From the IMG/VR virus record IMGVR_UViG_3300006802_000110, positions 1-57,798 of that record: DNA of 57,798 nucleotides. One strand, given 5' to 3'. A model generated the notes under the pieces. The model searched no databases, had not been told where the DNA came from, and saw nothing but the letters and a program-made list of their open reading frames with translations. The translations under genes and the position numbers were made by a program. Numbering within the stretch: position 1 is the stretch's first letter; each line of letters opens with the position of its first letter. Source of the DNA: a virus. Of this stretch, positions 1-57,798 are shown one piece after another.

Positions 1-808
1 CCACACAGGTAATGACTGCGGTGCCACCAAGAATACCCCGCACGACACCCGATTGAGACACCGTTGCAATCGCGGGGTTCGTACTTGCCCACGTGAGCGT
101 CCGACCCGTTGGTGACAATACATTGCCTGCCGTATCACGTAACGTGATTTGAACCGTGACGTTTTGGTTGACGCGAACCGCACTATCAGGAACAAACAAT
201 GTAACTGTCTGAACGGGAACAATTGTCACTGTGACATTCAACGTTGCTGCCTTGCCACCGGCTGACGCTGAAATGGTGGTCGTACCCGCACCAACCGCAG
301 TAATCAGTCCCTTGTCGGATACCGTAGCAACCAAGGGATTGCTACTCTGCCATAGTACTGCATAGGTCGTGAGATCACGGTTCTGTGAATCTTTGACAAC
401 CGCAGTAGCTTGGGTAGTTTGTCCGACATAGAACGGGGACGGAATATCCGCTTGGATACCAACGGCATATACCGTGGGATCAATGACGAATAACGTTGCC
501 GTATTGAATTGATTTCCAACTGCGGCACCAATCAACGTTTGTCCCTTGGATTTTGCCGTCACGATACCGTTATCGTTCACCGTTGCGACAAGAATATTGC
601 TGGAAGTCCATGAAATCTTTTCCCCAAGCATCAGTCCACCCCGTTGATCACGGACATTCGCAATCATTTGGAGGGTGTTTCCCTGTTCCAACTGTGCGGC
701 TTTCGGAGTCACTTCCACCGAAGTCACCACGGGAACAAATGGACTGACGGGCTCACTGCAACCTGTTAGGACCAGCAGCATTACTAGAATTAGTAATAAC
801 TTTTTCAT
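1..808 (-). CDS. BIG2 Ig-like domain lipoprotein, 3' end beyond window
   Basis: Predicted membrane-anchored lipoprotein built of bacterial Ig-like group 2 (BIG2) domains. It starts at the ATG at 808, with AGGAG just upstream, and opens with a short basic, Leu-rich signal ending in LTGC, so Cys17 would be lipidated. At least three repeats follow (about residues 28-110, 115-195 and 200 onward), each with the BIG2 pattern S-N-x-x-(V/I)-A-T-V-x-x-x-G-x-(V/I). The frame is open to base 1, so the C-terminus is not seen. Phage BIG2 domains usually decorate virions; here the lipobox and the exported neighbours suggest a cell-envelope location instead. Function is inferred from domains only. Confidence 0.8.
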   Translation of the reverse strand, partial: MKKLLLILVMLLVLTGCSEPVSPFVPVVTSVEVTPKAAQLEQGNTLQMIANVRDQRGGLMLGEKISWTSSNILVATVNDNGIVTAKSKGQTLIGAAVGNQFNTATLFVIDPTVYAVGIQADIPSPFYVGQTTQATAVVKDSQNRDLTTYAVLWQSSNPLVATVSDKGLITAVGAGTTTISASAGGKAATLNVTVTIVPVQTVTLFVPDSAVRVNQNVTVQITLRDTAGNVLSPTGRTLTWASTNPAIATVSQSGVVRGILGGTAVITCV

Positions 809-819
809 AATTAGTCTCC

Positions 820-1149
820 TTACCGCTTGTACGCACCCACACCAACATACCAAATCGGTTTGTCATCCACAAAGGCCGCACGATATTCCCGTTGGATGAA
901 TAACAGATCAAAATCGAACTTCGATAATCCCAACTGCTCCCGCAACTTAGTTTCTGCGTATGTCTTTGCGCTGTCCATGTTGGGATGTACGCCGACAGTT
1001 GGTGTTCCAATCATGAGAAACCCACGTTCACGAATGTCTAATTGTACCTTTCCTGTGACATAACCGGTGAAGTCTTCTGGCACGGATTGTGCGTGACCAG
1101 CTACGGCATATGAGAATACGAACATAAGTGTCAATAAAAACTTTTTCAT
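820..1149 (-). CDS. small exported protein of unknown function
   Basis: A 109-residue protein of no family I recognise. The start is the ATG at 1149, with GGAGTATT upstream; the frame continues 22 codons further up but without ribosome-binding site. Residues 1-20 form a signal peptide (MKKFLLTLMF..., ending AGHA|QS), leaving a mature chain of about 88 residues. That chain ends in a Tyr/Val/Gly-rich strand (IWYVGVGAY). It lies 11 bases upstream of the BIG2 lipoprotein in the same direction, so the two are probably co-transcribed and both exported. The mature part could be a small periplasmic domain; nothing more specific can be supported. Confidence 0.7.
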   Translation of the reverse strand: MKKFLLTLMFVFSYAVAGHAQSVPEDFTGYVTGKVQLDIRERGFLMIGTPTVGVHPNMDSAKTYAETKLREQLGLSKFDFDLLFIQREYRAAFVDDKPIWYVGVGAYKR

Positions 1150-1159
1150 AGAATACTCC

Positions 1160-1729
1160 TTATAATAATTTGTATTGTCTAGCCCATTTTCTAACCGCAT
1201 TGTCACTAACGCCAAATTTTTTGCCTATTTGTAACCACGGTTCACTTTTTATAAGTAATGCCAATTCTTTTTTTGATGGTCGTTCTACTTTTCGGTTAGA
1301 CAAATTCGAGCACTCTATTGAACAATACTGTCGATCTTTTTCTTTGGTTCTAAACATTATTTTGCATTGTTGACATTTGATGTCGTATACCATCGGGGGT
1401 GTTCTGTACTCTGTATATGCTTCGTTAAATTTGTGTATGTCTTTGGGTAATTCCACAAGATTAGCTTCTACCTCTCGGTGACAATTTGCGCACAATAGGA
1501 CACATTTTTTTAGTTCTTCTACAATTTTTTCCCACGATCTAGGATTTGCACGAATGCTTCCAAAACTTATTTCTTTTTTACTAGGATCAATGTGGTGTAA
1601 TTCTAGTGCAGTATTACATCTATTATAACCACACAAATTACATTTACCACCCATAGATTCAATAATTCGTGCTTTTGTTCTAATACGCCAGTCTTTTACT
1701 TTCTGAGATGACATAATAAAAAAACTCAT
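1160..1729 (-). CDS. HNH endonuclease with zinc-finger and helix-turn-helix tail
   Basis: Probable intergenic homing endonuclease of 189 residues. The N-terminal part has the HNH/Zn pattern C-x2-C (KCNLCGY), then LELHHID and further on LLCANCHRE, giving the paired-Cys and His-His residues of Cys-rich HNH nucleases. A second C-x2-C ... C-x3-C module follows (CQQCK ... YCSIEC), then a helix-turn-helix-like end (IGKKFGVSDNAVRKWARQY), probably DNA-recognition elements. I chose the ATG at 1729 because AGAGG lies upstream; 1714 and 1771 are alternatives. It is more AT-rich than its neighbours and sits between a tRNA gene and an exported-protein gene, as free-standing homing endonucleases often do. 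Confidence 0.8.
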   Translation of the reverse strand: MSFFIMSSQKVKDWRIRTKARIIESMGGKCNLCGYNRCNTALELHHIDPSKKEISFGSIRANPRSWEKIVEELKKCVLLCANCHREVEANLVELPKDIHKFNEAYTEYRTPPMVYDIKCQQCKIMFRTKEKDRQYCSIECSNLSNRKVERPSKKELALLIKSEPWLQIGKKFGVSDNAVRKWARQYKLL

Positions 1730-1782
1730 AGTTAATGGTTGGCCTCTAACTATAAGTATTAGGGTTAACATAAAAAAGTTAA

Positions 1783-1864
1783 CTCCCAGAGTAGGATTCG
1801 AACCTACGATGTGTTTCCACGGAAGATTAACAGTCTTCTGCCTTAACCGCTAGGCTATCTGGGA
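1783..1864 (-). tRNA. tRNA-Asn(GTT) with long variable arm
   Basis: Full cloverleaf. The acceptor TCCCAGA pairs with TCTGGGA, with discriminator G. The anticodon stem GAAGA/TCTTC carries loop CTGTTAA, so anticodon GTT. The T arm is GTAGG-TTCGAAT-CCTAC. The variable region is 14 bases and folds as GTG-GAAA-CAC, unlike normal tRNA-Asn, which has about 5 bases. No CCA is encoded. Confidence 0.88.
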
Positions 1865-1876
1865 ATTCATACTATA

Positions 1877-2722
1877 CTATTCCTGTTTTCTGCGTTTGAA
1901 TAGACCATATAACATCCCGATGAACGGAATTAAAAATGTGCCAATAATCCATTGAAAATGTTCGTTGATGAACATTTGAATTTGTTTTGGTTTTGTTATG
2001 GTAACATTAATTTGTTTACTGTATGTTTGTATGTTATAGGCTGTATTATCTGGACTAAAGTATGCCATAATGGACAGGTGTAATGTTTTGGGCCCCGATT
2101 CGGTTGGAGTAACTTCCCACAACCACGATGTTTCCCTCAATCCAGATATTAACTGTATGGCCGGTGATATTTCGGTTATTTCGAATCCTTGTCCGGTCAA
2201 ATATGCTCCCATCGTATTGGCAATTCGTATCGTATCTTGTGTTTGCTCGTTAGTAATCGTTGGAACAGAAATGTGTTCTGGATATAATGTTACTTTGATC
2301 AAGCGGGATTGTTTATACACTAACGTATCTGGGCTATCGAACACAACGTTTCCGCCACGCAGGGATTGTAATAAATAATCAACCGGATTAAGACTTGGCG
2401 TTGATTCGGAGTCGTCTCCGGTATAAGCAAGTGAGGGTATACCCGCTTTCGGCGGTTCTACTTCACTGCGTTCAAATGCGGTACTGCGTGCAACTCTATT
2501 GGATTGTTTTTGACGAATAGATCCAACACGGGGCGGAGTATTCGTACCGACCGCGCCCGAACCGACAGACCCTCTATCACGGGGCGCTTGTTCTGGTGAT
2601 ATTTCCTCAAAGCAGATGTCTAACGTGCAGGAAGATGGTGCGGGTTCAACCAGCGAAGGCTTGGGTGAACATGCATTTGCAAGTAAAAGTAAAATACAAT
2701 TAATATGTATAATGTATTTCAT
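1877..2722 (-). CDS. lipoprotein-like protein with C-terminal membrane anchor
   Basis: A 281-residue protein of unknown function. It begins with a signal sequence ending in LANAC, a plausible lipobox with Cys18, followed by a Pro/Ser/Gly-rich low-complexity stretch (about residues 20-100). A folded, beta-rich region spans about 105-250 (...TSWLWEVTPTESGPKTLHLSI...). A single hydrophobic segment near 258-275 (IIGTFLIPFIGMLYGLF) is followed by positive residues KRRKQE, typical of a C-terminal anchor with a cytoplasmic tail. The two anchors would place the middle in the periplasm. It lies between tRNA-Asn and tRNA-Phe. A 12-base palindrome (2731-2742) lies just upstream of the start. Confidence 0.72.
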   Translation of the reverse strand: MKYIIHINCILLLLANACSPKPSLVEPAPSSCTLDICFEEISPEQAPRDRGSVGSGAVGTNTPPRVGSIRQKQSNRVARSTAFERSEVEPPKAGIPSLAYTGDDSESTPSLNPVDYLLQSLRGGNVVFDSPDTLVYKQSRLIKVTLYPEHISVPTITNEQTQDTIRIANTMGAYLTGQGFEITEISPAIQLISGLRETSWLWEVTPTESGPKTLHLSIMAYFSPDNTAYNIQTYSKQINVTITKPKQIQMFINEHFQWIIGTFLIPFIGMLYGLFKRRKQE

Positions 2723-2750
2723 ATGGTTCTCGACATATGTCGTATATTCA

Positions 2751-2823
2751 TGCCAAGAGACAGAATCGAACTGCCGACACAGCGCTCTTCAGGCGCTTGC
2801 TCTACCAACTGAGCTATCTTGGC
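2751..2823 (-). tRNA. tRNA-Phe(GAA)
   Basis: Acceptor GCCAAGA pairs with TCTTGGC, discriminator A. Anticodon stem AGCGC/GCGCT holds loop CTGAAGA, so anticodon GAA. The D arm (GCTC...GAGC) and T loop TTCGATT are normal. Its 5' end overlaps the last codons of the small membrane-protein gene at 2814-2939. No CCA encoded. Confidence 0.93.
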
Positions 2824-2939
2824 TCCTCATCTATCTGATCAGAATTTCTAGTTTGATGCCACAAATCCACGATGACGGCGATAATGATAACTAACGCCGA
2901 CAATCCTATGAGTTTGAGGACAAAATTGTATAACTCCAT
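2814..2939 (-). CDS. 41-residue single-span membrane protein
   Basis: Small gene of 41 codons starting at the ATG at 2939, with AGGAG about 6 bases upstream. The peptide has one strong hydrophobic stretch (about residues 11-26, IGLSALVIIIAVIVDL) and a charged C-terminus ending DEEPR. The last ten bases of the gene are also the 5' end of tRNA-Phe, so RNase P cleavage would remove the stop codon. No family recognised. It could be a small holin- or spanin-like accessory peptide, but length and hydrophobicity are the only evidence. Confidence 0.6.
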   Translation of the reverse strand: MELYNFVLKLIGLSALVIIIAVIVDLWHQTRNSDQIDEEPR

Positions 2940-2947
2940 AACCACTC

Positions 2948-3247
2948 CTACAAGTTTTCGGTAATATTCTTGACTGCCTTATAGTTTTCGTACATCACTT
3001 GCATTTGATAACCGATATACAATTCATCTGCCAACCACTGCAAGATCATGTCAATATCGTCTTGCGTGGGACTCCCTTCGGACAATCTGTTCCACGTGTC
3101 TTCCAACTTATGAACATGACTGTCAATCGTTTCCATGCGATTCTCGAACACTTGGCGGGAACGTTTGGATCGCTCCAATTTTTCCCACCCAATTTCCAGA
3201 TCGGTGGCGTTGGCACGTGCGGATTCTCTGATGTCTTCTAAATCCAT
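2948..3247 (-). CDS. small helical cytoplasmic protein
   Basis: A 99-residue protein starting at the ATG at 3247 with GGAGACAATC upstream. It is highly charged and predicted to be nearly all helix: MDLEDIRESARANATDLEIG at the start, a Lys/Arg-rich section, then a heptad-like region (about 35-60) and an aromatic, Met-rich end (YIGYQMQVMYENYKAV). There is no signal peptide or catalytic motif. It lies between tRNA-Ala and the 41-residue membrane-protein gene. I do not recognise the family; a helical coiled-coil dimer is the most that can be inferred. Confidence 0.65.
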   Translation of the reverse strand: MDLEDIRESARANATDLEIGWEKLERSKRSRQVFENRMETIDSHVHKLEDTWNRLSEGSPTQDDIDMILQWLADELYIGYQMQVMYENYKAVKNITENL

Positions 3248-3268
3248 GATTGTCTCCAGAAAGAGAAG

Positions 3269-3339
3269 TGGACCGGGTGGGAATCGAACCCACAAATGAG
3301 CCTTGCAAAGGCCCCAGTTTCCCGTTAGCTTACCGGCCC
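3269..3339 (-). tRNA. tRNA-Ala(TGC)
   Basis: Acceptor GGGCCGG pairs with CCGGTCC (including G3.U70, the alanine identity pair), discriminator A. Anticodon loop TTTGCAA gives TGC. The D stem is imperfect (one mismatch). T arm GTGGG-TTCGATT-CCCAC is normal. No CCA encoded. Confidence 0.88.
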
Positions 3340-3383
3340 AAAAAAACGTGGTGGCTGCAACAAGAGTGTTCCTGTGCAGCCAC
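3340..3383 (-). terminator. rho-independent terminator after the 56-aa lipoprotein gene
   Basis: On the minus strand a perfect 9-bp stem (GTGGCTGCA at 3383-3375 with TGCAGCCAC at 3359-3351, 15-base loop) is followed by CACG and a run of seven T. The T-run abuts the 5' end of tRNA-Ala, so read-through transcripts could still be matured by RNase P. Confidence 0.75.
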
Positions 3384-3401
3384 CGATGTTGACGTTTTAG
3401 T

Positions 3402-3572
3402 TTACTGCATCACGCTCGGTTGTTCGAGCGTAATCGTGGCCGAAGAATCCGTGGTGGGAACAACCAACGTATCGGTTGTCGCGGTGGAGTCGGCAGCGGG
3501 AACCGCCTCTTCCTTGGTGCCACATGCAACGAGCGTCATCATCAAACCTGCAACAAGCATAACCTTCTTCAT
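3402..3572 (-). CDS. 56-residue lipoprotein
   Basis: Very small lipoprotein gene. It starts at the ATG at 3572 with AGGAG upstream. The signal MKKVMLVAGLMMTLVAC has a textbook lipobox (L-V-A-C, Cys17). The mature 40 residues are Thr/Ala/Ser/Val-rich and low in complexity (TATTDTLVVPTTDSSAT), so probably an extended tether rather than a folded domain. A strong terminator follows. The TDTLVVPTTD section resembles in character the V-D-T-V repeats of the lipoprotein at 5142-5594. Function unknown; lysis lipoproteins and o-spanins are of this size, but no Rz partner overlaps it. Confidence 0.7.
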   Translation of the reverse strand: MKKVMLVAGLMMTLVACGTKEEAVPAADSTATTDTLVVPTTDSSATITLEQPSVMQ

Positions 3573-3622
3573 ACGTAACTCCTTGTAGAGTGAAAACCGT
3601 GATATCCGTTCGGAGTATCACA

Positions 3623-3693
3623 TTGGCTCTCTAGGACTCGAACCTAGATTCGCAGATCCAAAGTCTGCTGTCCTGCCATTGGACGAAGAGCCA
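3623..3693 (-). tRNA. tRNA-Gln(TTG)
   Basis: Acceptor TGGCTCT pairs with AGAGCCA, discriminator A. Anticodon stem GCAGA/TCTGC with loop CTTTGGA gives TTG. T arm CTAGG-TTCGAGT-CCTAG. It is directly followed, with no spacer, by the neighbouring tRNA-Glu on its 5' side. No CCA encoded. Confidence 0.93.
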
Positions 3694-3765
3694 TACCGCG
3701 TAGGAGAATCGAACTCCTATTACCTGAGTGAAAGTCAGGCTTCCTGACCATTAGAAGAACGCGGC
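3694..3765 (-). tRNA. tRNA-Glu(TTC)
   Basis: Acceptor GCCGCGT pairs with ACGCGGT (first pair G.U), discriminator A. Anticodon stem CCTGA/TCAGG with loop CTTTCAC gives TTC. T arm TAGGA-GTTCGATT-CTCCTA-like, normal. Its 3' end touches base 1 of tRNA-Gln, so the two must be separated by RNase P with no intervening RNA. Confidence 0.92.
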
Positions 3766-3774
3766 AATTACTCT

Positions 3775-4134
3775 TTACTTCTTACTCTTTGGGGCGTCTG
3801 CCATAAACTTGTCGAGATTGTATCCAAGACTATAACCGACTTCTGTGAGTGACTTCTTGCCAATATAGTCCCGAATCTTCCATCCCTTGTCAAGGTGATC
3901 CTTGAAGCACATCTTGTCATTATAAATAAAACTGAAGACGATCAAGGGAATCCACGCCAAGAAGAAGATTCCGGTTACAACCAAAATACCACCGATGATT
4001 GCGGCATTCTTCCAATCTTGCCGGAACAACGTTGGGAAGAATCCGAAAAACAAAACCGTCCATGAATAACCAACGGGAAGTTGCTTTATTTGTCCCGTAA
4101 CGGGATTGAGAACAACTATATTACCGTGTGCCAT
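3775..4134 (-). CDS. membrane protein, HrgC/DUF2628-like
   Basis: A 119-residue inner-membrane protein. The ATG at 4134 has AGGAGAGTT upstream. Two hydrophobic segments occur at about residues 24-40 (SWTVLFFGFFPTLF) and 46-70 (AAIIGGILVVTGIFFLAWIPLIV), followed by a cytoplasmic, basic C-terminal half (HLDKGWKIRDYIGKK...). The S-W-x-x-x-F-F-G-F-x-P motif before a second helix is seen in small membrane proteins annotated HrgC or DUF2628; this is a resemblance only. It lies between tRNA-Glu and tRNA-Gly in one transcription unit. Role unknown. Confidence 0.65.
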   Translation of the reverse strand: MAHGNIVVLNPVTGQIKQLPVGYSWTVLFFGFFPTLFRQDWKNAAIIGGILVVTGIFFLAWIPLIVFSFIYNDKMCFKDHLDKGWKIRDYIGKKSLTEVGYSLGYNLDKFMADAPKSKK

Positions 4135-4165
4135 ATAACTCTCCTATAAGGGTAAGATACTACAG

Positions 4166-4237
4166 AGCGGGTAGAGGGAGTCGAACCCTCGTCATCAGAT
4201 TGGAAATCTGAGGTAATAGCCGTTATACGACACCCGC
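4166..4237 (-). tRNA. tRNA-Gly(TCC)
   Basis: Acceptor GCGGGTG pairs with TACCCGC, discriminator T as in bacterial tRNA-Gly. Anticodon stem TCAGA/TCTGA with loop TTTCCAA gives TCC. T arm GAGGG-TTCGACT-CCCTC. It is the first RNA downstream of a sigma70-type promoter at 4248-4276. No CCA encoded. Confidence 0.93.
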
Positions 4238-4247
4238 ATCTCCGTGA

Positions 4248-4276
4248 ATAATAATAGGATGGAACAACTTTGTCAA
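4248..4276 (-). promoter_or_regulatory. sigma70-type promoter for tRNA-Gly and downstream genes
   Basis: On the minus strand TTGACA (4276-4271), a 17-base spacer and TATTAT (4253-4248). The predicted start is about base 4241, just upstream of tRNA-Gly(TCC). The -35 overlaps the region next to the stop codon of the gene at 4279. Confidence 0.75.
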
Positions 4277-4278
4277 CC

Positions 4279-4695
4279 CTATTCCAAAACTACCGTATAA
4301 GATGCAGCCCGAAATATTCCCGCCGCTTTTTCTAATTCCACCAATTGATCTGCTCCCCCATCACGGACGGCAATAATAAGGGATTCTACATTATGGGCCT
4401 GTACCAGTTGTGTCCCATAAAAATGTGCGGCCCCATCGTTGATTACTCCGCTCAAAATGGACGGGAGGACTTGTCCATAATGTGCCAACGACTGACACGC
4501 ACCATGTGGAATTTCGTTCTGACGTAACTTTTCCACTGCCTCTGTCAACGTATCTGCGATTTGTGCAAAGATGTCTGCGACTTGTTGCTTTCGCTCGGGA
4601 TCATTCAGTGCGGATTGTGCAGTCTTTGCGGCGGTAATCATGCTGAACAACGCGGTGGCCGCATCCAGTAGTACGGCGATAATGGCTACTGACAT
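4279..4695 (-). CDS. conserved-looking helical protein, unknown function
   Basis: A 138-residue protein starting at the ATG at 4695. The N-terminus is hydrophobic and Ala-rich (MSVAIIAVLLDAATALFSMI), which could be a membrane helix or signal anchor. A charged helical region follows (about residues 30-62, DPERKQQVADIFAQIADTL), then a mixed region with Gly/His. There is no lipobox or clear cleavage site. It ends three bases before the -35 of the tRNA-Gly promoter. I do not recognise the family. Confidence 0.6.
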   Translation of the reverse strand: MSVAIIAVLLDAATALFSMITAAKTAQSALNDPERKQQVADIFAQIADTLTEAVEKLRQNEIPHGACQSLAHYGQVLPSILSGVINDGAAHFYGTQLVQAHNVESLIIAVRDGGADQLVELEKAAGIFRAASYTVVLE

Positions 4696-4752
4696 ATATA
4701 GTCCTTTGGGGGGTTAATCATCTCAATATTCGTGAGTTTTTACATTCAAATT

Positions 4753-5145
4753 TCATAATATTAAATCTGATGGATCATTCTTGTATATCCGATACGAATC
4801 ATCGTCAAAGTGTTCGGTACTGACCTCAAATACAACCGAACTAGACGCCAACGCTTCAAGTTGGTGTGGTAACCCTCGCTGTATGACTACCGAATCACCA
4901 GTGACAAGCTCTTTAGTGTGCAGCTGGGCGGTTTCGGTGTCAATCCAGTTAAACCTGAATCTCCCCGATTGGATATACCATGTTTCTTTTTTCTTCATGT
5001 GATAATGCATGGAAAACTTGTTTCCAATTTTAGTAAATACCAATAATTTACCACAATAATCTGCGTCGTTGTGAATCCACAACTCATATCCCCAAGATTT
5101 TTCTATTCTCTTGGGAGCATGAACTATAACTGAATCGAGACTCAC
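4753..5145 (-). CDS. cupin-fold protein, mannose-6-phosphate isomerase type
   Basis: A 130-residue single cupin domain, resembling the C-terminal cupin of type II phosphomannose isomerase/GDP-mannose pyrophosphorylase. It opens with the typical E-K-x-W-G-Y-E (residues 15-21). The metal-binding cupin motif 1 is visible (FSMHYHMKKKETWYI, with two His and a Glu), followed by G-x-x-x-F and motif 2 with P-H-Q-L (RGLPHQLEAL). Start is a GTG at 5145 that overlaps the stop of the upstream lipoprotein gene (GTGA), implying translational coupling. Such phage cupins may act in sugar-nucleotide or small-molecule metabolism; the substrate cannot be told. Confidence 0.8.
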   Translation of the reverse strand: MSLDSVIVHAPKRIEKSWGYELWIHNDADYCGKLLVFTKIGNKFSMHYHMKKKETWYIQSGRFRFNWIDTETAQLHTKELVTGDSVVIQRGLPHQLEALASSSVVFEVSTEHFDDDSYRIYKNDPSDLIL

Positions 5146-5594
5146 GGGTTCTTTCCGTTGTTTCGGTCAGGACATGACTTTGGCATTTGTCCCGGCGGGA
5201 GACTGTAATCACAAATAATTGGTGTTGGAACAAACACCGTATCCGTCACACGAACGACGAGCGTATCCACGCGATGCTTGTGCACAATTATAGTGTCATA
5301 CTTGGTGACAATCTTCGGAACGTATAGCGTATCGGTTTTGACAACAACTTTAGTGACGACAACGGTATCAACCGTTGTAATAGTCTTAACCAACGTATCA
5401 ACGCGAAGAATGTTAACCTTGACAGTATCCACACGAACAACGGGCACCTTTACGGTATCCACGCGAGTAACGATGACTGTATCGACCTTGGTGTTCGGCG
5501 TTGGATGGTGAGTTGGGCCTGTGGTGTCATCTTCACACGCACCCACAAAAAGAATTAAACTAAATAATGTTAAAAATCCAAACAACTTTTTCAT
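5142..5594 (-). CDS. lipoprotein with V-D-T-V tandem repeats
   Basis: A 150-residue lipoprotein. The ATG at 5594 (AGGAG upstream) starts a signal ending FVGAC (Cys20), then an acidic/Thr/Pro linker (EDDTTGPTHHPTPN). Residues 38-130 consist of about ten imperfect repeats of the form (R/K)-V-D-T-V-x-V, alternating hydrophobic and polar residues, as in extended beta or beta-solenoid stalks. The C-terminal part has two Cys (ICDYS...KSCPD) that may form a disulphide. A membrane-tethered stalk or periplasm-spanning rod is the natural reading. The stop overlaps the GTG start of the cupin gene. Confidence 0.78.
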   Translation of the reverse strand: MKKLFGFLTLFSLILFVGACEDDTTGPTHHPTPNTKVDTVIVTRVDTVKVPVVRVDTVKVNILRVDTLVKTITTVDTVVVTKVVVKTDTLYVPKIVTKYDTIIVHKHRVDTLVVRVTDTVFVPTPIICDYSLPPGQMPKSCPDRNNGKNP

Positions 5595-5623
5595 AACCAA
5601 CTCCTGTTAAAGTAAACCTACAG

Positions 5624-5706
5624 CGGAAGCGGAGGGACTTGAACCCCCATATCCTTTCGGATGACGGATTAGTAGGCCGTTGCAATACCATTCTGCGCAC
5701 GCTTCC
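5624..5706 (-). tRNA. tRNA-Ser(ACT), class II
   Basis: Acceptor GGAAGCG pairs with CGCTTCC, discriminator G. The anticodon arm ACGGC-CTACTAA-TCCGT has four pairs and one C.T mismatch next to the loop; with U33 in place the anticodon is ACT. The 15-base variable arm pairs ATCC-GAAA-GGAT, and length and G73 fit serine. An A34 serine anticodon is unusual for bacteria and phages. Confidence 0.82.
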
Positions 5707-5712
5707 TTCCTT

Positions 5713-5967
5713 TTATGATGTTTTATTTGTTACAGTCGCGTATAACTTCTCAAACTCCTGATGTGAGGCAACTTCGTCCGCAAAGTTTTGTTTGTGATAG
5801 GTCTTTGCCAATTTACGAAACACCTTTTTATTGAGATTTAGTTCTTCGCAAATGTCCCCAATCACATTCTTTTGTAAATCCCGTTCTGCTTCTACACGGG
5901 TCATGGACGTACTCATATCTTTTAATGCGGCTTCTAGTTTTAGTAATTCGTTTGGTGTGAGATTCAT
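5713..5967 (-). CDS. dsbA: DsbA-like dsDNA-binding protein (T4 late-promoter-associated type)
   Basis: An 84-residue basic helical protein that resembles T4 DsbA, a small double-stranded-DNA-binding protein that associates with late promoters. The similarity lies in the C-terminal half: N-K-K-V-F-x-K-L-x-x-x-Y-H-K followed by an acidic stretch and E-x-L-Y. Length also matches (T4 DsbA 89 residues). The start ATG at 5967 has AAGGAATC upstream. It sits between tRNA-Ser and tRNA-Arg, downstream of the promoter at 6092-6120. If correct, it may work with the gp55-like sigma factor encoded at 29669. The call rests on a short motif and size. Confidence 0.6.
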   Translation of the reverse strand: MNLTPNELLKLEAALKDMSTSMTRVEAERDLQKNVIGDICEELNLNKKVFRKLAKTYHKQNFADEVASHQEFEKLYATVTNKTS

Positions 5968-5990
5968 AGTGATTCCTTGTTATTGTTAAA

Positions 5991-6062
5991 CGCCCTGAAA
6001 AAGATTCGAACTTTTACTAGCAGTTCCGAAGACTGCTGTGCTCTCCGTTACACCATCAAGGC
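5991..6062 (-). tRNA. tRNA-Arg(TCG)
   Basis: Acceptor GCCTTGA pairs with TCAGGGC (one G.U), discriminator G. Anticodon stem GCAGT/ACTGC with loop CTTCGGA gives TCG. T arm AAAAG-TTCGAAT-CTTTT. First gene of the transcript from the 6092-6120 promoter. Confidence 0.93.
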
Positions 6063-6074
6063 AAAACCCGACTA

Positions 6075-6120
6075 TTTCAGGGGTACCTGAAAATATATAT
6101 CAATTTGTGTTGTTTGTCAA
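6075..6120 (-). promoter_or_regulatory. sigma70-type promoter with palindrome at the start site
   Basis: On the minus strand TTGACA (6120-6115), 17-base spacer and TATATT (6097-6092). A perfect 7-bp inverted repeat, TTTCAGG-GGTA-CCTGAAA (6075-6092), covers the expected transcription start. It has no T-run, so it looks more like an operator or 5' hairpin than a terminator. The promoter reads into tRNA-Arg and the dsbA-like gene. Confidence 0.75.
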
Positions 6121-6137
6121 GGTATTATTTAATTAGA

Positions 6138-7466
6138 TTATAACATTATACGTGAACCAATCAACAGATAGTTGAGTGGTTTACCTGAGGCGGGGATCAT
6201 AACCCGATGTGCAGCAGTCATGCCAAAACGTCTGGTGAGTTTGTAGTCCCACGATGAACCGATCATGGCACCAACCGATGAACTGGTGGTCAATCCTGTC
6301 TGTGGGCTATACGAAAGTGGAGAACCGATGACAAATATCTGTGGTGATACGCTAATTCGATCATCCACTTTGATTGGAGACAACATGAGAAACGCAACCG
6401 CAGATGTTGCGAAAACGGTATTGTACCCGTGTTTGGTGATTTCCAACGTACTACCTTTGGTGTACACGTAGTCATTGGTGTAACGCTCAATATAGTTTAC
6501 GACCTCGGCGCTATCAGATACGAGAATGGTTTCACTTTCAGGAATGAACACACTGATTGCCCCCACATTTACACCATAGACGCCAATCTTGGGGTTGGGT
6601 TTGACCCATGTATATCCTACCATCTGTATCAAAATACCTTTGGAATATACGCTGGTACTTGAATACGAAGAGACGCTGTTTAGTTTTCCTTTCTGAAAAT
6701 TCATTTTGGTGTACGACAATGATAACGCACCTTGATCCAACGAGGTAAATATCATTGCTGTTGCGCCGTAACTCTTGTCGCCAATCAACGATGTTTGTGA
6801 CACACCCATCGTAAAAATTTGAGTGATTCCCCCTTCTGGCGTTTGTCCGGTGGTCAAATCAGACGCAACCATGATCGGATTGACACGCCCTTGGGTTTTT
6901 TTCTTGTCATCCTTTTTTTCGTCCTTCTTTTCCTCTTTCTTTTCAGACTTTTCGTCAGATTTATTTTCTGACGATGACTCTGATTTCGATTCTGACGAGG
7001 TTTCCGAACTACTAGAGGAAGGTGTTGATTCGGATGAACTACTTGAACTTGGTGTGGGCGTGCTACTACTGGATGGTGCGGGGACGGATGCAGCCGCACC
7101 GCTTGCTGCAGCTCCAGCCGCAGAACTTGCGGCACTACTTGCCGCAGATGATGCTGCTTGTGCAGCGGCCTGTGTTGCGACCTGAGTGACCACGGGGTTG
7201 TCAACTACCGGACATGGTGTGGTAGCGGTGATCAAATTGATCCACGCTTGTAGTTCTCCGGCGGCCGCCTGTTCGGCAGTAAACACCTTGGATTGATTCC
7301 TGTACATGACGACCACACCGACACCATTCAATGGAAACGTTGCGGTTTGTACGGTCTTCGTACAGGGATCAATCCATGTTTGTACAACAGTTTGTGCGTG
7401 AACTTCGGTGCTGTATGCTAATAACGTAAAGATACATACAACCAATAGCTTATATATACTTTTCAT
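6138..7466 (-). CDS. exported protein, low-complexity linker and probable outer-membrane beta-barrel
   Basis: A 442-residue exported protein. Residues 1-25 are a signal peptide ending VHAQ. A small N-terminal domain (about 26-92) has two Cys (WIDPCTKTV ... TTPCPVV) and an F-T-A-E-Q-A-A-A-G-E motif. A long linker follows: Ala/Ser-rich (95-150), then Lys/Glu/Asp/Ser-rich (150-190). Residues 195-442 alternate polar and hydrophobic residues with many Gly, Ser, Tyr turns, as in a beta-barrel. The gene lies 9 bases downstream of the CsgG-like gene, so the two are probably made together and may act in the outer membrane. The barrel is predicted from residue pattern, not homology. Confidence 0.72.
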   Translation of the reverse strand: MKSIYKLLVVCIFTLLAYSTEVHAQTVVQTWIDPCTKTVQTATFPLNGVGVVVMYRNQSKVFTAEQAAAGELQAWINLITATTPCPVVDNPVVTQVATQAAAQAASSAASSAASSAAGAAASGAAASVPAPSSSSTPTPSSSSSSESTPSSSSSETSSESKSESSSENKSDEKSEKKEEKKDEKKDDKKKTQGRVNPIMVASDLTTGQTPEGGITQIFTMGVSQTSLIGDKSYGATAMIFTSLDQGALSLSYTKMNFQKGKLNSVSSYSSTSVYSKGILIQMVGYTWVKPNPKIGVYGVNVGAISVFIPESETILVSDSAEVVNYIERYTNDYVYTKGSTLEITKHGYNTVFATSAVAFLMLSPIKVDDRISVSPQIFVIGSPLSYSPQTGLTTSSSVGAMIGSSWDYKLTRRFGMTAAHRVMIPASGKPLNYLLIGSRIML

Positions 7467-7475
7467 GTAAATTGT

Positions 7476-8189
7476 TTACTCGTTGGGGAATATATTCTTT
7501 TTGATCATTCGAACAATGATTTTTGCAGTTGCATCCTCCAACGCCTTTTTTGTGGTGGTCCCGATGGTACTTTGATTGAACTTAACTTCACTAAAATTAT
7601 CATCGTTCATCAAGGTCAGTTCACGCACGGTCTTTGCCTCGCCAAGACCTGACCCCGTGAAATAGGCTCCGGTTTCTGCGTCCACAAATTTGATCTGTAG
7701 ACCAAGGCGGGTTACCACGGTGTTCTTGACCCCATCCTTCAGGTTTATCGTTTCATCTTCCGACACCGAAAAATCATATACTTCGGCATATACAAAATAT
7801 CGTGCTAATTTGATCTTGCCACGGCCATCGAGTTTGTTTTCGGTAAACCCGGACTGTGATGCCTGAAACTGCTTGACCATGCGGTTTTTGATTTCGGTCT
7901 TGTCTTCGGTAAACGTAAACCGATTGGTTTCTTCCATGTACTCCACGATGATATTGGTAACACCAAGTCCTACGCGATTGTCCTTAAGTTCGGGATATAG
8001 CGCAAAGACTTCCTCATTAATTCCAACATTCAATAATTGAATTGGAATTTGCTCCCCATCATAATTCATCAGCGAATCGATATTGATTTTTTGTTCGAAT
8101 GACGCTCGATATTCTTCGGTTTTTGTTTTACCTACTTGCGCTGACAAAATTGTTGGAAATAACAGTAATCCGAGTAATAGCTTTTTCAT
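7476..8189 (-). CDS. CsgG-family curli-secretion-like protein
   Basis: A 237-residue exported protein with the layout of CsgG, the outer-membrane secretion channel for curli subunits. Features: a signal peptide (MKKLLLGLLLFPTILSAQ), an R/N-rich helix region with E-E-T-N-R-F-x-F (about 85-95), RYFVYAEVYDFS (about 137-148, the CsgG 'A-D-Y-x-x-x-G-x-V-x-x-F' position) and L-G-L-Q-I-K-F-V-D-A-E-T-G-A-Y-F (about 170-185, the V-D-x-x-T-G strand). The C-terminus is a helix. It lacks the lipobox Cys of Escherichia coli CsgG, so membrane anchoring would differ. Csg genes are known from some aquatic T4-like phages. It is followed by the barrel-like gene at 6138. Confidence 0.72.
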   Translation of the reverse strand: MKKLLLGLLLFPTILSAQVGKTKTEEYRASFEQKINIDSLMNYDGEQIPIQLLNVGINEEVFALYPELKDNRVGLGVTNIIVEYMEETNRFTFTEDKTEIKNRMVKQFQASQSGFTENKLDGRGKIKLARYFVYAEVYDFSVSEDETINLKDGVKNTVVTRLGLQIKFVDAETGAYFTGSGLGEAKTVRELTLMNDDNFSEVKFNQSTIGTTTKKALEDATAKIIVRMIKKNIFPNE

Positions 8190-8192
8190 TGT

Positions 8193-8504
8193 TTATTCGT
8201 CTGAATCGGAATTGGTTAAGGTGAACTCTGCTTGTTCTGCTTTCTTAACCGATGTTGGTGAAAATTGTTCCAATCCAGAAATACCGAATGATCCCAATGA
8301 AATCATCATGAATGAGTTATACACAAATTCATGAATTTCCAATGTTATTCCAAAAACGCCCGTTACGATATCAACAAGTGAGTATATCGTCATGATGGCA
8401 AACGAAAGAAACCCGATAATTGTCTTTTCGTTATAATCGTTGTTATCCTTGAAGATTTGTGAAAAACGTGATAGAAAACCTTCTTGAATTTTCTTGGTAC
8501 TCAT
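8193..8504 (-). CDS. two-span membrane protein
   Basis: A 103-residue membrane protein starting at the ATG at 8504 with GGAGATTAAC upstream. A basic N-terminal cytoplasmic part (about 1-27) precedes two hydrophobic segments (about 29-50, TIIGFLSFAIMTIYSLVDIV, and 60-82, with FMMISLGSFGISGL). A polar, acidic tail follows (ENSDSDE-like). Size and topology would fit a class II holin, and it stands immediately upstream of the CsgG-like gene (3-base gap). No family motif identifies it; a small membrane partner of the secretion-like proteins is equally possible. Confidence 0.65.
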   Translation of the reverse strand: MSTKKIQEGFLSRFSQIFKDNNDYNEKTIIGFLSFAIMTIYSLVDIVTGVFGITLEIHEFVYNSFMMISLGSFGISGLEQFSPTSVKKAEQAEFTLTNSDSDE

Positions 8505-8549
8505 GTTAATCTCCTAATGTATTAGAAAGTAGTTACTTATTTTCTTTGT

Positions 8550-8819
8550 CTACCACTTTGGTTCTGCTTTTGTCCAATCATCCTTTTTCTTTGGTGCAGG
8601 AGCAGGAGTGGCTGATCCACCCCCCGATCCACCCGCCTTGACGTTATTTTCCAAGTTGATAACAACTGGGGCCGGTGCGGTTGCAGCCGGTGGGGGTGTC
8701 GTATCGTCACTCATAAAGTTTTTTGCTACGATACCTGTAATAGCGGTAATAAGGATACTGATCAATCCAATGATTGCATTACGTAATCCGCCGGAACCAC
8801 CTGAATTTTCTTCTGACAT
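8550..8819 (-). CDS. single-span membrane protein with Pro/Ala/Gly-rich tail
   Basis: An 89-residue protein starting at the ATG at 8819 (AGGAGAACAC upstream). After a Gly/Ser-rich N-terminus, one hydrophobic helix spans about residues 12-33 (NAIIGLISILITAITGIVAKNF). The rest is disordered: PPPAATAPAPV, an asparagine-containing section, GGSGGGS and a Lys-rich end (KKKDDWTKAEPKW). The shape, one anchor with a long flexible periplasmic or cytoplasmic tail, suggests a tether. It is in the exported-protein operon between the 122-residue lipoprotein and the two-span membrane protein. Function unknown. Confidence 0.65.
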   Translation of the reverse strand: MSEENSGGSGGLRNAIIGLISILITAITGIVAKNFMSDDTTPPPAATAPAPVVINLENNVKAGGSGGGSATPAPAPKKKDDWTKAEPKW

Positions 8820-8829
8820 ATGTGTTCTC

Positions 8830-9198
8830 CTAATGTTGAATGATTACTGCAACCTTTAACAACCGACCAGTATTGTCCATGAGTACCAAGTCGTATGCTC
8901 CGTTTGGAATATTGGAGTAATCTAATGGAATGGTCATGGTACTGGAGGTTGCGGTAAATCCATAATTGTGTAGAATGGTACCATCAATGTGTGTCAATTG
9001 TAGGCTATACGCTGCTCCAGAGGTCAATGATAATGTGACCGAATATGGGCCTGACGTAATCGGCGATGACACGCTATTGATGTTCATGGTTGTTGATGGG
9101 ATTCCCAAGTCAACTGTTGGTTGTTTGGGGGTCATGGGGCTATCCGATGAACATCCAATGGTGATTACAAGTAACGAGTAGGCTATAAATTTTTTCAT
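8830..9198 (-). CDS. lipoprotein with type IX sorting-domain-like C-terminus
   Basis: A 122-residue lipoprotein. The signal MKKFIAYSLLVITIGC ends in a lipobox-like I-T-I-G-C (Cys16). The mature chain is a small beta-sandwich with a C-terminal pattern resembling the type A type IX secretion sorting domain: H-I-D-G-x-x-L, a central strand, then I-P-N-G-A-Y-D-L-V-L and a last strand ending VIIQH. That domain is normally on non-lipidated, outer-membrane-secreted proteins of Bacteroidota, so the match may only reflect a common fold. Its ATG (9198) overlaps the stop of the cohesin/dockerin-like gene by four bases, implying coupling. Confidence 0.7.
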   Translation of the reverse strand: MKKFIAYSLLVITIGCSSDSPMTPKQPTVDLGIPSTTMNINSVSSPITSGPYSVTLSLTSGAAYSLQLTHIDGTILHNYGFTATSSTMTIPLDYSNIPNGAYDLVLMDNTGRLLKVAVIIQH

Positions 9199-10913
9199 GG
9201 GGTTCCAAAGTAGTTTGCACCAATTAACTTGATGACAGTAGTGTTAAAGTTAATGCCAACTTGATGACCCTTTTCGTTTGTTGCATCCATTGTCGGGTAA
9301 ATCTGAACTGATGTACTTAAATCTACCCCCGATTGTACTGGTGAAAAATATAATTTAAACGGAACCAGTTCGGTACCACGTAAGACGTTCTTTAGATCAC
9401 GATCAACTGCACCAAACCGAATTACGCCGTCTGCGCTCGTGTTGACAAATGATATCCAACTTGGCGTATTTACTTCTATTTTCTCAAATTTTACTTTAGT
9501 TACATCGTATTTGATTTCGAATTGTAATCCGGTAAGATATACGTTCTTTGTATCAACAGTAAAAGGAATGGTGATGTTGTCGTTCGTCACTACAACGTTT
9601 TTGAGGGTAACATCAATACTACTTTCTCCCGGCACCACAAAATCACCCATTACAATACTTGCGGCCGGTTGTTGGTCTGTGACCAGTGACGAGTGTGAAA
9701 GATTTACGTCACCTTTCAACACATACTTTAGAATTATATTCTGGTCCGTGGTTGTTGTTTTTAGTTGTACGTGATATGGGTTGGCGTATGACTTCCACGT
9801 GGTAAATCCAAGAGTGTCATATGTCTCTCCACGTAAGGTGGGAATGCTGACGTAGCAGCCTTCTCCGCACTCCACCGGCGGTCTGACGATGGTATCCAAT
9901 CCGACTACTGCGTTAAACAGCTTTTGTACGTCACCACCATCAAATTGACCATTGTTATTGACATCGGCTGCCCAGTATTTAATACCCTTGTCAATGTTTT
10001 CGTTCTTGTAGGTTTGATCAAGATTTTGTGTGATGAACTCTTGAACTGCGGTAGTATAGTCGGATATTGTGACTGATGATCGGCTTAATGCAGCCACACT
10101 ATCTGCTGGAATCATTAACCGCAATCGATACCACGAATTTTGTTGAAGTTGTTGTGCAAATCCAAATGATCCGTTTCCACCCACGCCAGTATTCGCTACT
10201 TCGGTGGGTGATACTGCGGTATCCGTCACCGATAACCGCATCATTGACTGTAGGTTTGTGGAAACATTGGTACCGTGCTTGACTTGACCAGACACAAGAT
10301 TGTTGGAGCCGGGGGCGAGTTCAATCCACACGCCCTTTGGTCCCACATTTTGCGTGTTTGTCATGGTGTTGCCCACGGCATCATATCCAACACCAAAGTT
10401 CATGTACACAGAGTCATACGGGAACCCTGCCGTGGTGTTTGTGATTTTAAATCGTAGTTTAATATAGGTTGCTTGTTCGAGGTTGGCAGAATTGGCAACG
10501 TTTACCATGATTCTATTGATAGCATGATAGGGAACCGTGGTCGCATTGCAGGTATACGAAGCTTGCATCCAGTTCGTATATCCATTTGTTGTGGTATTTT
10601 GTGTGGTTCTGTTGAATTTACAATTTGGATAATAGTTGTTGACCGTATTAAACGATGCGTTTGCGGGAATGCCGGGACCGCGATCAATACTGATAAGTTG
10701 GATTGCGTCTTTTTGATGTTGAAAATCAAAGTATACGGAACGAATATTGGTAAAGTTGGGATTGAGTTTGACTTCCATTTCTACCGTATCGTTTTTTGCA
10801 ATTGCACCTCCATGAATATCGGTTGTAACGACATTACTCCCCCACCAAAGGGCGGCTTGCGCTTCTGCTTTTACTGGTAAGAGTAAAAGTAACGCAATAA
10901 GAATTTTTTTCAT
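9195..10913 (-). CDS. secreted protein with cohesin-like domains and a dockerin-like motif
   Basis: A 572-residue exported protein (signal peptide MKKILIALLLLLPVKAEAQ). The N-terminal region (about 25-190) is beta-rich and resembles a cohesin-type sandwich (VYFDFQHQKDAIQL). Residues about 305-335 hold an EF-hand/dockerin-like calcium loop, A-D-V-N-N-N-G-Q-F-D-G-G-D-V, followed by a helix. The C-terminal region (about 430-560) again looks like a cohesin domain (L-T-G-L-Q-F-E-I-K-Y-D, then an F-G-A-V-D segment). Cohesin and dockerin bind each other in cellulosome-type assemblies, so this chain could self-assemble at the cell surface. There is no lipobox. It is translationally linked to the downstream lipoprotein. 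Confidence 0.7.
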   Translation of the reverse strand: MKKILIALLLLLPVKAEAQAALWWGSNVVTTDIHGGAIAKNDTVEMEVKLNPNFTNIRSVYFDFQHQKDAIQLISIDRGPGIPANASFNTVNNYYPNCKFNRTTQNTTTNGYTNWMQASYTCNATTVPYHAINRIMVNVANSANLEQATYIKLRFKITNTTAGFPYDSVYMNFGVGYDAVGNTMTNTQNVGPKGVWIELAPGSNNLVSGQVKHGTNVSTNLQSMMRLSVTDTAVSPTEVANTGVGGNGSFGFAQQLQQNSWYRLRLMIPADSVAALSRSSVTISDYTTAVQEFITQNLDQTYKNENIDKGIKYWAADVNNNGQFDGGDVQKLFNAVVGLDTIVRPPVECGEGCYVSIPTLRGETYDTLGFTTWKSYANPYHVQLKTTTTDQNIILKYVLKGDVNLSHSSLVTDQQPAASIVMGDFVVPGESSIDVTLKNVVVTNDNITIPFTVDTKNVYLTGLQFEIKYDVTKVKFEKIEVNTPSWISFVNTSADGVIRFGAVDRDLKNVLRGTELVPFKLYFSPVQSGVDLSTSVQIYPTMDATNEKGHQVGINFNTTVIKLIGANYFGTP

Positions 10914-10914
10914 A

Positions 10915-11400
10915 TCACTCCGTTAGTTTGTTAATGAGGCTCCCACACGCTTTTTTGAGGGCGTTGGAAAGACTGGTTTGGTTGAATTTACCACCTTCAT
11001 CAATTAGCAAGGTAGACATAGAAATTTCAGAAGAACTTTCTTCTACAACCACGGGTTTCCCCTTCTTACCATTAACAACCATTGTTCCACGCAACCGAAT
11101 AACCACTGTTTCTGCGTTTGAATGGAACACGGAAATGTTTCGTTTTGTTGTTAGTGCATCCAAAAAAATGATTTCGACTTGCAATCGGTTTGGAGATGAT
11201 GGATCAAGTGTGTATTCTTTTTCGGACAAAAATTCTTCCAGAATGTTCTTGACCCCAAATTCCAATCCGCGATTTCCTGCTACGGGACCAATCTGAACTA
11301 GATTGGTCACTTTTTCAACTGATATTGTGTTATCTTGTGCACGTGCGGGTGTAACCATTACCAGTGTTATGCACACTAGGGCAATAAAAAGGTTCCTCAT
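10915..11400 (-). CDS. exported protein of LpoB/YajG-like type, unknown function
   Basis: A 161-residue exported protein with signal peptide MRNLFIALVCITLVMVTPARAQ. The mature part begins with a short strand, a helix (GLEFGVKNILEEFL), then paired strands (R-L-Q-V-E-I-I-F-L-D and V-V-I-R-L-R-G-T-M-V-V) and a C-terminal helix ending INKLTE. This alternation resembles small periplasmic proteins of the YajG/LpoB fold, in the same broad group as CsgG's periplasmic domain, but no diagnostic motif is present. The stop is one base from the ATG of the secreted cohesin/dockerin-like gene, so the two are one unit. Confidence 0.65.
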   Translation of the reverse strand: MRNLFIALVCITLVMVTPARAQDNTISVEKVTNLVQIGPVAGNRGLEFGVKNILEEFLSEKEYTLDPSSPNRLQVEIIFLDALTTKRNISVFHSNAETVVIRLRGTMVVNGKKGKPVVVEESSSEISMSTLLIDEGGKFNQTSLSNALKKACGSLINKLTE

Positions 11401-11462
11401 AAAATCTCCGATAGTAACGTAGACTTTACTAGAACCTTACTTTTTGCTATCAGTAATCAATT

Positions 11463-12062
11463 TTATGCAAGAACTGAATGGAATTCCTTGAAGTGCTTGA
11501 TGCGGTCTGGAAGTCCGATGGTACCACCGTTGACTTTCTTGGTGATTGCGGTGACATCTACATCGGTTGCGCCCTTGTCGGCCAGAGCGTTCAATCCACG
11601 AGAGTTCCAGAACCATGCTGCGGAGAGAAGTGGATATTTTGTTGCTACCAAATCGGGGGTGTCCACGATGCTTTCAGGAACAACCTTGTCAAATGCTACG
11701 TAGTTGTCCTTACCCGTTAATTGGATATATCCCCGACCACGATACTTGAATCCTTCGCCCGAAGCTTCTGGCCCGTTGCCCATCCGACCACCATAGACTA
11801 AGTTGGCAATCTTTTCGGGTTTCCGTGCATATTCATTTGCCTTTGCTTCGGTAGGGAAATATTTCTTAAAAATACTCAACAATCCTTGTGCGCCATAGTT
11901 CAAATTTTCGTTGACTGCCTTGAAGTTTCCACTTTCATGACCACATTGTGCAAGGAAGTGTGCAAGGCGAAGGGGGGTGTTGATTTGGAACTTTTCCATG
12001 ACGCCGGGAATTTGAGCGATAACTGCATCTGGTACGTGTCCCTTCAACTTATTGATATCCAT
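11463..12062 (-). CDS. GH19 chitinase-like endolysin
   Basis: A 199-residue glycoside hydrolase family 19 protein, the type used by many phages as peptidoglycan-cleaving endolysin. Key marks: L-A-Q-C-G-H-E-S-G-N-F (catalytic Glu in HES, about residue 45), a second Glu in V-N-E-N-L-N-Y, and the GH19 signature G-R-G-Y-I-Q-L-T-G-K-D-N-Y (about 108-120). C-terminal motifs A-A-W-F-W and D-R-I-K-H-F are also typical. No signal peptide, so it needs a holin or another export route. The start is the ATG at 12062 with GGAGAGG upstream; a TTG further up is less likely. Confidence 0.93.
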   Translation of the reverse strand: MDINKLKGHVPDAVIAQIPGVMEKFQINTPLRLAHFLAQCGHESGNFKAVNENLNYGAQGLLSIFKKYFPTEAKANEYARKPEKIANLVYGGRMGNGPEASGEGFKYRGRGYIQLTGKDNYVAFDKVVPESIVDTPDLVATKYPLLSAAWFWNSRGLNALADKGATDVDVTAITKKVNGGTIGLPDRIKHFKEFHSVLA

Positions 12063-12078
12063 GATCCTCTCCAATTAG

Positions 12079-12723
12079 TTAGCGATTAAAACGAAACCCA
12101 CTAATTTTTGTAACGCTATCTAATGAAACTCGGTGCAGTTCAAACGATGCACTTCTTTGCGAGACGTTCGGAAACACATATGCTTCAGTGGTGTTGGAAA
12201 ACTGTAACACTTTCCAACAATGTGTGGGAATCGCAACCCGTTTAATCTTTCCAGCATCTCCAACGCATCCCGCACGAATATGAACGGAGTCTTTTTCAAG
12301 AGCCAATGCCCGTGTTCTGTCCTCCAACATCTTCCATTGACCACGATTCAGACCGGGGTATTGTGGCGCCATATTGGTAAAGTAGAAACTTTCATCCATG
12401 TCGGATTGGTTGCAACGTGCGTCTGCTGCGGGAGAAATATGCCCTCTGTCAAATCCCGATCCCTTGTAATCGTCATCGATGTTACTTGCATCCGGTATTT
12501 TGGGGTCAGGAAGAAACTTGTCACCACGTTTTGCGCCGACACTGCACGTTAATTCACGTTTCGTGGTAGACCATTCAACCAACACGGGATATCGCTTACT
12601 GACCGAAAATACTGTCGTATAGTTGTGATGTACTATCCGTACCGTATCCTGTGCGAATATGAATGATGGTGAGAGAATTAGTATCAGCCACGTTAACAGT
12701 ACCGCGGGCTTCCTATAATTCAT
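12079..12723 (-). CDS. secreted DNA/RNA non-specific endonuclease (DRGH family)
   Basis: A 214-residue exported nuclease of the NUC1/EndA-type beta-beta-alpha-metal family. A signal peptide (MNYRKPAVLLTWLILILSPSFIFA|Q) precedes the catalytic motif F-D-R-G-H-I-S-P-A-A-D (about 113-123, His as general base). The metal-binding Asn lies in Y-F-T-N-M-A-P-Q, and a conserved N-R-G-Q-W follows. The start is the ATG at 12723 (AGAGATTA upstream); the frame extends 33 codons up but without signal features. Export suggests it acts in the periplasm or after lysis, perhaps degrading DNA of host or competitors. It lies directly upstream of the GH19 gene. Confidence 0.92.
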   Translation of the reverse strand: MNYRKPAVLLTWLILILSPSFIFAQDTVRIVHHNYTTVFSVSKRYPVLVEWSTTKRELTCSVGAKRGDKFLPDPKIPDASNIDDDYKGSGFDRGHISPAADARCNQSDMDESFYFTNMAPQYPGLNRGQWKMLEDRTRALALEKDSVHIRAGCVGDAGKIKRVAIPTHCWKVLQFSNTTEAYVFPNVSQRSASFELHRVSLDSVTKISGFRFNR

Positions 12724-12843
12724 ATTAATCTCTATGGGGGTATAATAAAAAATAGGTTTCGTTCGTGTAGACACAAAACCTATCTCGTATATAAGTAGTG
12801 TTTTTGTTTCGTTTTCGTTCACATAATATTATCGTTAAAAAAT

Positions 12844-12915
12844 CGTCCCTCCTTGATTCGAACAAGGCGCCTCAGTCTTATCAGGACTGCGCTCTAACCA
12901 AATGAGCTAAGGGAC
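12844..12915 (-). tRNA. tRNA-Ile(GAT)
   Basis: Acceptor GTCCCTT pairs with GAGGGAC (last pair T.G), anticodon stem CAGTC/GACTG with loop CTGATAA gives GAT. D arm GCTC...GAGC and T arm CCTTG-TTCGAAT-CAAGG are standard. It is three bases from tRNA-Tyr. No CCA encoded. Confidence 0.93.
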
Positions 12916-12918
12916 GTA

Positions 12919-13000
12919 TGGGAGCAGAAGGACTCGAACCTCCGAAGCCGTGAGGCGGTTGATTTACAGTCAACAGCAATTGCCGCTATGCGATACTCCC
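12919..13000 (-). tRNA. tRNA-Tyr(GTA)
   Basis: Acceptor GGGAGTA pairs with TGCTCCC, discriminator A. Anticodon stem GTTGA/TCAAC with loop CTGTAAA gives GTA. The long variable arm (GCC...GGC type) is that of class II tRNA-Tyr. Its first base coincides with the last base of the upstream gene's stop codon. Confidence 0.93.
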
Positions 13001-13248
13001 TAACTATTACTTTTTTTTGTCCACAGATAATCAAGAATGAAGTACCACACACCATTAATACATGGTTCAATCAATGCATCTGCTGCAGCCAATCCCCAAT
13101 CCGCACCAGTGATCAGGGTATTAGAGGTCATCGCAATTATGATGTGACCGATGGTGTAAATAATGGTACGCACAATTCGCGCATCATTTCCTACACTAAA
13201 AATTTGTTTAACGACTCTAAACACACCGTGTGTAAATTCTGTGATCAT
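13000..13248 (-). CDS. DUF2061-type small membrane protein
   Basis: An 82-residue inner-membrane protein resembling DUF2061 proteins: R-x-x-R-T-I-I-Y-T-I-G-H (start of helix 1), a turn with T-G-A-D-W-G-L-A-A-A, then a second helix with A-L-I-E-P-C-I-N-G-V-W-Y and a C-terminal D-Y-L-W. The two hydrophobic segments are about 27-45 and 50-72. The ATG at 13248 has AGGGGTTTAT upstream; that RBS lies in the 46-bp copy shared with 14370-14416, just past tRNA-His. The stop codon shares one base with tRNA-Tyr. Cellular role is not known for the family. Confidence 0.78.
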   Translation of the reverse strand: MITEFTHGVFRVVKQIFSVGNDARIVRTIIYTIGHIIIAMTSNTLITGADWGLAAADALIEPCINGVWYFILDYLWTKKSNS

Positions 13249-13290
13249 ATAAACCCCTGAGTAGCGGGGGCGGGACTCGAACCCGCGACC
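13245..13290. repeat. copy A of a duplicated tRNA 3' half plus RBS
   Basis: 46 bases nearly identical (one substitution and one 1-base gap) to 14370-14416. The unit spans the start codon and RBS of a small membrane-protein gene and the T arm and 3' acceptor strand of a tRNA (His here, Met at the other copy). Confidence 0.85.
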
Positions 13291-13334
13291 CGCGGAACCA
13301 CAATCCGCTGCTCTGCCAACTGAGCTATGTCAGC
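13262..13334 (-). tRNA. tRNA-His(GTG), acceptor stem broken
   Basis: The D arm (GCTC...GAGC), anticodon arm GCGGA-TTGTGGT-TCCGC (anticodon GTG) and T arm GCGGG-TTCGAGT-CCCGC are intact. The 5' acceptor strand GCTGACA does not pair with the 3' strand CCCCGCT (four of seven positions mismatch). The 3' half is the same sequence as in tRNA-Met 1.1 kb away. It may be a chimera and non-functional, unless repaired after transcription. Confidence 0.7.
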
Positions 13335-13336
13335 AA

Positions 13337-14140
13337 CTACAACTTTAGTTTCTTACCGATTTTCTTCATTTCCTTACCTGCACGTTTACCTGTATTTTCT
13401 ATTGCCTTACCCGTGTCTTTGGCGGTATCTACTACATTATTTACCGTCTTTTCAGTTTCTTTTGCCACGGTGTTTGCGGTATCAACCACGACAGTTTGCA
13501 CAGGTTTTGTATCCACACTTACCGATGCATCCACATCCACACCCATTAGTAGAGCCAGTTCACCATCCACACCCACGGTGGCAACACCATTATCCATAGT
13601 GGCACCACCACCAACTTCGGCACCCACTTGCGCACCAACAGATACTCCTGCTCCTGCTTGCGCTCCGTTACCATGTTCATCATAGGTGCTATTGGATACT
13701 CCCACTCCAACAGATGCTCCTGCTATGGCACCAGCATGCCCTTCGGCGCCATCCATTCCAACTTGACCGCTGGCACCCACATAAGCTTTGGCTTCTGCTC
13801 CTGCGGTTACTTGTGTGGTGTTGGTTACACCACCATATTGTACTGAATTGGATGCACCCACTTCAGTTGATGCTCCCACTTCTGCGTGTGTGTCCACGGT
13901 GGCGTTTCTACCATCCCATCCAGCTGAAGTTGTTGCTTCGGCATGAACTTCTGCGTCAGCATGAGCTTCTTGGGAGATGGTGACATCACCAACTTGATTG
14001 GAGTTTTCTACACCAACGTGAACTTCTGCTCCTGCTTCCACACCTGCACTAACTGATGTGTTGGTGACTTCCGTACCCGCGGATGCTCCTACTGATGCTC
14101 CAGCATTTTCGTTTCCTACCGACTTGTTTACTTCTGTCAT
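13337..14140 (-). CDS. Ala/Gly/Val-repeat protein with Lys-rich amphipathic tail
   Basis: A 267-residue protein of very biased composition, no known family. Residues about 10-195 are built of loose repeats such as G-A-S-V-G-A-S-A-G and A-G-V-E-A-G-A-E-V-H-V-G-V, in which every other residue tends to be small or hydrophobic. There are many Ala, Gly, Val, Thr and acidic residues but few aromatics. From about 205 a Thr/Val/Lys helix-forming part follows (T-V-N-N-V-V-D-T-A-K-D-T-G-K) ending in a basic amphipathic tail (KEMKKIGKKLKL). A beta-solenoid, amyloid-like or LEA-like protein can be imagined. No signal peptide. Start ATG at 14140 overlaps the end of the gene at 14137. Confidence 0.68.
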   Translation of the reverse strand: MTEVNKSVGNENAGASVGASAGTEVTNTSVSAGVEAGAEVHVGVENSNQVGDVTISQEAHADAEVHAEATTSAGWDGRNATVDTHAEVGASTEVGASNSVQYGGVTNTTQVTAGAEAKAYVGASGQVGMDGAEGHAGAIAGASVGVGVSNSTYDEHGNGAQAGAGVSVGAQVGAEVGGGATMDNGVATVGVDGELALLMGVDVDASVSVDTKPVQTVVVDTANTVAKETEKTVNNVVDTAKDTGKAIENTGKRAGKEMKKIGKKLKL

Positions 14141-14373
14141 GATGATTCTCCGTCTGGTGATGTTTTATTTCCTGTGTGGAACCAGTAATCCACAACCTTT
14201 CCGAAATTACCAATCAAGGCACCAAACAGAAGAAGTAGAAGTTCTTTCCATTCACCTTGTAAACTCACTCCATTAAACATGGCAACGCTGATGGAATGAA
14301 TGGTCAACAAAAAACTTAACACGATAACAATACTTAAAACTATTCTGTGGCGTGTTTCTGTAAGAATTTTCAT
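14137..14373 (-). CDS. holin-like small membrane protein
   Basis: A 78-residue membrane protein. Two hydrophobic segments at about 11-33 (IVLSIVIVLSFLLTIHSISVAMF) and 43-62 (KELLLLLFGALIGNFGKVV), followed by a short polar tail (TGNKTSPDGESS). The second helix with L-L-L-F-G-A-L-I-G-N-F-G-K-V-x-D-Y-W-F resembles small phage holins with a G-A-x-I-G motif. RBS AGGGGG lies in the duplicated 47-bp block at 14370-14416. It sits about 2.3 kb upstream of the endolysin gene on the same strand, compatible with a holin role but not proof. Confidence 0.65.
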   Translation of the reverse strand: MKILTETRHRIVLSIVIVLSFLLTIHSISVAMFNGVSLQGEWKELLLLLFGALIGNFGKVVDYWFHTGNKTSPDGESS

Positions 14374-14416
14374 ATAAACCCCCTGAATAGCGGGGGCGGG
14401 ACTCGAACCCGCGACC
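14370..14416. repeat. copy B of a duplicated tRNA 3' half plus RBS
   Basis: 47 bases matching 13245-13290 with one extra C and one substitution. It contains the first codon and RBS of the holin-like gene, then the 3' acceptor strand and T arm of tRNA-Met. The 3' strand fits tRNA-Met's own 5' strand well, so this is the likelier original. Confidence 0.85.
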
Positions 14417-14461
14417 TCCGCATTATGAGTGCGGCGCTCTGACCGGCTGAGCTACCCTGCC
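14388..14461 (-). tRNA. tRNA-Met(CAT)
   Basis: Acceptor GGCAGGG pairs with CCCCGCT except for one A.C pair and a terminal G.U, discriminator A. Anticodon stem CCGCA/TGCGG with loop CTCATAA gives CAT. T arm GCGGG-TTCGAGT-CCCGC. A normal elongator Met is likeliest; lysidine-modified tRNA-Ile2 cannot be excluded from sequence alone. Confidence 0.85.
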
Positions 14462-14466
14462 GTAAT

Positions 14467-14793
14467 TTAAAATCCCCGATATGCAGCAATGGAAACAATT
14501 TTGTCATTCTCAACAACAATGACATCAATAACAGAAATGGATTTACCGTCAAGCAATACGATTATTTCGTTAAAATGCTTTCCGTCCTGTGATTGCGAGT
14601 GGCTTTTTGTCAAAATATTTACATTGGTAAACGAATTGAATAATTCTTCATTTGCCTCCAACACTTCTTTTTTACCCAAGTAAATTTTTTCTCCCCACTC
14701 CCACAATACTACGGCGTCATCATATAGTTCTGATAACGTTGTTAGATTTTTTTGAGAAAATGCTTCAAAATATTTTTTAATAGTTTCTGGCAT
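14467..14793 (-). CDS. SnoaL/NTF2-like protein
   Basis: A 108-residue protein of the NTF2-like fold (SnoaL/DUF4440 group). It starts MPETIKKYFEAFSQKNLTTL, the typical first helix 'Y-x-x-A-F-x-x-x-D-x-x-x-L-x-x-L-Y-x-x-D'. A short G-x-x-x-I pattern follows, then an I-S-V-I-D-V-I-V-V and a final I-V-x-I-x-A-Y-R strand (residues 85-106). Such small cones bind hydrophobic ligands or catalyse isomerisation; polar catalytic residues cannot be assigned here. The ATG at 14793 is close to tRNA-Gly; the longer reading frame upstream lacks an RBS. Confidence 0.78.
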   Translation of the reverse strand: MPETIKKYFEAFSQKNLTTLSELYDDAVVLWEWGEKIYLGKKEVLEANEELFNSFTNVNILTKSHSQSQDGKHFNEIIVLLDGKSISVIDVIVVENDKIVSIAAYRGF

Positions 14794-14817
14794 CACGTAT
14801 CCCTTGAAAATGTTCAG

Positions 14818-14889
14818 AGCGGGAGATGGGATTTGAACCCACGACAACTTGCTTGGCAAGCAAGTACTCTACCCCTGAGCTACTCCCGC
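14818..14889 (-). tRNA. tRNA-Gly(GCC)
   Basis: Acceptor GCGGGAG pairs with CTCCCGC, discriminator T. Anticodon stem CTTGC/GCAAG with loop TTGCCAA gives GCC. D arm GCTC...GAGT and T arm GTGGG-TTCAAAT-CCCAT are normal. Together with tRNA-Gly(TCC) this gives the phage two glycine isoacceptors. Confidence 0.93.
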
Positions 14890-14894
14890 AAGTA

Positions 14895-15233
14895 TTATAT
14901 CAATTTCCATTCCACATTACGTTCGTCGTTGTACGCGTCATATTCCATTTCAATTTTATTTTTCTTGAATCCGGCCTTGATTGCCTGTCCGAAATAGACG
15001 AACAGATATTTCCATCCTAGTTCCCGCGCCTGATGTACGTGGACGGCTTCGTGGCCGATGATGTCGGGATTTCGACGAAGTGCGTCACCAATCTTTCGTT
15101 TGAGCCGCACGGTTCGCTTAGATAACGTGATCCCACCGACTCCATTCAACAACCACAACCACCACACCTCGTCCTTCAGCGTGAATTGAAACGTTTCTCC
15201 AAGATAGGTTGCTTCCACTTTCCACTTGGCCAT
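14895..15233 (-). CDS. zincin-like protein with HEAVH motif
   Basis: A 112-residue protein with a gluzincin-type zinc motif H-E-A-V-H-V-H-Q-A (about residues 61-69), a turn (ELGWKYLFVYFG) and further acidic residues (M-E-Y-D-A-Y) that could supply the third ligand. The N-terminal half is a small beta region rich in Trp and Lys (WKVEATYLGETFQF...WWLWLL). There is no signal peptide. It lies 9 bases from a second gene with an HExxH motif, so both are probably made together. Phage zincins of this size are known as peptidase-like or structural accessories; substrate unknown. Start ATG at 15233 with AGGAGAG upstream. Confidence 0.75.
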   Translation of the reverse strand: MAKWKVEATYLGETFQFTLKDEVWWLWLLNGVGGITLSKRTVRLKRKIGDALRRNPDIIGHEAVHVHQARELGWKYLFVYFGQAIKAGFKKNKIEMEYDAYNDERNVEWKLI

Positions 15234-15242
15234 ATAACTCTC

Positions 15243-15701
15243 CTATTCTTCGTGCGCAACGTCTAGTTGTACGAATCCCAAATCAATATTTAAATATCCC
15301 TGCGCCTTGAGTTTTGCTTGAATGATATCAGCTGCGAGGGGGACGATAATCTTTTCTAGGTTGGTGACAAGGGTTTCTTCGATGTCCTCACAGATTTTCA
15401 TGTCACGATCTGTACGGGACAAGGTTTCTGCCCACCCGGCCAACGGCCAAACAATGCAGTGCATCATCTCATGAATTGCGGTAGAAACAATATCGTTATA
15501 CCCCAGCCCCTTCAAGTCGTTCAGGTTAATTCGAATAACGGCTTCTTTGTATTCGGGCGATGCTTCACAATCTGCGGTGTCACGCATCCTAGTGGAATAT
15601 CGAACAATCAGTTTCCAATCTTGAAGGCCAAGAAGTGGTTGCATGATTTGAACGGTTTTGGCAAATAACACTTTTTTGGTGATACGCTTTTTCCGCGGCA
15701 T
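15243..15701 (-). CDS. HExxH metallopeptidase-like protein
   Basis: A 152-residue protein starting at the ATG at 15701 (AAGGAGATTG upstream). A basic N-terminus (MPRKKRITKKVLF) precedes L-Q-D-W-K-L-I-V-R-Y-S, and then A-I-H-E-M-M-H-C-I-V-W-P-L (about 80-90) with the zinc motif H-E-M-M-H. C-terminal acidic residues include I-C-E-D-I-E-E-T-L-V-T-N-L-E, a plausible third-ligand helix. This arrangement is common in small phage-encoded metallopeptidases of the SprT/WLM-like type. Its reaction is not known. It is the second of two adjacent zincin-like genes. Confidence 0.75.
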   Translation of the reverse strand: MPRKKRITKKVLFAKTVQIMQPLLGLQDWKLIVRYSTRMRDTADCEASPEYKEAVIRINLNDLKGLGYNDIVSTAIHEMMHCIVWPLAGWAETLSRTDRDMKICEDIEETLVTNLEKIIVPLAADIIQAKLKAQGYLNIDLGFVQLDVAHEE

Positions 15702-15723
15702 GACAATCTCCTTGAAAGGTAAA

Positions 15724-15803
15724 TGCGCTCGGAGGGACTCGAACCCCCACTCCAGAGGAACTGCATCCTAAGTGCAGCGCGGCTGCCGTTACGCCACGAG
15801 CGC
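15724..15803 (-). tRNA. tRNA-Leu(TAG)
   Basis: Acceptor GCGCTCG pairs with CGAGCGC, discriminator A as for leucine. Anticodon stem CTGCA/TGCAG with loop CTTAGGA gives TAG (reads CUA). A long variable region (about 12 bases, CTC...GAG) and T arm GGGGG-TTCGAGT-CCCTC fit a class II tRNA-Leu. An alternative frame of the acceptor (TGCGCTC) would leave T73, less likely. Confidence 0.92.
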
Positions 15804-15808
15804 ATAAT

Positions 15809-16027
15809 TTAGTCTAATGGTTCTATTGCATCTAAAAACTTTTCAATACGCGTTTGTACTTCTGGAGAACTTTGTTGTGCAATATGTATCAAGTACATTT
15901 CTATTTGCCATGCACGTTGAAACAGTTGTCTATTATACCGTTGTATCTTATTGATATGTCGGTATATAATATATAGGGCACCGACAACACCAATACCCAT
16001 AAATACCCATAATCCAGAAAATGTCAT
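15809..16027 (-). CDS. 72-residue single-span membrane protein
   Basis: First gene of the leftward transcript, directly downstream of its promoter. The ATG at 16027 has AGGAGTTAT upstream. The first 25 residues are a hydrophobic helix (FSGLWVFMGIGVVGALYIIY), followed by a basic and Gln-rich helical part (RHINKIQRYNRQLFQ...IHIAQQSS) and an acidic tail. It resembles small signal-anchor proteins with a cytoplasmic coiled coil. No family recognised. The reading frame continues 19 codons upstream, but that part holds the promoter. Confidence 0.65.
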   Translation of the reverse strand: MTFSGLWVFMGIGVVGALYIIYRHINKIQRYNRQLFQRAWQIEMYLIHIAQQSSPEVQTRIEKFLDAIEPLD

Positions 16028-16055
16028 ATAACTCCTTTGTTCGAACATCCTATAT

Positions 16056-16084
16056 ATAGTAGGTACCCCGCGTCTTTTTGTCAA
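16056..16084 (-). promoter_or_regulatory. sigma70-type promoter for the leftward arm
   Basis: On the minus strand TTGACA (16084-16079), 17-base spacer and TACTAT (16061-16056), continuing as TATATA. The predicted start is about 16049, 22 bases before the ATG at 16027. It is back to back with the rightward promoter at 16130. Confidence 0.72.
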
Positions 16085-16129
16085 GTTCTATAATTTTATT
16101 ATTTGTTAAATATTATATATTGTGTGGGG

Positions 16130-16158
16130 TTGACTTTTTTGAGCTCATGTGATACTAT
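16130..16158 (+). promoter_or_regulatory. sigma70-type promoter for the rightward phosphoesterase operon
   Basis: TTGACT (16130-16135), 17-base spacer, TACTAT (16153-16158). The start would be near 16165, giving a leader of about 20 bases with GGGAG before the ATG at 16186. The -10 context ACTATATAT matches that of the divergent promoter. Confidence 0.72.
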
Positions 16159-16185
16159 ATATGGACATTCCAAATGGGAGCGAAT

Positions 16186-16854
16186 ATGAGTGTGCTGTTA
16201 GTTGGTGATTTACACGGCGAAATATTCTGGTTCCGCCAAGCATATCAACGTGCGGTGGACGAGGGCGCATCCGCAATTATTCAGGTCGGTGACTTTGGAC
16301 TGATGCGTGAAAACGAGCACCAGTTCCGAGAGGTCGCTACAGACTTTGACCTTCCGTTTTATTTCATTGACGGAAATCACGATGATTGTGAGCGATGGTC
16401 AAACTACGAACACGTTGTGGCGGTGTTTCGTTCACACAACCTGTTTTACGTACCCCGTGGAACACTTCTTGAAGTCGATAACCGCAAATTCCTGTGTGTT
16501 GGGGGTGCCGCAAGTATTGACAAGGAAATCCGGCTTCGGAACGGATGGCACTGGACACCGAAGGAAAATATCAGTGATGAACTTGTCGAGAATGTTCTTG
16601 CGAAAATGGAGGGTGTAACAGTCGATGCGATGATTACACATGCGCCGCCATTGTCTATCGCGGATCGATTCTTTGACAGCATTGAAAAGATCAAGTTTGG
16701 TGTTGGATTGAATTGGTTTGATCCCAACATGAAACGTATTGAACATATTTGGAACAAGTTGAACAAACCTCAATTATATTGTGGGCACATGCATCGTGTA
16801 CTGGACGAGAACGGATGTCGAATTATTAACATCAACGAATTCCTTTTGATTTAG
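16186..16854 (+). CDS. calcineurin-like metallophosphoesterase
   Basis: A 222-residue metallophosphoesterase. All five signature blocks are present: G-D-L-H-G (residues 7-11), V-G-D-F-G (about 33), G-N-H-D-D (about 65), T-H-A-P-P (about 152) and G-H-M-H-R (about 205). These are metal-binding Asp, His, Asn residues of the two-metal PPP-type fold. The ATG at 16186 is preferred because GGGAG precedes it; another Met lies four codons up. T4-like phages often encode such enzymes; substrate could be a phosphoprotein, Ap4A or a nucleic-acid end, and none is supported over the others. First gene of the rightward early operon. Confidence 0.92.
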   Translation: MSVLLVGDLHGEIFWFRQAYQRAVDEGASAIIQVGDFGLMRENEHQFREVATDFDLPFYFIDGNHDDCERWSNYEHVVAVFRSHNLFYVPRGTLLEVDNRKFLCVGGAASIDKEIRLRNGWHWTPKENISDELVENVLAKMEGVTVDAMITHAPPLSIADRFFDSIEKIKFGVGLNWFDPNMKRIEHIWNKLNKPQLYCGHMHRVLDENGCRIININEFLLI

Positions 16855-16863
16855 GAGAATAGT

Positions 16864-17082
16864 ATGGCATCAAATATTGACGGATATGTTGTATACATTA
16901 AACTAACCGTTATGGGTGAAACGCCCGAAGACGCTTTGGAATACGCAAATAGTGCGATTGATAACTCCGATCTGTTGGATCAGGACGGCGTGATCGGCAT
17001 TGAAGTCGTCGATGACGTTGACACCATTGAACTAGTTGAGGATGATTATGCAAATACCGATTTGGATGACGACGAATATTAA
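16864..17082 (+). CDS. small acidic protein
   Basis: A 72-residue strongly acidic protein (theoretical excess of Asp/Glu) with AGGAG before the ATG. It has a short N-terminal beta section (YVVYIKLTVMGETPEDAL) of the kind seen in small phage 'DNA-mimic-like' or ferredoxin-like proteins, and an Asp-rich end (NTDLDDDEY). No family recognised. It shares 17 bases with the following membrane-protein gene, implying translational coupling. A nucleic-acid mimic is only a guess from charge. Confidence 0.65.
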   Translation: MASNIDGYVVYIKLTVMGETPEDALEYANSAIDNSDLLDQDGVIGIEVVDDVDTIELVEDDYANTDLDDDEY

Positions 17083-17296
17083 GTTTATCAAGTATGGACT
17101 CATTTCTGTTGTTGTAGTGTTTTTGTTGTATCAAGTGGGAACTCGTACCTTTACGAAAATTAACCAGTATAATACGGTCAAGGCAGACACCATTTGTCCG
17201 TCCTTGCTCAGTATTGGTCGGTCAGCCCGCGATACGCTGATCGTGATGAAGGCAGAACCCGTGTGCAACAAATACGTTCTTGACCGATTGAGGTAA
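17066..17296 (+). CDS. signal-anchored small protein with CPSLLSIGRSARD motif
   Basis: A 76-residue protein that starts at the ATG at 17066, inside the end of the preceding gene. An N-terminal helix (about 8-24, GLISVVVVFLLYQVG) anchors it in the inner membrane. The outside part has two Cys (TICPSLLSIGRSARD ... PVCNKYVL) that may pair. Similar small proteins with this motif recur in T4-like aquatic phages as far as I recall, without assigned function. An i-spanin-like role has been suggested by shape only; there is no overlapping o-spanin gene here. Confidence 0.68.
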   Translation: MTTNIKFIKYGLISVVVVFLLYQVGTRTFTKINQYNTVKADTICPSLLSIGRSARDTLIVMKAEPVCNKYVLDRLR

Positions 17297-17311
17297 TTGG
17301 GATATCGTTAA

Positions 17312-17324
17312 CTATTTATATTTG
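17312..17324 (+). promoter_or_regulatory. candidate late promoter box
   Basis: CTATTTATATTTG, one of eight copies of a TATTTATA(T/G)T(A/T) box. No TTGACA-like element lies 17 bases upstream. The box is 34 bases before the ATG at 17347. Confidence 0.5.
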
Positions 17325-17346
17325 TAGTATTATTACGGAGATACTC

Positions 17347-17526
17347 ATGTTAACGAAAAACTGCAATCCCATATATATAAGTTTGGTTTTTTTAATGGGT
17401 GGTGTTGTCGGGTTGTTAACGTGTGGCGCAGACATGACCCATCATGGTTTTACAATAGCAATCGCCACCGGAGTATTTTATTTAACATTGATTGCGTCGA
17501 AAAAGTCTTCGAATAAGGGTTCTTAA
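17347..17526 (+). CDS. 59-residue two-span membrane protein
   Basis: Small gene starting at the ATG at 17347 (GGAGATACTC upstream) and ending at 17526. The peptide has two hydrophobic segments (about 11-25, ISLVFLMGGVVGLLT, and 35-49, TIAIATGVFYLTLIA) and a Lys/Ser-rich tail (SKKSSNKGS). It has a Cys at position 6 and another at 26. It follows a candidate late promoter box. No family recognised; a holin-like or small antiporter-like peptide is conceivable, on topology alone. Confidence 0.6.
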   Translation: MLTKNCNPIYISLVFLMGGVVGLLTCGADMTHHGFTIAIATGVFYLTLIASKKSSNKGS

Positions 17527-17553
17527 AACACCTCCTTATTCCTAGAGCCCTGT

Positions 17554-17928
17554 ATGATTCTAGATGTGACTAATTCATCAAGCGAGTTTAATTCCGCTCT
17601 TTTTGCAGCGATATCAGGATTACTTATCGGTGCAGCTATTCGGTTAGGAAACAAATTCTTTGATAAAAACAAAGATGAGTTAGAAGAACACGTTACTTTG
17701 CGTAAAGAGCTCCGTGAGGAGCTTGATACAGTTAAAGAAGAACTTCAACTACTGCGGCAACAAGTAGATGAATGGCGGGAAAAATATTATCATCAAGTTG
17801 AGTTGACCACTCAATTGAAGATGGACATTCTTAAACTTAATGATCAACTGGATGAATATAAACGTATTTCTGGTATTCATCCCGATACAAAGCACAATGG
17901 ATGGTTTGAGACGCCAACGGATGAATGA
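17554..17928 (+). CDS. membrane-anchored coiled-coil protein
   Basis: A 124-residue protein. After an N-terminal polar section there is one hydrophobic helix (about 14-31, ALFAAISGLLIGAAIRLG), then a long helical, heptad-bearing region (about 35-105, LEEHVTLRKELREELDTVKE...), then a short tail (HPDTKHNGWFETPTDE). This is the layout of a membrane-tethered coiled-coil rod, as found in i-spanins and small septum-like proteins. No family assigned. Its stop overlaps the start of the following gene (ATGAATGA). Confidence 0.65.
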   Translation: MILDVTNSSSEFNSALFAAISGLLIGAAIRLGNKFFDKNKDELEEHVTLRKELREELDTVKEELQLLRQQVDEWREKYYHQVELTTQLKMDILKLNDQLDEYKRISGIHPDTKHNGWFETPTDE

Positions 17929-18247
17929 GTCCGTAGTCTACACCGTTACGGTGTTGGATGTCATGGGTGATCCTATACTGGGTCAACGCCGGACGCCTGC
18001 TATTTTTACCACCGCCGCGGCAGCGTTTCACGCCGTCCGTAACAACGAGGGTGATTTAGCGGACAACAATTTATATCAATACGCCGTTATTGAACGAACG
18101 TATCTTGATCAGGTTCGTCCACAACTACAAGTAGATACCGCTAAGTGGTGGTTTAAATATAACACGGTATTAGAAGAATTTGAACCATGTAGTGCTTCAT
18201 CGGTTCCCCCACGAATTGCTCGATTAACTGGTTTTGGGATTGGATGA
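17921..18247 (+). CDS. small cytoplasmic protein, unknown
   Basis: A 108-residue protein. I chose the ATG at 17921, which overlaps the stop of the preceding gene, over a longer in-frame start. It begins with a beta section (VVYTVTVLDVMGDPILGQR), an Ala-rich helix (TTAAAAFHAVRNNEGDLAD), a tyrosine-rich middle (LYQYAVIERTYLDQV) and a Trp-containing strand (AKWWFKYNTVLEEFE). No signal peptide or catalytic motif. It is the last gene before the promoter at 18251. The family is not recognised. Confidence 0.62.
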   Translation: MNESVVYTVTVLDVMGDPILGQRRTPAIFTTAAAAFHAVRNNEGDLADNNLYQYAVIERTYLDQVRPQLQVDTAKWWFKYNTVLEEFEPCSASSVPPRIARLTGFGIG

Positions 18248-18250
18248 CCC

Positions 18251-18279
18251 TTGACAAAAACGAATTCGTGATATATACT
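18251..18279 (+). promoter_or_regulatory. sigma70-type promoter
   Basis: TTGACA (18251-18256), 17-base spacer, TATACT (18274-18279). The start would be near 18286, with a short leader to the ATG at 18308. Confidence 0.8.
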
Positions 18280-18307
18280 GAATCATCCAATAACAACAGG
18301 TTGTCTT

Positions 18308-18763
18308 ATGACGATTCTTGAAATAATGTTAATTTTAGTGGGTGTATTGAATGTATTATTCATGGCACTCATGATTCCTCTCATCAAAGACATGGTTACC
18401 ATCAAACTCTTGATGACGCAAATCCACTCTGCTACTGCAGCAATTGCCTCTCGTACCACTAATCAAGAATTAATGATTTCTAAATTAGGCAATTCCTTTT
18501 CTGAATTCGTTGACATGGTGACCAACATGATTGACCGCGTTGACATGATTGCGGGATCGGGTCGCATATATCGGACTACAGACGGACGATTCTCAGGTAC
18601 GTCAGTTCAGGAGTTGATGGACAAGATTAAGGAAGCTGGCGAAGAAAATGAATATATCTCGAAAGAAGATATGATCAACGACATGGATAGTCTCCGTAAG
18701 ATGTTCGAACAACGAAACGAAGACGAAGACGAGGAACCAGAGGACTATGACACTCAACGATAA
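18308..18763 (+). CDS. membrane-anchored coiled-coil protein
   Basis: A 151-residue protein transcribed from the strong promoter 30 bases upstream. An N-terminal signal anchor (about 5-25, EIMLILVGVLNVLFMALMIPL) is followed by a helical domain (about 30-75, Ile/Met/Ser/Thr-rich), a conserved-looking Y-R-T-T-D-G-R-F-S-G-T-S-V-Q-E-L section (about 89-104), and a strongly acidic end (EDEDEEPEDYD). The acidic tail overlaps the start of the next gene. No family recognised. The Y-R-T-x-D-G-x-x-x-G motif is reminiscent of short phage-encoded membrane proteins in T4-like genomes. Confidence 0.65.
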   Translation: MTILEIMLILVGVLNVLFMALMIPLIKDMVTIKLLMTQIHSATAAIASRTTNQELMISKLGNSFSEFVDMVTNMIDRVDMIAGSGRIYRTTDGRFSGTSVQELMDKIKEAGEENEYISKEDMINDMDSLRKMFEQRNEDEDEEPEDYDTQR

Positions 18764-18923
18764 GCAATTGAAGGCATTGATTCGTAGAATTCAAAAAGAA
18801 GCTGGTACCGCCCCATCATCCAACAAGAAAACTACATATAAGGATGATACGGTGGTACGAAGTGAAGAACCAGAAGATGATTCTGCGTTTCGGGAAATGA
18901 AGAAACTCCCGTACTCGGAATAG
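18747..18923 (+). CDS. 58-residue charged protein
   Basis: Short gene of 58 codons beginning at the ATG at 18747 inside the acidic end of the previous gene, and ending TAG at 18923. The peptide has a basic N-terminal helix (KQLKALIRRIQKEAG) and a mixed charge tail (SEEPEDDSAFREMKKLPYSE). It reads like a small DNA- or protein-binding adaptor and follows directly from the upstream gene by overlap. No family recognised. Confidence 0.55.
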   Translation: MTLNDKQLKALIRRIQKEAGTAPSSNKKTTYKDDTVVRSEEPEDDSAFREMKKLPYSE

Positions 18924-19059
18924 TGTAGTACCAAAATTAGTCGCGACGACTTTCACAATATAGGGTTATTTTAAATACATCATCACGGTGTAGTAGTCGT
19001 ATTGTGTCCAAACGAATATCCTATAAAAGAAAAAGAAGCAAAAAGAAAAGGAAAACGTT

Positions 19060-19392
19060 ATGACGCTGGAAACGTTTGGTACCGGTTGGCGTGATAAGTT
19101 TGAGAAACGCTTAGAAAGTTTAAAAAAAATATTTCCGGAATTGCGTATAGAACGCATAGAGCGTTTCAGCGGAATGCTACGTATTAGCGTTTCTGCGCTC
19201 GACCCCGATATTGATTATATTGCGAAATGTGTTATCTATAAGATTGAACGTGATTCAGCGAAAACGTGTGAAATGTGTGGTAAGACGGGTCTACGGCGTC
19301 TCCACGATGAAGTGCTAACCGTAGAGCAATGTTTATGTACGCTGTGTTATGCAACTGAACTAGATCGGATTTTAACACAGCATTCCAATTAA
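19060..19392 (+). CDS. zinc-ribbon protein
   Basis: A 110-residue protein with a zinc-ribbon: C-E-M-C (about 74-77) and C-L-C-T-L-C (about 93-98) in the C-terminal half, joined by a Leu/Arg-rich link. The N-terminal part is basic and helical (W-R-D-K-F-E-K-R-L-E-S-L-K-K-I-F). The start ATG is preceded by a long A/G-rich tract (AAAAGAAAAGG). It probably binds nucleic acid or protein via the ribbon, but no family is recognised. Expressed as part of the early rightward cluster. Confidence 0.7.
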   Translation: MTLETFGTGWRDKFEKRLESLKKIFPELRIERIERFSGMLRISVSALDPDIDYIAKCVIYKIERDSAKTCEMCGKTGLRRLHDEVLTVEQCLCTLCYATELDRILTQHSN

Positions 19393-19411
19393 TTCTTTTT
19401 AAGAGGTTATT

Positions 19412-19669
19412 ATGTTTTACGATAAGGACGATGTACAGCCCGCAGTGTCCGCCGCAACGCAGTTGTTTGGTGCCGTTGCTCAATACCACCCTACACCTTT
19501 TACCTATCTCGCTATTGAGACGCCTAAATACGGTAAGATCTGGTATGGAGATGTTTCCTCAGATACCCCGATTCGGGAAAAGTGCGAAAGTCTCGCAAAG
19601 ACGCTTGGGGAACCCATTACCGCGCTCGACATGGGAACGAATTATCCACTATTTAATACCACCCCTTGA
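19412..19669 (+). CDS. small protein of unknown function
   Basis: An 85-residue protein with AAGAGGTTAT before the ATG at 19412. It contains no signal peptide or membrane helix. Visible elements are V-S-A-A-T-Q-L-F-G-A-V-A-Q-Y (helical), F-T-Y-L-A-I-E-T-P-K-Y-G-K-I-W-Y-G-D-V (strand-turn-strand), and R-E-K-C-E-S-L-A-K-T-L-G. The stop codon falls inside the -35 box of the next promoter. I do not recognise it. Confidence 0.6.
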   Translation: MFYDKDDVQPAVSAATQLFGAVAQYHPTPFTYLAIETPKYGKIWYGDVSSDTPIREKCESLAKTLGEPITALDMGTNYPLFNTTP

Positions 19670-19694
19670 CAAAGTAACCCCATCATATTATTAT
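19666..19694 (+). promoter_or_regulatory. sigma70-type promoter
   Basis: TTGACA (19666-19671), 17-base spacer, TATTAT (19689-19694), overlapping the stop of the preceding gene. It reads into the basic protein gene at 19773, with a leader of about 70 bases. Confidence 0.8.
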
Positions 19695-19772
19695 TATAGT
19701 GTTCAGATGAGCGAGGGCATCAGAACACCAACCTATCCACCCCCGCAAGTTAACTTAACAAAGAGGTTATGT

Positions 19773-20081
19773 ATGGCAAAGAAGAACTACACTCGTCGGT
19801 TCACTGTTAAGACCTACTCCAATGAGGAGTTTGATCGTACCGCTAACCGGATGCGGAGCTGGCTGAGTGGCCTTGCTCGTCGCCGGTCAAATGGTACCGT
19901 GACCGCAGATGACGTTCACACCTATCTTGACCGCGAGGGCGTTCGTCCCCAGCAGGTTCGGACTCGGTTGAGCTTCATCAACTCCGTCCTTCGTGAGCCC
20001 AACTTCGAGTACGCCGGTGAGACTCCTTCGAGTCGCCCAGCCGCTCGTGGTCGGATGATCACCGAGTGGACGATTGCGTAA
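19773..20081 (+). CDS. small basic protein, possible DNA-binding
   Basis: A 102-residue basic protein with AAGAGG before the ATG at 19773. It has many Arg and Thr (MAKKNYTRRFTVKTYSNEEF), an S-G-L-A-R-R-R-S-N-G-T-V-T-A-D-D-V-H-T-Y-L section (helix-turn-helix-like), and an R-P-A-A-R-G-R section near the end. Higher GC and a G/C-ending codon bias than neighbours suggest high expression or a distinct origin. A strong terminator follows at 20121, so it is a one-gene transcript from the promoter at 19666. The name 'transcriptional or histone-like protein' would be a guess. Confidence 0.68.
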   Translation: MAKKNYTRRFTVKTYSNEEFDRTANRMRSWLSGLARRRSNGTVTADDVHTYLDREGVRPQQVRTRLSFINSVLREPNFEYAGETPSSRPAARGRMITEWTIA

Positions 20082-20120
20082 TCTGATCGTTTTTTAAACA
20101 ATCGGAATACGTATACAGAT

Positions 20121-20155
20121 AGAAATGGGGACTCAGCTCCCCATTTCTATTTTGT
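20121..20155 (+). terminator. rho-independent terminator
   Basis: An 11-bp perfect stem AGAAATGGGGA/TCCCCATTTCT (20121-20131 and 20138-20148) with a 6-base loop, followed by ATTTTGTATTTCC. It ends the transcript of the basic protein gene and isolates the greA-like gene that follows. Confidence 0.85.
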
Positions 20156-20177
20156 ATTTCCTTAACCAACATTGTAT

Positions 20178-20648
20178 ATGATTACCAGAGAACAACTAGA
20201 GCAAGAAGTATTGCGACTTAAACATGAATTGTCGGTCACGATTCCACAGGAAATTAAGAACGCTGTGGAGTTGGGCGACCTGCGGGAAAATTCAGAATAT
20301 TCTGCTGCATTGGAAAAACAACATTTTGTTGGAGTACGATTGGAGCAGATGATGAATCGACTTCGTGCGTACCAAGATATTGATACGTCCAAGATTCCAC
20401 GAGACAGGGTGGGTATTGGGTCAGTAGTCAAGGTGCGAAACCTACGGACGGATAAGATCGAATATTTTAAAGTTGTTATGCACGACATTCAGGATGACGC
20501 AGATGAGAAGATTGTCGAAGTCACCATGAATTCCCCGATTGGTAAAACGCTCATGGGGTGTCAGCAAAAAGACGAGGTAACAGTACATCTTCCAACGAGT
20601 ACGGTTAGTTATCGTGTTCTTCAAATTACTACTATACACGATTTATAA
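20178..20648 (+). CDS. greA: GreA/GreB-family transcription elongation factor
   Basis: A 156-residue full-length Gre factor. The N-terminal coiled coil (about 1-70) carries the signature G-D-L-R-E-N-S-E-Y-S-A-A-L-E (about 34-47), whose Asp and Glu at the coil tip bind Mg2+ and trigger RNA cleavage by stalled RNA polymerase; they are intact. The C-terminal FKBP-like domain (about 80-150) includes G-S-V-V-K-V and N-S-P-I-G-K-T-L-M-G. Bacterial GreA is about 158 residues, so nothing is missing. The start is ATG 20178 (or TTG 20172); the RBS is weak. A phage copy may adapt host polymerase for phage templates or rescue arrested complexes. Confidence 0.92.
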   Translation: MITREQLEQEVLRLKHELSVTIPQEIKNAVELGDLRENSEYSAALEKQHFVGVRLEQMMNRLRAYQDIDTSKIPRDRVGIGSVVKVRNLRTDKIEYFKVVMHDIQDDADEKIVEVTMNSPIGKTLMGCQQKDEVTVHLPTSTVSYRVLQITTIHDL

Positions 20649-20654
20649 AACCCC

Positions 20655-20686
20655 TTGACTTTTTAAACCCATATATTTATATTTAG
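20655..20686 (+). promoter_or_regulatory. combined sigma70-type promoter and late-box-like element
   Basis: TTGACT (20655-20660), 17-base spacer, TATATT (20678-20683). The -10 is inside TATTTATATTTAG (20674-20686), which also fits the candidate late box, 36 bases before the ATG at 20710. It likely serves the two small membrane genes and the tmRNA. Confidence 0.7.
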
Positions 20687-20709
20687 AATCCCTACGCAGG
20701 AGAATGGTT

Positions 20710-20925
20710 ATGAGTGACACGGAAAAACGATATGTGACTGTAGATTTTGGCCCATCAACGTTGATTTTTTTGACGATCACGTTGTTGTCCGTACTCAAGG
20801 TCATGGGATATATTCAGGCACCGTGGTATCTGATTTTATCGCCGGTGTTCGTAGTTGTTGTACTTGCAGTTGGTATCATTCTGTATACATTTGTAAAACT
20901 GTTGAAGAACTACTTTTTTAATTAG
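20710..20925 (+). CDS. two-span membrane protein
   Basis: A 71-residue membrane protein with GGAGAATGGTT before the ATG at 20710. A short polar start (MSDTEKRYVTVDFG) precedes two hydrophobic segments (about 15-32, TLIFLTITLLSVLKVMGY, and 38-60, WYLILSPVFVVVVLAVGIILY). It ends with KLLKNYFFN. The layout is that of small phage membrane peptides of no known function. It lies in one transcript with the next gene and the tmRNA. Confidence 0.65.
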   Translation: MSDTEKRYVTVDFGPSTLIFLTITLLSVLKVMGYIQAPWYLILSPVFVVVVLAVGIILYTFVKLLKNYFFN

Positions 20926-20934
20926 GAGTCGCAC

Positions 20935-21123
20935 ATGAGTATCATTACATGGATTCTGGCCATTATCGCAGTGGTTGCTATGGTAACGTTTATCGTTAAA
21001 TCACAAACGACAGTTACCCCAGCTCCGTCAAACCTTGGTGAAGGTGGTGGTGATTCGGGTAAGGGTGTGTACACCGACCCCAACGAAACTCCAACCAAGT
21101 CGAAGAGACAACCAAAACTTTAA
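20935..21123 (+). CDS. 62-residue single-span membrane protein
   Basis: A small membrane-anchored protein with AGGAGTCGCAC before the ATG at 20935. One hydrophobic segment (about 4-20, ITWILAIIAVVAMVTFI) is followed by a flexible Pro/Gly-rich tail (TPAPSNLGEGGGDSGKG) and a basic end (KSKRQPKL). No homology recognised. It ends six bases before the 5' end of the tmRNA, so both probably come from the same primary transcript. Confidence 0.65.
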   Translation: MSIITWILAIIAVVAMVTFIVKSQTTVTPAPSNLGEGGGDSGKGVYTDPNETPTKSKRQPKL

Positions 21124-21129
21124 TCTAAC

Positions 21130-21469
21130 GGGCGCGCCCGGTTTCGACAGGGAACAAAAAATAGCATGTTGCGTGTAGGGATTGACACTATTCCCCATTA
21201 GTGTTAACTTAATAAACGCCAACGAAACTTTGGCCCTAGCCGCGTAATACGCGCTAGTCCTACTACATGAATCTTACGGCGTGTAACTAGGATCGACAGT
21301 AAGGTATGGGTGTTCGGAGGGTTACGAACGGACATCGGCATCAGTAACTAGGTAATACTAAGTTGGTTATCATATCTTATTATTATTGAAATACGAAACG
21401 ATAACTACACACGTAGACGCATCTGTGAGTATGTTGCTCTGCACGAGGGTTCGACTCCCTCCGCGTTCA
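21130..21469 (+). ncRNA. ssrA: tmRNA (ssrA) encoded by the phage
   Basis: One-piece transfer-messenger RNA of about 340 nt. The 5' end GGGCGCG pairs with CGCGTTC at the 3' end (including G3.U70, needed for alanine charging), discriminator A, no CCA. The 5' segment carries the tmRNA-typical GGTTTCGAC, and the T arm GAGGG-TTCGACT-CCCTC is present. An open frame near 21220 (GCC AAC GAA ACT TTG GCC CTA GCC GCG TAA) encodes the proteolysis tag ANETLALAA, ending in the characteristic LAA. The regions around it form likely pseudoknots. It would rescue ribosomes stalled on host or phage mRNAs and tag their products. Confidence 0.93.
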
Positions 21470-21493
21470 CTTATATTTCCCGTCAGGTCCATA

Positions 21494-21506
21494 CTATTTA
21501 TAGTAG
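21494..21506 (+). promoter_or_regulatory. candidate late promoter box
   Basis: CTATTTATAGTAG, 32 bases before the ATG of the HNH gene at 21527; no -35 element visible. It is followed by GTACC. Confidence 0.5.
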
Positions 21507-21526
21507 GTACCTAAACGGAGAATATT

Positions 21527-22060
21527 ATGAAAGTTCAATTAATTTGTAGTTTTTGCGGAAACCCTTTTCAAAAAGAAAAAAGTGAATACAATAGACGAAT
21601 AAGATTGGGTTCATCTAACTTCTTTTGTTCATCTGCATGTGCAGGAAAAGTTGTTGGTGGTTGGGATAAAGTACGTAAAGTTGCAGAAAAAAATAATACT
21701 CTGTACGATATATCAAAACATTCAAGTAATAAAAAAGACGAATATAGTTTATTTCGGCCTCATTTTAGAAGAATAAAACGTAGAAAACATGAACACAATG
21801 TCACGCTGGATGATTTAAAAGAACAATGGAACATACAATCGGGAAAATGTGCTTATTCAAAAGTTCAATTAATATCAACAAATTTGGATGTAAAGCACAA
21901 CATTTCACCAATATATTTAGCGTCATTAGATAGAATAGATTCGAATAAGGGATATGTTAAGGGAAATATACAATGGATCAGTGCGGCAATGAATCATGCT
22001 AAAAATTCAATGTCTCACGAAGAAACTTTAAAATTGTGTGAAATACTAAAAGATGTGTAA
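21527..22060 (+). CDS. HNH endonuclease with zinc finger
   Basis: A 177-residue protein. The N-terminus has a C-x2-C ... C-x3-C zinc module (ICSFCGNPF ... FCSSAC), followed by a Lys/Arg-rich linker. The C-terminal half (about 105-165) matches phage HNH-type nucleases: G-K-C-A-Y-S, then A-S-L-D-R-I-D-S-N-K-G-Y-V-K-G-N-I-Q-W-I. The D-R-I-D-x-x-K-G-Y motif is typical. It is much more AT-rich than its neighbours and sits just downstream of the tmRNA, a position often colonised by homing endonucleases. A candidate late box precedes it. Confidence 0.85.
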   Translation: MKVQLICSFCGNPFQKEKSEYNRRIRLGSSNFFCSSACAGKVVGGWDKVRKVAEKNNTLYDISKHSSNKKDEYSLFRPHFRRIKRRKHEHNVTLDDLKEQWNIQSGKCAYSKVQLISTNLDVKHNISPIYLASLDRIDSNKGYVKGNIQWISAAMNHAKNSMSHEETLKLCEILKDV

Positions 22061-22096
22061 TGACACATATATGCAAAACCCTCTCAAGGACAGGTT

Positions 22097-22468
22097 ATGA
22101 TCAATCTGATTAACGCAATTTACGATCACGCAACAGAGCAGATGGAGGAGATTGATGAAACTATTCAAGCGTATAATGACAAGATTATTGCGCTCCGAAG
22201 AGAACGAGACGCCATCGCTGCACTCTACGATGTTGCAAAACAATATCGGGAAGACGCTGGATCACGTTATGTTCCAGTATTGGGTCAACGAAGTGCAGTC
22301 TACAACGTCCCTCGACCAGCTACTCTCAATGCTCCCCTTGTTAATCAACTTAGAGAAATCCGTCAAGGTAGGGCAACCAGTGAAGGATCTATACCCACAA
22401 CTGCGGCTGCTGCAGTTGCTGAAAATCAAAGTGTACAATCATCTAATTTATCTCATCACATTTTCTAA
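22097..22468 (+). CDS. coiled-coil protein of unknown function
   Basis: A 123-residue protein with AAGGACAGG before the ATG at 22097. Residues 1-55 are a strongly charged coiled-coil (DHATEQMEEIDETIQAY, DKIIALRRERDAIAAL). Residues 60-123 are low in hydrophobicity, Ala/Ser/Gln-rich. There is no membrane or signal segment. An overlapping frame (22155-22472) has a better RBS (GGAGGAG) and could be a second product, so this region is uncertain. Its codon choice looks like neighbouring genes, which is why this frame is preferred. Confidence 0.55.
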   Translation: MINLINAIYDHATEQMEEIDETIQAYNDKIIALRRERDAIAALYDVAKQYREDAGSRYVPVLGQRSAVYNVPRPATLNAPLVNQLREIRQGRATSEGSIPTTAAAAVAENQSVQSSNLSHHIF

Positions 22469-22478
22469 GTGAGGATTT

Positions 22479-22865
22479 ATGCGGAAACGCGGAACACGTT
22501 CATTGACACAATCTCAGGCAAATAAAGTTCGTGGTCAGCAGTATCTTGGATGTGACAAGTGTGGGGACGATGTGTTGGTTGGACAGGATGTTGGCGTAGT
22601 GATTTGCGATTGGTGCGTTCAGGGCATGGTACCACCGCCCGTACAACCCGTGGTAAAGCCAAAGTCCGACAAGCCACGTGGCTGGCATTTTAAAAAGTAT
22701 TTTGAACATGATGGGGTGGTCTATTCACATGGTGAGGTTGTCACCGATAGTAAGGTGATTGCCGAACTTAAAAAGGAGAACAAGCCGGAAAAGAAGGTTG
22801 TGCGAAAGACCAAGACCAAGACCGCTAAGAAACGAGGGCGTAAACATGCTCGTTCTACCACGTAA
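22479..22865 (+). CDS. zinc-ribbon protein with Lys/Arg-rich tail
   Basis: A 128-residue protein. Residues 25-47 hold a treble-clef/ribbon C-D-K-C ... C-D-W-C pair, then a Pro-rich segment, an R-G-W-H-F-K-K-Y-F section (Trp and aromatic-rich, about 67-75) and a basic C-terminus (KKVVRKTKTKTAKKRGRK). It looks like a nucleic-acid-binding protein, possibly an RNA or DNA chaperone. The ATG at 22479 has GTGAGGATTT upstream. The end overlaps the next gene's start by 20 bases. Confidence 0.7.
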   Translation: MRKRGTRSLTQSQANKVRGQQYLGCDKCGDDVLVGQDVGVVICDWCVQGMVPPPVQPVVKPKSDKPRGWHFKKYFEHDGVVYSHGEVVTDSKVIAELKKENKPEKKVVRKTKTKTAKKRGRKHARSTT

Positions 22866-23157
22866 GTCCGCAAAAATTTGGGACAAGTTCATCAGAGAAA
22901 ACAGAACCTTAGTATATCGGTACATGGTGCGACAGATCATTAAGGGTATTCAAAACAATGACAGTATTGTGGAATTGTTTGAATTCGAAGGTAGTGATGT
23001 CAGAGCATGGGTACCCAAAGCAAATTACCTACAGACACTACAAGAAGCATTGCGGGTATTTATCGAAGCAGAAGCATACGAAGATGCAGCAAGAGTAGCA
23101 GAATTAATTAATACACATTATATCGATCAAATTATTAAAGATACATCTACGGAGTGA
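22846..23157 (+). CDS. small helical protein with UVR-like segment
   Basis: A 103-residue protein starting at the ATG at 22846 with GAGGGCGTA upstream, overlapping the preceding gene. It starts L-V-L-P-R-K-S-A-K-I-W-D-K-F, has F-E-F-E-G-S-D-V-R-A-W-V-P-K in the middle, and a helix pair A-L-R-V-F-I-E-A-E-A-Y-E-D-A-A-R-V-A (about 74-91). The last resembles a UVR-type helical hairpin, which in UvrB and ClpC partners mediates protein contact. The stop overlaps the next gene. No family identified beyond that resemblance. Confidence 0.6.
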   Translation: MLVLPRKSAKIWDKFIRENRTLVYRYMVRQIIKGIQNNDSIVELFEFEGSDVRAWVPKANYLQTLQEALRVFIEAEAYEDAARVAELINTHYIDQIIKDTSTE

Positions 23158-23159
23158 CT

Positions 23160-23708
23160 ATGGAGTTTGAAACAACCCGATGCGTTGTTCTCAATGCCAC
23201 ATATGAGCCGCTCTCCGTGGTACCTTCCAAAAGAGCGTTATTGTTAGTGCTGGAGGGAAAGGCGACAGTCGTCGAAGAACATCCCTTTCTCGTTGTGCGA
23301 TCCATTCGACAAGCGTTTAAAGTACCAGTGATGGTGGCGCTAAAAGCATTTGTACGAGGACGAAAAGTATTTCATACCAAAGCCGCCCTAACGCAGCGGA
23401 ACCTCTTTATTCGTGACAATCATACCTGTCAGTACTGCGGTCGGCACAAGTCCGATTTCCGCAGCCATGAATTCTTGACCCGTGATCATGTGATCCCTGA
23501 ATGTCGTGGGGGTACAACCACGTGGGAGAATTTGGTGACGGCATGTTCGTCATGTAACAATAAGAAAGCAGATTTTGATTTGGAAAAAGTCAATATGCGG
23601 TTATTGAAGAAACCTGCAGTTCCAACATTATTCGAACTCTGGATGAAACACGCACAACGGCGCATGTCACAACATTCACCACACGACCTAAAGGTTATTT
23701 ATGTTTAA
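23160..23708 (+). CDS. HNH endonuclease family protein
   Basis: A 182-residue HNH nuclease of the 'bacterial HNH endonuclease' type. The N-terminal part has L-N-A-T-Y-E-P-L (about 11-18), the usual start of these enzymes. The active-site region has C-Q-Y-C-G-R-H, F-L-T-R-D-H-V-I-P (His and Asp) and N-L-V-T-A-C-S-S-C-N-N-K-K (about 88-140), so both the zinc-binding Cys pairs and HNH residues are present. The ATG at 23160 has GGAG five bases upstream. It is more likely a resident phage nuclease than a mobile element because codon use is like its neighbours. Confidence 0.9.
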   Translation: MEFETTRCVVLNATYEPLSVVPSKRALLLVLEGKATVVEEHPFLVVRSIRQAFKVPVMVALKAFVRGRKVFHTKAALTQRNLFIRDNHTCQYCGRHKSDFRSHEFLTRDHVIPECRGGTTTWENLVTACSSCNNKKADFDLEKVNMRLLKKPAVPTLFELWMKHAQRRMSQHSPHDLKVIYV

Positions 23709-24342
23709 TATCGAACAAACCGAAGAAAAGATTCAGCAAGATTACAACAAGTTAATGGAGTATCTCCAAGCCGATCCTCGTTGGGAACAGCTGGAACCAT
23801 TGTACGCCGTGTTACAGGATGAGCTGATGACCGCTCCAGCGTCCGGGAAGGTACACTTTCACAACGCCTTCCCCGGCGGATATCTGGATCACGTGCTTCG
23901 TGTCACCGATACCGCATTGAAGATCGCTGGCTTGTACAAGCAGATGGAAGGTGACATCAATTTCACCAAACAAGAGGTGATCTTCGCCGCATTGCATCAC
24001 GACCTTGGCAAGCTGGGCAATCCGGATGAAGGCCCCTATTATGTGGAGCAGGATTCTGATTGGCACAGGAAGCGTGGTGAACTGTATCGTCACAATGACA
24101 ATCTTCAATACATGAAGGCTCCTGAACGTGGATTATTCATGCTTCAAAAACATGGCGTTCAGATCACGCAAAATGAATGGTTAGCGATCAAGCTCTCTGA
24201 CGGGCTATATGACGAAGGTAGTAAAGCATATCTGGTGAATTACGCCCCATATGCGATGAAAACCAATTTACCGTATATTATTCACTGGGCTGACCACATT
24301 TCCAGCCGGGTTGAAAACGACAAGACGCGGTTCTCAATCTGA
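23701..24342 (+). CDS. HD-domain phosphohydrolase
   Basis: A 213-residue HD-superfamily enzyme. The metal site is visible: H-N-A-F-P-G-G-Y-L-D-H-V-L-R-V (about 52-66), A-A-L-H-H-D-L-G-K-L-G (about 97-107, the H-D motif), and further His/Asp at the C-terminal end (I-I-H-W-A-D-H-I-S-S-R). Such phage HD proteins may hydrolyse nucleotides or cyclic nucleotides. The substrate cannot be told. The start overlaps the stop of the HNH gene by eight bases. It is the last gene before a candidate late box. Confidence 0.88.
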   Translation: MFNIEQTEEKIQQDYNKLMEYLQADPRWEQLEPLYAVLQDELMTAPASGKVHFHNAFPGGYLDHVLRVTDTALKIAGLYKQMEGDINFTKQEVIFAALHHDLGKLGNPDEGPYYVEQDSDWHRKRGELYRHNDNLQYMKAPERGLFMLQKHGVQITQNEWLAIKLSDGLYDEGSKAYLVNYAPYAMKTNLPYIIHWADHISSRVENDKTRFSI

Positions 24343-24363
24343 TAATTTTTTGATCAAAACATA

Positions 24364-24375
24364 TATTTATATTAG
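24364..24375 (+). promoter_or_regulatory. candidate late promoter box
   Basis: TATTTATATTAG, 83 bases before the Hsp20 gene, with no TTGACA-like element at the right distance. An AGGGA/TCCCT hairpin lies between it and the gene. Confidence 0.45.
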
Positions 24376-24446
24376 GGATGTCCTTTGGGAGTCCCTACTT
24401 ACGTCACTCATGGTGAGGACGTTTACATACAATAAGGAGAAATCTT

Positions 24447-24950
24447 ATGACTCGTAAGTGGGTAGCGCACTCTGTGCCAGCAACGGTTTTAGCAAAGGAA
24501 TACGAATTCAACAAAGACAATTGGGTTACATCGTTTGATAAGTTCTTTGATGACGCATTCCGTGGAAGTTTTCCAGACTTTCACAAGACGTTTGGAATCG
24601 ATCCCTTCAGCAAGGCAGCATATCCGAAGGTAAATGTGATTTCACACGATGATCAAATTGAAATTCAAGCCGAAATCGCCGGGTATACCAAGGATGATAT
24701 TTCGGTTGAGGTCGAGGAGGATATCCTCAGTATTGTAGGAAAGGCATCACAAGCAACTGAGCAAACTGATAAATCTGTTTATCTGCTTCGTGAATTGAAG
24801 CGTAGCGCATTTAGTCGCTCATTTAGACTCAGTGACAACTTGGATGCCGAAAAGATCGACGCCACTTTCAAGGACGGGCTCTTAACACTAGTGATTCCAC
24901 GAAAGACCAAGGTAGAGATCTCGAAGGTCAGCAAGGTTACAATCAAGTAG
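24447..24950 (+). CDS. small heat-shock protein (Hsp20)
   Basis: A 167-residue small heat-shock protein with an alpha-crystallin domain at about 52-152. Key features: a P-K-V-N-V start, E-I-A-G-Y-T-K-D-D-I-S-V-E-V (first half of the domain), S-R-S-F-R-L and a G-L-L-T-L-V-I-P-R final motif with a C-terminal V-E-I-S-K-V-S-K (I-x-V-like tail). The N-terminal arm contains F-D-K-F-F-D-D. Hsp20 genes are frequent in T4-like cyanophages and probably protect virion proteins during late expression. AAGGAG precedes the ATG. Confidence 0.93.
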   Translation: MTRKWVAHSVPATVLAKEYEFNKDNWVTSFDKFFDDAFRGSFPDFHKTFGIDPFSKAAYPKVNVISHDDQIEIQAEIAGYTKDDISVEVEEDILSIVGKASQATEQTDKSVYLLRELKRSAFSRSFRLSDNLDAEKIDATFKDGLLTLVIPRKTKVEISKVSKVTIK

Positions 24951-24976
24951 TTCAACCATTTACAACGGAGGATATT

Positions 24977-25042
24977 ATGATGTGTAGTTGTGGATGTGTT
25001 TATTGCACTTGTGGTTGTGGAAACGTAACTTCTAACTACTAA
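24977..25042 (+). CDS. 21-residue Cys-rich micropeptide
   Basis: A very short open frame with an excellent RBS (GGAGG, 7 bases before the ATG). The peptide has six cysteines in C-x-C-x-C-x2-C-x-C-x-C spacing (MMCSCGCVYCTCGCG), resembling a minimal metallothionein-like metal-binding motif, then a polar tail. It lies directly downstream of the Hsp20 gene. A nine-base inverted repeat AACGTAACT/AGTTACGTT overlaps its end. Coding is supported only by the RBS and Cys pattern, and no family is recognised. Confidence 0.5.
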   Translation: MMCSCGCVYCTCGCGNVTSNY

Positions 25043-25097
25043 GGGGGTGATCCTTAACAGTTACGTTCCACGCTAACTCAATCACATGGAGAAAAAT

Positions 25098-25135
25098 ACG
25101 CGACTGAGGGAGCCAGCTTCTTCAGTCGCGTTTTT
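25098..25135 (+). terminator. rho-independent terminator, possibly bidirectional
   Basis: A perfect 10-bp stem ACGCGACTGA/TCAGTCGCGT (25098-25107 and 25122-25131), 14-base loop, followed by a T run (25131-25135) and preceded by AAAAAT on the other strand. It ends the Hsp20/micropeptide transcript. It lies inside the reading-frame extension of the next gene. Confidence 0.8.
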
Positions 25136-25142
25136 ACCTTAT

Positions 25143-26219
25143 ATGAAGAAATTTGTTTCACTGATCACATTGACATCATTGACCGCATTGTTCGTCGCCA
25201 TGTGTGCTGCAGTATTTTCGGTGACGGGTATTGCGACATTGTTTGCTGGTGCGGCATTGAGTGCAGCAGTCATGGCAGCAGCACTTGAATTAGGAAAAAT
25301 CGTCAGCATCTCGTTTTTATATCAGTATTGGGAAAAAATCCCACGAACGTTGAAGGGATATTTAACCGTTGCTAGTGTAGTCTTAATGTTGATTACGTCT
25401 GCTGGTATTTACGGATATCTTTCTGCTGCATATGCAAAGGTTGCCGCGACACCATTACAATTGACGGCAGATATTAAAGCAACCGAAGGTCGTATCCAAA
25501 CCGTAGAACAAGACATTGACCGGAAGAATCAACGATTAAACCAGTTAATTGAACTCCGTTCACAGCAAGAAACACGATTGGATGCGTTGGTTTCCAAAAG
25601 TACCACAGGAAACAATACGACCATTCGTTCCGCACAAAATTCATTGAATCAAGCAGATAGAAATGTTACAACGTTACAAAACGAAATTACTCAATTATCC
25701 AAAGTTCGTGATAGTTTAAATACAATAAGTATTCAAAAAAACGTTGATATCGAAACAAATGGTGATATCGGAACGTTTGTGTATATCGCAAAGGTTTTTA
25801 ACGTATCACTTGACACGGTGGTAAAATGGTTTACATTGATTATTGTGTTGGTATTTGACCCACTTGCTGTAGCGTTGGTGATCGCAGTAAATTTCTTGTT
25901 AAAGCAGGGTAAGTCGAACGAAAACGATGTTACGGAAAAAAAGCAAATCGAAGAATTGTTTGATCACACAACGGCTGACAACAAAGAACCATACGAGGTA
26001 TATGTCGCAGAAGTACCAAAACAAGAACCAGCCACAGAAACGATAGAACAACCCCCAACGCAACCAGAAACCAAACCACAGGTGTCAGATACTCCACCGA
26101 TGGGAAATGATCCACAATACTTCTTGCGGGGAGATTTTGATTGGAGTAAAAGAGATACGTGGGAAAATTATCGACCAGCAGTAAATTACTATAATAACTA
26201 CATAGCTCCACGGCAGTAA
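25143..26219 (+). CDS. multi-span membrane protein with central coiled coil
   Basis: A 358-residue membrane protein. I used the ATG at 25143; the frame is open from 25086, but that extension contains a strong terminator. Membrane segments lie at about 4-30, 35-60 and 75-98. A coiled coil spans about 105-190 (TEGRIQTVEQDIDRKN, ITQLSKVRDSLNTI). A final segment at about 222-248 contains F-D-P-L-A-V-A-L-V-I-A-V-N. A disordered, Pro/Thr/Glu-rich cytoplasmic tail follows (EQPPTQPETKPQ). Similar proteins with the F-D-P-L-A-V-A-L-V-I-A motif occur in large aquatic phages without known function. Confidence 0.7.
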   Translation: MKKFVSLITLTSLTALFVAMCAAVFSVTGIATLFAGAALSAAVMAAALELGKIVSISFLYQYWEKIPRTLKGYLTVASVVLMLITSAGIYGYLSAAYAKVAATPLQLTADIKATEGRIQTVEQDIDRKNQRLNQLIELRSQQETRLDALVSKSTTGNNTTIRSAQNSLNQADRNVTTLQNEITQLSKVRDSLNTISIQKNVDIETNGDIGTFVYIAKVFNVSLDTVVKWFTLIIVLVFDPLAVALVIAVNFLLKQGKSNENDVTEKKQIEELFDHTTADNKEPYEVYVAEVPKQEPATETIEQPPTQPETKPQVSDTPPMGNDPQYFLRGDFDWSKRDTWENYRPAVNYYNNYIAPRQ

Positions 26220-26224
26220 CCCCC

Positions 26225-26253
26225 TTGACAAATACCCTATAACGTATTATATT
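26225..26253 (+). promoter_or_regulatory. sigma70-type promoter
   Basis: TTGACA (26225-26230), 17-base spacer, TATATT (26248-26253). The start would be about 26260, 20 bases before the ATG of the UVDE-like gene. Confidence 0.8.
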
Positions 26254-26279
26254 TAAACATCTTCCGCAAGTAGGTTTTT

Positions 26280-27179
26280 ATGCCTCATAACGTTGGTTAT
26301 TGTTGTATAAACGTCGAACTCGGTAAACAAAAAATTACCACGGGCCGGGGAATGATCCAACGGACGTTCAGAGAAAAAGGTTTGAGCTACGCATCCGAAC
26401 TTGCTCTCAAGAACACCGAAGACCTTATCAAGATCATTCAATGGAACGCTGACCATGACATCAACGTGTTTCGTATGGGATCGGGCATCTTCCCGTGGGG
26501 TACAGAATACAATCCGACAAGTCTCAAAGACTATTTTCAGATTGTCAGTAATTTGGAAAAGGCTGGTAATCTAGCGTATAAGACAGGTCAACGTATTACG
26601 TGTCATCCCGATCATTTTGTGAAATTGGCGTCCCTGAAAGAGCCAGTGATCCTGAACTCCCTCAAAGACCTTGAACTCCATTCACTTGTCTTTGACTATA
26701 TGGGACTGAGTACGACCCCGTACAACGCAATCAACATTCATGTAGGGATGAACTACTCCGAAGAAACCGCAGACCGATGGTTAAAAAATTTCGCACGACT
26801 GTCAGAAACTTGTCGTAACCGCATGACTGTCGAGAATGACGATAAAGCGTCTGGGTTTTCTGTGGTTCAATTGTTTACACACATTTATAGTGCAGTCGGT
26901 ATTCCAATTACGTTTGATTATTTCCATCATCAGTTTCATACCGATGGATTGAGTACCCAAGACGCAGCAGAATTGGCCGCAGGAACATGGCCCGAAAGTA
27001 TCACCCCGTTATTTCATTATAGTGAATCAAAAAATCTAAACGAAGGTGTGAAGGGGAACCCCCGAGCCCACGCAGATTATGTGTATACGAAGATTGATGA
27101 TTTTGGTTTATTCCTAGACATTGACTTGGAAGCAAAAGCAAAAGAACAAGCCCTCTTTACCTATAGGTCACTTTTATGA
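26280..27179 (+). CDS. UV-damage endonuclease (UVDE/UvsE type)
   Basis: A 299-residue protein of the UVDE (UvsE) TIM-barrel family, which nicks DNA 5' of pyrimidine dimers. Typical elements: a G-Y-C-C-I-N start, F-R-M-G-S-G-I-F-P-W-G-T-E (about 66-78), R-I-T-C-H-P-D-H-F (about 115-123), N-I-H-V-G (about 157-161), V-E-N-D-D (about 185-189), F-D-Y-F-H-H-Q-F-H (about 219-227) and H-Y-S-E-S (about 249-253). The metal-binding His, Glu and Asp are conserved. Length is in the usual range. In the same operon as the GT2 and IMPDH genes, whose starts overlap in series. Confidence 0.92.
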   Translation: MPHNVGYCCINVELGKQKITTGRGMIQRTFREKGLSYASELALKNTEDLIKIIQWNADHDINVFRMGSGIFPWGTEYNPTSLKDYFQIVSNLEKAGNLAYKTGQRITCHPDHFVKLASLKEPVILNSLKDLELHSLVFDYMGLSTTPYNAINIHVGMNYSEETADRWLKNFARLSETCRNRMTVENDDKASGFSVVQLFTHIYSAVGIPITFDYFHHQFHTDGLSTQDAAELAAGTWPESITPLFHYSESKNLNEGVKGNPRAHADYVYTKIDDFGLFLDIDLEAKAKEQALFTYRSLL

Positions 27180-27802
27180 TCAGTTTCGCGGTTACGACAC
27201 ACGATGAAGGTCAATATATCCAGACCCTATTAGATCAATTAGTTCCGTATTGTGCGGAATCGGGTGATGAAATTGTGGTGGTGGATGACCATTCTACGGA
27301 TGAGCTGACAGTATCGTTGTTAAACACCTATTCAGCAGACAATACGATTCGACTGTTTCATCATGAATTGAACGGCGATTTCGCTGGTCATAAGAACTAC
27401 TTGACAGAACAATGTCTTGGCGATTATATTTTCCAGATAGACGCTGATGAAACCCTACATCCCAATCTATTGGCGTATCTCCATGACATTGTGGACAACA
27501 ATCAAAATGTGGATTTGTTCATTCTCCCTCGCGTCAATCTCGTCGATGGACTGACCAACGAAGACATTAAACGCTGGGGATGGCAGGTGAACGAAAAGGG
27601 GTGGGTCATGTTCCCCGATTACCAAACACGGTTGTATCGTAATCATGTGGACATTCGTTGGGAAGGAAAGGTTCATGAACGAATTGTGGGAGCAAAAGTC
27701 ACTGCACCACTTCCCGACGAAGAAGAATGGGCAATTATTCATATAAAAGACATTGAACGTCAAAGGTTGCAAAATGAATTTTATAGTACAATCCAACGGT
27801 AA
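27176..27802 (+). CDS. family 2 glycosyltransferase
   Basis: A 208-residue GT2 (GT-A fold) enzyme: S-F-A-V-T-T-H-D-E-G start, E-I-V-V-V-D-D-H-S-T-D (about 33-43), Y-I-F-Q-I-D-A-D-E (the D-x-D motif, about 84-92), and a C-terminal section with R-L-Y-R-N and W-E-G-K-V-H-E. It is a short, soluble transferase. It probably adds a sugar to DNA, protein or cell-surface material, but no acceptor is indicated. The ATG overlaps the stop of the UVDE gene by 4 bases, and its own end overlaps the next gene by 29 bases. Confidence 0.9.
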   Translation: MISFAVTTHDEGQYIQTLLDQLVPYCAESGDEIVVVDDHSTDELTVSLLNTYSADNTIRLFHHELNGDFAGHKNYLTEQCLGDYIFQIDADETLHPNLLAYLHDIVDNNQNVDLFILPRVNLVDGLTNEDIKRWGWQVNEKGWVMFPDYQTRLYRNHVDIRWEGKVHERIVGAKVTAPLPDEEEWAIIHIKDIERQRLQNEFYSTIQR

Positions 27803-28844
27803 GACCGCGTTAACCTACGATGATGTGCAGCTGGTTCCTGCATACTCAGAAATCGAATCACGGCAAAACATCAGTCTTCATACCAAGTTGTCACAACGAT
27901 ATGAATTGTCGATTCCACTAATTGCAAGTCCAATGGACACGGTGTGTGAAAGTGACATGGCAATAGCAATGGCAGACTTGGGCGGGGTGGGATGTATTCA
28001 TCGATTTATGACGATTGAACGCCAAGCGGAAGAAGTTGAAAAGGTTCATGATCATATTTACGGTGATGGTTTTGGAAGTTTGTCCGCCAAACGCGAGTAC
28101 ACCGTTCCGATCATGGCAGCAATAGGAGCAAACGGTGACTATCTTGAACGGGCTCAAGAACTCGTCAAAAACGGCGCCAACGTTATTTTGATTGATGTTG
28201 CACACGGATATCACAAGTTTGTAATGGACGCAATTCGTGAGTTGAAGAAACAACTTCCGTCCCATGTTGATGTGATTGCGGGAAATGTCGCAACAGGAGA
28301 CGCGGTATACAATCTCCAAGTCGCAGGGGCAGATGCAATTCGGGTTGGGATTGGCGGTGGGTCACTCTGCACGACCAGAGTCAAGACAGGATTTGGCGTT
28401 CCCAACGTGACTTCACTACAGGAATGCTCCGGACAGGCAAAGGTTCCGATTATCGCATGTGGTGGTATTCGGAACAGCGGTGATATTGCCAAGGCAATCG
28501 CAATGGGAGCGAGTTCCGTTATTCTTGGTTCACTCCTCGCAGGAACGAAGGAAGCGCCGGGAAAGATTATTGAACAAGCAGATGGTTCGTTATACAAGCG
28601 GTATCGTGGAGCCGCATCACTTGAAACCAAGAGTGTCCACGGTCAGGCACAACGCAACGTCGAAGGGGAATCCACCGTGGTTCCGTTCAAGGGTAAGGCA
28701 AAGTTCGTGGTTGACGGGTTATTGGATGGGTTACGGTCAGCACTCAGCTACGCAGGTGCATCATCTATTGATCAGTTTTATCCCGATTATGTTGTTGTTA
28801 CAAACGCAGGTATCGCTGAGGCACGACCACATCTAATCCGATAG
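27774..28844 (+). CDS. IMP dehydrogenase / GMP reductase family enzyme
   Basis: A 356-residue TIM-barrel enzyme of the IMPDH/GMPR family. Visible marks: L-T-Y-D-D-V-Q-L-V-P, A-S-P-M-D-T-V, G-G-V-G-C-I-H-R, the catalytic loop G-I-G-G-G-S-L-C-T-T-R (Cys), C-G-G-I-R-N-S-G-D-I and the Y-R-G-A-A-S-L flap region. CBS domains found in most bacterial IMPDH are absent, so length alone fits GMP reductase as well. It either raises GTP supply (IMP to XMP) or recycles GMP to IMP; I lean to IMPDH weakly. AAAGG lies before the ATG at 27774. Confidence 0.9.
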   Translation: MNFIVQSNGKTALTYDDVQLVPAYSEIESRQNISLHTKLSQRYELSIPLIASPMDTVCESDMAIAMADLGGVGCIHRFMTIERQAEEVEKVHDHIYGDGFGSLSAKREYTVPIMAAIGANGDYLERAQELVKNGANVILIDVAHGYHKFVMDAIRELKKQLPSHVDVIAGNVATGDAVYNLQVAGADAIRVGIGGGSLCTTRVKTGFGVPNVTSLQECSGQAKVPIIACGGIRNSGDIAKAIAMGASSVILGSLLAGTKEAPGKIIEQADGSLYKRYRGAASLETKSVHGQAQRNVEGESTVVPFKGKAKFVVDGLLDGLRSALSYAGASSIDQFYPDYVVVTNAGIAEARPHLIR

Positions 28845-28870
28845 TTATATTCATTTAACATGAGGATTGT

Positions 28871-29398
28871 ATGAAAACATACTTAACTATCATAGTTATG
28901 TTGTTAACATCGATTTACATGCTAGATAACATTCCGATGTTTTCAGCACAAAAATTACCGATGTCGCAACCAACGCCTGTGGAGCAGTTCATGGCACGGA
29001 TTGCGCACTTCGAAAGCGGTAACAATTATAGAATAGTTAATCAATACGGCATGATGGGAAAATACCAGTTTAGCCACGCTACCGTTCGCGGATTGGGATT
29101 CAACGTGTCACGAAATGAATTCCTGCGGAACCCATACCTTCAGGATTCGGTCATGATTGCATACATGAAATACAATCACCGTGAACTGGAACCATATATT
29201 GAACGATATGATGGGAAAACCATCAAGGGTGTCAAGATGACACGAGCGACAATTCTTGCTGGTGCACACTTTGCTGGATCAGAGGGCATGAGAACATTCC
29301 TCAAAACGTCTGACCCCAATGGCACGGTTGATGGTAATGGCATGACACTACGGAGATATATGTCTAACTTTATTAAAGTTAATCTCCCTTCACTTTAG
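28871..29398 (+). CDS. signal-anchored lysozyme-like protein
   Basis: A 175-residue protein with an N-terminal hydrophobic stretch (about 4-18, YLTIIVMLLTSIYML), which could be a signal or anchor. The domain from about 38 begins F-M-A-R-I-A-H-F-E-S-G-N-N-Y (a likely catalytic Glu), then Y-G-M-M-G-K-Y-Q-F-S (strand-type motif of lysozyme-like transglycosylases), and ends G-A-H-F-A-G-S-E-G-M-R. It may degrade peptidoglycan for entry, lysis or assembly. This is separate from the GH19 endolysin on the left arm. AGGATT precedes the ATG. Confidence 0.78.
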   Translation: MKTYLTIIVMLLTSIYMLDNIPMFSAQKLPMSQPTPVEQFMARIAHFESGNNYRIVNQYGMMGKYQFSHATVRGLGFNVSRNEFLRNPYLQDSVMIAYMKYNHRELEPYIERYDGKTIKGVKMTRATILAGAHFAGSEGMRTFLKTSDPNGTVDGNGMTLRRYMSNFIKVNLPSL

Positions 29399-29406
29399 GA
29401 ACATTT

Positions 29407-29688
29407 ATGGTTACACTAATTGTTTTGGTGAGTATCACAACGATTACAAGTGTTGTATTAGGATACGCAACATATAATTCGTTACGAAAAATAGAATTTT
29501 ACGAACAACAAATTGAAGAATTTTACTCTGCGCTCACCGTAGCACTTCACACGATGCGAGCGCTTGATACCCGACAGATGTTCGAAGACGATGACGAAGT
29601 AGGCAATGTCTTCCAACAACTGTCGGATATCGTTTTTACCCTCCGACCACTTTTATACGGAACTCCAGATGAGAAAGAAGAAAACTGA
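29407..29688 (+). CDS. signal-anchored small acidic protein
   Basis: A 93-residue protein. An N-terminal helix (about 2-22, VTLIVLVSITTITSVVLGYA) anchors it; the rest is helical and acidic (RKIEFYEQQIEEFYSAL, R-A-L-D-T-R-Q-M-F-E-D-D-D-E-V-G-N-V-F). The R-A-L-D-T-R-x-x-F-E-x-D-D-E-V-G motif recurs in small proteins of T4-like aquatic phages, as far as I recall, always near the gp55 gene. AGGAACATTT precedes the ATG. Its end overlaps the sigma-factor gene, implying coupling. Confidence 0.7.
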   Translation: MVTLIVLVSITTITSVVLGYATYNSLRKIEFYEQQIEEFYSALTVALHTMRALDTRQMFEDDDEVGNVFQQLSDIVFTLRPLLYGTPDEKEEN

Positions 29689-30436
29689 TCTTGAAGTTCG
29701 TCGAGCAAAACTAGGAAAGGTTTATTTCACCCAAGCGACAGAAGACGCTATCGTAAAATACAACAAATCCACTGATTTAGACGAACGCAATACATTATTT
29801 CGTGAAGACATTCACCCCGCCATTGATAAACTCGCAGAAAACGTGATTAATCGTTTTAAATTTCCTTATATTGAAGGCACGTTTGAGGATATCAAAAACC
29901 AAGTAGTCTCCTTCCTAGTATTGAACCTCCACAAATATACCGAAAATAAAGGGAAAGCGTTCTCGTACTTCTCCGTGGTGGCTAAAAATTACCTTATATT
30001 ACACAATAATAATGCCTATCGGGACGAATTAAGATCTACTTATTTGGCCGATCCAATGGGAGAAGAATCGTTCTTATTGGAGGAGGTCTTGACTACCGCC
30101 CCCGAAGCAGAAACGTCTAAAAGCGACGCCAGAGACTTTATACACCTTCTGGTACAGTATTGGGACTTTAACTTAGAAAAGATTTTTAAGAAGAAACGGG
30201 ACAGGGATATTGCGAACGCCGTGGTCGAACTTTTGCGGCGGGCAAATACCATTGAAAACTTTAATAAAAAGGCTTTATATGTGTTAATTCGTGAAATGAC
30301 CAACAATAAAACGGTTCATATCACGAAGGTCATCAATAAGATGAAGGTCCACGTACTCCGACAAATGAAAGAATACCGCAAAACAGGACATCTTTCCGAT
30401 CCATCCATGCTTTTTGTATATAAACACGATGAATAA
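29669..30436 (+). CDS. gp55: gp55-like sigma factor for late transcription
   Basis: A 255-residue sigma-like factor of the T4 gp55 group. The start is the ATG at 29669, inside the end of the previous gene. A region-2-like sequence is visible: I-H-P-A-I-D-K-L-A-E-N-V-I-N-R-F-K-F (about 51-68), then N-K-G-K-A-F-S-Y-F-S-V-V-A-K-N-Y-L-I (about 104-121, the conserved gp55 core), then a more divergent C-terminal half with K-K-R-D-R-D-I-A-N-A-V. It would direct host RNA polymerase to late promoters, and a candidate late box starts at 30437 just after it. T4 gp55 is shorter (185 aa). Confidence 0.88.
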   Translation: MRKKKTDLEVRRAKLGKVYFTQATEDAIVKYNKSTDLDERNTLFREDIHPAIDKLAENVINRFKFPYIEGTFEDIKNQVVSFLVLNLHKYTENKGKAFSYFSVVAKNYLILHNNNAYRDELRSTYLADPMGEESFLLEEVLTTAPEAETSKSDARDFIHLLVQYWDFNLEKIFKKKRDRDIANAVVELLRRANTIENFNKKALYVLIREMTNNKTVHITKVINKMKVHVLRQMKEYRKTGHLSDPSMLFVYKHDE

Positions 30437-30449
30437 CTATTTATAGTAT
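30437..30449 (+). promoter_or_regulatory. candidate late promoter box
   Basis: CTATTTATAGTAT, directly after the gp55 stop codon and 41 bases before the first structural gene at 30479. No -35 element is seen. Confidence 0.55.
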
Positions 30450-30478
30450 AGACTTATCTTATTCATCGGGTATAATTT

Positions 30479-30859
30479 ATGGGATTTGATAGCGTTATTT
30501 TCGAAGGCAAGACACTTTCCGATATGTTTTCGGATGTCTACAAAAACACCAATACCAAGCGGGAACAAATCAATCAATTCGTGGCCAATTTGGTCAAGTT
30601 GATCAGAACTCCTGAAGATGCCGCTGTGCTTGGTCCTGTTATTCAAAGTTTTCTTGAAGTCAACGTAAAGAACGACGAACACATCGTCAGACTCGTACAA
30701 ATTGCCCAACGGTTAGTGGCGATGAATACGAAGTCTGACGATGTTGGTTTATTGACCGAAGAAGAAAAAAATCAGTTGTTAAAAAACGTCAAAGCCGACT
30801 TCGAAGCGGTATTAGCAGAGCAAGATGAACTTGAAGATACGTTGAACAAGGTAAGATAA
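30479..30859 (+). CDS. helical protein preceding the baseplate hub
   Basis: A 126-residue predicted all-helical protein. It begins G-F-D-S-V-I-F-E-G-K-T-L-S-D-M-F-S-D-V-Y, contains V-A-N-L-V-K-L-I-R-T-P-E-D-A-A-V-L-G-P-V-I and ends with a charged coiled-coil (A-E-Q-D-E-L-E-D-T-L-N-K-V-R). Genes of this kind sit at the head of baseplate operons in T4-like aquatic phages and may be an assembly chaperone or a structural adaptor. There is no known name for it. It is the first gene of the late unit. Confidence 0.68.
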   Translation: MGFDSVIFEGKTLSDMFSDVYKNTNTKREQINQFVANLVKLIRTPEDAAVLGPVIQSFLEVNVKNDEHIVRLVQIAQRLVAMNTKSDDVGLLTEEEKNQLLKNVKADFEAVLAEQDELEDTLNKVR

Positions 30860-30860
30860 T

Positions 30861-32234
30861 ATGTACGGCGATAGAATTATTTATCGACGAAGAACAGAGG
30901 GATTATTAGCGACATCTGGAAACACGGAATCTGCCCGTCCGATAGCAGAACCATTGTTTGAAGGATTGGTGGTTGACGTAATACTGGATCACAATCATCC
31001 CGATTATGCACCAGACGGATCAAATGTTGGAGCAATTAAAGTACGTATTTTTTCACTGAATCATGGATTATCTGACGAACAACTTCCTTGGGCAGATCCA
31101 GTTGATTTTACAATTCAAGAAATGCCGTTGATTGGTGAAGTAGTTGCTCTTCAAAAAATACTTGGAAACTTTTTTTATGCAAGAAAAATTCCTATCGCTA
31201 GAAGAATACAAGAAAATGGAATGTTGAACTTAAACAAAGCACTAAATCAACGTTCAACCAACACAATATCAAATTCTATAAATCAGGAGCAAGAAAAAAC
31301 CGCAGAAAAACATAAGTTTGGAGAATATTTTAAACCAAACGAAAAAATTCGTCCCCTAAAACATTTTGAAGGAGATGTTATTTTTCAGGGTAGAATGGGT
31401 CAATCTATTAGATTTGGATCTAGTGCAATAGACCCGAGTAGTAAAGAGTTGGCTCCAAATATTATATTACGAACTGGACAAGGTGAAGGTAACGAAAAGT
31501 CGTATGTTACAAAAGATACGATATATGGACTAACCTTGGAAGATATTAATAAAGATGCATCTTCTATCTGGATGACATCAAATCAAAATCTACCATTGTT
31601 ACCAGCAACAGTTACCGCCGGTGGATTTGGTCGTACAATGTCCAATCCCCCACTAATTTTTGGTAAGGCACAAATATTAATAAATTCAGATCGTGTAATG
31701 TTGAACGCAAAAAAAGAAAGTATTTTTCTGTACGCAAAGGATACCATTTATTTAAATGCTGGTAATGAACTCCGAATCGATACAGATAACAATTTTGAAA
31801 TTGCCACCAAGGAAGGATTGAGTTTCAGAACTAGTGGGACTATTAGAAGCCGCGCAGATAACAATTTTATTCTTAATGCGGCAGTAGACATTCTAAGTAT
31901 GTCACAAGGAAAAACTTCTTTACTGGCAGAAAAAATTTATATCGGTAGTACAGACTTAGAAGGTGTACCAGATAATGAAAAAGAACCACTTGTTGGTGGT
32001 CAAATGTTAGCAAAGTTTTTACGTGATTTTATTAACGCACATTTAAAACCACCGTTCCACGTACAAACCCCAACTGGACCGGGAACATTACATCCTAAAG
32101 TTCGTACAGAACTTCAAAAAGTATTAAAACGATTGAACGGTATGCTTGATGCAGAATTTAACAGTGAAGATAATTTTGTTATGTTAAAAAATGAAGAAGT
32201 GCAAGTTGAAAAAAATGATTTTACTGCAGGATAA
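30861..32234 (+). CDS. gp5: baseplate hub protein, gp5-like OB-fold and beta-helix
   Basis: A 457-residue protein with the layout of T4 gp5/VgrG-type puncturing proteins. The N-terminal region (about 40-110) has the OB-fold pattern (E-G-L-V-V-D-V-I, G-A-I-K-V-R-I-F, L-P-W-A-D-P-V, G-E-V-V-A-L). After a Gln/Ser-rich linker there is no lysozyme domain. The region about 270-370 shows a beta-helix-like ladder (L-I-N-S-D-R-V-M-L-N-A-K, A-K-D-T-I-Y-L-N-A-G-N-E-L-R-I-D-T), as in the gp5 C-terminal spike. It ends with a helix and acidic tail. It likely forms the central spike of the tail tube tip. Confidence 0.82.
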   Translation: MYGDRIIYRRRTEGLLATSGNTESARPIAEPLFEGLVVDVILDHNHPDYAPDGSNVGAIKVRIFSLNHGLSDEQLPWADPVDFTIQEMPLIGEVVALQKILGNFFYARKIPIARRIQENGMLNLNKALNQRSTNTISNSINQEQEKTAEKHKFGEYFKPNEKIRPLKHFEGDVIFQGRMGQSIRFGSSAIDPSSKELAPNIILRTGQGEGNEKSYVTKDTIYGLTLEDINKDASSIWMTSNQNLPLLPATVTAGGFGRTMSNPPLIFGKAQILINSDRVMLNAKKESIFLYAKDTIYLNAGNELRIDTDNNFEIATKEGLSFRTSGTIRSRADNNFILNAAVDILSMSQGKTSLLAEKIYIGSTDLEGVPDNEKEPLVGGQMLAKFLRDFINAHLKPPFHVQTPTGPGTLHPKVRTELQKVLKRLNGMLDAEFNSEDNFVMLKNEEVQVEKNDFTAG

Positions 32235-32237
32235 TAT

Positions 32238-33152
32238 ATGGCCGATCCAATTGATATCGCAATACAATCTATAGATGCAAGACCATCACCACCGGTTGAT
32301 CCACTGGATACCGCCATGCGATCAGCAAACCCAGCACAAAAACTTGCGAGTGACAAACTGGTAGAATCGGCCGATGCAACAAAACAAAAAGCATTGTCAA
32401 AATTACCAAAAACTAAAGATCCAGAATTAGTAAAAAAAGAAAAAGAAGCAGAGGCTCGACAAAAAGCTGCGCAGGTAAAAGAAGGTGTATTAAACAAAAA
32501 ATCTGAAGCATTAGATATCGCTAAGAATTTGGCATTGGGATTAGCGATGTCCAAACTTGGAAAAGTTCAGGGGGTAGCATCATCAGCAAATAGTGTTCTT
32601 GGAACCGCTGGAGCCGCGGCAGCTACGGGAATGGCTGTTTTAGGATTACTAAAAAAGAAGAAACCGGCTGCAAAGCAAACACAGGATATGGTAAAAGCAG
32701 ATCAAAAAACTAAAGAAGTGGAGAAGGAACGGGTACAAACATCTCAAGAAAATCATCAAAAAAACGTAACAGCATTTACATATCCATTAAAACCAATAGA
32801 CGCAACACCCACACAACCTGAACCGCCAGAAATACCGATACAACCACCAATACCAACACCCACGGCAACCGTACCAACAAAACCTTTGAGATCTGGATGG
32901 ACATACTTACTTTCTGGTGGAGGCGGAAAAAGTATTGAACTGGCATCGTTACGATACTGGTCATCTGCCGGCGGAGATTCACAAGATATATTATCTCGTC
33001 TTGGGGGATCATACTCAACAGATTACGCACCATACTATTCATTCAGCAGTGATAGTGGAAAATATCCAGATGGAATTTCATCGGTAAGAGCAAAAATTCA
33101 ATACGATATAGATACTGGCACATTTGATTTTCTTGTAACACCACCATATTAA
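32238..33152 (+). CDS. structural protein with Lys/Ala-rich and Pro-rich parts
   Basis: A 304-residue protein. Residues 30-100 are Lys/Ala/Glu-rich and probably helical. Residues about 100-140 are an Ala/Gly/Val stretch that could insert in a membrane or be a core helix (A-A-A-T-G-M-A-V-L-G-L-L), followed by K-K-K-K. A Pro/Thr-rich part (about 175-220) precedes a C-terminal beta domain (W-T-Y-L-L-S-G-G-G-G-K, then F-D-F-L-V-T-P-P-Y). It stands between the gp5-like and gp25 genes, in the baseplate cluster, so a structural role is inferred. Confidence 0.62.
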   Translation: MADPIDIAIQSIDARPSPPVDPLDTAMRSANPAQKLASDKLVESADATKQKALSKLPKTKDPELVKKEKEAEARQKAAQVKEGVLNKKSEALDIAKNLALGLAMSKLGKVQGVASSANSVLGTAGAAAATGMAVLGLLKKKKPAAKQTQDMVKADQKTKEVEKERVQTSQENHQKNVTAFTYPLKPIDATPTQPEPPEIPIQPPIPTPTATVPTKPLRSGWTYLLSGGGGKSIELASLRYWSSAGGDSQDILSRLGGSYSTDYAPYYSFSSDSGKYPDGISSVRAKIQYDIDTGTFDFLVTPPY

Positions 33153-33184
33153 TAACGGTTATGATGACTAGGAGATAAAGTATT

Positions 33185-33520
33185 ATGGACAAACAATTAT
33201 TAAAAGCGTATATTCGTACTATCGTTGAAGAAGAAGTAAAACGCATTCTTCCCGAACTACTATCAGAAGCAGTTGCTGAAGTCAAACAACTTTCTGAACA
33301 AACGACGCGCCCATCCGCACAACCAAAACCAAAACTTGATCGATCTAAATTGGCGGCAATGATGGGGATTGAATATGATGGCCAAACACTTCGGGCAACG
33401 TCCACCGACAAAGTTCACGGTAGACTTCCAGATGACGTACCGCCAGACGTAAATCCTGAAGTTGTTAAGGCAATCAACAAAGATTATTCTCAATTGATGA
33501 AAACAATGGGAATTGTCTGA
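33185..33520 (+). CDS. small protein before gp25
   Basis: A 111-residue protein: an acidic/basic helix start (K-A-Y-I-R-T-I-V-E-E-E-V-K-R-I-L-P-E-L), a Thr/Pro/Lys linker and a C-terminal section with M-M-G-I-E-Y-D-G-Q-T-L-R-A-T and a final helix. T4-like aquatic phages often have a protein of this size here. The role is unknown; being directly upstream of gp25 it is probably a baseplate-assembly component. AGGAGATAAAG lies before the ATG. Confidence 0.65.
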   Translation: MDKQLLKAYIRTIVEEEVKRILPELLSEAVAEVKQLSEQTTRPSAQPKPKLDRSKLAAMMGIEYDGQTLRATSTDKVHGRLPDDVPPDVNPEVVKAINKDYSQLMKTMGIV

Positions 33521-33528
33521 GATAATAT

Positions 33529-33909
33529 ATGGCAAAAGGCATTGGCATTACGCTTCCCACTCAACTTGGAAACACGGGATACTTTCAGCAAGGGTTTGAC
33601 ACGTTGACGCAAATAAAGTCAAATTTTATAAATTTGATACTTACTAGAAAGGGGGAACGTGTTCACCAGCCGGAATTTGGATGTGATATACACGAATATG
33701 TATTTGAACAACTAACTCCAGAAACCGTTGATGGAGCTCATCGATCTGTTCTTGCCGCAGTTGAACAATGGATGCCTTTTTTGGAATTGGTACAGTTTGA
33801 ATTACGACAAAATTCTAATGACGTAGACACCAACAAATTACTATTATATGTGGGATATCGGTTACGTGCAAACCCTAATATTCGTGACACGATTATCCTA
33901 ACGTTTTAA
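33529..33909 (+). CDS. gp25: baseplate wedge protein gp25
   Basis: A 126-residue protein of the gp25/IraD-like wedge family, the sheath-initiating lysozyme-like wedge subunit of contractile tails. Diagnostic sequence: I-K-S-N-F-I-N-L-I-L-T-R-K-G-E-R-V-H-Q-P-E-F-G-C (about 30-53), with the R-K-G-E-R and P-E-F-G motifs of gp25, and D-I-H-E-Y-V-F-E following. Length matches T4 gp25 (132 residues). Located directly upstream of gp6, as in T4-like phages. Confidence 0.92.
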   Translation: MAKGIGITLPTQLGNTGYFQQGFDTLTQIKSNFINLILTRKGERVHQPEFGCDIHEYVFEQLTPETVDGAHRSVLAAVEQWMPFLELVQFELRQNSNDVDTNKLLLYVGYRLRANPNIRDTIILTF

Positions 33910-33922
33910 TCGGAGTTAATCA

Positions 33923-35911
33923 ATGGCAGTGAGTCAATCGATTACTAAAAAATTTACTCCAAATTATAAGGACGTAAACTATCTTGCCAAAAGCTTTCCA
34001 GAATTTCGGCAAAATTTGATCGAATTCGCGCGATCATATTACCCAAATACATACACCGATTTTAATGAAGCCTCTCCCGGCATGATGTTTATTGAAATGG
34101 CAGCATATGTTGGTGATGTCATGTCATTTTATATTGATAATCAATTCAAAGAAAACTTACTAGCATACGCAACTGAACGACAAAATATCATTGCTATTTC
34201 TCAAGCACTTGGATATAAACCACGATTAGCCGCTCCTGCTGTTGTAGAGGCCACCATATACCAATTGGTACCGGCACTGGGAACAAGTGATCAGTACGAG
34301 CCGGACGGTAGATATTACCAAAAAATATTAATAGACTCACGATTCTCCACTAACACACCGCCAACTCAGGTATTTCGATCTACCGAAGAAGTTGATTTTT
34401 CAGATCCAAGCAACAGAGTGTTGCGGGTGTTTACACGAGATGTAAGTACTAGTGCTCCGACCAATTACATCGCATCTAAGCCTATTAAATTAATTGCCGC
34501 AGACACAAGAACGGCAACATTTACATTTGGATCGGCACAAAAGTTTACAACAATAGAAATACCAGAAACAAACGTAATTGGTGTTGTAAGTGTAGTTGAT
34601 AGTGACGGCAACGATTGGTCGGAAGTTGATTTCTTGGGACAGGACATTGTTATAGAAGAACGTGATATTACGCCACGAGACGTTTCTGGATTTGTTACAT
34701 CAAGCAATACTACATTTGATGCGCCGCCCCCATCAAACATTATATTACTAAAACGTAAACCGCGCAGATTTGTAACACGAATAAACACAAATTTGAGAAT
34801 GGAATTATTGTTCGGGTCTGGAGATGGGATGGCAGAAGAAGACGTTATAACACTTAACGCAAATCAAATCGCAAACACCAAATATAACCAAACCATCAGT
34901 AATACGTCAATTGATCCGGCAGATTTTCTTAGTTCCGACACCTTTGGTTTGGCTCCCGCAAATACTACGTTAACCGTCACATATTTGGTGGGTGGTGGAA
35001 TAGAGTCAAACGTCCTTTCAAATACAATAACACGAACTGAATTAGTTAATTTACAAAACCAAGTAACTGACTACGCTCCAACAGAACAATCACTATTTCT
35101 AACAGTAGTGGATAGCATTGCGATCAACAATGAACAACCAGCTACCGGAGGTGGTGATGTAGAAACCATTGAGGAAATTCGTCAAAATGCACTAGCATTC
35201 TTTAATGCTCAAAATAGAGTCGTAACTGATCAAGATTATGTCGTTCGTACACTTTCAATGCCACCAAAATTTGGGAGCATTGCAAAAGTATTCGTAGTTC
35301 GTGACGAACAAATTAACGCAATCGCCACAAGTGATTCTGGGTCGCTCACGGTTAACAACGACGAAAATCCGTTCAATAACAGATCATATGTTCAAGATCC
35401 GGTAGCACCAAATGCAGTTAATTTATACCTACTTGGGTATAATTCAGAGAAAAAACTGGTAACGGTAAATTCTCTTGTAAAAAATAATATTAAGAAATAT
35501 CTTGAACAATATAGAATGTTGACTGATGATGTGAATATTGTTGACGCATTTGTGGTGAACATTGGTGTCGAGTTCAACGTTGTAGTATACAGAAACTACA
35601 ATATGAATGATGTACTGGCACGTTGCATCGATGCAATCAACAACTTTTTTGATATTGACAAGTGGCAAATCAATCAACCCATCATTCTTAATGATTTACG
35701 GTTAACAATTGGATCGGTTGACGGAGTACAAACGGTAACGAATGTGAATGTATTCAACAAATATCGTTTTCAGGATGGGCGAGATTATCAAGAATATCGG
35801 TATCCTATTGACGAAGCTGTTGTAGATGACATTATTTATCCATCGCTTGATCCATGCATATTTGAAATTCGCTACCCAGATACCGATATTATCGGTAATG
35901 CACGCCAATAG
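33923..35911 (+). CDS. gp6: baseplate wedge protein gp6
   Basis: A 662-residue protein of the gp6/J family, a main component of the baseplate wedge. It begins with the diagnostic N-terminal part (D-V-N-Y-L-A-K-S-F-P-E-F-R-Q-N-L-I-E-F-A) followed by E-A-S-P-G-M-M-F-I-E-M-A-A-Y-V-G-D-V (about 50-70). The conserved T-I-E-E-I-R-Q-N-A and V-V-T-D-Q-D-Y sections lie about 410-440. The length is close to T4 gp6 (660). It follows gp25 with a 13-base gap, the T4-like order. Confidence 0.93.
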   Translation: MAVSQSITKKFTPNYKDVNYLAKSFPEFRQNLIEFARSYYPNTYTDFNEASPGMMFIEMAAYVGDVMSFYIDNQFKENLLAYATERQNIIAISQALGYKPRLAAPAVVEATIYQLVPALGTSDQYEPDGRYYQKILIDSRFSTNTPPTQVFRSTEEVDFSDPSNRVLRVFTRDVSTSAPTNYIASKPIKLIAADTRTATFTFGSAQKFTTIEIPETNVIGVVSVVDSDGNDWSEVDFLGQDIVIEERDITPRDVSGFVTSSNTTFDAPPPSNIILLKRKPRRFVTRINTNLRMELLFGSGDGMAEEDVITLNANQIANTKYNQTISNTSIDPADFLSSDTFGLAPANTTLTVTYLVGGGIESNVLSNTITRTELVNLQNQVTDYAPTEQSLFLTVVDSIAINNEQPATGGGDVETIEEIRQNALAFFNAQNRVVTDQDYVVRTLSMPPKFGSIAKVFVVRDEQINAIATSDSGSLTVNNDENPFNNRSYVQDPVAPNAVNLYLLGYNSEKKLVTVNSLVKNNIKKYLEQYRMLTDDVNIVDAFVVNIGVEFNVVVYRNYNMNDVLARCIDAINNFFDIDKWQINQPIILNDLRLTIGSVDGVQTVTNVNVFNKYRFQDGRDYQEYRYPIDEAVVDDIIYPSLDPCIFEIRYPDTDIIGNARQ

Positions 35912-35920
35912 AGATAAGAC

Positions 35921-36961
35921 ATGAGAACGTACATTACTCCAACACAAGATGCTACCATATATCAACGATATCCCTCAAGTAATTCTGGGTTAGATGAAAT
36001 ATTGGAAGTTGGAAAACTTATCAAACCACTTGATGGCAATAACATGTATGCATCAGGATCGGTTCGAGCACTCATTAACTTTGATATTGCTAGCGGTTCT
36101 GCATACCCGTCAACAGCAAAATATTATCTTAAGTTATATCTCGCAACCGCAAACGATGTCAATCGATATCAAGAAATTGAAGCATACCCCGTGTCTCGTA
36201 GTTGGGTTGAGGGAAGTGGTTACTTCTATCAAGATGTACAAAACGCAACGGATGGAGTATCGTGGCAATCCGCAAGTGCAGATCAATTGTGGGCAACCTC
36301 TGGTAGTGACTTTACCACGGCTGTCAGCGGCACGGTTACGTTGTCCGCATTTCCACTCACGGACATTCGTATAGAAGTAACCGATATTATTGCGCCGGTA
36401 GTTAGTGGATCAAATACAACGCCATGGAATGGATTACTGTTAAAATTCCCAACCACCGATGAACAAGATTCACGTAACAAAGGAAACCTCAAATTCTTCT
36501 CCAGCAACACACACACCGTATTTGGCCCACGGTTGGAAATTGTGTGGAGTAGTCAATCATTTAGTACCGGTAGTTTAAAGCCAATACCAAACAGTAACAT
36601 TACTGTAACTCCAAAAAATTTAAAAGAAGCATATACACAAGGTGAAATCGACAAAATTTACTTTGTTGTTAGAGATCCATATCCAGACAAGCGATATGAC
36701 GAGAAGCAACGATACAGAAACCAATACTACTTCCCTTCAGAATCATACTATAGAATTGTAGATCAAGTTTCTGGTGTTGTATTACAAGACTTTGATCCGT
36801 ATTCCGCAATTGATTGTGATGCTACTGGATCATACATTACATTAGATACCACTGGTTTAGACGTAAATCGATATTATGATATTGATCTTAAAATAAAACG
36901 CGGTGGCCTAGTGTTCTTCCCAGAGTTTACATATACATTTAAGGTAGATAACGATGATTGA
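35921..36961 (+). CDS. DNRLRE-type tail/baseplate protein
   Basis: A 346-residue protein whose first 210 residues resemble a DNRLRE beta-sandwich: T-Q-D-A-T-I-Y, A-L-I-N-F-D-I, Y-L-K-L-Y-L-A, S-R-S-W-V-E-G-S-G, then W-N-G-L-L-L-K-F. These are carbohydrate- or cell-wall-binding modules of bacterial surface proteins. The remaining part (about 215-346) is another beta domain ending F-P-E-F-T-Y-T-F-K-V. It follows gp6 and may be part of the outer baseplate or fibre connectors. Its stop codon overlaps the next start. Confidence 0.72.
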   Translation: MRTYITPTQDATIYQRYPSSNSGLDEILEVGKLIKPLDGNNMYASGSVRALINFDIASGSAYPSTAKYYLKLYLATANDVNRYQEIEAYPVSRSWVEGSGYFYQDVQNATDGVSWQSASADQLWATSGSDFTTAVSGTVTLSAFPLTDIRIEVTDIIAPVVSGSNTTPWNGLLLKFPTTDEQDSRNKGNLKFFSSNTHTVFGPRLEIVWSSQSFSTGSLKPIPNSNITVTPKNLKEAYTQGEIDKIYFVVRDPYPDKRYDEKQRYRNQYYFPSESYYRIVDQVSGVVLQDFDPYSAIDCDATGSYITLDTTGLDVNRYYDIDLKIKRGGLVFFPEFTYTFKVDNDD

Positions 36962-37328
36962 TATTTTGCGGTCGTACATACCAAAATATATTGTTGATTT
37001 AAATCGTGACAACGAAGACGTTATCACCGTATCAACGCAATATTTCTCACCATCGGGTGATGTGTATGAACTAGATAAACGAACCATCTCGCCAAGTGTA
37101 ATTCAAACAACACAATCACTTCAAGAATTACAACCGGAAGTATCAAATGTATATCCATTTGCGATTGTTCCGCCAAAGGATGTTGACGGATCAACCATTA
37201 TTGTAAGTCCAAGTATAGAAACGTTTCCGACTGCATCACAAAATTATTATGCACCTGTATATTTTGAACGATACAATTTTCAGATAATAAATCAAATTGA
37301 TAAAAGTTTTAATGAACTTACGGTTTAA
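36954..37328 (+). CDS. small baseplate-region protein
   Basis: A 124-residue protein: I-D-I-L-R-S-Y-I-P-K-Y-I-V-D-L (start), a beta-rich middle (V-I-T-V-S-T-Q-Y-F-S-P-S-G-D-V-Y-E) and a Tyr/Phe-rich end (Y-Y-A-P-V-Y-F-E-R-Y-N-F). No match beyond being in the fibre/baseplate cluster. The ATG overlaps the stop of the previous gene by eight bases, so the two are coupled. The function is unknown, likely structural. Confidence 0.62.
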   Translation: MIDILRSYIPKYIVDLNRDNEDVITVSTQYFSPSGDVYELDKRTISPSVIQTTQSLQELQPEVSNVYPFAIVPPKDVDGSTIIVSPSIETFPTASQNYYAPVYFERYNFQIINQIDKSFNELTV

Positions 37329-37335
37329 TTAATAT

Positions 37336-38199
37336 ATGCCAAATCAAGCAAACTTTCGAAGCGATGTCACCAACACTACAGATATAACATATCTAGCATC
37401 ACGTATTGTGCGAGTTCCGAGTGAAGCAATTTTCTTAGAAGAAGTGCCGGGAAGTTTTGCATATGACAACGAAGACAACATAGAGGTACATTTTTATTCT
37501 ATTCCCAAAAATGCATTGGTGCTAAGTACTACAACTAATCTCACTGATGAAATATTAAAATCTCATATTGTGAGTTATCAAGATGGTACGTATAAAAATT
37601 ATATAAGAATAGACTTTACAAAATTGTTTGAACAAAACTCACTGTTGCTGGTTCCGGGTGATTATCGCATGGTTGTAAACTTTTTTTCGGATGAAATTGG
37701 CAATTACACCAATCGTAAAATGTCTATCACCAACATTAGTGAAACTCGTACTGAAGTAGAATTAGCATTTAACGATTCGGTTGACGAAGTGACTCGGGTA
37801 CAAAATCAACGATTGTTGTATGAGTTTGTTGAACCATCGTTCACGAAACCAGATGCGGTTGGAGTAGCTCAAAAAATATTTGAATCTGGTGTGGAACTAC
37901 AAAATCCAGACGAAGGTGTAACTTCAACAAACATTATTGATAACATTGCGGTTCCAGCAGAAGAACAAACATTTGAAAATACGATTGCTAGAGTTGAACG
38001 AATTAATAATCTACCAATCTTTCAAGAGCAACTTAACGATTTTATTATGACGTTGTTCGATTCGGTTCGAGAAGAATTAGTCGTCAATGGAGATGAACGA
38101 ATTCAAGAACCAGAATTTCAAGAATTTATAGAAAAAGTTGTTAATACAAAAATTACTAACTTGCGGCAAACCGTAGATCCGCGTATAAAAATACGATAA
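37336..38199 (+). CDS. baseplate/fibre-region structural protein
   Basis: A 287-residue protein. Residues 1-135 form a beta-sandwich-like region (E-V-P-G-S-F-A-Y-D-N-E-D-N-I-E-V, L-V-P-G-D-Y-R-M-V-V-N-F-F). A helical domain (about 140-280) includes V-D-E-V-T-R-V-Q-N-Q-R-L-L-Y-E-F-V-E and F-I-M-T-L-F-D-S-V-R-E-E-L. The layout suggests a connector protein with a body and a helical arm. It is 8 bases downstream of the previous gene. No named family. Confidence 0.62.
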   Translation: MPNQANFRSDVTNTTDITYLASRIVRVPSEAIFLEEVPGSFAYDNEDNIEVHFYSIPKNALVLSTTTNLTDEILKSHIVSYQDGTYKNYIRIDFTKLFEQNSLLLVPGDYRMVVNFFSDEIGNYTNRKMSITNISETRTEVELAFNDSVDEVTRVQNQRLLYEFVEPSFTKPDAVGVAQKIFESGVELQNPDEGVTSTNIIDNIAVPAEEQTFENTIARVERINNLPIFQEQLNDFIMTLFDSVREELVVNGDERIQEPEFQEFIEKVVNTKITNLRQTVDPRIKIR

Positions 38200-38215
38200 A
38201 CAATAGGATAATTTT

Positions 38216-38845
38216 ATGACAGCACCGTATAATTTGGAAGCCGATTTTGGTTCTGTGGGAGGAGATGCTAGTGTCAGCACCACAGGAGCAACAGAAACTC
38301 GCGTGACCCTGCAATATGACACCGCACAAGGAAATGTAGACATTCAGGGCGGATTGGTGGGCACCACCGGTCGGCAAGTCACACTAACCGCATATCCCCG
38401 CACTGGATACGTATTTAGCTATTGGGAAACTGTTTCCGCACCAGCACTTGAAAATATAACGTTTGGTGTATTCACTGGTCAAGGAACCATTAATGGAAGA
38501 GCACGACCATTTGTTCAATCTGTTCCGCTTGGTACGGCAATTGCAGTTGATTGTATACCAGCAGCAGGATACCAATTTGACAAAGCTGAAACGTTCGATG
38601 CAGCTGGAAATTCTTTAGCAAGAATAATTCAACCATCATTTACTGTTTATGCAAACGGTCAATTGGAAGAAGTGAGGGCATATTTTACATCAACCGCGGC
38701 TACACCCGAATCACCGACACAAGAACCGTTGGGGACGACGACAGAGACTACTGATGGTAGAACTGGCGTCTCGACAACAACCACATATTCAACAGCAACC
38801 GGCACGGACACAGTTTCCCCAACCGGCAGAGAACTTTTTGAATAA
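38216..38845 (+). CDS. tail protein with InlB B-repeat-like domain
   Basis: A 209-residue protein. About residues 30-150 contain two copies of the InlB B-repeat (Flg_new-like) pattern 'V-T-L-T-A-x-P-x-x-G-Y-x-F-x-x-W' and 'I-A-V-D-C-I-P-A-A-G-Y-x-F' with the strand end V-R-A-Y-F. Residues 150-209 are Thr/Glu/Ser-rich and probably disordered (TTTETTDGRTGVSTTTTY). InlB-type repeats act as binding or spacer modules. The next gene has more of them and starts inside a repeat. Function: probably a tail-fibre or baseplate decoration. Confidence 0.7.
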   Translation: MTAPYNLEADFGSVGGDASVSTTGATETRVTLQYDTAQGNVDIQGGLVGTTGRQVTLTAYPRTGYVFSYWETVSAPALENITFGVFTGQGTINGRARPFVQSVPLGTAIAVDCIPAAGYQFDKAETFDAAGNSLARIIQPSFTVYANGQLEEVRAYFTSTAATPESPTQEPLGTTTETTDGRTGVSTTTTYSTATGTDTVSPTGRELFE

Positions 38846-38868
38846 ACCATAAATTTGGACATCTAAAT

Positions 38869-40008
38869 ATGGCACAATTTACAAACAATCCGCTCACAAT
38901 AACGGCTAATGCTGACACCGAAGTTCGTGCAGTATTCATTGCCGCTCCCTTGCCACCACCGCCACAAGAATCAATCCAAGGATTCTATAATGTGGTGGTA
39001 TCAACAGACACACCAAATTATGGATCAGTTGCACTAACTGGATTAAGTGGATCACCAACAAGAACCAACTCCAGTATTAGTGGAAGAGTAGAATTAGGCA
39101 ACAACTTTACGATTGCAGCTAATTCGTTGAGTGGTTATCGATTTTCATATTGGAATTTTTATGTGCAACGTGCAAACGGTGAAGGATCATTTACTTCTAG
39201 ATTTACTGACGCAAACCCGTTTGAATTTTCTACTCTTGATGAAGGCGCAACACTAACATTTGTTGCAGTATTTGAACCAGTTTTACTTCCACAACCGTCT
39301 GTAGCTGTACAACAATATTTGGTACAATTATTACCACAACCATCTTCACGTGGATCTGTATTTACTGAAGGTGGAACACTTAGCGGACTAACCGTGTTTA
39401 AGCAGGTACCAGCCGACAATACAATTAGTATACAAGCAACCCCGGCACAGGGAAGCAGATTTAAACACTGGTACAACCCAACTACGGGTAACGTAGTATC
39501 TACATCAAGTACTTCGACAATTCGCGTAACAGCAGATATTACATTGTGGGCGGTATTTGAAGAAATTCCTCCTCAACCGTCACCAAGTCCATCGGCACAA
39601 ATAACAATACAATGGCGTAGTTGTATTGACGGAATTTTAAGAGATGGAACTGCTCCTTTTGGATATAGGGAAGTAGAATATACCGGAGCTGGCGGCGGAA
39701 TGTGTTGGGAACCAATTACGGATGTTACGTTTCAACCAAACTTAGCAACAGCATTGTTGTTCAAGTATCAACGTGGATCGTCCGAATACCCACAACCAGT
39801 CACAGTTACCGCAACAAATCCAGCGTATGGAACCAGTTATAAAGTTACATTGAAAACCAATCCAGACGTTATTATTACTCCCAGTGCGTTTACATTAGAT
39901 CCACGCGGATCGAAGCAATTTGTGGTAAATGTTACGCCACAACTACTAGAAAAACTTGGAGACGGAGAATCTACATTGCGACTCGACGTAGAAGTGTCAC
40001 AGGTATAA
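38869..40008 (+). CDS. tail protein with InlB B-repeats, truncated first repeat
   Basis: A 379-residue protein. It starts with N-P-L-T-I-T-A-N-A-D-T-E-V-R-A-V-F, which reads like the second half of an InlB repeat whose first half is missing. Two fuller repeats follow: F-T-I-A-A-N-S-L-S-G-Y-R-F-S-Y-W, and I-Q-A-T-P-A-Q-G-S-R-F-K-H-W-Y with L-W-A-V-F. The final part (about 245-379) is different, with one C-x40-C pair and a beta domain (Y-K-V-T-L-K-T-N-P-D-V, F-V-V-N-V-T). It could form one functional unit with the gene at 38216. Probable fibre component. Confidence 0.7.
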   Translation: MAQFTNNPLTITANADTEVRAVFIAAPLPPPPQESIQGFYNVVVSTDTPNYGSVALTGLSGSPTRTNSSISGRVELGNNFTIAANSLSGYRFSYWNFYVQRANGEGSFTSRFTDANPFEFSTLDEGATLTFVAVFEPVLLPQPSVAVQQYLVQLLPQPSSRGSVFTEGGTLSGLTVFKQVPADNTISIQATPAQGSRFKHWYNPTTGNVVSTSSTSTIRVTADITLWAVFEEIPPQPSPSPSAQITIQWRSCIDGILRDGTAPFGYREVEYTGAGGGMCWEPITDVTFQPNLATALLFKYQRGSSEYPQPVTVTATNPAYGTSYKVTLKTNPDVIITPSAFTLDPRGSKQFVVNVTPQLLEKLGDGESTLRLDVEVSQV

Positions 40009-40011
40009 TCT

Positions 40012-40506
40012 ATGGCAATTAAAAACTTTGTTACCGGGGAAGTTCCCTATCTGATAAGTTATCAACCGTATCAACTAACAGCGGAACAGTCCGAGTGCGT
40101 ATTGGTTGATGATATGGTGTCAATAGATCTTCAACCGAACATTGCTCCGACACAAATTATGTATTACGTTGGAGCTGAACAAAACTATAGTACATCAATT
40201 AACGTAAAAAATATTACCACTAATGCCACATTATCTGTTTCCATGAGATTTTTTGAGAAATTATTCATAGTAACGCCGACATATTTACCTAATGTAATGA
40301 AGTTTGAATTGGAACCACAAGAATCACAAATCATAACGATTGAATTAAATAAAAATTCTTTAGATACATTTTCGGAATATGAAAAGTTTGACATAAAATT
40401 ACCATTGACAATAAAAAATATTTCAAACGGCACCGTAGTAACAAAAAGCACAACCGTGAGTTTGTTAGAACCAACCACATTGCCCTCACAAGTAACAGTT
40501 GAATAA
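40012..40506 (+). CDS. small beta-sandwich structural protein
   Basis: A 164-residue protein of beta character: A-P-T-Q-I-M-Y-Y-V-G-A-E-Q-N-Y-S, S-V-S-M-R-F-F-E, K-F-E-L-E-P-Q-E-S-Q-I-I-T-I-E-L and S-T-T-V-S-L-L-E. The pattern resembles an immunoglobulin-like accessory domain. It is 3 bases from the previous gene and ends two bases before the next start codon. No family recognised. Its place in the fibre cluster suggests a structural role. Confidence 0.62.
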   Translation: MAIKNFVTGEVPYLISYQPYQLTAEQSECVLVDDMVSIDLQPNIAPTQIMYYVGAEQNYSTSINVKNITTNATLSVSMRFFEKLFIVTPTYLPNVMKFELEPQESQIITIELNKNSLDTFSEYEKFDIKLPLTIKNISNGTVVTKSTTVSLLEPTTLPSQVTVE

Positions 40507-40507
40507 T

Positions 40508-43500
40508 ATGACAACGTTCATTGCTCCTATACGAATACAAATTTCTGCGGTAAAAATACCAACAACAATTTCTAATAAAATTGTTATTGCCATTTCGCCA
40601 ATTACGGAGCAGTCACAAACAACTGTAGAATATGATCTTGCTCTAAATACCAATCCAATCGAAATAAACATTTCAGAACCGTTGATAACATCGGCATATG
40701 AATTTTTGCGGGAAGCAATACAAAATTATATTGATGAAGAGCGTGAATTAAAAACACTTCTCAATTACGGAGAAGATAGACAATCAGTTATTCTTGCAAA
40801 ACGGTATGGTGCAACCCAAGGAACGGTTCAACTAAAATTGTTACAGCCAGTACCAAATGAAATTGATATAAATACCACTACATTTTTAAGTAGAGAAGTT
40901 GTTAAAACACTAATTGATAAAGTTCGTGTACGGTTTGCTCCAGTATTAGACGCTACACCATACTTACGTCCACGAAATTCTTACGTAAAAGCCGATCTTG
41001 ATTCTGGTAAATCGTTGAAAAATGTGACAATTAGACTATTGTCCCTAGAATCGGGATCACGAGGAGCAAAAGACGGATATCAAAACTTTACGTTTGAAGA
41101 TCAAATATTTAGACGGTGGTATTCATACGATTTTAATTCGGCAGAACTAAACATCGACTTTACGGATTACAATAACTTCATATTCTATGGGTCAGCAAAA
41201 ATGCGGTTGGCTGCATTCCAAGAAAAGCTGAAATTATTGGAAAACATTGAACTAAAACGTTTACAATTTGTTACATCTTCAATTACGGGTAGTGAAGCAC
41301 TTCTTGGTAGAGTTTACTTACAAGAGCAATCCGCAGATTTTGCAAAACAAAAAGAAGATATTATTCGTAACTTTGATCGTTACGAACAATACCTGTACTT
41401 CACACCATCGGGATCAAATAGTCCATACACCGCGTCCGCATATTACGCAGACGAAGAATTTGAATATAATCCGATAGGATACTGGCCAAAAGACATATCT
41501 GGTAGTCTATATTCACCATACGCAGCTGAATCAATTGCGTGGTACACAACACAAAGTGCTATAGCACAGCGGTTTGATGATTTTAATGAAAATAACATCA
41601 TCAACACCATTCCAACACACGTTCGGGAGGATGAAGAGTCTGCTGCATATATTACGTTTGTAGCAATGGTCGGCCATTTCTTTGATTTGATCAAACCATA
41701 TGTCGATCAAATGCCATACATTTACAATCGTAATATTGATCCTAATACGGGACTTTCAAAAGATTTGGTTGCCAACATTGCAGAAGCAGTTGGATTCAAA
41801 CTACCTACGTTATATTCTGTATACAGTTTAAGTGATGATATTCTCGGAACAGCAGACGAATCTTCTCGACGAGATTTTACGGTTGAAACGTATAAGCGAT
41901 TGTTACACAACCTTCCATTCTTTGCAAAAGCAAAGGGTACCCGCAGTGCTTTACAAACATTCTTACGTTCGTTTGGTATAACGCCACAATTACTTGATGT
42001 CAAAGAAAGTGGAACGCCTACGACAAGTTCGTATTACGTTTTTGATGAATTTAGTACCGGGCTAGACTTTGACGAGGGCAGCTCAAACTATATTATCTTG
42101 CCAATATCGGCATCACGAAGAAATCCAAAGTCAATTCAATTTAATCTTACTGTAGCAAAAAATAAATCAATGACCGTCCTAAACGGCGACGACAAGTGGG
42201 CACTAAATGTAGCAGTGCATCCGTCCTCATCCGATTACGGTAGATTTGAAATTGTCTCGGGAAGCACCGTAATATTATCTAGTAGCTATGAACAAATTTT
42301 TGGTGATGAGCTACTCAGTATTGCAATTAGAACATACGACACGGGATCATATGCAAACTTGTTTGTTACGCAAGTTTATGGTGAAGATGTGTTGTTTACA
42401 TCAACGATGTCTGAACCAACAAACGCAAACGTGTTTGTTCCCTTGTGGTCATCCAGTAATGAAATGTATATCGGAGGATCGGGATCACTTGTGGTCAGTA
42501 ATTTTGATGGCACGATTGACGAAGTACGTTTGTGGGGAATCAATTTATCAAATGAAATGACAATCAACAACGCATTTGATCCGGGTTCAAGTGCAGGCGA
42601 TACCTATCAAGATGCAGTCGATTATTTATACGCTCAATTATCGTTTAATTTGATTAATACCGCAAGCTTACCACTACTTCCAAATGAAAGTCCGTACAAG
42701 AATATATCCGCGTTCCCCAACCTGACCAGCATCGGATCGTCAAACACCACTACCGCTGATCTCATACGATACAGTAGAACGGTACGTCAATTGGTTTCTG
42801 AGGCCGGCTCCACCGGTTACTTAACCAATAAAATTGTTGTAAAGACGCCCGCCGTTTTCAATCTAGATAGTATTGACAAACACGGAGTAAAAACACTATC
42901 ACGTACTAAGAGTATTGTTGCGCCGGAAACTAAAAGAATTCAACGTGGTCGCAATAAGGTAATCTTGACGACATCACCAACTGAAATTATTAATCAAAAC
43001 ATTGTACGTAATTTAGGATTAGAAAACATCAATGCTGTGCTGGGCGCTCCATCCGATCTTTACAATAACTTTACGACCAGTTTAAAGTCTTTGCGATCAT
43101 ATTACGAACAATATTACTACGTTAGTGTAAACTTTAACCGATACATCAGAATTCTTTCTGAAGTTGGTTCGGTCATCGATCAAGTCGTTGGATACTTTAT
43201 TCCATCAAAAGCAACATTACTCAAAGGAATTGTAATTGAACCAAATATTCTTGAACAAACCAAAATTCCGCCAATAAAAAATTTACGGTTCTATGGAGCT
43301 GGCACTCGCAAAACTCTCGGTGCAAAAGGATCATTGACCGGCAGTAAAGCAGATTACGGCGCAACTTTCAATCTAAGTAAAACAATTGAACTTATTGATG
43401 ACACAACTGTTCTTGGTAAAAACAATACGCATATGACCGAATTAGAATCATATGATTTGGTTGAGCTAGTTGGTAAGAAAACTAATTTTACTGGACAAGT

Positions 43501-45094
43501 AACATCATCGCTCATTTCAATTAAGTCGGATAAAGAAAATTATAAGGGAGAACTTGAGCTATATAATCGACAAACCACATCGGGCAGTTACGGCACGTTC
43601 AAGGGTATAGTCGAAGAACAAAATCCAACCACAATTCAAGGCAAAGTTCCATATTATACTGGATCGGTTGAAGAAGCAAACACGGGCACAGTTCGTGCAA
43701 ATTATGAAACGTATGATATACAACATGAGTCATGGAAAGACTTTATAAGTCAATCACTCAAACTCAAACCAAAACGTAAGTCAAGAATAGACACAGAGAT
43801 TACGAAACTTAACAAAATTTCTTATAATTCCACCAACAAAGGAAGTGAGGGAGCAGAACCATACAATAGAATATATCCAAGAAAACTAACAGAATCGGAA
43901 TTTACGCGTATTACGAGTCACGAAGGACCAATTTTATATCAACAAGCGTTGTACGACATCCCACCAAGTACAGATTTTAGAGATGTGGGTGTTTATACGT
44001 ACTTCTCGCAACCAGAGGGAATTTACTATTTCCCGGAAACAATAAAAATTCCAGCATATCGACAGCCGATAAACTTTGCCGCAGCAACTTCGTGGTCTTA
44101 CGGTACACGATACAACATGTATGATGTAGTATATCAGGATGTGACAACAGACAATATTGAACTAGGCACACTCACGGGAGCAGCTCGAGCAGGCAATGGT
44201 CGCTATTACGTATTTACCACACGACCATCATATGTTTCGTCGAGTGACGGCAGCGCATTCTATTCGGGAAGCGTGCCCTCATACATTCCCCCCTCACTTG
44301 ACAAAGCAAACTGGGATTTGTTACGATTTACTCCAATTGAAAGACGGGTGCCAAGAAGAATTGTATTTGACACATTTACGATCACCGATCCAGCACTAAA
44401 TAATTACCGAGTAACCACAATCGATATTAATAAGATTATTGACATTCCAGATAGATATGTTGATTCGTTTGACGTAGCATCTGTTGCCGGAAATTCATAT
44501 GCAACTGGTCAAATTGCGTTACAAAACATTGCAGCATTTTTTGCAGCACAATCTAATAATACCAACATTCGCTTGCGCCTATATAGAACTGCTAACAACC
44601 GAGATGCAGACATAACCAGAACAATTGATACCAGACCCACGGGTAATCATGGGGTTTTATTGGATATGTTCTTTGATCAGTCCGGTACCGCAAAATTCAT
44701 TAATCCGATTACCACTGTGGTAGCAGATGAAAATCCTCCAAGCGGCATCACATTTTATACGATAGATAACTTGGACAGTACTCCAAAAAGTAGTATTACG
44801 ATTTTGTTATTCTATTTTGCAATAGAAATCGAAACCAGAGTTCCAACCGGATATCTTCGGAAACATTATCGATTCTTTAGGGATAACTCTACAGGAACAA
44901 AGCGCAGAAATCACTTGGGTTGTAAGTTTACGATTACTGGATATGCATCTGATGGTACCCCTGTTTGGGACACCATTGACGGACAACCACCAGTTCAAGT
45001 TTTCCTCAGCGAAGGAACCGAAGTCACGGTTGCACCGACTATTTCGAACACGGAAATCCAGACAGGTGGGGGCGGGGTACTCAACGTAACGTAA
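40508..45094 (+). CDS. very large tail/baseplate protein with LamG-like domain
   Basis: A 1,528-residue protein, the largest in the window. Residues about 1-450 contain helical and beta sections (E-L-K-T-L-L-N-Y-G-E-D-R-Q-S, A-A-F-Q-E-K-L-K-L-L-E). A L-P-F-F-A-K-A-K-G-T-R-S-A-L-Q-T-F-L-R-S-F-G section (about 470-490) is typical of large fibre-associated phage proteins. A LamG/concanavalin-like domain lies at about 515-690 (G-L-D-F-D-E-G-S-S-N-Y-I, F-D-G-T-I-D-E-V-R-L-W). The rest is beta- and helix-mixed with Tyr-rich parts. Likely part of the baseplate-to-fibre connection, possibly the counterpart of gp7/gp10-size proteins in T4. The ATG at 40508 directly follows the previous stop. Confidence 0.78.
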   Translation: MTTFIAPIRIQISAVKIPTTISNKIVIAISPITEQSQTTVEYDLALNTNPIEINISEPLITSAYEFLREAIQNYIDEERELKTLLNYGEDRQSVILAKRYGATQGTVQLKLLQPVPNEIDINTTTFLSREVVKTLIDKVRVRFAPVLDATPYLRPRNSYVKADLDSGKSLKNVTIRLLSLESGSRGAKDGYQNFTFEDQIFRRWYSYDFNSAELNIDFTDYNNFIFYGSAKMRLAAFQEKLKLLENIELKRLQFVTSSITGSEALLGRVYLQEQSADFAKQKEDIIRNFDRYEQYLYFTPSGSNSPYTASAYYADEEFEYNPIGYWPKDISGSLYSPYAAESIAWYTTQSAIAQRFDDFNENNIINTIPTHVREDEESAAYITFVAMVGHFFDLIKPYVDQMPYIYNRNIDPNTGLSKDLVANIAEAVGFKLPTLYSVYSLSDDILGTADESSRRDFTVETYKRLLHNLPFFAKAKGTRSALQTFLRSFGITPQLLDVKESGTPTTSSYYVFDEFSTGLDFDEGSSNYIILPISASRRNPKSIQFNLTVAKNKSMTVLNGDDKWALNVAVHPSSSDYGRFEIVSGSTVILSSSYEQIFGDELLSIAIRTYDTGSYANLFVTQVYGEDVLFTSTMSEPTNANVFVPLWSSSNEMYIGGSGSLVVSNFDGTIDEVRLWGINLSNEMTINNAFDPGSSAGDTYQDAVDYLYAQLSFNLINTASLPLLPNESPYKNISAFPNLTSIGSSNTTTADLIRYSRTVRQLVSEAGSTGYLTNKIVVKTPAVFNLDSIDKHGVKTLSRTKSIVAPETKRIQRGRNKVILTTSPTEIINQNIVRNLGLENINAVLGAPSDLYNNFTTSLKSLRSYYEQYYYVSVNFNRYIRILSEVGSVIDQVVGYFIPSKATLLKGIVIEPNILEQTKIPPIKNLRFYGAGTRKTLGAKGSLTGSKADYGATFNLSKTIELIDDTTVLGKNNTHMTELESYDLVELVGKKTNFTGQVTSSLISIKSDKENYKGELELYNRQTTSGSYGTFKGIVEEQNPTTIQGKVPYYTGSVEEANTGTVRANYETYDIQHESWKDFISQSLKLKPKRKSRIDTEITKLNKISYNSTNKGSEGAEPYNRIYPRKLTESEFTRITSHEGPILYQQALYDIPPSTDFRDVGVYTYFSQPEGIYYFPETIKIPAYRQPINFAAATSWSYGTRYNMYDVVYQDVTTDNIELGTLTGAARAGNGRYYVFTTRPSYVSSSDGSAFYSGSVPSYIPPSLDKANWDLLRFTPIERRVPRRIVFDTFTITDPALNNYRVTTIDINKIIDIPDRYVDSFDVASVAGNSYATGQIALQNIAAFFAAQSNNTNIRLRLYRTANNRDADITRTIDTRPTGNHGVLLDMFFDQSGTAKFINPITTVVADENPPSGITFYTIDNLDSTPKSSITILLFYFAIEIETRVPTGYLRKHYRFFRDNSTGTKRRNHLGCKFTITGYASDGTPVWDTIDGQPPVQVFLSEGTEVTVAPTISNTEIQTGGGGVLNVT

Positions 45095-45113
45095 CAAATC
45101 TTTAGACACTATA

Positions 45114-45125
45114 TATTTATATTAG
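45114..45125 (+). promoter_or_regulatory. candidate late promoter box
   Basis: TATTTATATTAG, 39 bases before the ATG at 45153, no -35. It lies between the large tail gene and the next structural operon. Confidence 0.55.
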
Positions 45126-45152
45126 ACCTCTTTTATATCGGAGTTACAAATT

Positions 45153-45791
45153 ATGGGATATTTAAATAACCAGACAGTTACCGTAGATGCGATTTTGACC
45201 AAAAAAGGACGGGAATTGCTTTCCCGTGGTCGGTCTGCATTTAACATTACTCAATTTGCCGTTGCGGATGACGAAATTGACTACGGTCTATATGACGTTG
45301 CCCACCCACTAGGAACAGAGTATTATGGGTCCGCAATCGAAAACATGCCGATTGTTGAGGCATCTCCCGACGAGACACAAAATCTTCGGTATAAGTTGGT
45401 CACACTAACACGCGGGACAAACTTTATTCCGACTATTCAAACTGGCATTTCGTCAATTAACTTGACATTTAGTAATACGCAAAATCCAGTTACCACGATT
45501 ACCCCAACTACTTCACAAGGATTGAACGCACTTCCATTTGGATATACGGCAGTCTTGTATGATCGGGAATCTGCGTTGTTAACAAGTAACGGATTGCCCG
45601 GTACCGCAACTGTACCAACATTCATTGGAGATTCGGTATCAAGTAACGCTGTAGTGGTGCAAGGTACTACGTTTACGATCTCACCACGGGACGTTACTAC
45701 CGTCACCGAAACGCAGTTAGTAATTATTGGTAATCAAACCGGTGCTTCGGTAACGATTCCAATTACCATCAATCCAGCCACCGTCATCTAA
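45153..45791 (+). CDS. conserved virion structural protein
   Basis: A 212-residue protein. The N-terminal part has a conserved-looking motif A-I-L-T-K-K-G-R-E-L-L-S-R-G (about 12-25) followed by I-T-Q-F-A-V-A-D-D-E-I-D-Y-G-L-Y, which is common in phage structural proteins of T4-like and other aquatic phages and is found near fibre genes. The rest is beta-rich (Ser/Thr/Asn-rich repeats V-T-T-I-T-P-T-T). GGAGTTACAAATT lies before the ATG. Function unknown, probably fibre or neck attachment. Confidence 0.75.
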   Translation: MGYLNNQTVTVDAILTKKGRELLSRGRSAFNITQFAVADDEIDYGLYDVAHPLGTEYYGSAIENMPIVEASPDETQNLRYKLVTLTRGTNFIPTIQTGISSINLTFSNTQNPVTTITPTTSQGLNALPFGYTAVLYDRESALLTSNGLPGTATVPTFIGDSVSSNAVVVQGTTFTISPRDVTTVTETQLVIIGNQTGASVTIPITINPATVI

Positions 45792-45810
45792 TCACGAAGC
45801 GAGATAACCT

Positions 45811-47001
45811 ATGTGTATTTATACACGATTTACCCCAGATGATATCGTCGAAGCCAACCCAACAGTGGTAACCACGGGTTTGTGGTCTGGTGACACCGGC
45901 TCGTTGGAGTCAACTGATGGATATGTAAGTTCAACACAACTAGCAAATAGTGGTCTTTATTACGTTGATGTATACGATAGAGCATTAACCGATGAATTGA
46001 CCGAAGTACAGTTTGCTGTTACATACGGTCACATTAATGGTGGTGGTGCTCCAACGCTAGAAAACGAACAACAAGCCAAACTTCCGACCAAGGCAATTTA
46101 TAGTCAATACCGCAATTTACTCCTCGACCCATCTGATACAAAATTTACATTTCAGAGTGTGGAATCGGACCACATTTACGTCATTAACGTACAACGTGCA
46201 CGCATAAAAGAACAACTTGATCCGGGCAACTGGCAACTTCCGTTGTCAGGCGCAAATGGTGTTCTTACCTTCATTGATGACAGTGGTCAAACACTTGGTG
46301 CATTAACTGCAAATAGTAAAGCTGGTCGAGTGTTCAACGTGGTGTCGGGTTCAATTACATCGACATCAGGATCAGTTACATCATCAACCAATTCAAAGAC
46401 ATGGGGCGGCACTTCTGGTCCGGGATACGGATTGGTTTATCCAGATTTGGGTATCATCGTATTAAATCCAGATGCTATTGGACCGGCAGTAGGATTCTAC
46501 ATCTCAGGATCGGCAACAGCCACCGCAAGTGGTGATTACATCCAGACTGGATCAGTGCTCTCACAAAGCGTACAAGTATATAATTCGTCAAATTACACGG
46601 ACTTAACCTTACTTCCCTACGCTCCAGCCACTGGTTCTGATGTTTCATATGGAACACAAAAAGCAGCATATAACCATCTTGGACTGTTCCAATCCATCAA
46701 ACGAGCAATTGCAAATTCAACGTATGAATTCCGCGCTCGTTCCGCAGAAACTATTTCTTCAACCCATTATTTCGTTCGGTTGAGAAATAAAGAATATAAC
46801 TATTCTAACAACCCAACATTCTACAATCCCGATAACGGTGCGTTGACCCAACCAGACTTCAAGAATGATCCACAGGTGTATGTGACAACCGTTGGCTTGT
46901 ATAATGATCAAAATGAATTGTTGGCGGTTGCAAAACTCAGTGCTCCATTACGGAAATCTTTTGATGAGGAAGTTTTGTTAAGAGTTCGATTGGATTTCTA
47001 A
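45811..47001 (+). CDS. virion structural protein, paralogue A
   Basis: A 396-residue beta-rich protein. The N-terminal part (about 1-130) includes Q-F-A-V-T-Y-G-H-I-N-G-G-G and K-A-I-Y-S-Q-Y-R-N-L-L-L. The middle is Ser/Gly/Thr-rich (S-G-S-I-T-S-T-S-G-S-V-T-S-S). Its last 45 residues (Y-V-T-T-V-G-L-Y-N-D-Q-N-E-L-L-A-V-A-K-L) match the end of the protein at 47107, so the two are paralogues sharing at least a C-terminal module. That module is seen in the distal part of some phage structural proteins. No direct name is available. Confidence 0.72.
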   Translation: MCIYTRFTPDDIVEANPTVVTTGLWSGDTGSLESTDGYVSSTQLANSGLYYVDVYDRALTDELTEVQFAVTYGHINGGGAPTLENEQQAKLPTKAIYSQYRNLLLDPSDTKFTFQSVESDHIYVINVQRARIKEQLDPGNWQLPLSGANGVLTFIDDSGQTLGALTANSKAGRVFNVVSGSITSTSGSVTSSTNSKTWGGTSGPGYGLVYPDLGIIVLNPDAIGPAVGFYISGSATATASGDYIQTGSVLSQSVQVYNSSNYTDLTLLPYAPATGSDVSYGTQKAAYNHLGLFQSIKRAIANSTYEFRARSAETISSTHYFVRLRNKEYNYSNNPTFYNPDNGALTQPDFKNDPQVYVTTVGLYNDQNELLAVAKLSAPLRKSFDEEVLLRVRLDF

Positions 47002-47106
47002 TCTGAATTTCTACATAACTTGAAGTATATTGTGGCCACGACTTGTATATTCATATGCAGGAAGTGGTCACACTACCATTATACATTAACATAAAGTAGA
47101 AAACCA

Positions 47107-48042
47107 ATGAAACTTTTTGGAACATTAGATGCAAAAGATTATACTGTAGAAAACTTTTCTGCAAATTCTCCAATTTCGTGGGAATTGGTGTCATCCTCTG
47201 CGGGAATTGTTATCACTTCTCCCGAAGATTTAGATGGAGCAGTGACAATTCAACGAGCATCAAATGATCCCGCAGAGTTTTACCAATACGACAATACTCC
47301 AAAATATAACGTGGATACGGGAACGTATGAATATGTTCTGTACACATCCATAAAACATTTATTCTATGATGACGGTCAGTTCTATAGCGGATCACAGGTC
47401 GTAACATCCAGCCTCAAACCGCTACCAGATAATTCTTATGTTGTTAGTATTGGACAAAATTTTTATGGTGATCAAATTAAACCGGGTAGCTTTACTCTCT
47501 CTATAGACGCAATTACATCAGAAGTAAAAGACGATGCATACGGGAACCTATTTGTCAGTGCATCAGGAACGGGATCGTATGTAGGTAGTGTATTTTATCG
47601 ACGAGGTATTGCGGTAATTGCACAGGCATCGGGATCGGCGGTTGCTGTAGTAAACGCAAATGGTATAAAAATTGTAGAAAACTCGGAAGTTTATGTTGAT
47701 TATGAAAGTGAAATAATCAATAATCGTCATGAGATTAATGTGTGTTTGTTACCAACCGACTTTAATTTCTCACCATTTAACCCGTCGATCCTACGAACAT
47801 ACAGCGGTTCCACGCAACTTGCTTCTGGATCGGGCCCGTTGGTTAATATTCCGTCATCGTCTACAACCGCAAGTTACTGGAACTTATATAATTTAATGGG
47901 CGAGAATGTTATCAAACCATATGTTACAACAATCGGGTTGTATAACGACAAGTACGAATTATTGGCAGTTGCCAAATTGGTGAACCCAATTCAGAGAACT
48001 TTTGACCTTCAACAGATATTTATAGTTAGGTTCGATACCTAA
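47107..48042 (+). CDS. virion structural protein, paralogue B
   Basis: A 311-residue protein whose C-terminus (Y-V-T-T-I-G-L-Y-N-D-K-Y-E-L-L-A-V-A-K-L) is closely related to that of the previous gene, followed by a similar R-x-F-D tail. The N-terminal part (about 1-110) reads like a beta-sandwich with Y-E-Y-V-L-Y-T-S-I-K-H-L-F-Y-D-D. The module suggests the two proteins share a partner on the tail. A 9-bp imperfect hairpin (47031-47072) lies in the 105-base gap upstream, without a T-run. A candidate late box lies in its last codons. Confidence 0.72.
   Translation: MKLFGTLDAKDYTVENFSANSPISWELVSSSAGIVITSPEDLDGAVTIQRASNDPAEFYQYDNTPKYNVDTGTYEYVLYTSIKHLFYDDGQFYSGSQVVTSSLKPLPDNSYVVSIGQNFYGDQIKPGSFTLSIDAITSEVKDDAYGNLFVSASGTGSYVGSVFYRRGIAVIAQASGSAVAVVNANGIKIVENSEVYVDYESEIINNRHEINVCLLPTDFNFSPFNPSILRTYSGSTQLASGSGPLVNIPSSSTTASYWNLYNLMGENVIKPYVTTIGLYNDKYELLAVAKLVNPIQRTFDLQQIFIVRFDT
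48017..48029 (+). promoter_or_regulatory. candidate late promoter box
   Basis: TATTTATAGTTAG, within the end of the preceding gene and 40 bases before the ATG at 48057. No -35 element at the matching distance. Confidence 0.45.
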
Positions 48043-48056
48043 TAACGGAGATTTAT

Positions 48057-48539
48057 ATGAACTTGGAAGAACGGTATAACGCGGCATCCGAAAATACCTA
48101 CGTTGGTAAGGTTCGGGCTCGCCAAGCCGCTGACGCTGGTGACATTTCGGGGGTGAACTTTTTAGATGGTGATGGTCGGGGCCAATTTGCACCCGGTCAA
48201 TCCGCACCACCAGATGTTGTTCAAAACGAATTTAAACGGAATGTTGCAGGAGATTTCCGTTATAGTGGTGGTGGAAAAGTTCCCGGCGGTTCAACCGATG
48301 GAAATTACCCACTGTCCCGTTGGTTACAACGTGGTGTCGAGAAGGGTGACACGTACATGACCAATAATCGCTACACTACAATCAGCGATGCTCGTAACGC
48401 AAGTAATCTGGTATACAAGTATTCACCATTGATTGGCAAGTCATTCTCGGAATCCGATATCTTGTCAGAAATGTCCAAATCAAAAATTGGTCCACAATCG
48501 TCACCAGTGGGTCCAACTCCAGCTGGATTAAACGGTTAA
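48057..48539 (+). CDS. small Gly/Asp-rich structural protein
   Basis: A 160-residue protein with a Gly/Asp/Asn-rich character, no hydrophobic segment. Elements: L-E-E-R-Y-N-A-A-S-E-N-T-Y-V-G-K (start), G-D-G-R-G-Q-F-A-P-G-Q-S (middle), S-G-G-G-K-V-P-G-G-S-T-D-G-N-Y, and a Ser/Pro-rich end. Such proteins in T4-like aquatic genomes lie in the tail cluster and probably form a decoration or connector. GGAGATTTAT precedes the ATG. No family recognised. Confidence 0.6.
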   Translation: MNLEERYNAASENTYVGKVRARQAADAGDISGVNFLDGDGRGQFAPGQSAPPDVVQNEFKRNVAGDFRYSGGGKVPGGSTDGNYPLSRWLQRGVEKGDTYMTNNRYTTISDARNASNLVYKYSPLIGKSFSESDILSEMSKSKIGPQSSPVGPTPAGLNG

Positions 48540-48561
48540 GTTTTTACACTAACGAGGTTAT

Positions 48562-48912
48562 ATGAAGCCACGCTCCGCAAAAAGCAAGGGCAAGCGTGCC
48601 CAAAACGTGATCAGGGAGATGATTTTAGGTCATTTCCCTGATTTACATCCCGATGATGTTGTTTCGACGTTGATGGGTGATTCGGGCACCGACATCAAGC
48701 TCTCCCACGCCGCTCGTCAAAAATTCCCCTATTCGGTGGAATCCAAAAACCAAGAAAAACTCAATATTTGGGCGGCACTCGAACAGGCAGAAACCAATAC
48801 CAAAGAAGGTACGTTTCCTGTTCTTTTCTTCAAGCGCAATCGTTCCAAACTCTATGTTGCGATAGACGCCGATCATTTTTTTGACCTTATAAAACGCCTT
48901 CCTCCCCCTTGA
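48562..48912 (+). CDS. PD-(D/E)XK nuclease-like protein
   Basis: A 116-residue protein with a basic N-terminus (K-P-R-S-A-K-S-K-G-K-R-A-Q) and a likely PD-(D/E)XK core: G-D-S-G-T-D-I-K-L-S (acidic residue), F-P-Y-S-V-E-S-K-N-Q-E (E-x-K), followed by I-W-A-A-L-E-Q-A-E and P-V-L-F-F-K-R-N-R. This is the pattern of small restriction-fold nucleases and Holliday junction resolvases. It lies just upstream of the primase and gp47/gp46 genes, which supports a role in recombination or DNA processing. GAGGTTAT precedes the ATG. Confidence 0.75.
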   Translation: MKPRSAKSKGKRAQNVIREMILGHFPDLHPDDVVSTLMGDSGTDIKLSHAARQKFPYSVESKNQEKLNIWAALEQAETNTKEGTFPVLFFKRNRSKLYVAIDADHFFDLIKRLPPP

Positions 48913-48937
48913 TTTTTCCCCCATAATGTGTTAGATT
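48909..48937 (+). promoter_or_regulatory. sigma70-type promoter at the primase start
   Basis: TTGATT (48909-48914), 17-base spacer, TAGATT (48932-48937). The predicted transcription start lies at or within a few bases of the ATG at 48944, so the transcript may be leaderless. Confidence 0.6.
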
Positions 48938-48943
48938 GTAGGT

Positions 48944-49873
48944 ATGACTATACTTACACTTCTTCAAGAATTATTGGGCCCGTATAAAAAGTATCCCAAG
49001 GGGGAGAACTATTTTACCTGCCCATTTTGCCACCACAAAAATAAGCGTTTTGCTGTTAACGAGTATAATCTCAAGTGGCATTGTTGGCATTGCGGGAGCA
49101 AGGGCGGACATATAATCTGGTTATTAAAAAAACTGAATTTATCAAGGGAGATGGTTCAGAAATTCAAAGAAGTACTGGGCGACACCGATCTTCGTCAGTA
49201 CAAGACCACGGAAGCAACGTCTACCCTGTTTCTCCCGCCAGAATATAAACCGCTCTGGAAACCCGAAAAGAGTTACCCATATCTCCATGCAATCAGTTAT
49301 CTCAAACAACGTGGGATCACCGCGGAGGATATTCTCCGATATCGCATGGGATATTGTGATAACGGGACGTATAAAAATCGGATTATTATTCCTTCGTATG
49401 ACAAGAACCACCAGTTGAATTATTTTACCGCACGACTATATTACGAAGGTAACTTGAAGTACAAGAATCCGCCGGTCACGAAGAACATCATCTGCTTTGA
49501 GAACATGGTCGATTGGACAGAACCCGTGATTCTTTGCGAAGGTATGTTTGACGCCATCGCACTCCGACGAAACGCAATCCCGCTGCTGGGCAAGACCCTT
49601 CCAAGACAACTGGAACATGCGATACTCCAACATCAAGTCAAGAATGTCATCATCTTCTTGGATGTGGACGCACAAAAGGACGCACTCCAATTGGAACAAC
49701 GAATCAAACAACACGGGATCAATACCAAACTGGTTCTCACCGAACAGAAAGATGCATCCGAAATGGGATTCGACACTTCGTGGGACGCAATCGAACACGC
49801 ACGAACTACAAATTTCAAAGAACTTATCCAACAAAGGTTATCATTGAATGATTATTCCAGTTCTATTCAATAA
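48944..49873 (+). CDS. DNA primase (CHC2 zinc finger and TOPRIM)
   Basis: A 309-residue primase. The N-terminal zinc finger reads C-P-F-C ... W-H-C-W-H-C-G-S-K-G-G (about 24-50), typical of the CHC2 zinc-binding domain. The TOPRIM core follows: V-I-L-C-E-G-M-F-D-A-I-A-L (about 195-207, catalytic Glu), then I-I-F-L-D-V-D-A (about 231-238, D-x-D). This corresponds to T4 gp61-type or DnaG-type short primases without a helicase-binding tail. It is followed by gp47/gp46 genes, with a 26-base overlap. It synthesises RNA primers for phage lagging-strand replication. Confidence 0.93.
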   Translation: MTILTLLQELLGPYKKYPKGENYFTCPFCHHKNKRFAVNEYNLKWHCWHCGSKGGHIIWLLKKLNLSREMVQKFKEVLGDTDLRQYKTTEATSTLFLPPEYKPLWKPEKSYPYLHAISYLKQRGITAEDILRYRMGYCDNGTYKNRIIIPSYDKNHQLNYFTARLYYEGNLKYKNPPVTKNIICFENMVDWTEPVILCEGMFDAIALRRNAIPLLGKTLPRQLEHAILQHQVKNVIIFLDVDAQKDALQLEQRIKQHGINTKLVLTEQKDASEMGFDTSWDAIEHARTTNFKELIQQRLSLNDYSSSIQ

Positions 49874-50117
49874 ACTGCAATCCGTAGTCCATCTTGCAGA
49901 CATTCATATTCGTCTATATCGCCGTCATGACGAATACCGTCAAGTCTTTCAGAACCTTTATGCCGACCTCAAGGAACGGGTCACATATGGTCTGAAAGAT
50001 TTCGTCATTGTATTGGCGGGTGATATTGTTCACGCTAAAACCGATATGAGCCCCGAAATGGTGGCACTCACTTCGGAATTCTTGTCAATGTGTCTGACAT
50101 CGCTCCCACCATCATGA
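49848..50117 (+). CDS. gp47: gp47/Mre11 nuclease N-terminal part (separate frame)
   Basis: An 89-residue frame holding the first two motifs of the Mre11/SbcD phosphoesterase: V-H-L-A-D-I-H-I-R (Asp and His of motif I) and V-L-A-G-D-I-V-H-A-K (motif II). It then stops with TGA at 50117, while the next frame (-1) carries the remaining motifs. A complete gp47 requires both. The break is at about 50090-50117. It may be an indel in the assembly, a natural split into two chains or a frameshift; no classical slippery heptamer is visible. The start overlaps the primase gene. Confidence 0.8.
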   Translation: MIIPVLFNKLQSVVHLADIHIRLYRRHDEYRQVFQNLYADLKERVTYGLKDFVIVLAGDIVHAKTDMSPEMVALTSEFLSMCLTSLPPS

Positions 50118-53020
50118 TTGCCGGTAACCACGATCTTAATCTGTCCAACACGAATCGCATGGATAGCTTGACACCTATCGTGGACAACCTTCAACATCCC
50201 AATCTATACTATCTCAAACATGCTACAGTCGTAACGGTTGCCGACACCGACTTCGCCGTTATGTCCATCCTCGACCCACAGGAGCAATGGCCAAAATTCA
50301 CGGATTGCATGTCGGACACGAAGATTGCATTGTATCATGGACCCGTGCACGGCGCCACCACGGATGTCAACTATACGATCACCAATCGTCATGTCAACAT
50401 TGATACGTTTACGGGATTTGATATCGTGATGTTGGGTGATATTCATCGTCATCAAATCCTGCAAGAACAAAACCCCATCGCTGTATATCCGGGCAGTTTG
50501 ATTCAACAGAACCACGGAGAAACGTTGGACGGGCACGGGTGGTGTCTGTGGAACATTCCGTCCAAGCAGGTCGAGTTTGTTCCACTTCACAACGACTATG
50601 GGTATTGTACGATTGAAGTCAAGAATGGTCAAGTCCAGTATCCCGCAACCATGCCGACCAACGCCAGAGTACGATTGTTTACGGGAAACCTTGATAATAC
50701 GCAAATCAAAAAAGTTGTAACCAATCTCCGTAAGAAATACAATATCATCGAAATGAGCGTCAATAAAAATCGGTATAGCAAGAACGATCCTAACAATGTG
50801 TCTACCGTTGAACACGATGTACTCGACTTGACCGACATTAACACACAAAATTCATTGATCAAAGATTGGTTGGAACGAAAGTTTCCAGAGGTTACCCCCG
50901 AAGACATCAACAACGTTCTGAAGATCAACACCGACCTGAATGGGCATGTTCAACACGAAGATCAGTCCCGTAACATTCACTGGCGTCCGCTTCAGTTCAA
51001 GTTCAATAATATGTTTTCATATGGAGAGGATAACGAGATCAATTTTGAAGATATGCGAGGATTGTACGGTATCTTTGCTGCAAACGCATCTGGCAAGAGT
51101 TCCGTCATGGATGCCTTGATGTTCTGTTTGTATGACAAGACTCCCCGTGCGTTCAAGGGCGATCACATTATCAACAACAGAAAGGATACCTTTTCGTGCG
51201 AACTGACATTTGAAATCAATGATGAAGTCTATGCAATTCGCCGGGAAGGATCACGAAAAAAGAATGGTGATGTCAAGGTAGATGTCAAGTTTTGGAGGGT
51301 GTTGGACAGTGGTGACGAGGAATGTCTCAATGGTGAGGATCGTCGAGACACCAACGCCAACATTCGTTCCTATGTAGGTACCTACGAAGACTTCATTATG
51401 ACCGCAGTAAGCAGTCAAGCAGGCAGTTCGTTGTTTATCGACAAGTCACATTCAGAACGGAAAGATTTGTTGATCCAGTTCATGGGACTGAACATCTTTG
51501 ACAAGCTATTTGATTCGGCAAATGAAGAAACCAAAGAAATTTCTGGTGTTCTTAAGCGGTTCAAAAAGTCAGACGTAACCGATGAACTGGCTAAGACACA
51601 TACCGATCTTGAGGAAACGGCTCTCAAGCTCAACACCGCAGAGCATGAACATGAGATCACCAAACGGCAACGTGAACATTTCGATAAACTACTCTTGTCA
51701 CTACAAGCGGAAAAACGTCCGGTTCCAAAAACATCGGGTGATCTACCAACACTTGAACAGGAACTAACAACCACTCAGCAAAAACTGGAACGACAGATCA
51801 ACGCTGGGGACGAATTGGAAACACACATTAATACCTTACAAAACAATCTCCGTGAACAACAAGCAAAGTATACAACGTTCGACACCCCGAAATTAACAGA
51901 ATCGGTCAGACATTACGCAGAACTTACTGTACTTCTTCAAAAGGGTATCAGTGCGTTAAAAGTGGTCAATACCAAACTGGAAGAAAAACAAAAGTTCAAA
52001 GATAAATTACTGACCTACAAGTATAATCTAGAATGTTCGGTTTGTGTAGAAAACAATCAATCAGTTATTGCAGATTTGGAAATTGTTAATCAGGAACTCA
52101 ATGACTTGACTGATAAGCAAGTTTCTCAACAAACTGCGATCACAAACATTGAAGATCAACTTAAACCACTTCAACAAGACAAGGAACTATTTGATCAATC
52201 TGTACGGGTGCAACAAACCATTCAATCTTTGGAACAACAAATTAAACAGTCTGTTGCAGAACGTGAAACAGCAATTTTAAGCGTTGAAAAGTTTGAGGGA
52301 AAAATTACCCAGATCCAAAAAGAAATTGAAGTGTATAAAACCAACGAAGTAAACATTAAACACAATGAGGATATCGATGATCAAATCCAGACGCTTCAAA
52401 AAGATATTAAGATCAATAAGACAAAAACTGATCAACTTGAGCAGTCAGTTCGAGCACTACACGGTCAAATTACCGTTCTAGAAGCAAAGAAACAGGATTT
52501 GATAGACAAACTCAAGGAAGCAGAGCGGTTGGAAGCAGAATATGAAGCATATAATTATTATATGTCTGCGGTTGGGCGGGACGGCGTACCTTATGAATTG
52601 ATGAGTAAGGCAATTCCTAACATTGAATCTGAGATAAATGGTATTTTGTCACAAATCGTGGATTTTACCGTATCATTGGAGGTCGATGGAAAGAACATCA
52701 ATGGTAAGTTAACCTATGATTATGATCGTATGTGGCCCCTTGAAAACTCGTCGGGCATGGAACGGTTTGTCAGTAGTTTGGCCATTCGAGTGGCATTGAT
52801 GAACGCAAGTAACCTTCCCAAGTCCAATTTCTTGATAGCAGACGAAGGTTTTGGCACGTTGGACACGGAACACCTGCACTCCATGCAAACGTTGTTCAAC
52901 ATTCTAAAAACTCACTTTGATTTTATTATAGTAATAAGTCATTTAGATACTATGCGAGATATGGTTGACCATATTATAGAAATTAAGAAAGAAGACGGGT
53001 TTAGCCAGATTAGCGCATAA
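50090..53020 (+). CDS. gp46: gp47 (C-terminal part) fused to gp46/Rad50-SbcC ATPase
   Basis: A 976-residue fusion. Residues 1-290 complete the Mre11 nuclease: A-G-N-H-D (motif III, 11-15), H83 and H87 of Y-H-G-P-V-H-G, and G-D-I-H-R-H (116-121). Residues about 297-976 form a Rad50/gp46-type ATPase: Walker A N-A-S-G-K-S-S (332-338), long coiled coils (about 480-820), a zinc hook C-S-V-C (about 649-652), the signature S-S-G-M-E-R-F (about 885-891) and Walker B L-I-A-D-E-G-F-G (about 915-922). T4 has separate genes 46 and 47, so the fusion is unusual. The predicted start is GTG at 50090. It processes DNA ends for recombination-dependent replication. Confidence 0.88.
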   Translation: MSDIAPTIMIAGNHDLNLSNTNRMDSLTPIVDNLQHPNLYYLKHATVVTVADTDFAVMSILDPQEQWPKFTDCMSDTKIALYHGPVHGATTDVNYTITNRHVNIDTFTGFDIVMLGDIHRHQILQEQNPIAVYPGSLIQQNHGETLDGHGWCLWNIPSKQVEFVPLHNDYGYCTIEVKNGQVQYPATMPTNARVRLFTGNLDNTQIKKVVTNLRKKYNIIEMSVNKNRYSKNDPNNVSTVEHDVLDLTDINTQNSLIKDWLERKFPEVTPEDINNVLKINTDLNGHVQHEDQSRNIHWRPLQFKFNNMFSYGEDNEINFEDMRGLYGIFAANASGKSSVMDALMFCLYDKTPRAFKGDHIINNRKDTFSCELTFEINDEVYAIRREGSRKKNGDVKVDVKFWRVLDSGDEECLNGEDRRDTNANIRSYVGTYEDFIMTAVSSQAGSSLFIDKSHSERKDLLIQFMGLNIFDKLFDSANEETKEISGVLKRFKKSDVTDELAKTHTDLEETALKLNTAEHEHEITKRQREHFDKLLLSLQAEKRPVPKTSGDLPTLEQELTTTQQKLERQINAGDELETHINTLQNNLREQQAKYTTFDTPKLTESVRHYAELTVLLQKGISALKVVNTKLEEKQKFKDKLLTYKYNLECSVCVENNQSVIADLEIVNQELNDLTDKQVSQQTAITNIEDQLKPLQQDKELFDQSVRVQQTIQSLEQQIKQSVAERETAILSVEKFEGKITQIQKEIEVYKTNEVNIKHNEDIDDQIQTLQKDIKINKTKTDQLEQSVRALHGQITVLEAKKQDLIDKLKEAERLEAEYEAYNYYMSAVGRDGVPYELMSKAIPNIESEINGILSQIVDFTVSLEVDGKNINGKLTYDYDRMWPLENSSGMERFVSSLAIRVALMNASNLPKSNFLIADEGFGTLDTEHLHSMQTLFNILKTHFDFIIVISHLDTMRDMVDHIIEIKKEDGFSQISA

Positions 53021-53050
53021 CTAAATTGTGGTTATACTCAATAACATCAA

Positions 53051-53084
53051 CTATTTATATTAGTTACAGACTGCTAATATAAAT
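53051..53084 (+). promoter_or_regulatory. candidate late promoter box inside an 11-bp inverted repeat
   Basis: CTATTTATATTAG (53051-53063) precedes the ATG at 53096 by 44 bases. ATTTATATTAG is repeated as CTAATATAAAT (53074-53084) in inverse orientation, a perfect 11-bp palindrome with 10-base loop. It could be a two-way promoter or a 5' leader hairpin. Confidence 0.5.
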
Positions 53085-53095
53085 GGGGACATTAA

Positions 53096-55327
53096 ATGGC
53101 TCGTACTCGTAAGTCGATACAACCTCTAAATTTACACAAATACGATGTTTTGATTGAAGATAGAGGACCACGATCCGACTATTTTAAAATTTCACAATTT
53201 GATGGGTATTTTTACGGCGGCCGCAATGCGTTTCTTATTGCGGGCGCTGGTGTACTGCATCCGGGATCAAAAATTTTAGTTGAAGTATTGGATGCTAACG
53301 GAACCAACGTATATAGTGCAGCAGTTTCATCATTTGTGGAGGGCAGTTCTCGACTTATTCAAGTGGAAGTGTACAATGATACACCAATAGGGCCGGGAAA
53401 AATCATAGTTCTGGGGTCTACCGATTCGTATTTGAACGGAACGCCAGTTCCGGAAGAATGGAAAAATAAGTACAATGTGCGGTGGATTGCTGATGTTACT
53501 ATTTCACCTTTGATAGAAAATAGAACACCAATACGATTTATTGATCCTCCCAACATATCTGTGAAAGAAAAATTCTATCTTACGCCCCTCACATCATCAT
53601 TCTCCCAATCAGTGTCCATGTCTGCTGACATTGAGCTGACACCAAAATATTACAACGTATTTCAAAATGGATATTTGCTTCGAATCGCTTCACCATCGTC
53701 CTCCATATATTCCAATAAATTTTTAGGTGGATCGCTCACTGGATCAATACAATTTGCTGGACCAAACGGGCCAGAAACCGCATCAATAAATTTACCCATA
53801 ACAAAAATATATAATTCAACGTTAGCAGAAAGTAACGGAACACTAATATACACAAACAGAAATACTTTACTGGAACAAGGATTTTTTAGTAGTAGCGGTG
53901 AATTTACTACACGAATTGAGCCATTTGGTGAAGTAGGTGTCACCAGCAGCATCTCATTAATCTACAATCAACTCGTATCATACGACACGGGATCATCCAG
54001 TTCATATGCAGAAATCCGATTGACGGATTTAGGTACGATATCTGGTGAAATCTTCAAAACAAAAATTTCTTACAAATCTGCTACCGTACCAAGTAATTAT
54101 ACAATTATCGGTGACATTCCCATTCAAGTTCAAGAATTGTTGGTGGTTGACAGTGGGAGTAAAATAGCAGAAATTGGTAAATTTACATCTGTCAAGCTTG
54201 ATGATTACTGGTATGCAGCAACCATGTCGATCAATAGGACTGACATTAATCCGGTGATGCCAAGTTATTACTTAACGTCATCTAATAACGATTATTTGCC
54301 AATCAAACAACGTTCAAATGATTTGTTGGATGCAATTGATGCTGTACCACCGATAGTCGGTGCGGCATATCAAAGTAATTCATATTTCATCGGTACAAAG
54401 CCCAGCGCATCAGTTGTACTATTTCCACGCAGTGAATACACACTAACGTTTAACGCATTGGTTTCCAGAGTTTCTGCATCTGTCGAATGGTCTGGCACCG
54501 ATGCATCGCTGGAAATATACTTGGTGCAGGAAAGTGGATCTGCTGCAAAATTACTTGAAACAAATCCAAAGGGTCAACTATTAGGAACACTAAAACCATC
54601 CGCAGAATTCAAAAAACAAAATTTTGATTTGGTTGAATTTAATTTTACACCAAAAATTATTACTGATGGCACGTTCGGTTTGCGATTCATTGGATATGGC
54701 GGATTTTGGAACATTGCAAATGTTTCACTAAAACCTGCCGAGGAACCGCTCTTTAGTCCGGACGAATCAATAATACTATTACCCAACGAATTTAAATCAG
54801 ATGATCTTCTTGTATTTAAAGCAGAATATCTTGATGTAAACAACAATTCCTTAAATCTTGTTACTACAACACTCCCCACATATTTTACTGGATCAGAATC
54901 CGCTGGACAAGCGGGATCATCCGTATCGGCGTCATATGCAGCTACGGCATCATATGTTGCTGGAATCGCATCCATAGCATTTACAATTAATGGCGGATCA
55001 AATCCAATTACAACTGGATTCAAGGGATCGGTTCGTATTCCCACCAACGTTACGCTGTCTGATGTTGCGTTATATACGAGTGGCTCGGGCAGTATCGATG
55101 TTGATATTCGCAAACACACACATACCACATTTGATCCACTAGAAACCGGTGGAACATCCATTGTTGGAACGCCGCTGTCGATGAGTAACAATGTAAAATA
55201 CAGAGACACAACATTGTCTGGTTGGACAACCTCTTTGTTTAATGGAGATGTCTTAAACTTTTTTGTCAGCCAATCGGCCGGTAGTGATATGAGAGTTGCC
55301 ACGGTAGTATTTAACATTATACGATAA
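53096..55327 (+). CDS. large virion structural protein
   Basis: A 743-residue beta-rich protein. The N-terminal part, basic then L-H-K-Y-D-V-L-I-E-D-R-G-P-R-S-D-Y-F (about 13-30), is followed by F-L-I-A-G-A-G-V-L-H-P-G-S-K-I-L-V-E-V-L (about 46-65), a motif seen in large structural proteins of T4-like aquatic phages. Several Ig- or jelly-roll-like domains follow (Ser/Thr/Asn-rich, T-G-S-I-Q-F-A-G-P-N). The C-terminal part (about 590-743) contains Ala/Ser-rich and Gly-rich sections ending F-N-I-I-R. It is probably a tail or fibre protein. A candidate late box and ATGGGGAC lie upstream of its ATG. Confidence 0.8.
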   Translation: MARTRKSIQPLNLHKYDVLIEDRGPRSDYFKISQFDGYFYGGRNAFLIAGAGVLHPGSKILVEVLDANGTNVYSAAVSSFVEGSSRLIQVEVYNDTPIGPGKIIVLGSTDSYLNGTPVPEEWKNKYNVRWIADVTISPLIENRTPIRFIDPPNISVKEKFYLTPLTSSFSQSVSMSADIELTPKYYNVFQNGYLLRIASPSSSIYSNKFLGGSLTGSIQFAGPNGPETASINLPITKIYNSTLAESNGTLIYTNRNTLLEQGFFSSSGEFTTRIEPFGEVGVTSSISLIYNQLVSYDTGSSSSYAEIRLTDLGTISGEIFKTKISYKSATVPSNYTIIGDIPIQVQELLVVDSGSKIAEIGKFTSVKLDDYWYAATMSINRTDINPVMPSYYLTSSNNDYLPIKQRSNDLLDAIDAVPPIVGAAYQSNSYFIGTKPSASVVLFPRSEYTLTFNALVSRVSASVEWSGTDASLEIYLVQESGSAAKLLETNPKGQLLGTLKPSAEFKKQNFDLVEFNFTPKIITDGTFGLRFIGYGGFWNIANVSLKPAEEPLFSPDESIILLPNEFKSDDLLVFKAEYLDVNNNSLNLVTTTLPTYFTGSESAGQAGSSVSASYAATASYVAGIASIAFTINGGSNPITTGFKGSVRIPTNVTLSDVALYTSGSGSIDVDIRKHTHTTFDPLETGGTSIVGTPLSMSNNVKYRDTTLSGWTTSLFNGDVLNFFVSQSAGSDMRVATVVFNIIR

Positions 55328-55345
55328 TAGTTATGAGAATACCGT

Positions 55346-57798
55346 ATGGCATATTATGACACAATACAGTTTGTAGGGGCTGGCACACCAGCATCAGGTA
55401 ATAATGCGTCCGTAACTCCTGAATTACCTACTGGACTTGATATAACCGATGATGTCATGGTTGCCTTCGTACATATACGTGACGAAGTTGGACAAATTGG
55501 TACACCATCTGGCTGGACACTAATTGGTAGTCAAAGTAGAGCAAATAGTAGAACGGGGGCATGGTATCGCGTTTATCAGAGCGGTGATACCGCCCCCACA
55601 TTTACATTTACTGGTGGTGGAGCCGGTGACGATACAATAGGTGTTATTGCGGCGTATCGGAATGTTAATACGACAAATCCCATTACAGGGAGTTTTGTAG
55701 GATCAAACAATAATACAATAGACATTGGACCATTGACTGAGTTGGGAGCACATCAGACCGGATCAATGGTTGTTGCCTTTGGTGGTCGCGCAAACGATCC
55801 AGAAGGAAACAGTGCGCCACTTTCCGCACTATCAGGATATACACTTGCCGCAGAAGCACCATCTCTTCTTGGAACCGATGCATATTTAACGGCACATCAT
55901 AAATTAAGTAATGGTGAAGCAACTGGTAATTTGACTATCGCCATACGAACCACGGATGCAACTGCCCGAAACTGGACCGGTGGTATCTTTGCACTAGCTC
56001 CGAAAGAAGAAACTGGGGATCGTCCAGCAGGAATATATTATGATAATGCAATAGCTAGTGCATCTGCGGCTGCACCATTTAGCTCAAGTATATTTTCCTA
56101 TAATTTTACGGTAGCAGACAATCCAAACAGATTGCTAGTTGTTAGTGTTGGGAACGAAGCATCAATATATGTGTCTGCATCTGGAATTACCTATGGTGGT
56201 CAAAATCTAACAAAAATAGGTTCAATTACTGCCGGGCAAAATACATCAGATAATGTGGCAGAACTTTGGTATTTGTTAGATCCTCCCACTGGATCAAATA
56301 CGTTAACAGTAACATTCAGTAGCAATGCTATTAGTGGAGTCGGGGTTGGAGCATTGTCGTTATATGGAGTGAAACAACAAGCTCCAGAAGCGGCAGTATC
56401 AAGTAGTCGGGCTCCGGGAACTGCCGGCACAACGTATAGTACAAACATCACAACGATAACAAATAATGCGTGGGTGGTTGACACAATAACACATGGTTCA
56501 AGCACGGCAGTATTTACACCAACTGGATCTCGAATAGAATCATATGACATTGCTGCGGTTGGAGCAGTTAAGGTGGCAGGTAGTTATGGTGAAGTTACTA
56601 CCGCAGGAACAACTGCTGTTTCATGGAGTTATCAACCCACACTGGGTACAGATGCAGGATTGGGTCATGTAGTTGCTGCGTTTGCTCCGGAAGTCGGTGT
56701 TACTCCGTCTCCAACGCCCTCGCCCACGCCAAGCGTTAGCGTTACTCCGTCAGTAACTCCTAGTATCTCAATTACGCCATCGATCACAAGCACGCCGAGT
56801 ATTACACCAAGCATCAGCATTACGCCAAGTGTCACGCCTAGCGTTTCCACAACGCCAAGCATCAGCATTACGCCAAGCACTTCCATTACGCCGAGTGTCA
56901 CGCCAAGTGTCAGTATTAGCCCAAGTATTACCCCGTCAATTACGGTCACACCGTCAGTTACACCGACCACGCTTCAAATAGAAGAATACTATAATACAAC
57001 CATTATTGATTTTCTGTTCAACGAACCGGCACCGACACCAACACCAACGCCGAGTATTAGTATCACACCAAGTGTTACCCCATCAATAACGCCAAGTGCA
57101 ACGCCAAGTATTTCCATTACGCCGAGTATCAGTATTACACCAAGCGTATCTATAACTCCAAGTACCACACCAAGCATCAGCGTTACGCCAAGTATTTCCA
57201 TTACCCCAAGTATTAGTATCAGTCCATCAGTAACGCCAAGTATTACCCCAAGTATCACGCCAAGTATAACGCCGAGCATCAGTATCACGCCAAGCATTAG
57301 TATCACGCCAAGTGTCACGCCTAGCATTTCTATCACGCCGAGCATCAGTATCACGCCGAGTATCAGTATCACGCCAAGCGTGACACCGAGCGTTTCGATC
57401 ACGCCGAGTATCAGTATCACGCCAAGCGTGACACCGAGCGTTTCGATCACGCCAAGCATCAGTATCACGCCAAGCGTTACACCAATTATTACATTTGCAC
57501 TACGATTGACTCGTGGTGACGGTTCAACAACGGGTAATATCGCATTGCAAAGATGGACCGGCTTCCTGTGGTCCACGGTAGCATCAAGAACCTCTACGGG
57601 TACCACAAACGTAACGGTCAATGCTGGTACTGAATACCGCGTGGTGATTACTGCAACTTCGAAGTCATATATGAAGGGTATATTCTATCGCGTCGATGGC
57701 GTGACACAAGTGAGTTCCTTAAGTTGTACTGGCCCAACAACAACCCAAACCTTGGGCGGATCAGGACCAAACGGTGGATACGTCATGCAAGCAGGTGA
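55346..57798 (+). CDS. tail-fibre-like protein with T-P-S-I-S repeat stalk, 3' end beyond window
   Basis: An open frame from the ATG at 55346 to the right edge (817 codons visible, no stop). Residues 1-225 and about 227-450 are two related beta-sandwich domains (each with a V-A-F-x-x-R or V-S-V-G-N-E strand and an aromatic-rich core). From about 452 the chain consists of roughly 120 copies of short Thr/Pro/Ser/Ile/Val units such as I-T-P-S-I-S, in two blocks separated by a Tyr/Phe/Glu-rich insert. After about residue 715 an unrelated beta domain follows (L-R-L-T-R-G-D-G-S-T-T). This is typical of extended fibres. The protein likely binds the host surface; the remainder is outside the window. 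Confidence 0.82.
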   Translation, partial: MAYYDTIQFVGAGTPASGNNASVTPELPTGLDITDDVMVAFVHIRDEVGQIGTPSGWTLIGSQSRANSRTGAWYRVYQSGDTAPTFTFTGGGAGDDTIGVIAAYRNVNTTNPITGSFVGSNNNTIDIGPLTELGAHQTGSMVVAFGGRANDPEGNSAPLSALSGYTLAAEAPSLLGTDAYLTAHHKLSNGEATGNLTIAIRTTDATARNWTGGIFALAPKEETGDRPAGIYYDNAIASASAAAPFSSSIFSYNFTVADNPNRLLVVSVGNEASIYVSASGITYGGQNLTKIGSITAGQNTSDNVAELWYLLDPPTGSNTLTVTFSSNAISGVGVGALSLYGVKQQAPEAAVSSSRAPGTAGTTYSTNITTITNNAWVVDTITHGSSTAVFTPTGSRIESYDIAAVGAVKVAGSYGEVTTAGTTAVSWSYQPTLGTDAGLGHVVAAFAPEVGVTPSPTPSPTPSVSVTPSVTPSISITPSITSTPSITPSISITPSVTPSVSTTPSISITPSTSITPSVTPSVSISPSITPSITVTPSVTPTTLQIEEYYNTTIIDFLFNEPAPTPTPTPSISITPSVTPSITPSATPSISITPSISITPSVSITPSTTPSISVTPSISITPSISISPSVTPSITPSITPSITPSISITPSISITPSVTPSISITPSISITPSISITPSVTPSVSITPSISITPSVTPSVSITPSISITPSVTPIITFALRLTRGDGSTTGNIALQRWTGFLWSTVASRTSTGTTNVTVNAGTEYRVVITATSKSYMKGIFYRVDGVTQVSSLSCTGPTTTQTLGGSGPNGGYVMQAG
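56699..57486 (+). repeat. in-frame coding tandem repeats (T-P-S-I-S type)
   Basis: Two blocks (56699-56967 and 57032-57486) of imperfect 18-base units coding for I-T-P-S-I-S / V-T-P-S-V-S variants. The interruption codes for L-Q-I-E-E-Y-Y-N-T-T-I-I-D-F. Codons vary between copies, so the repeat is protein-level with partial nucleotide identity. The region may be unstable in length. Confidence 0.9.

Follow-up and report, generated by a model that had tools for sequence, protein, structure and literature searches.

The locus studied here bears on the question why some phages carry a tmRNA gene at all, and it has a nuclease gene directly at the 3′ end of such a gene. The window (the whole stretch of DNA analysed, 57,798 nucleotides) is a phage fragment from IMG/VR, linear and 57.8 kb long; among its genes are those for baseplate wedge, SbcCD and primase. 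Its tmRNA is in itself a known kind of gene: phage tmRNAs are uncommon, as the initial annotation fairly remarked (402 of 18,146 phage genomes; 2.3% is also given; PMC9004378), but have already been described, among others in mycobacteriophage Bxz1, Bacillus phage G and methylophage Melnitz (PMC4131195, PMC9004378). The neighbouring gene is the less familiar part. We consider it likely that the window holds an intact phage tmRNA and, adjoining it, a mobile free-standing homing endonuclease whose home is the tmRNA 3′ end and which has intron-linked relatives.

The tmRNA gene, its tag and its surroundings

The upstream part of the locus is laid out as follows, L126 being the locus of the nearest relative.

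20172..20648 (+), GreA/GreB-type transcription elongation factor gene (Pfam GreA_GreB; 83% identical in L126)
20655..20683 (+), promoter-like site TTGACT-17-TATATT, upstream of the membrane gene and the tmRNA (consensus scan)
20704..20925 (+), gene for a small membrane protein of 73 aa (56% identical homologue at the same place in L126)
20935..21123 (+), small ORF of 62 aa directly 5′ of the tmRNA (absent from L126)
21130..21470 (+), tmRNA gene, one-piece, standard form (ARAGORN, Rfam RF00023, structure and covariation)
21218..21247 (+), tag reading frame ANETLALAA followed by TAA (ARAGORN coding part 89-118)
21445..21469 (+), T arm, 3′ strand of the acceptor CGCGTTC (21462-21468) and discriminator A (sequence, Rfam alignment)

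ARAGORN placed a one-piece tmRNA with the tag ANETLALAA* at 21130-21470 (+), and the covariance model RF00023 matched 21130-21472 over its full length (model positions 1-374) with 117.6 bits (E 2.4e-45; gathering score 47), so that the complete one-piece phage tmRNA initially read from the letters was confirmed by both programs. The first description also holds for the acceptor stem GGGCGCG/CGCGTTC with its G2.U and G3.U pairs, GGTTTCGAC, the T arm (GAGGG/CCCTC) and the tag frame closed by TAA; the alanine-identity pair G3.U70 (G21132.T21466) is kept in L126. The gene carries no 3′ CCA (CACTT instead), which is likewise absent from the 13 tRNAs found by ARAGORN, and in the RF00023 alignment it is uninterrupted, with no group I intron in the T loop.

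Written out with acceptor, P2, H5, T arm and four pseudoknots, the structure comprises 91 pairs, every one of them standard in the window; in L126, whose tmRNA is 86% identical, 88 are. The structure was drawn with both sequences in view, which biases the paired percentage upward. Less affected by this is the contrast with shifted versions of the same structure. Six two-sided compensatory changes separate the two sequences, against a mean of 0.9 when the same substitutions are placed at random, and sliding the partners by 1-3 columns leaves 0 or 1. These changes fall in the first stems of PK2, PK3 and PK4, so that the pseudoknot covariation on which the initial annotation had staked its reading is present; PK1 and the second stems hardly vary and show no covariation between these two sequences. 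We take the tmRNA to be an intact, selected phage gene. A relic tmRNA, also considered, is ruled out by pairing and covariation.

The surroundings are conserved as well. The order in L126 is the same as in the window (GreA, 73-aa membrane protein, tmRNA, a 122-aa protein, a 127-aa protein with CxxC pairs, HNH_5, HD), with the GreA/GreB-type gene as the first of the conserved neighbourhood, and it is kept in L126, L098 and L208. The consensus scan yielded 5 promoter-like sites where 6.3 were expected, and the site upstream of the tmRNA is therefore weak on the scan alone; the stretch ACCCATATATTTATATTTA at this site is identical in L126. The proposal of two small membrane genes sharing a transcript with the tmRNA held in part: both small ORFs exist, and the tmRNA runs in the same direction as a small membrane gene that is preceded by a promoter-like site shared with L126, but of the two ORFs only the first (73 aa) is found there. 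The tmRNA would probably be transcribed together with this upstream membrane gene, processed and CCA-tailed by host enzymes and charged with alanine through G3.U70. Searches for an SmpB gene found none in 22 phage records (most of them tmRNA-bearing), with 10 of 10 bacterial controls positive; since many of these records are fragments, the lack of SmpB is suggestive only. Given this result the phage tmRNA presumably uses host SmpB, with which it would add A-ANETLALAA, the LAA end serving as the usual protease signal. As first suggested, it may rescue ribosomes that stall when the phage causes mRNA cleavage.

Elsewhere in the window, a tRNA-His-like sequence missed by ARAGORN lies at 13270-13327 (-). 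Its acceptor stem pairs poorly and its 3′ half is identical to that of the tRNA-Met at 14388, and it is perhaps a recombined or dead tRNA. Other phage genes are those for a UvdE-type UV endonuclease (26280-27179), IMP dehydrogenase/GMP reductase (27753-28844), Hsp20 (24447-24950) and a DNA/RNA non-specific endonuclease (12079-12822), and dense tandem repeats with units of 12-66 bp occupy 56834-57483, near the record end.

An open tag frame ending in LALAA is also present in the tmRNAs of the relatives, which read GNQQLALAA (L126), GNTQLALAA (L098) and ANPALALAA (L208); the first half of the tag drifts while LALAA is constant. Scanning bacterial genomes for the nine-residue tag, with a pattern that also admits F for the first L, gave at least 119 loci. 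Among the matches listed, 82 of the 111 loci with an ARAGORN tag have nine-residue LALAA tags, and tags of the form [AG]NxxLALAA occur in at least 8 bacterial groups, including Acidobacteriota, Nitrospirota, Gemmatimonadota, Rokubacteria and Chloroflexota. With at least 82 sampled bacterial tmRNAs carrying such tags, ANETLALAA is ordinary, its length of nine residues included, and not unusual as first claimed; nor can it suggest a host phylum, as had been hoped, its form being spread over many phyla. The tmRNA DNA itself gave weak matches only against 395 Bacteroidota genomes. The early interpretation of the locus was thus sound as to the complete phage tmRNA and the nuclease next to it, and mistaken about the tag.

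Truly long tags were met elsewhere. Two distant relatives of the window phage (L209, L210) have tmRNAs missed by ARAGORN, with a tag that is 39 residues long in one case (ending PTYAYA) and probably 34 in the other. The 484-kb uncultured phage LR756508.1 (sites 92434-92880 and 414804-414915; L469 and L471 are concerned as well) carries a tmRNA with a 36-residue tag (GVNNADY...PAAV) plus a separate 112-nt tmRNA-like gene, which consists of acceptor and T arm and little else and resembles the tag-less DS6A form.

A nuclease gene at the tmRNA 3′ end

Directly behind the tmRNA the window continues with three further features.

21473..22077 (+), inserted segment of about 605 bp with the nuclease gene (empty site in L126; boundaries good to 1-2 nt)
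21527..22060 (+), endonuclease of 177 aa (PHROGs endonuclease families, family alignment, AlphaFold, Foldseek PacI)
22097..22468 (+), gene for a protein of 123 aa (50% identical in L126, synteny; there directly after the tmRNA, insert-free)

A putative HNH homing endonuclease had been proposed beside the tmRNA, and an HNH-type nuclease gene is indeed found there. L126 lacks it: there about 22 nt separate the tmRNA from the homologue of the gene that stands behind the nuclease in the window. The flanks of the segment in the window (...TTCACTT-[insert]-ACCCTCTCAAGGACAGGTTATG) match the continuous sequence of L126 (...TCCACTT-T-ACCCTTTCAAGGACAGGTTATG) on both sides; hence about 605 bp are inserted in the window at the 3′ end of its tmRNA. 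The insert holds one gene only, the nuclease, with no integrase seen. The gene lies outside any intron or intein, and it is either present or absent at one site, in the window and L126 as in two further groups of phages. L480 has the nuclease and its relatives L379, L383, L403, L447, L458 and L098 do not; by translated similarity, the sequence behind the nuclease of L480 aligns with that right after the tmRNA of these empty relatives. The third empty-site case is L525, with nuclease, versus L068 and relatives, and in L525 a 12-nt repeat of the tmRNA end (CCATCTCCACCA) lies behind the nuclease. A second TCCA was present between tmRNA and nuclease in 10 of the 11 leaders read. From these sequence comparisons, we regard the nuclease gene as a mobile element inserted precisely at the 3′ terminus of the tmRNA gene.

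The 177-aa protein combines an N-terminal CxxC...C zinc finger with a C-terminal PacI-like HNH core. In the family alignment the core motif is ASLDRID...GYVKGN and the invariant residues include C7, C10, C34, W101 and C108. Relatives in PHROGs are annotated as endonucleases; no Pfam family scored above its cut-off. The AlphaFold model (mean pLDDT 91) finds its best solved-structure match in PacI (3ldy; Foldseek probability 1.00, TM 0.52 by target, E 6e-3, 18% identity), and a PacI profile matches residues 103-175 weakly. Nuclease activity is not certain, because an Arg stands where HNH enzymes usually have His. Membership of the DHHRN family of F-CphI, whose hallmark is a central DHDH motif between CxxC pairs (PMC6083498), is ruled out by the core ASLDRID...GYVKGN and by the lack of such a motif. 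The family is nearly absent from bacteria, with 3 partial matches in 395 Bacteroidota genomes. One protein shares just the zinc finger with the window nuclease: in L072, directly 3′ of a tmRNA (1644-1990), the finger is fused to a DUF559 nuclease domain, and the gene for this DUF559-type nuclease occupies L072:2001-2654. This arrangement hints that it may be the zinc finger, and not the nuclease domain, that finds the tmRNA site.

Distribution of the nuclease family and its links to introns

Among loci then fetched, full-length homologues of the nuclease were found 60-70 nt from the tmRNA 3′ end in the unrelated phages L022, L048 and L057. Viral contigs were also scanned with the nuclease alignment alone, without selection on tmRNA, and 80 loci were kept, three of them on the contigs that had supplied the query. 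By ARAGORN and Rfam, a tmRNA lies alongside the nuclease in 49 of these 80 loci, and in 39 of the 57 clusters formed at 80% identity, window included. Next to tmRNAs of standard form the nuclease is on the 3′ side in every case (41/41, window included), 33 times in the orientation of the tmRNA and 8 times in the reverse orientation, at a median distance of 62 nt. Permuted tmRNA genes hold the tRNA 3′ half on their 5′ side, and beside these the nuclease is on the gene's 5′ side (9/9). Six clusters abut tRNA genes instead, and 8 show no RNA, some of these being cut by contig ends. In controls, baseplate-gene loci had a tmRNA in 0 of 80 cases (949 kb, ARAGORN) and HNH relatives of a different type in none of 15 loci, a small control; a second control family gave 11 loci only, and a scan with another nuclease of the window (1160-1771) found no relatives. 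This uncharacterised phage nuclease family adjoins tmRNA genes in most places where it occurs. Because its members share ancestry, the loci do not count as independent, and part of the adjacency is inherited in common; the counts are certainly raised by tmRNA and nuclease being passed on together within phage lineages. What weighs independently is that the adjacency extends to tmRNAs of standard, permuted and intron-split form, together with the empty sites in three phage groups. In the open-licence literature we found no paper linking tmRNA to an adjacent HNH homing nuclease.

Group I introns form a further part of the picture. In L510, L489 and L503 such an intron sits in the tmRNA T loop (for example GGGTTT-intron-CGAACCCC), after which come the tmRNA 3′ exon and, as a gene of its own, the nuclease. 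L487 and L532 have 5′ parts of a tmRNA upstream and a nuclease that overlaps the intron match at its end, and in the Crassvirales phages cr128_1 and cr6_1 relatives of the nuclease stand beside group I introns. In the family tree, free-standing and intron-linked members are close neighbours more than once (L482 with L503; L529 and L533 near L487).

Two observations adjoin these. At about 3000-3670 of L477 (crAss-like phage cr128_1, MT774392.1), where no tmRNA is annotated, a tmRNA-like 5′ end and a T-arm half lie by the intron and the nuclease relative; in crAss-like phage cr56_1, a tmRNA beside the nuclease relative could not be established. GOLLD RNA was found within about 3 kb of the tmRNA and/or the nuclease in ten loci (L482, L485, L486, L488, L491, L492, L495, L508, L515 and L210).

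Explanations and relation to known systems

If the nuclease is a homing enzyme, it would cut the insert-free tmRNA loci of a co-infecting phage by means of its zinc finger and PacI-like HNH core, and repair would copy the nuclease gene together with flanking tmRNA sequence. We lean towards a broader reading, in which tmRNA genes (for some members, tRNA genes) are the particular target of a phage-wide endonuclease family. Its enzymes would recognise the tRNA-like 3′ domain, which is conserved, and home to the 3′ end of the tmRNA gene even where the phages are unrelated. They would also spread the tmRNA alleles of phages through gene conversion, and more than once the family would have teamed up with group I introns of the T loop.

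Other readings share part of this evidence. The 3′ ends of tRNA and tmRNA genes are classical integration sites, so the tmRNA end might be a passive landing site, a general hot spot of recombination or integration that collected a non-specific nuclease gene without homing. The 12-nt repeat behind the nuclease of L525 and the tRNA-adjacent family members would suit such a site, yet the insert is a single gene without integrase, it is one protein family that recurs at this end, its zinc finger is met with at this site even in fusion with a different nuclease domain (L072), and there are the links with T-loop introns; we hold this to be unlikely. A little less probable still, in our estimate, is that the nuclease acts as the tmRNA's functional partner in host takeover: it would attack ssrA or the tmRNA of the host, the phage would provide a resistant tmRNA of its own, and the pair would be selected to stay together. 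Strict adjacency across many phages would be expected of such a pair, and the lack of SmpB in phages means that host factors would be shared; however, the close relatives L126, L098, L208, L379 and L403 keep the tmRNA without the nuclease. The nuclease is moreover found in both orientations, and also next to tRNA genes and T-loop introns.

It seems very improbable that the tmRNA has no function and is a passenger which the nuclease brought along or which was taken up from a host. Homing nucleases can drag flanking DNA along, but here all 91 pairs are intact with compensatory changes, an open tag and its stop are kept while the first half of the tag diverges, and the locus order is conserved in relatives that lack the nuclease. 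Should a homing endonuclease family target tmRNA genes, as we favour, selfish gene conversion could account for part of the spread of these genes among phages, and the repeated joining with T-loop introns would, if true, help explain why such introns favour the tmRNA T loop. The loci offer a natural series for studying intron formation at one RNA gene (empty site, free-standing nuclease, T-loop intron with free-standing nuclease, nuclease overlapping the intron), and whether the end of a conserved RNA gene is recognised by its sequence can be tested directly in this system.

Compared with the tmRNAs of Bxz1, phage G and Melnitz, that of the window is alike in being a complete gene in a phage genome that presumably needs host factors; it belongs to another phage lineage, is one-piece and has a nine-residue LALAA tag, with otherwise nothing unusual. 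The nuclease would, on this evidence, be a new tmRNA-linked variety of free-standing homing endonuclease. PacI (3ldy), its best fold match, is by contrast a restriction enzyme without an N-terminal finger in the form seen in this family. Group I introns in tmRNA T loops are known, and the endonucleases found there are LAGLIDADG proteins (PMC11915505); these mobile elements likewise target that end of the tmRNA gene, whereas the nuclease described here is mostly free-standing by uninterrupted phage tmRNAs and is of HNH type, a type unmentioned in that work. T4 SegB (PMC2988022, PMC13096335) is also a free-standing nuclease gene between phage small RNA genes and acts on tRNA-region DNA, but it is a GIY-YIG enzyme in a tRNA gene cluster with proven homing, while the present family is predicted to be PacI-like HNH with a zinc finger and stands at the tmRNA genes of many phages. 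The intron-linked loci resemble the F-CphI/psbA arrangement of cyanophage S-PM2, known as collaborative homing (PMC6083498). There too a free-standing nuclease lies by a gene in which a group I intron can be present, and the protein has an N-terminal part and a C-terminal metal-dependent nuclease core; F-CphI, however, has the Endo VII DHDH motif where our family has LDRID and fits PacI better, and the target genes differ.
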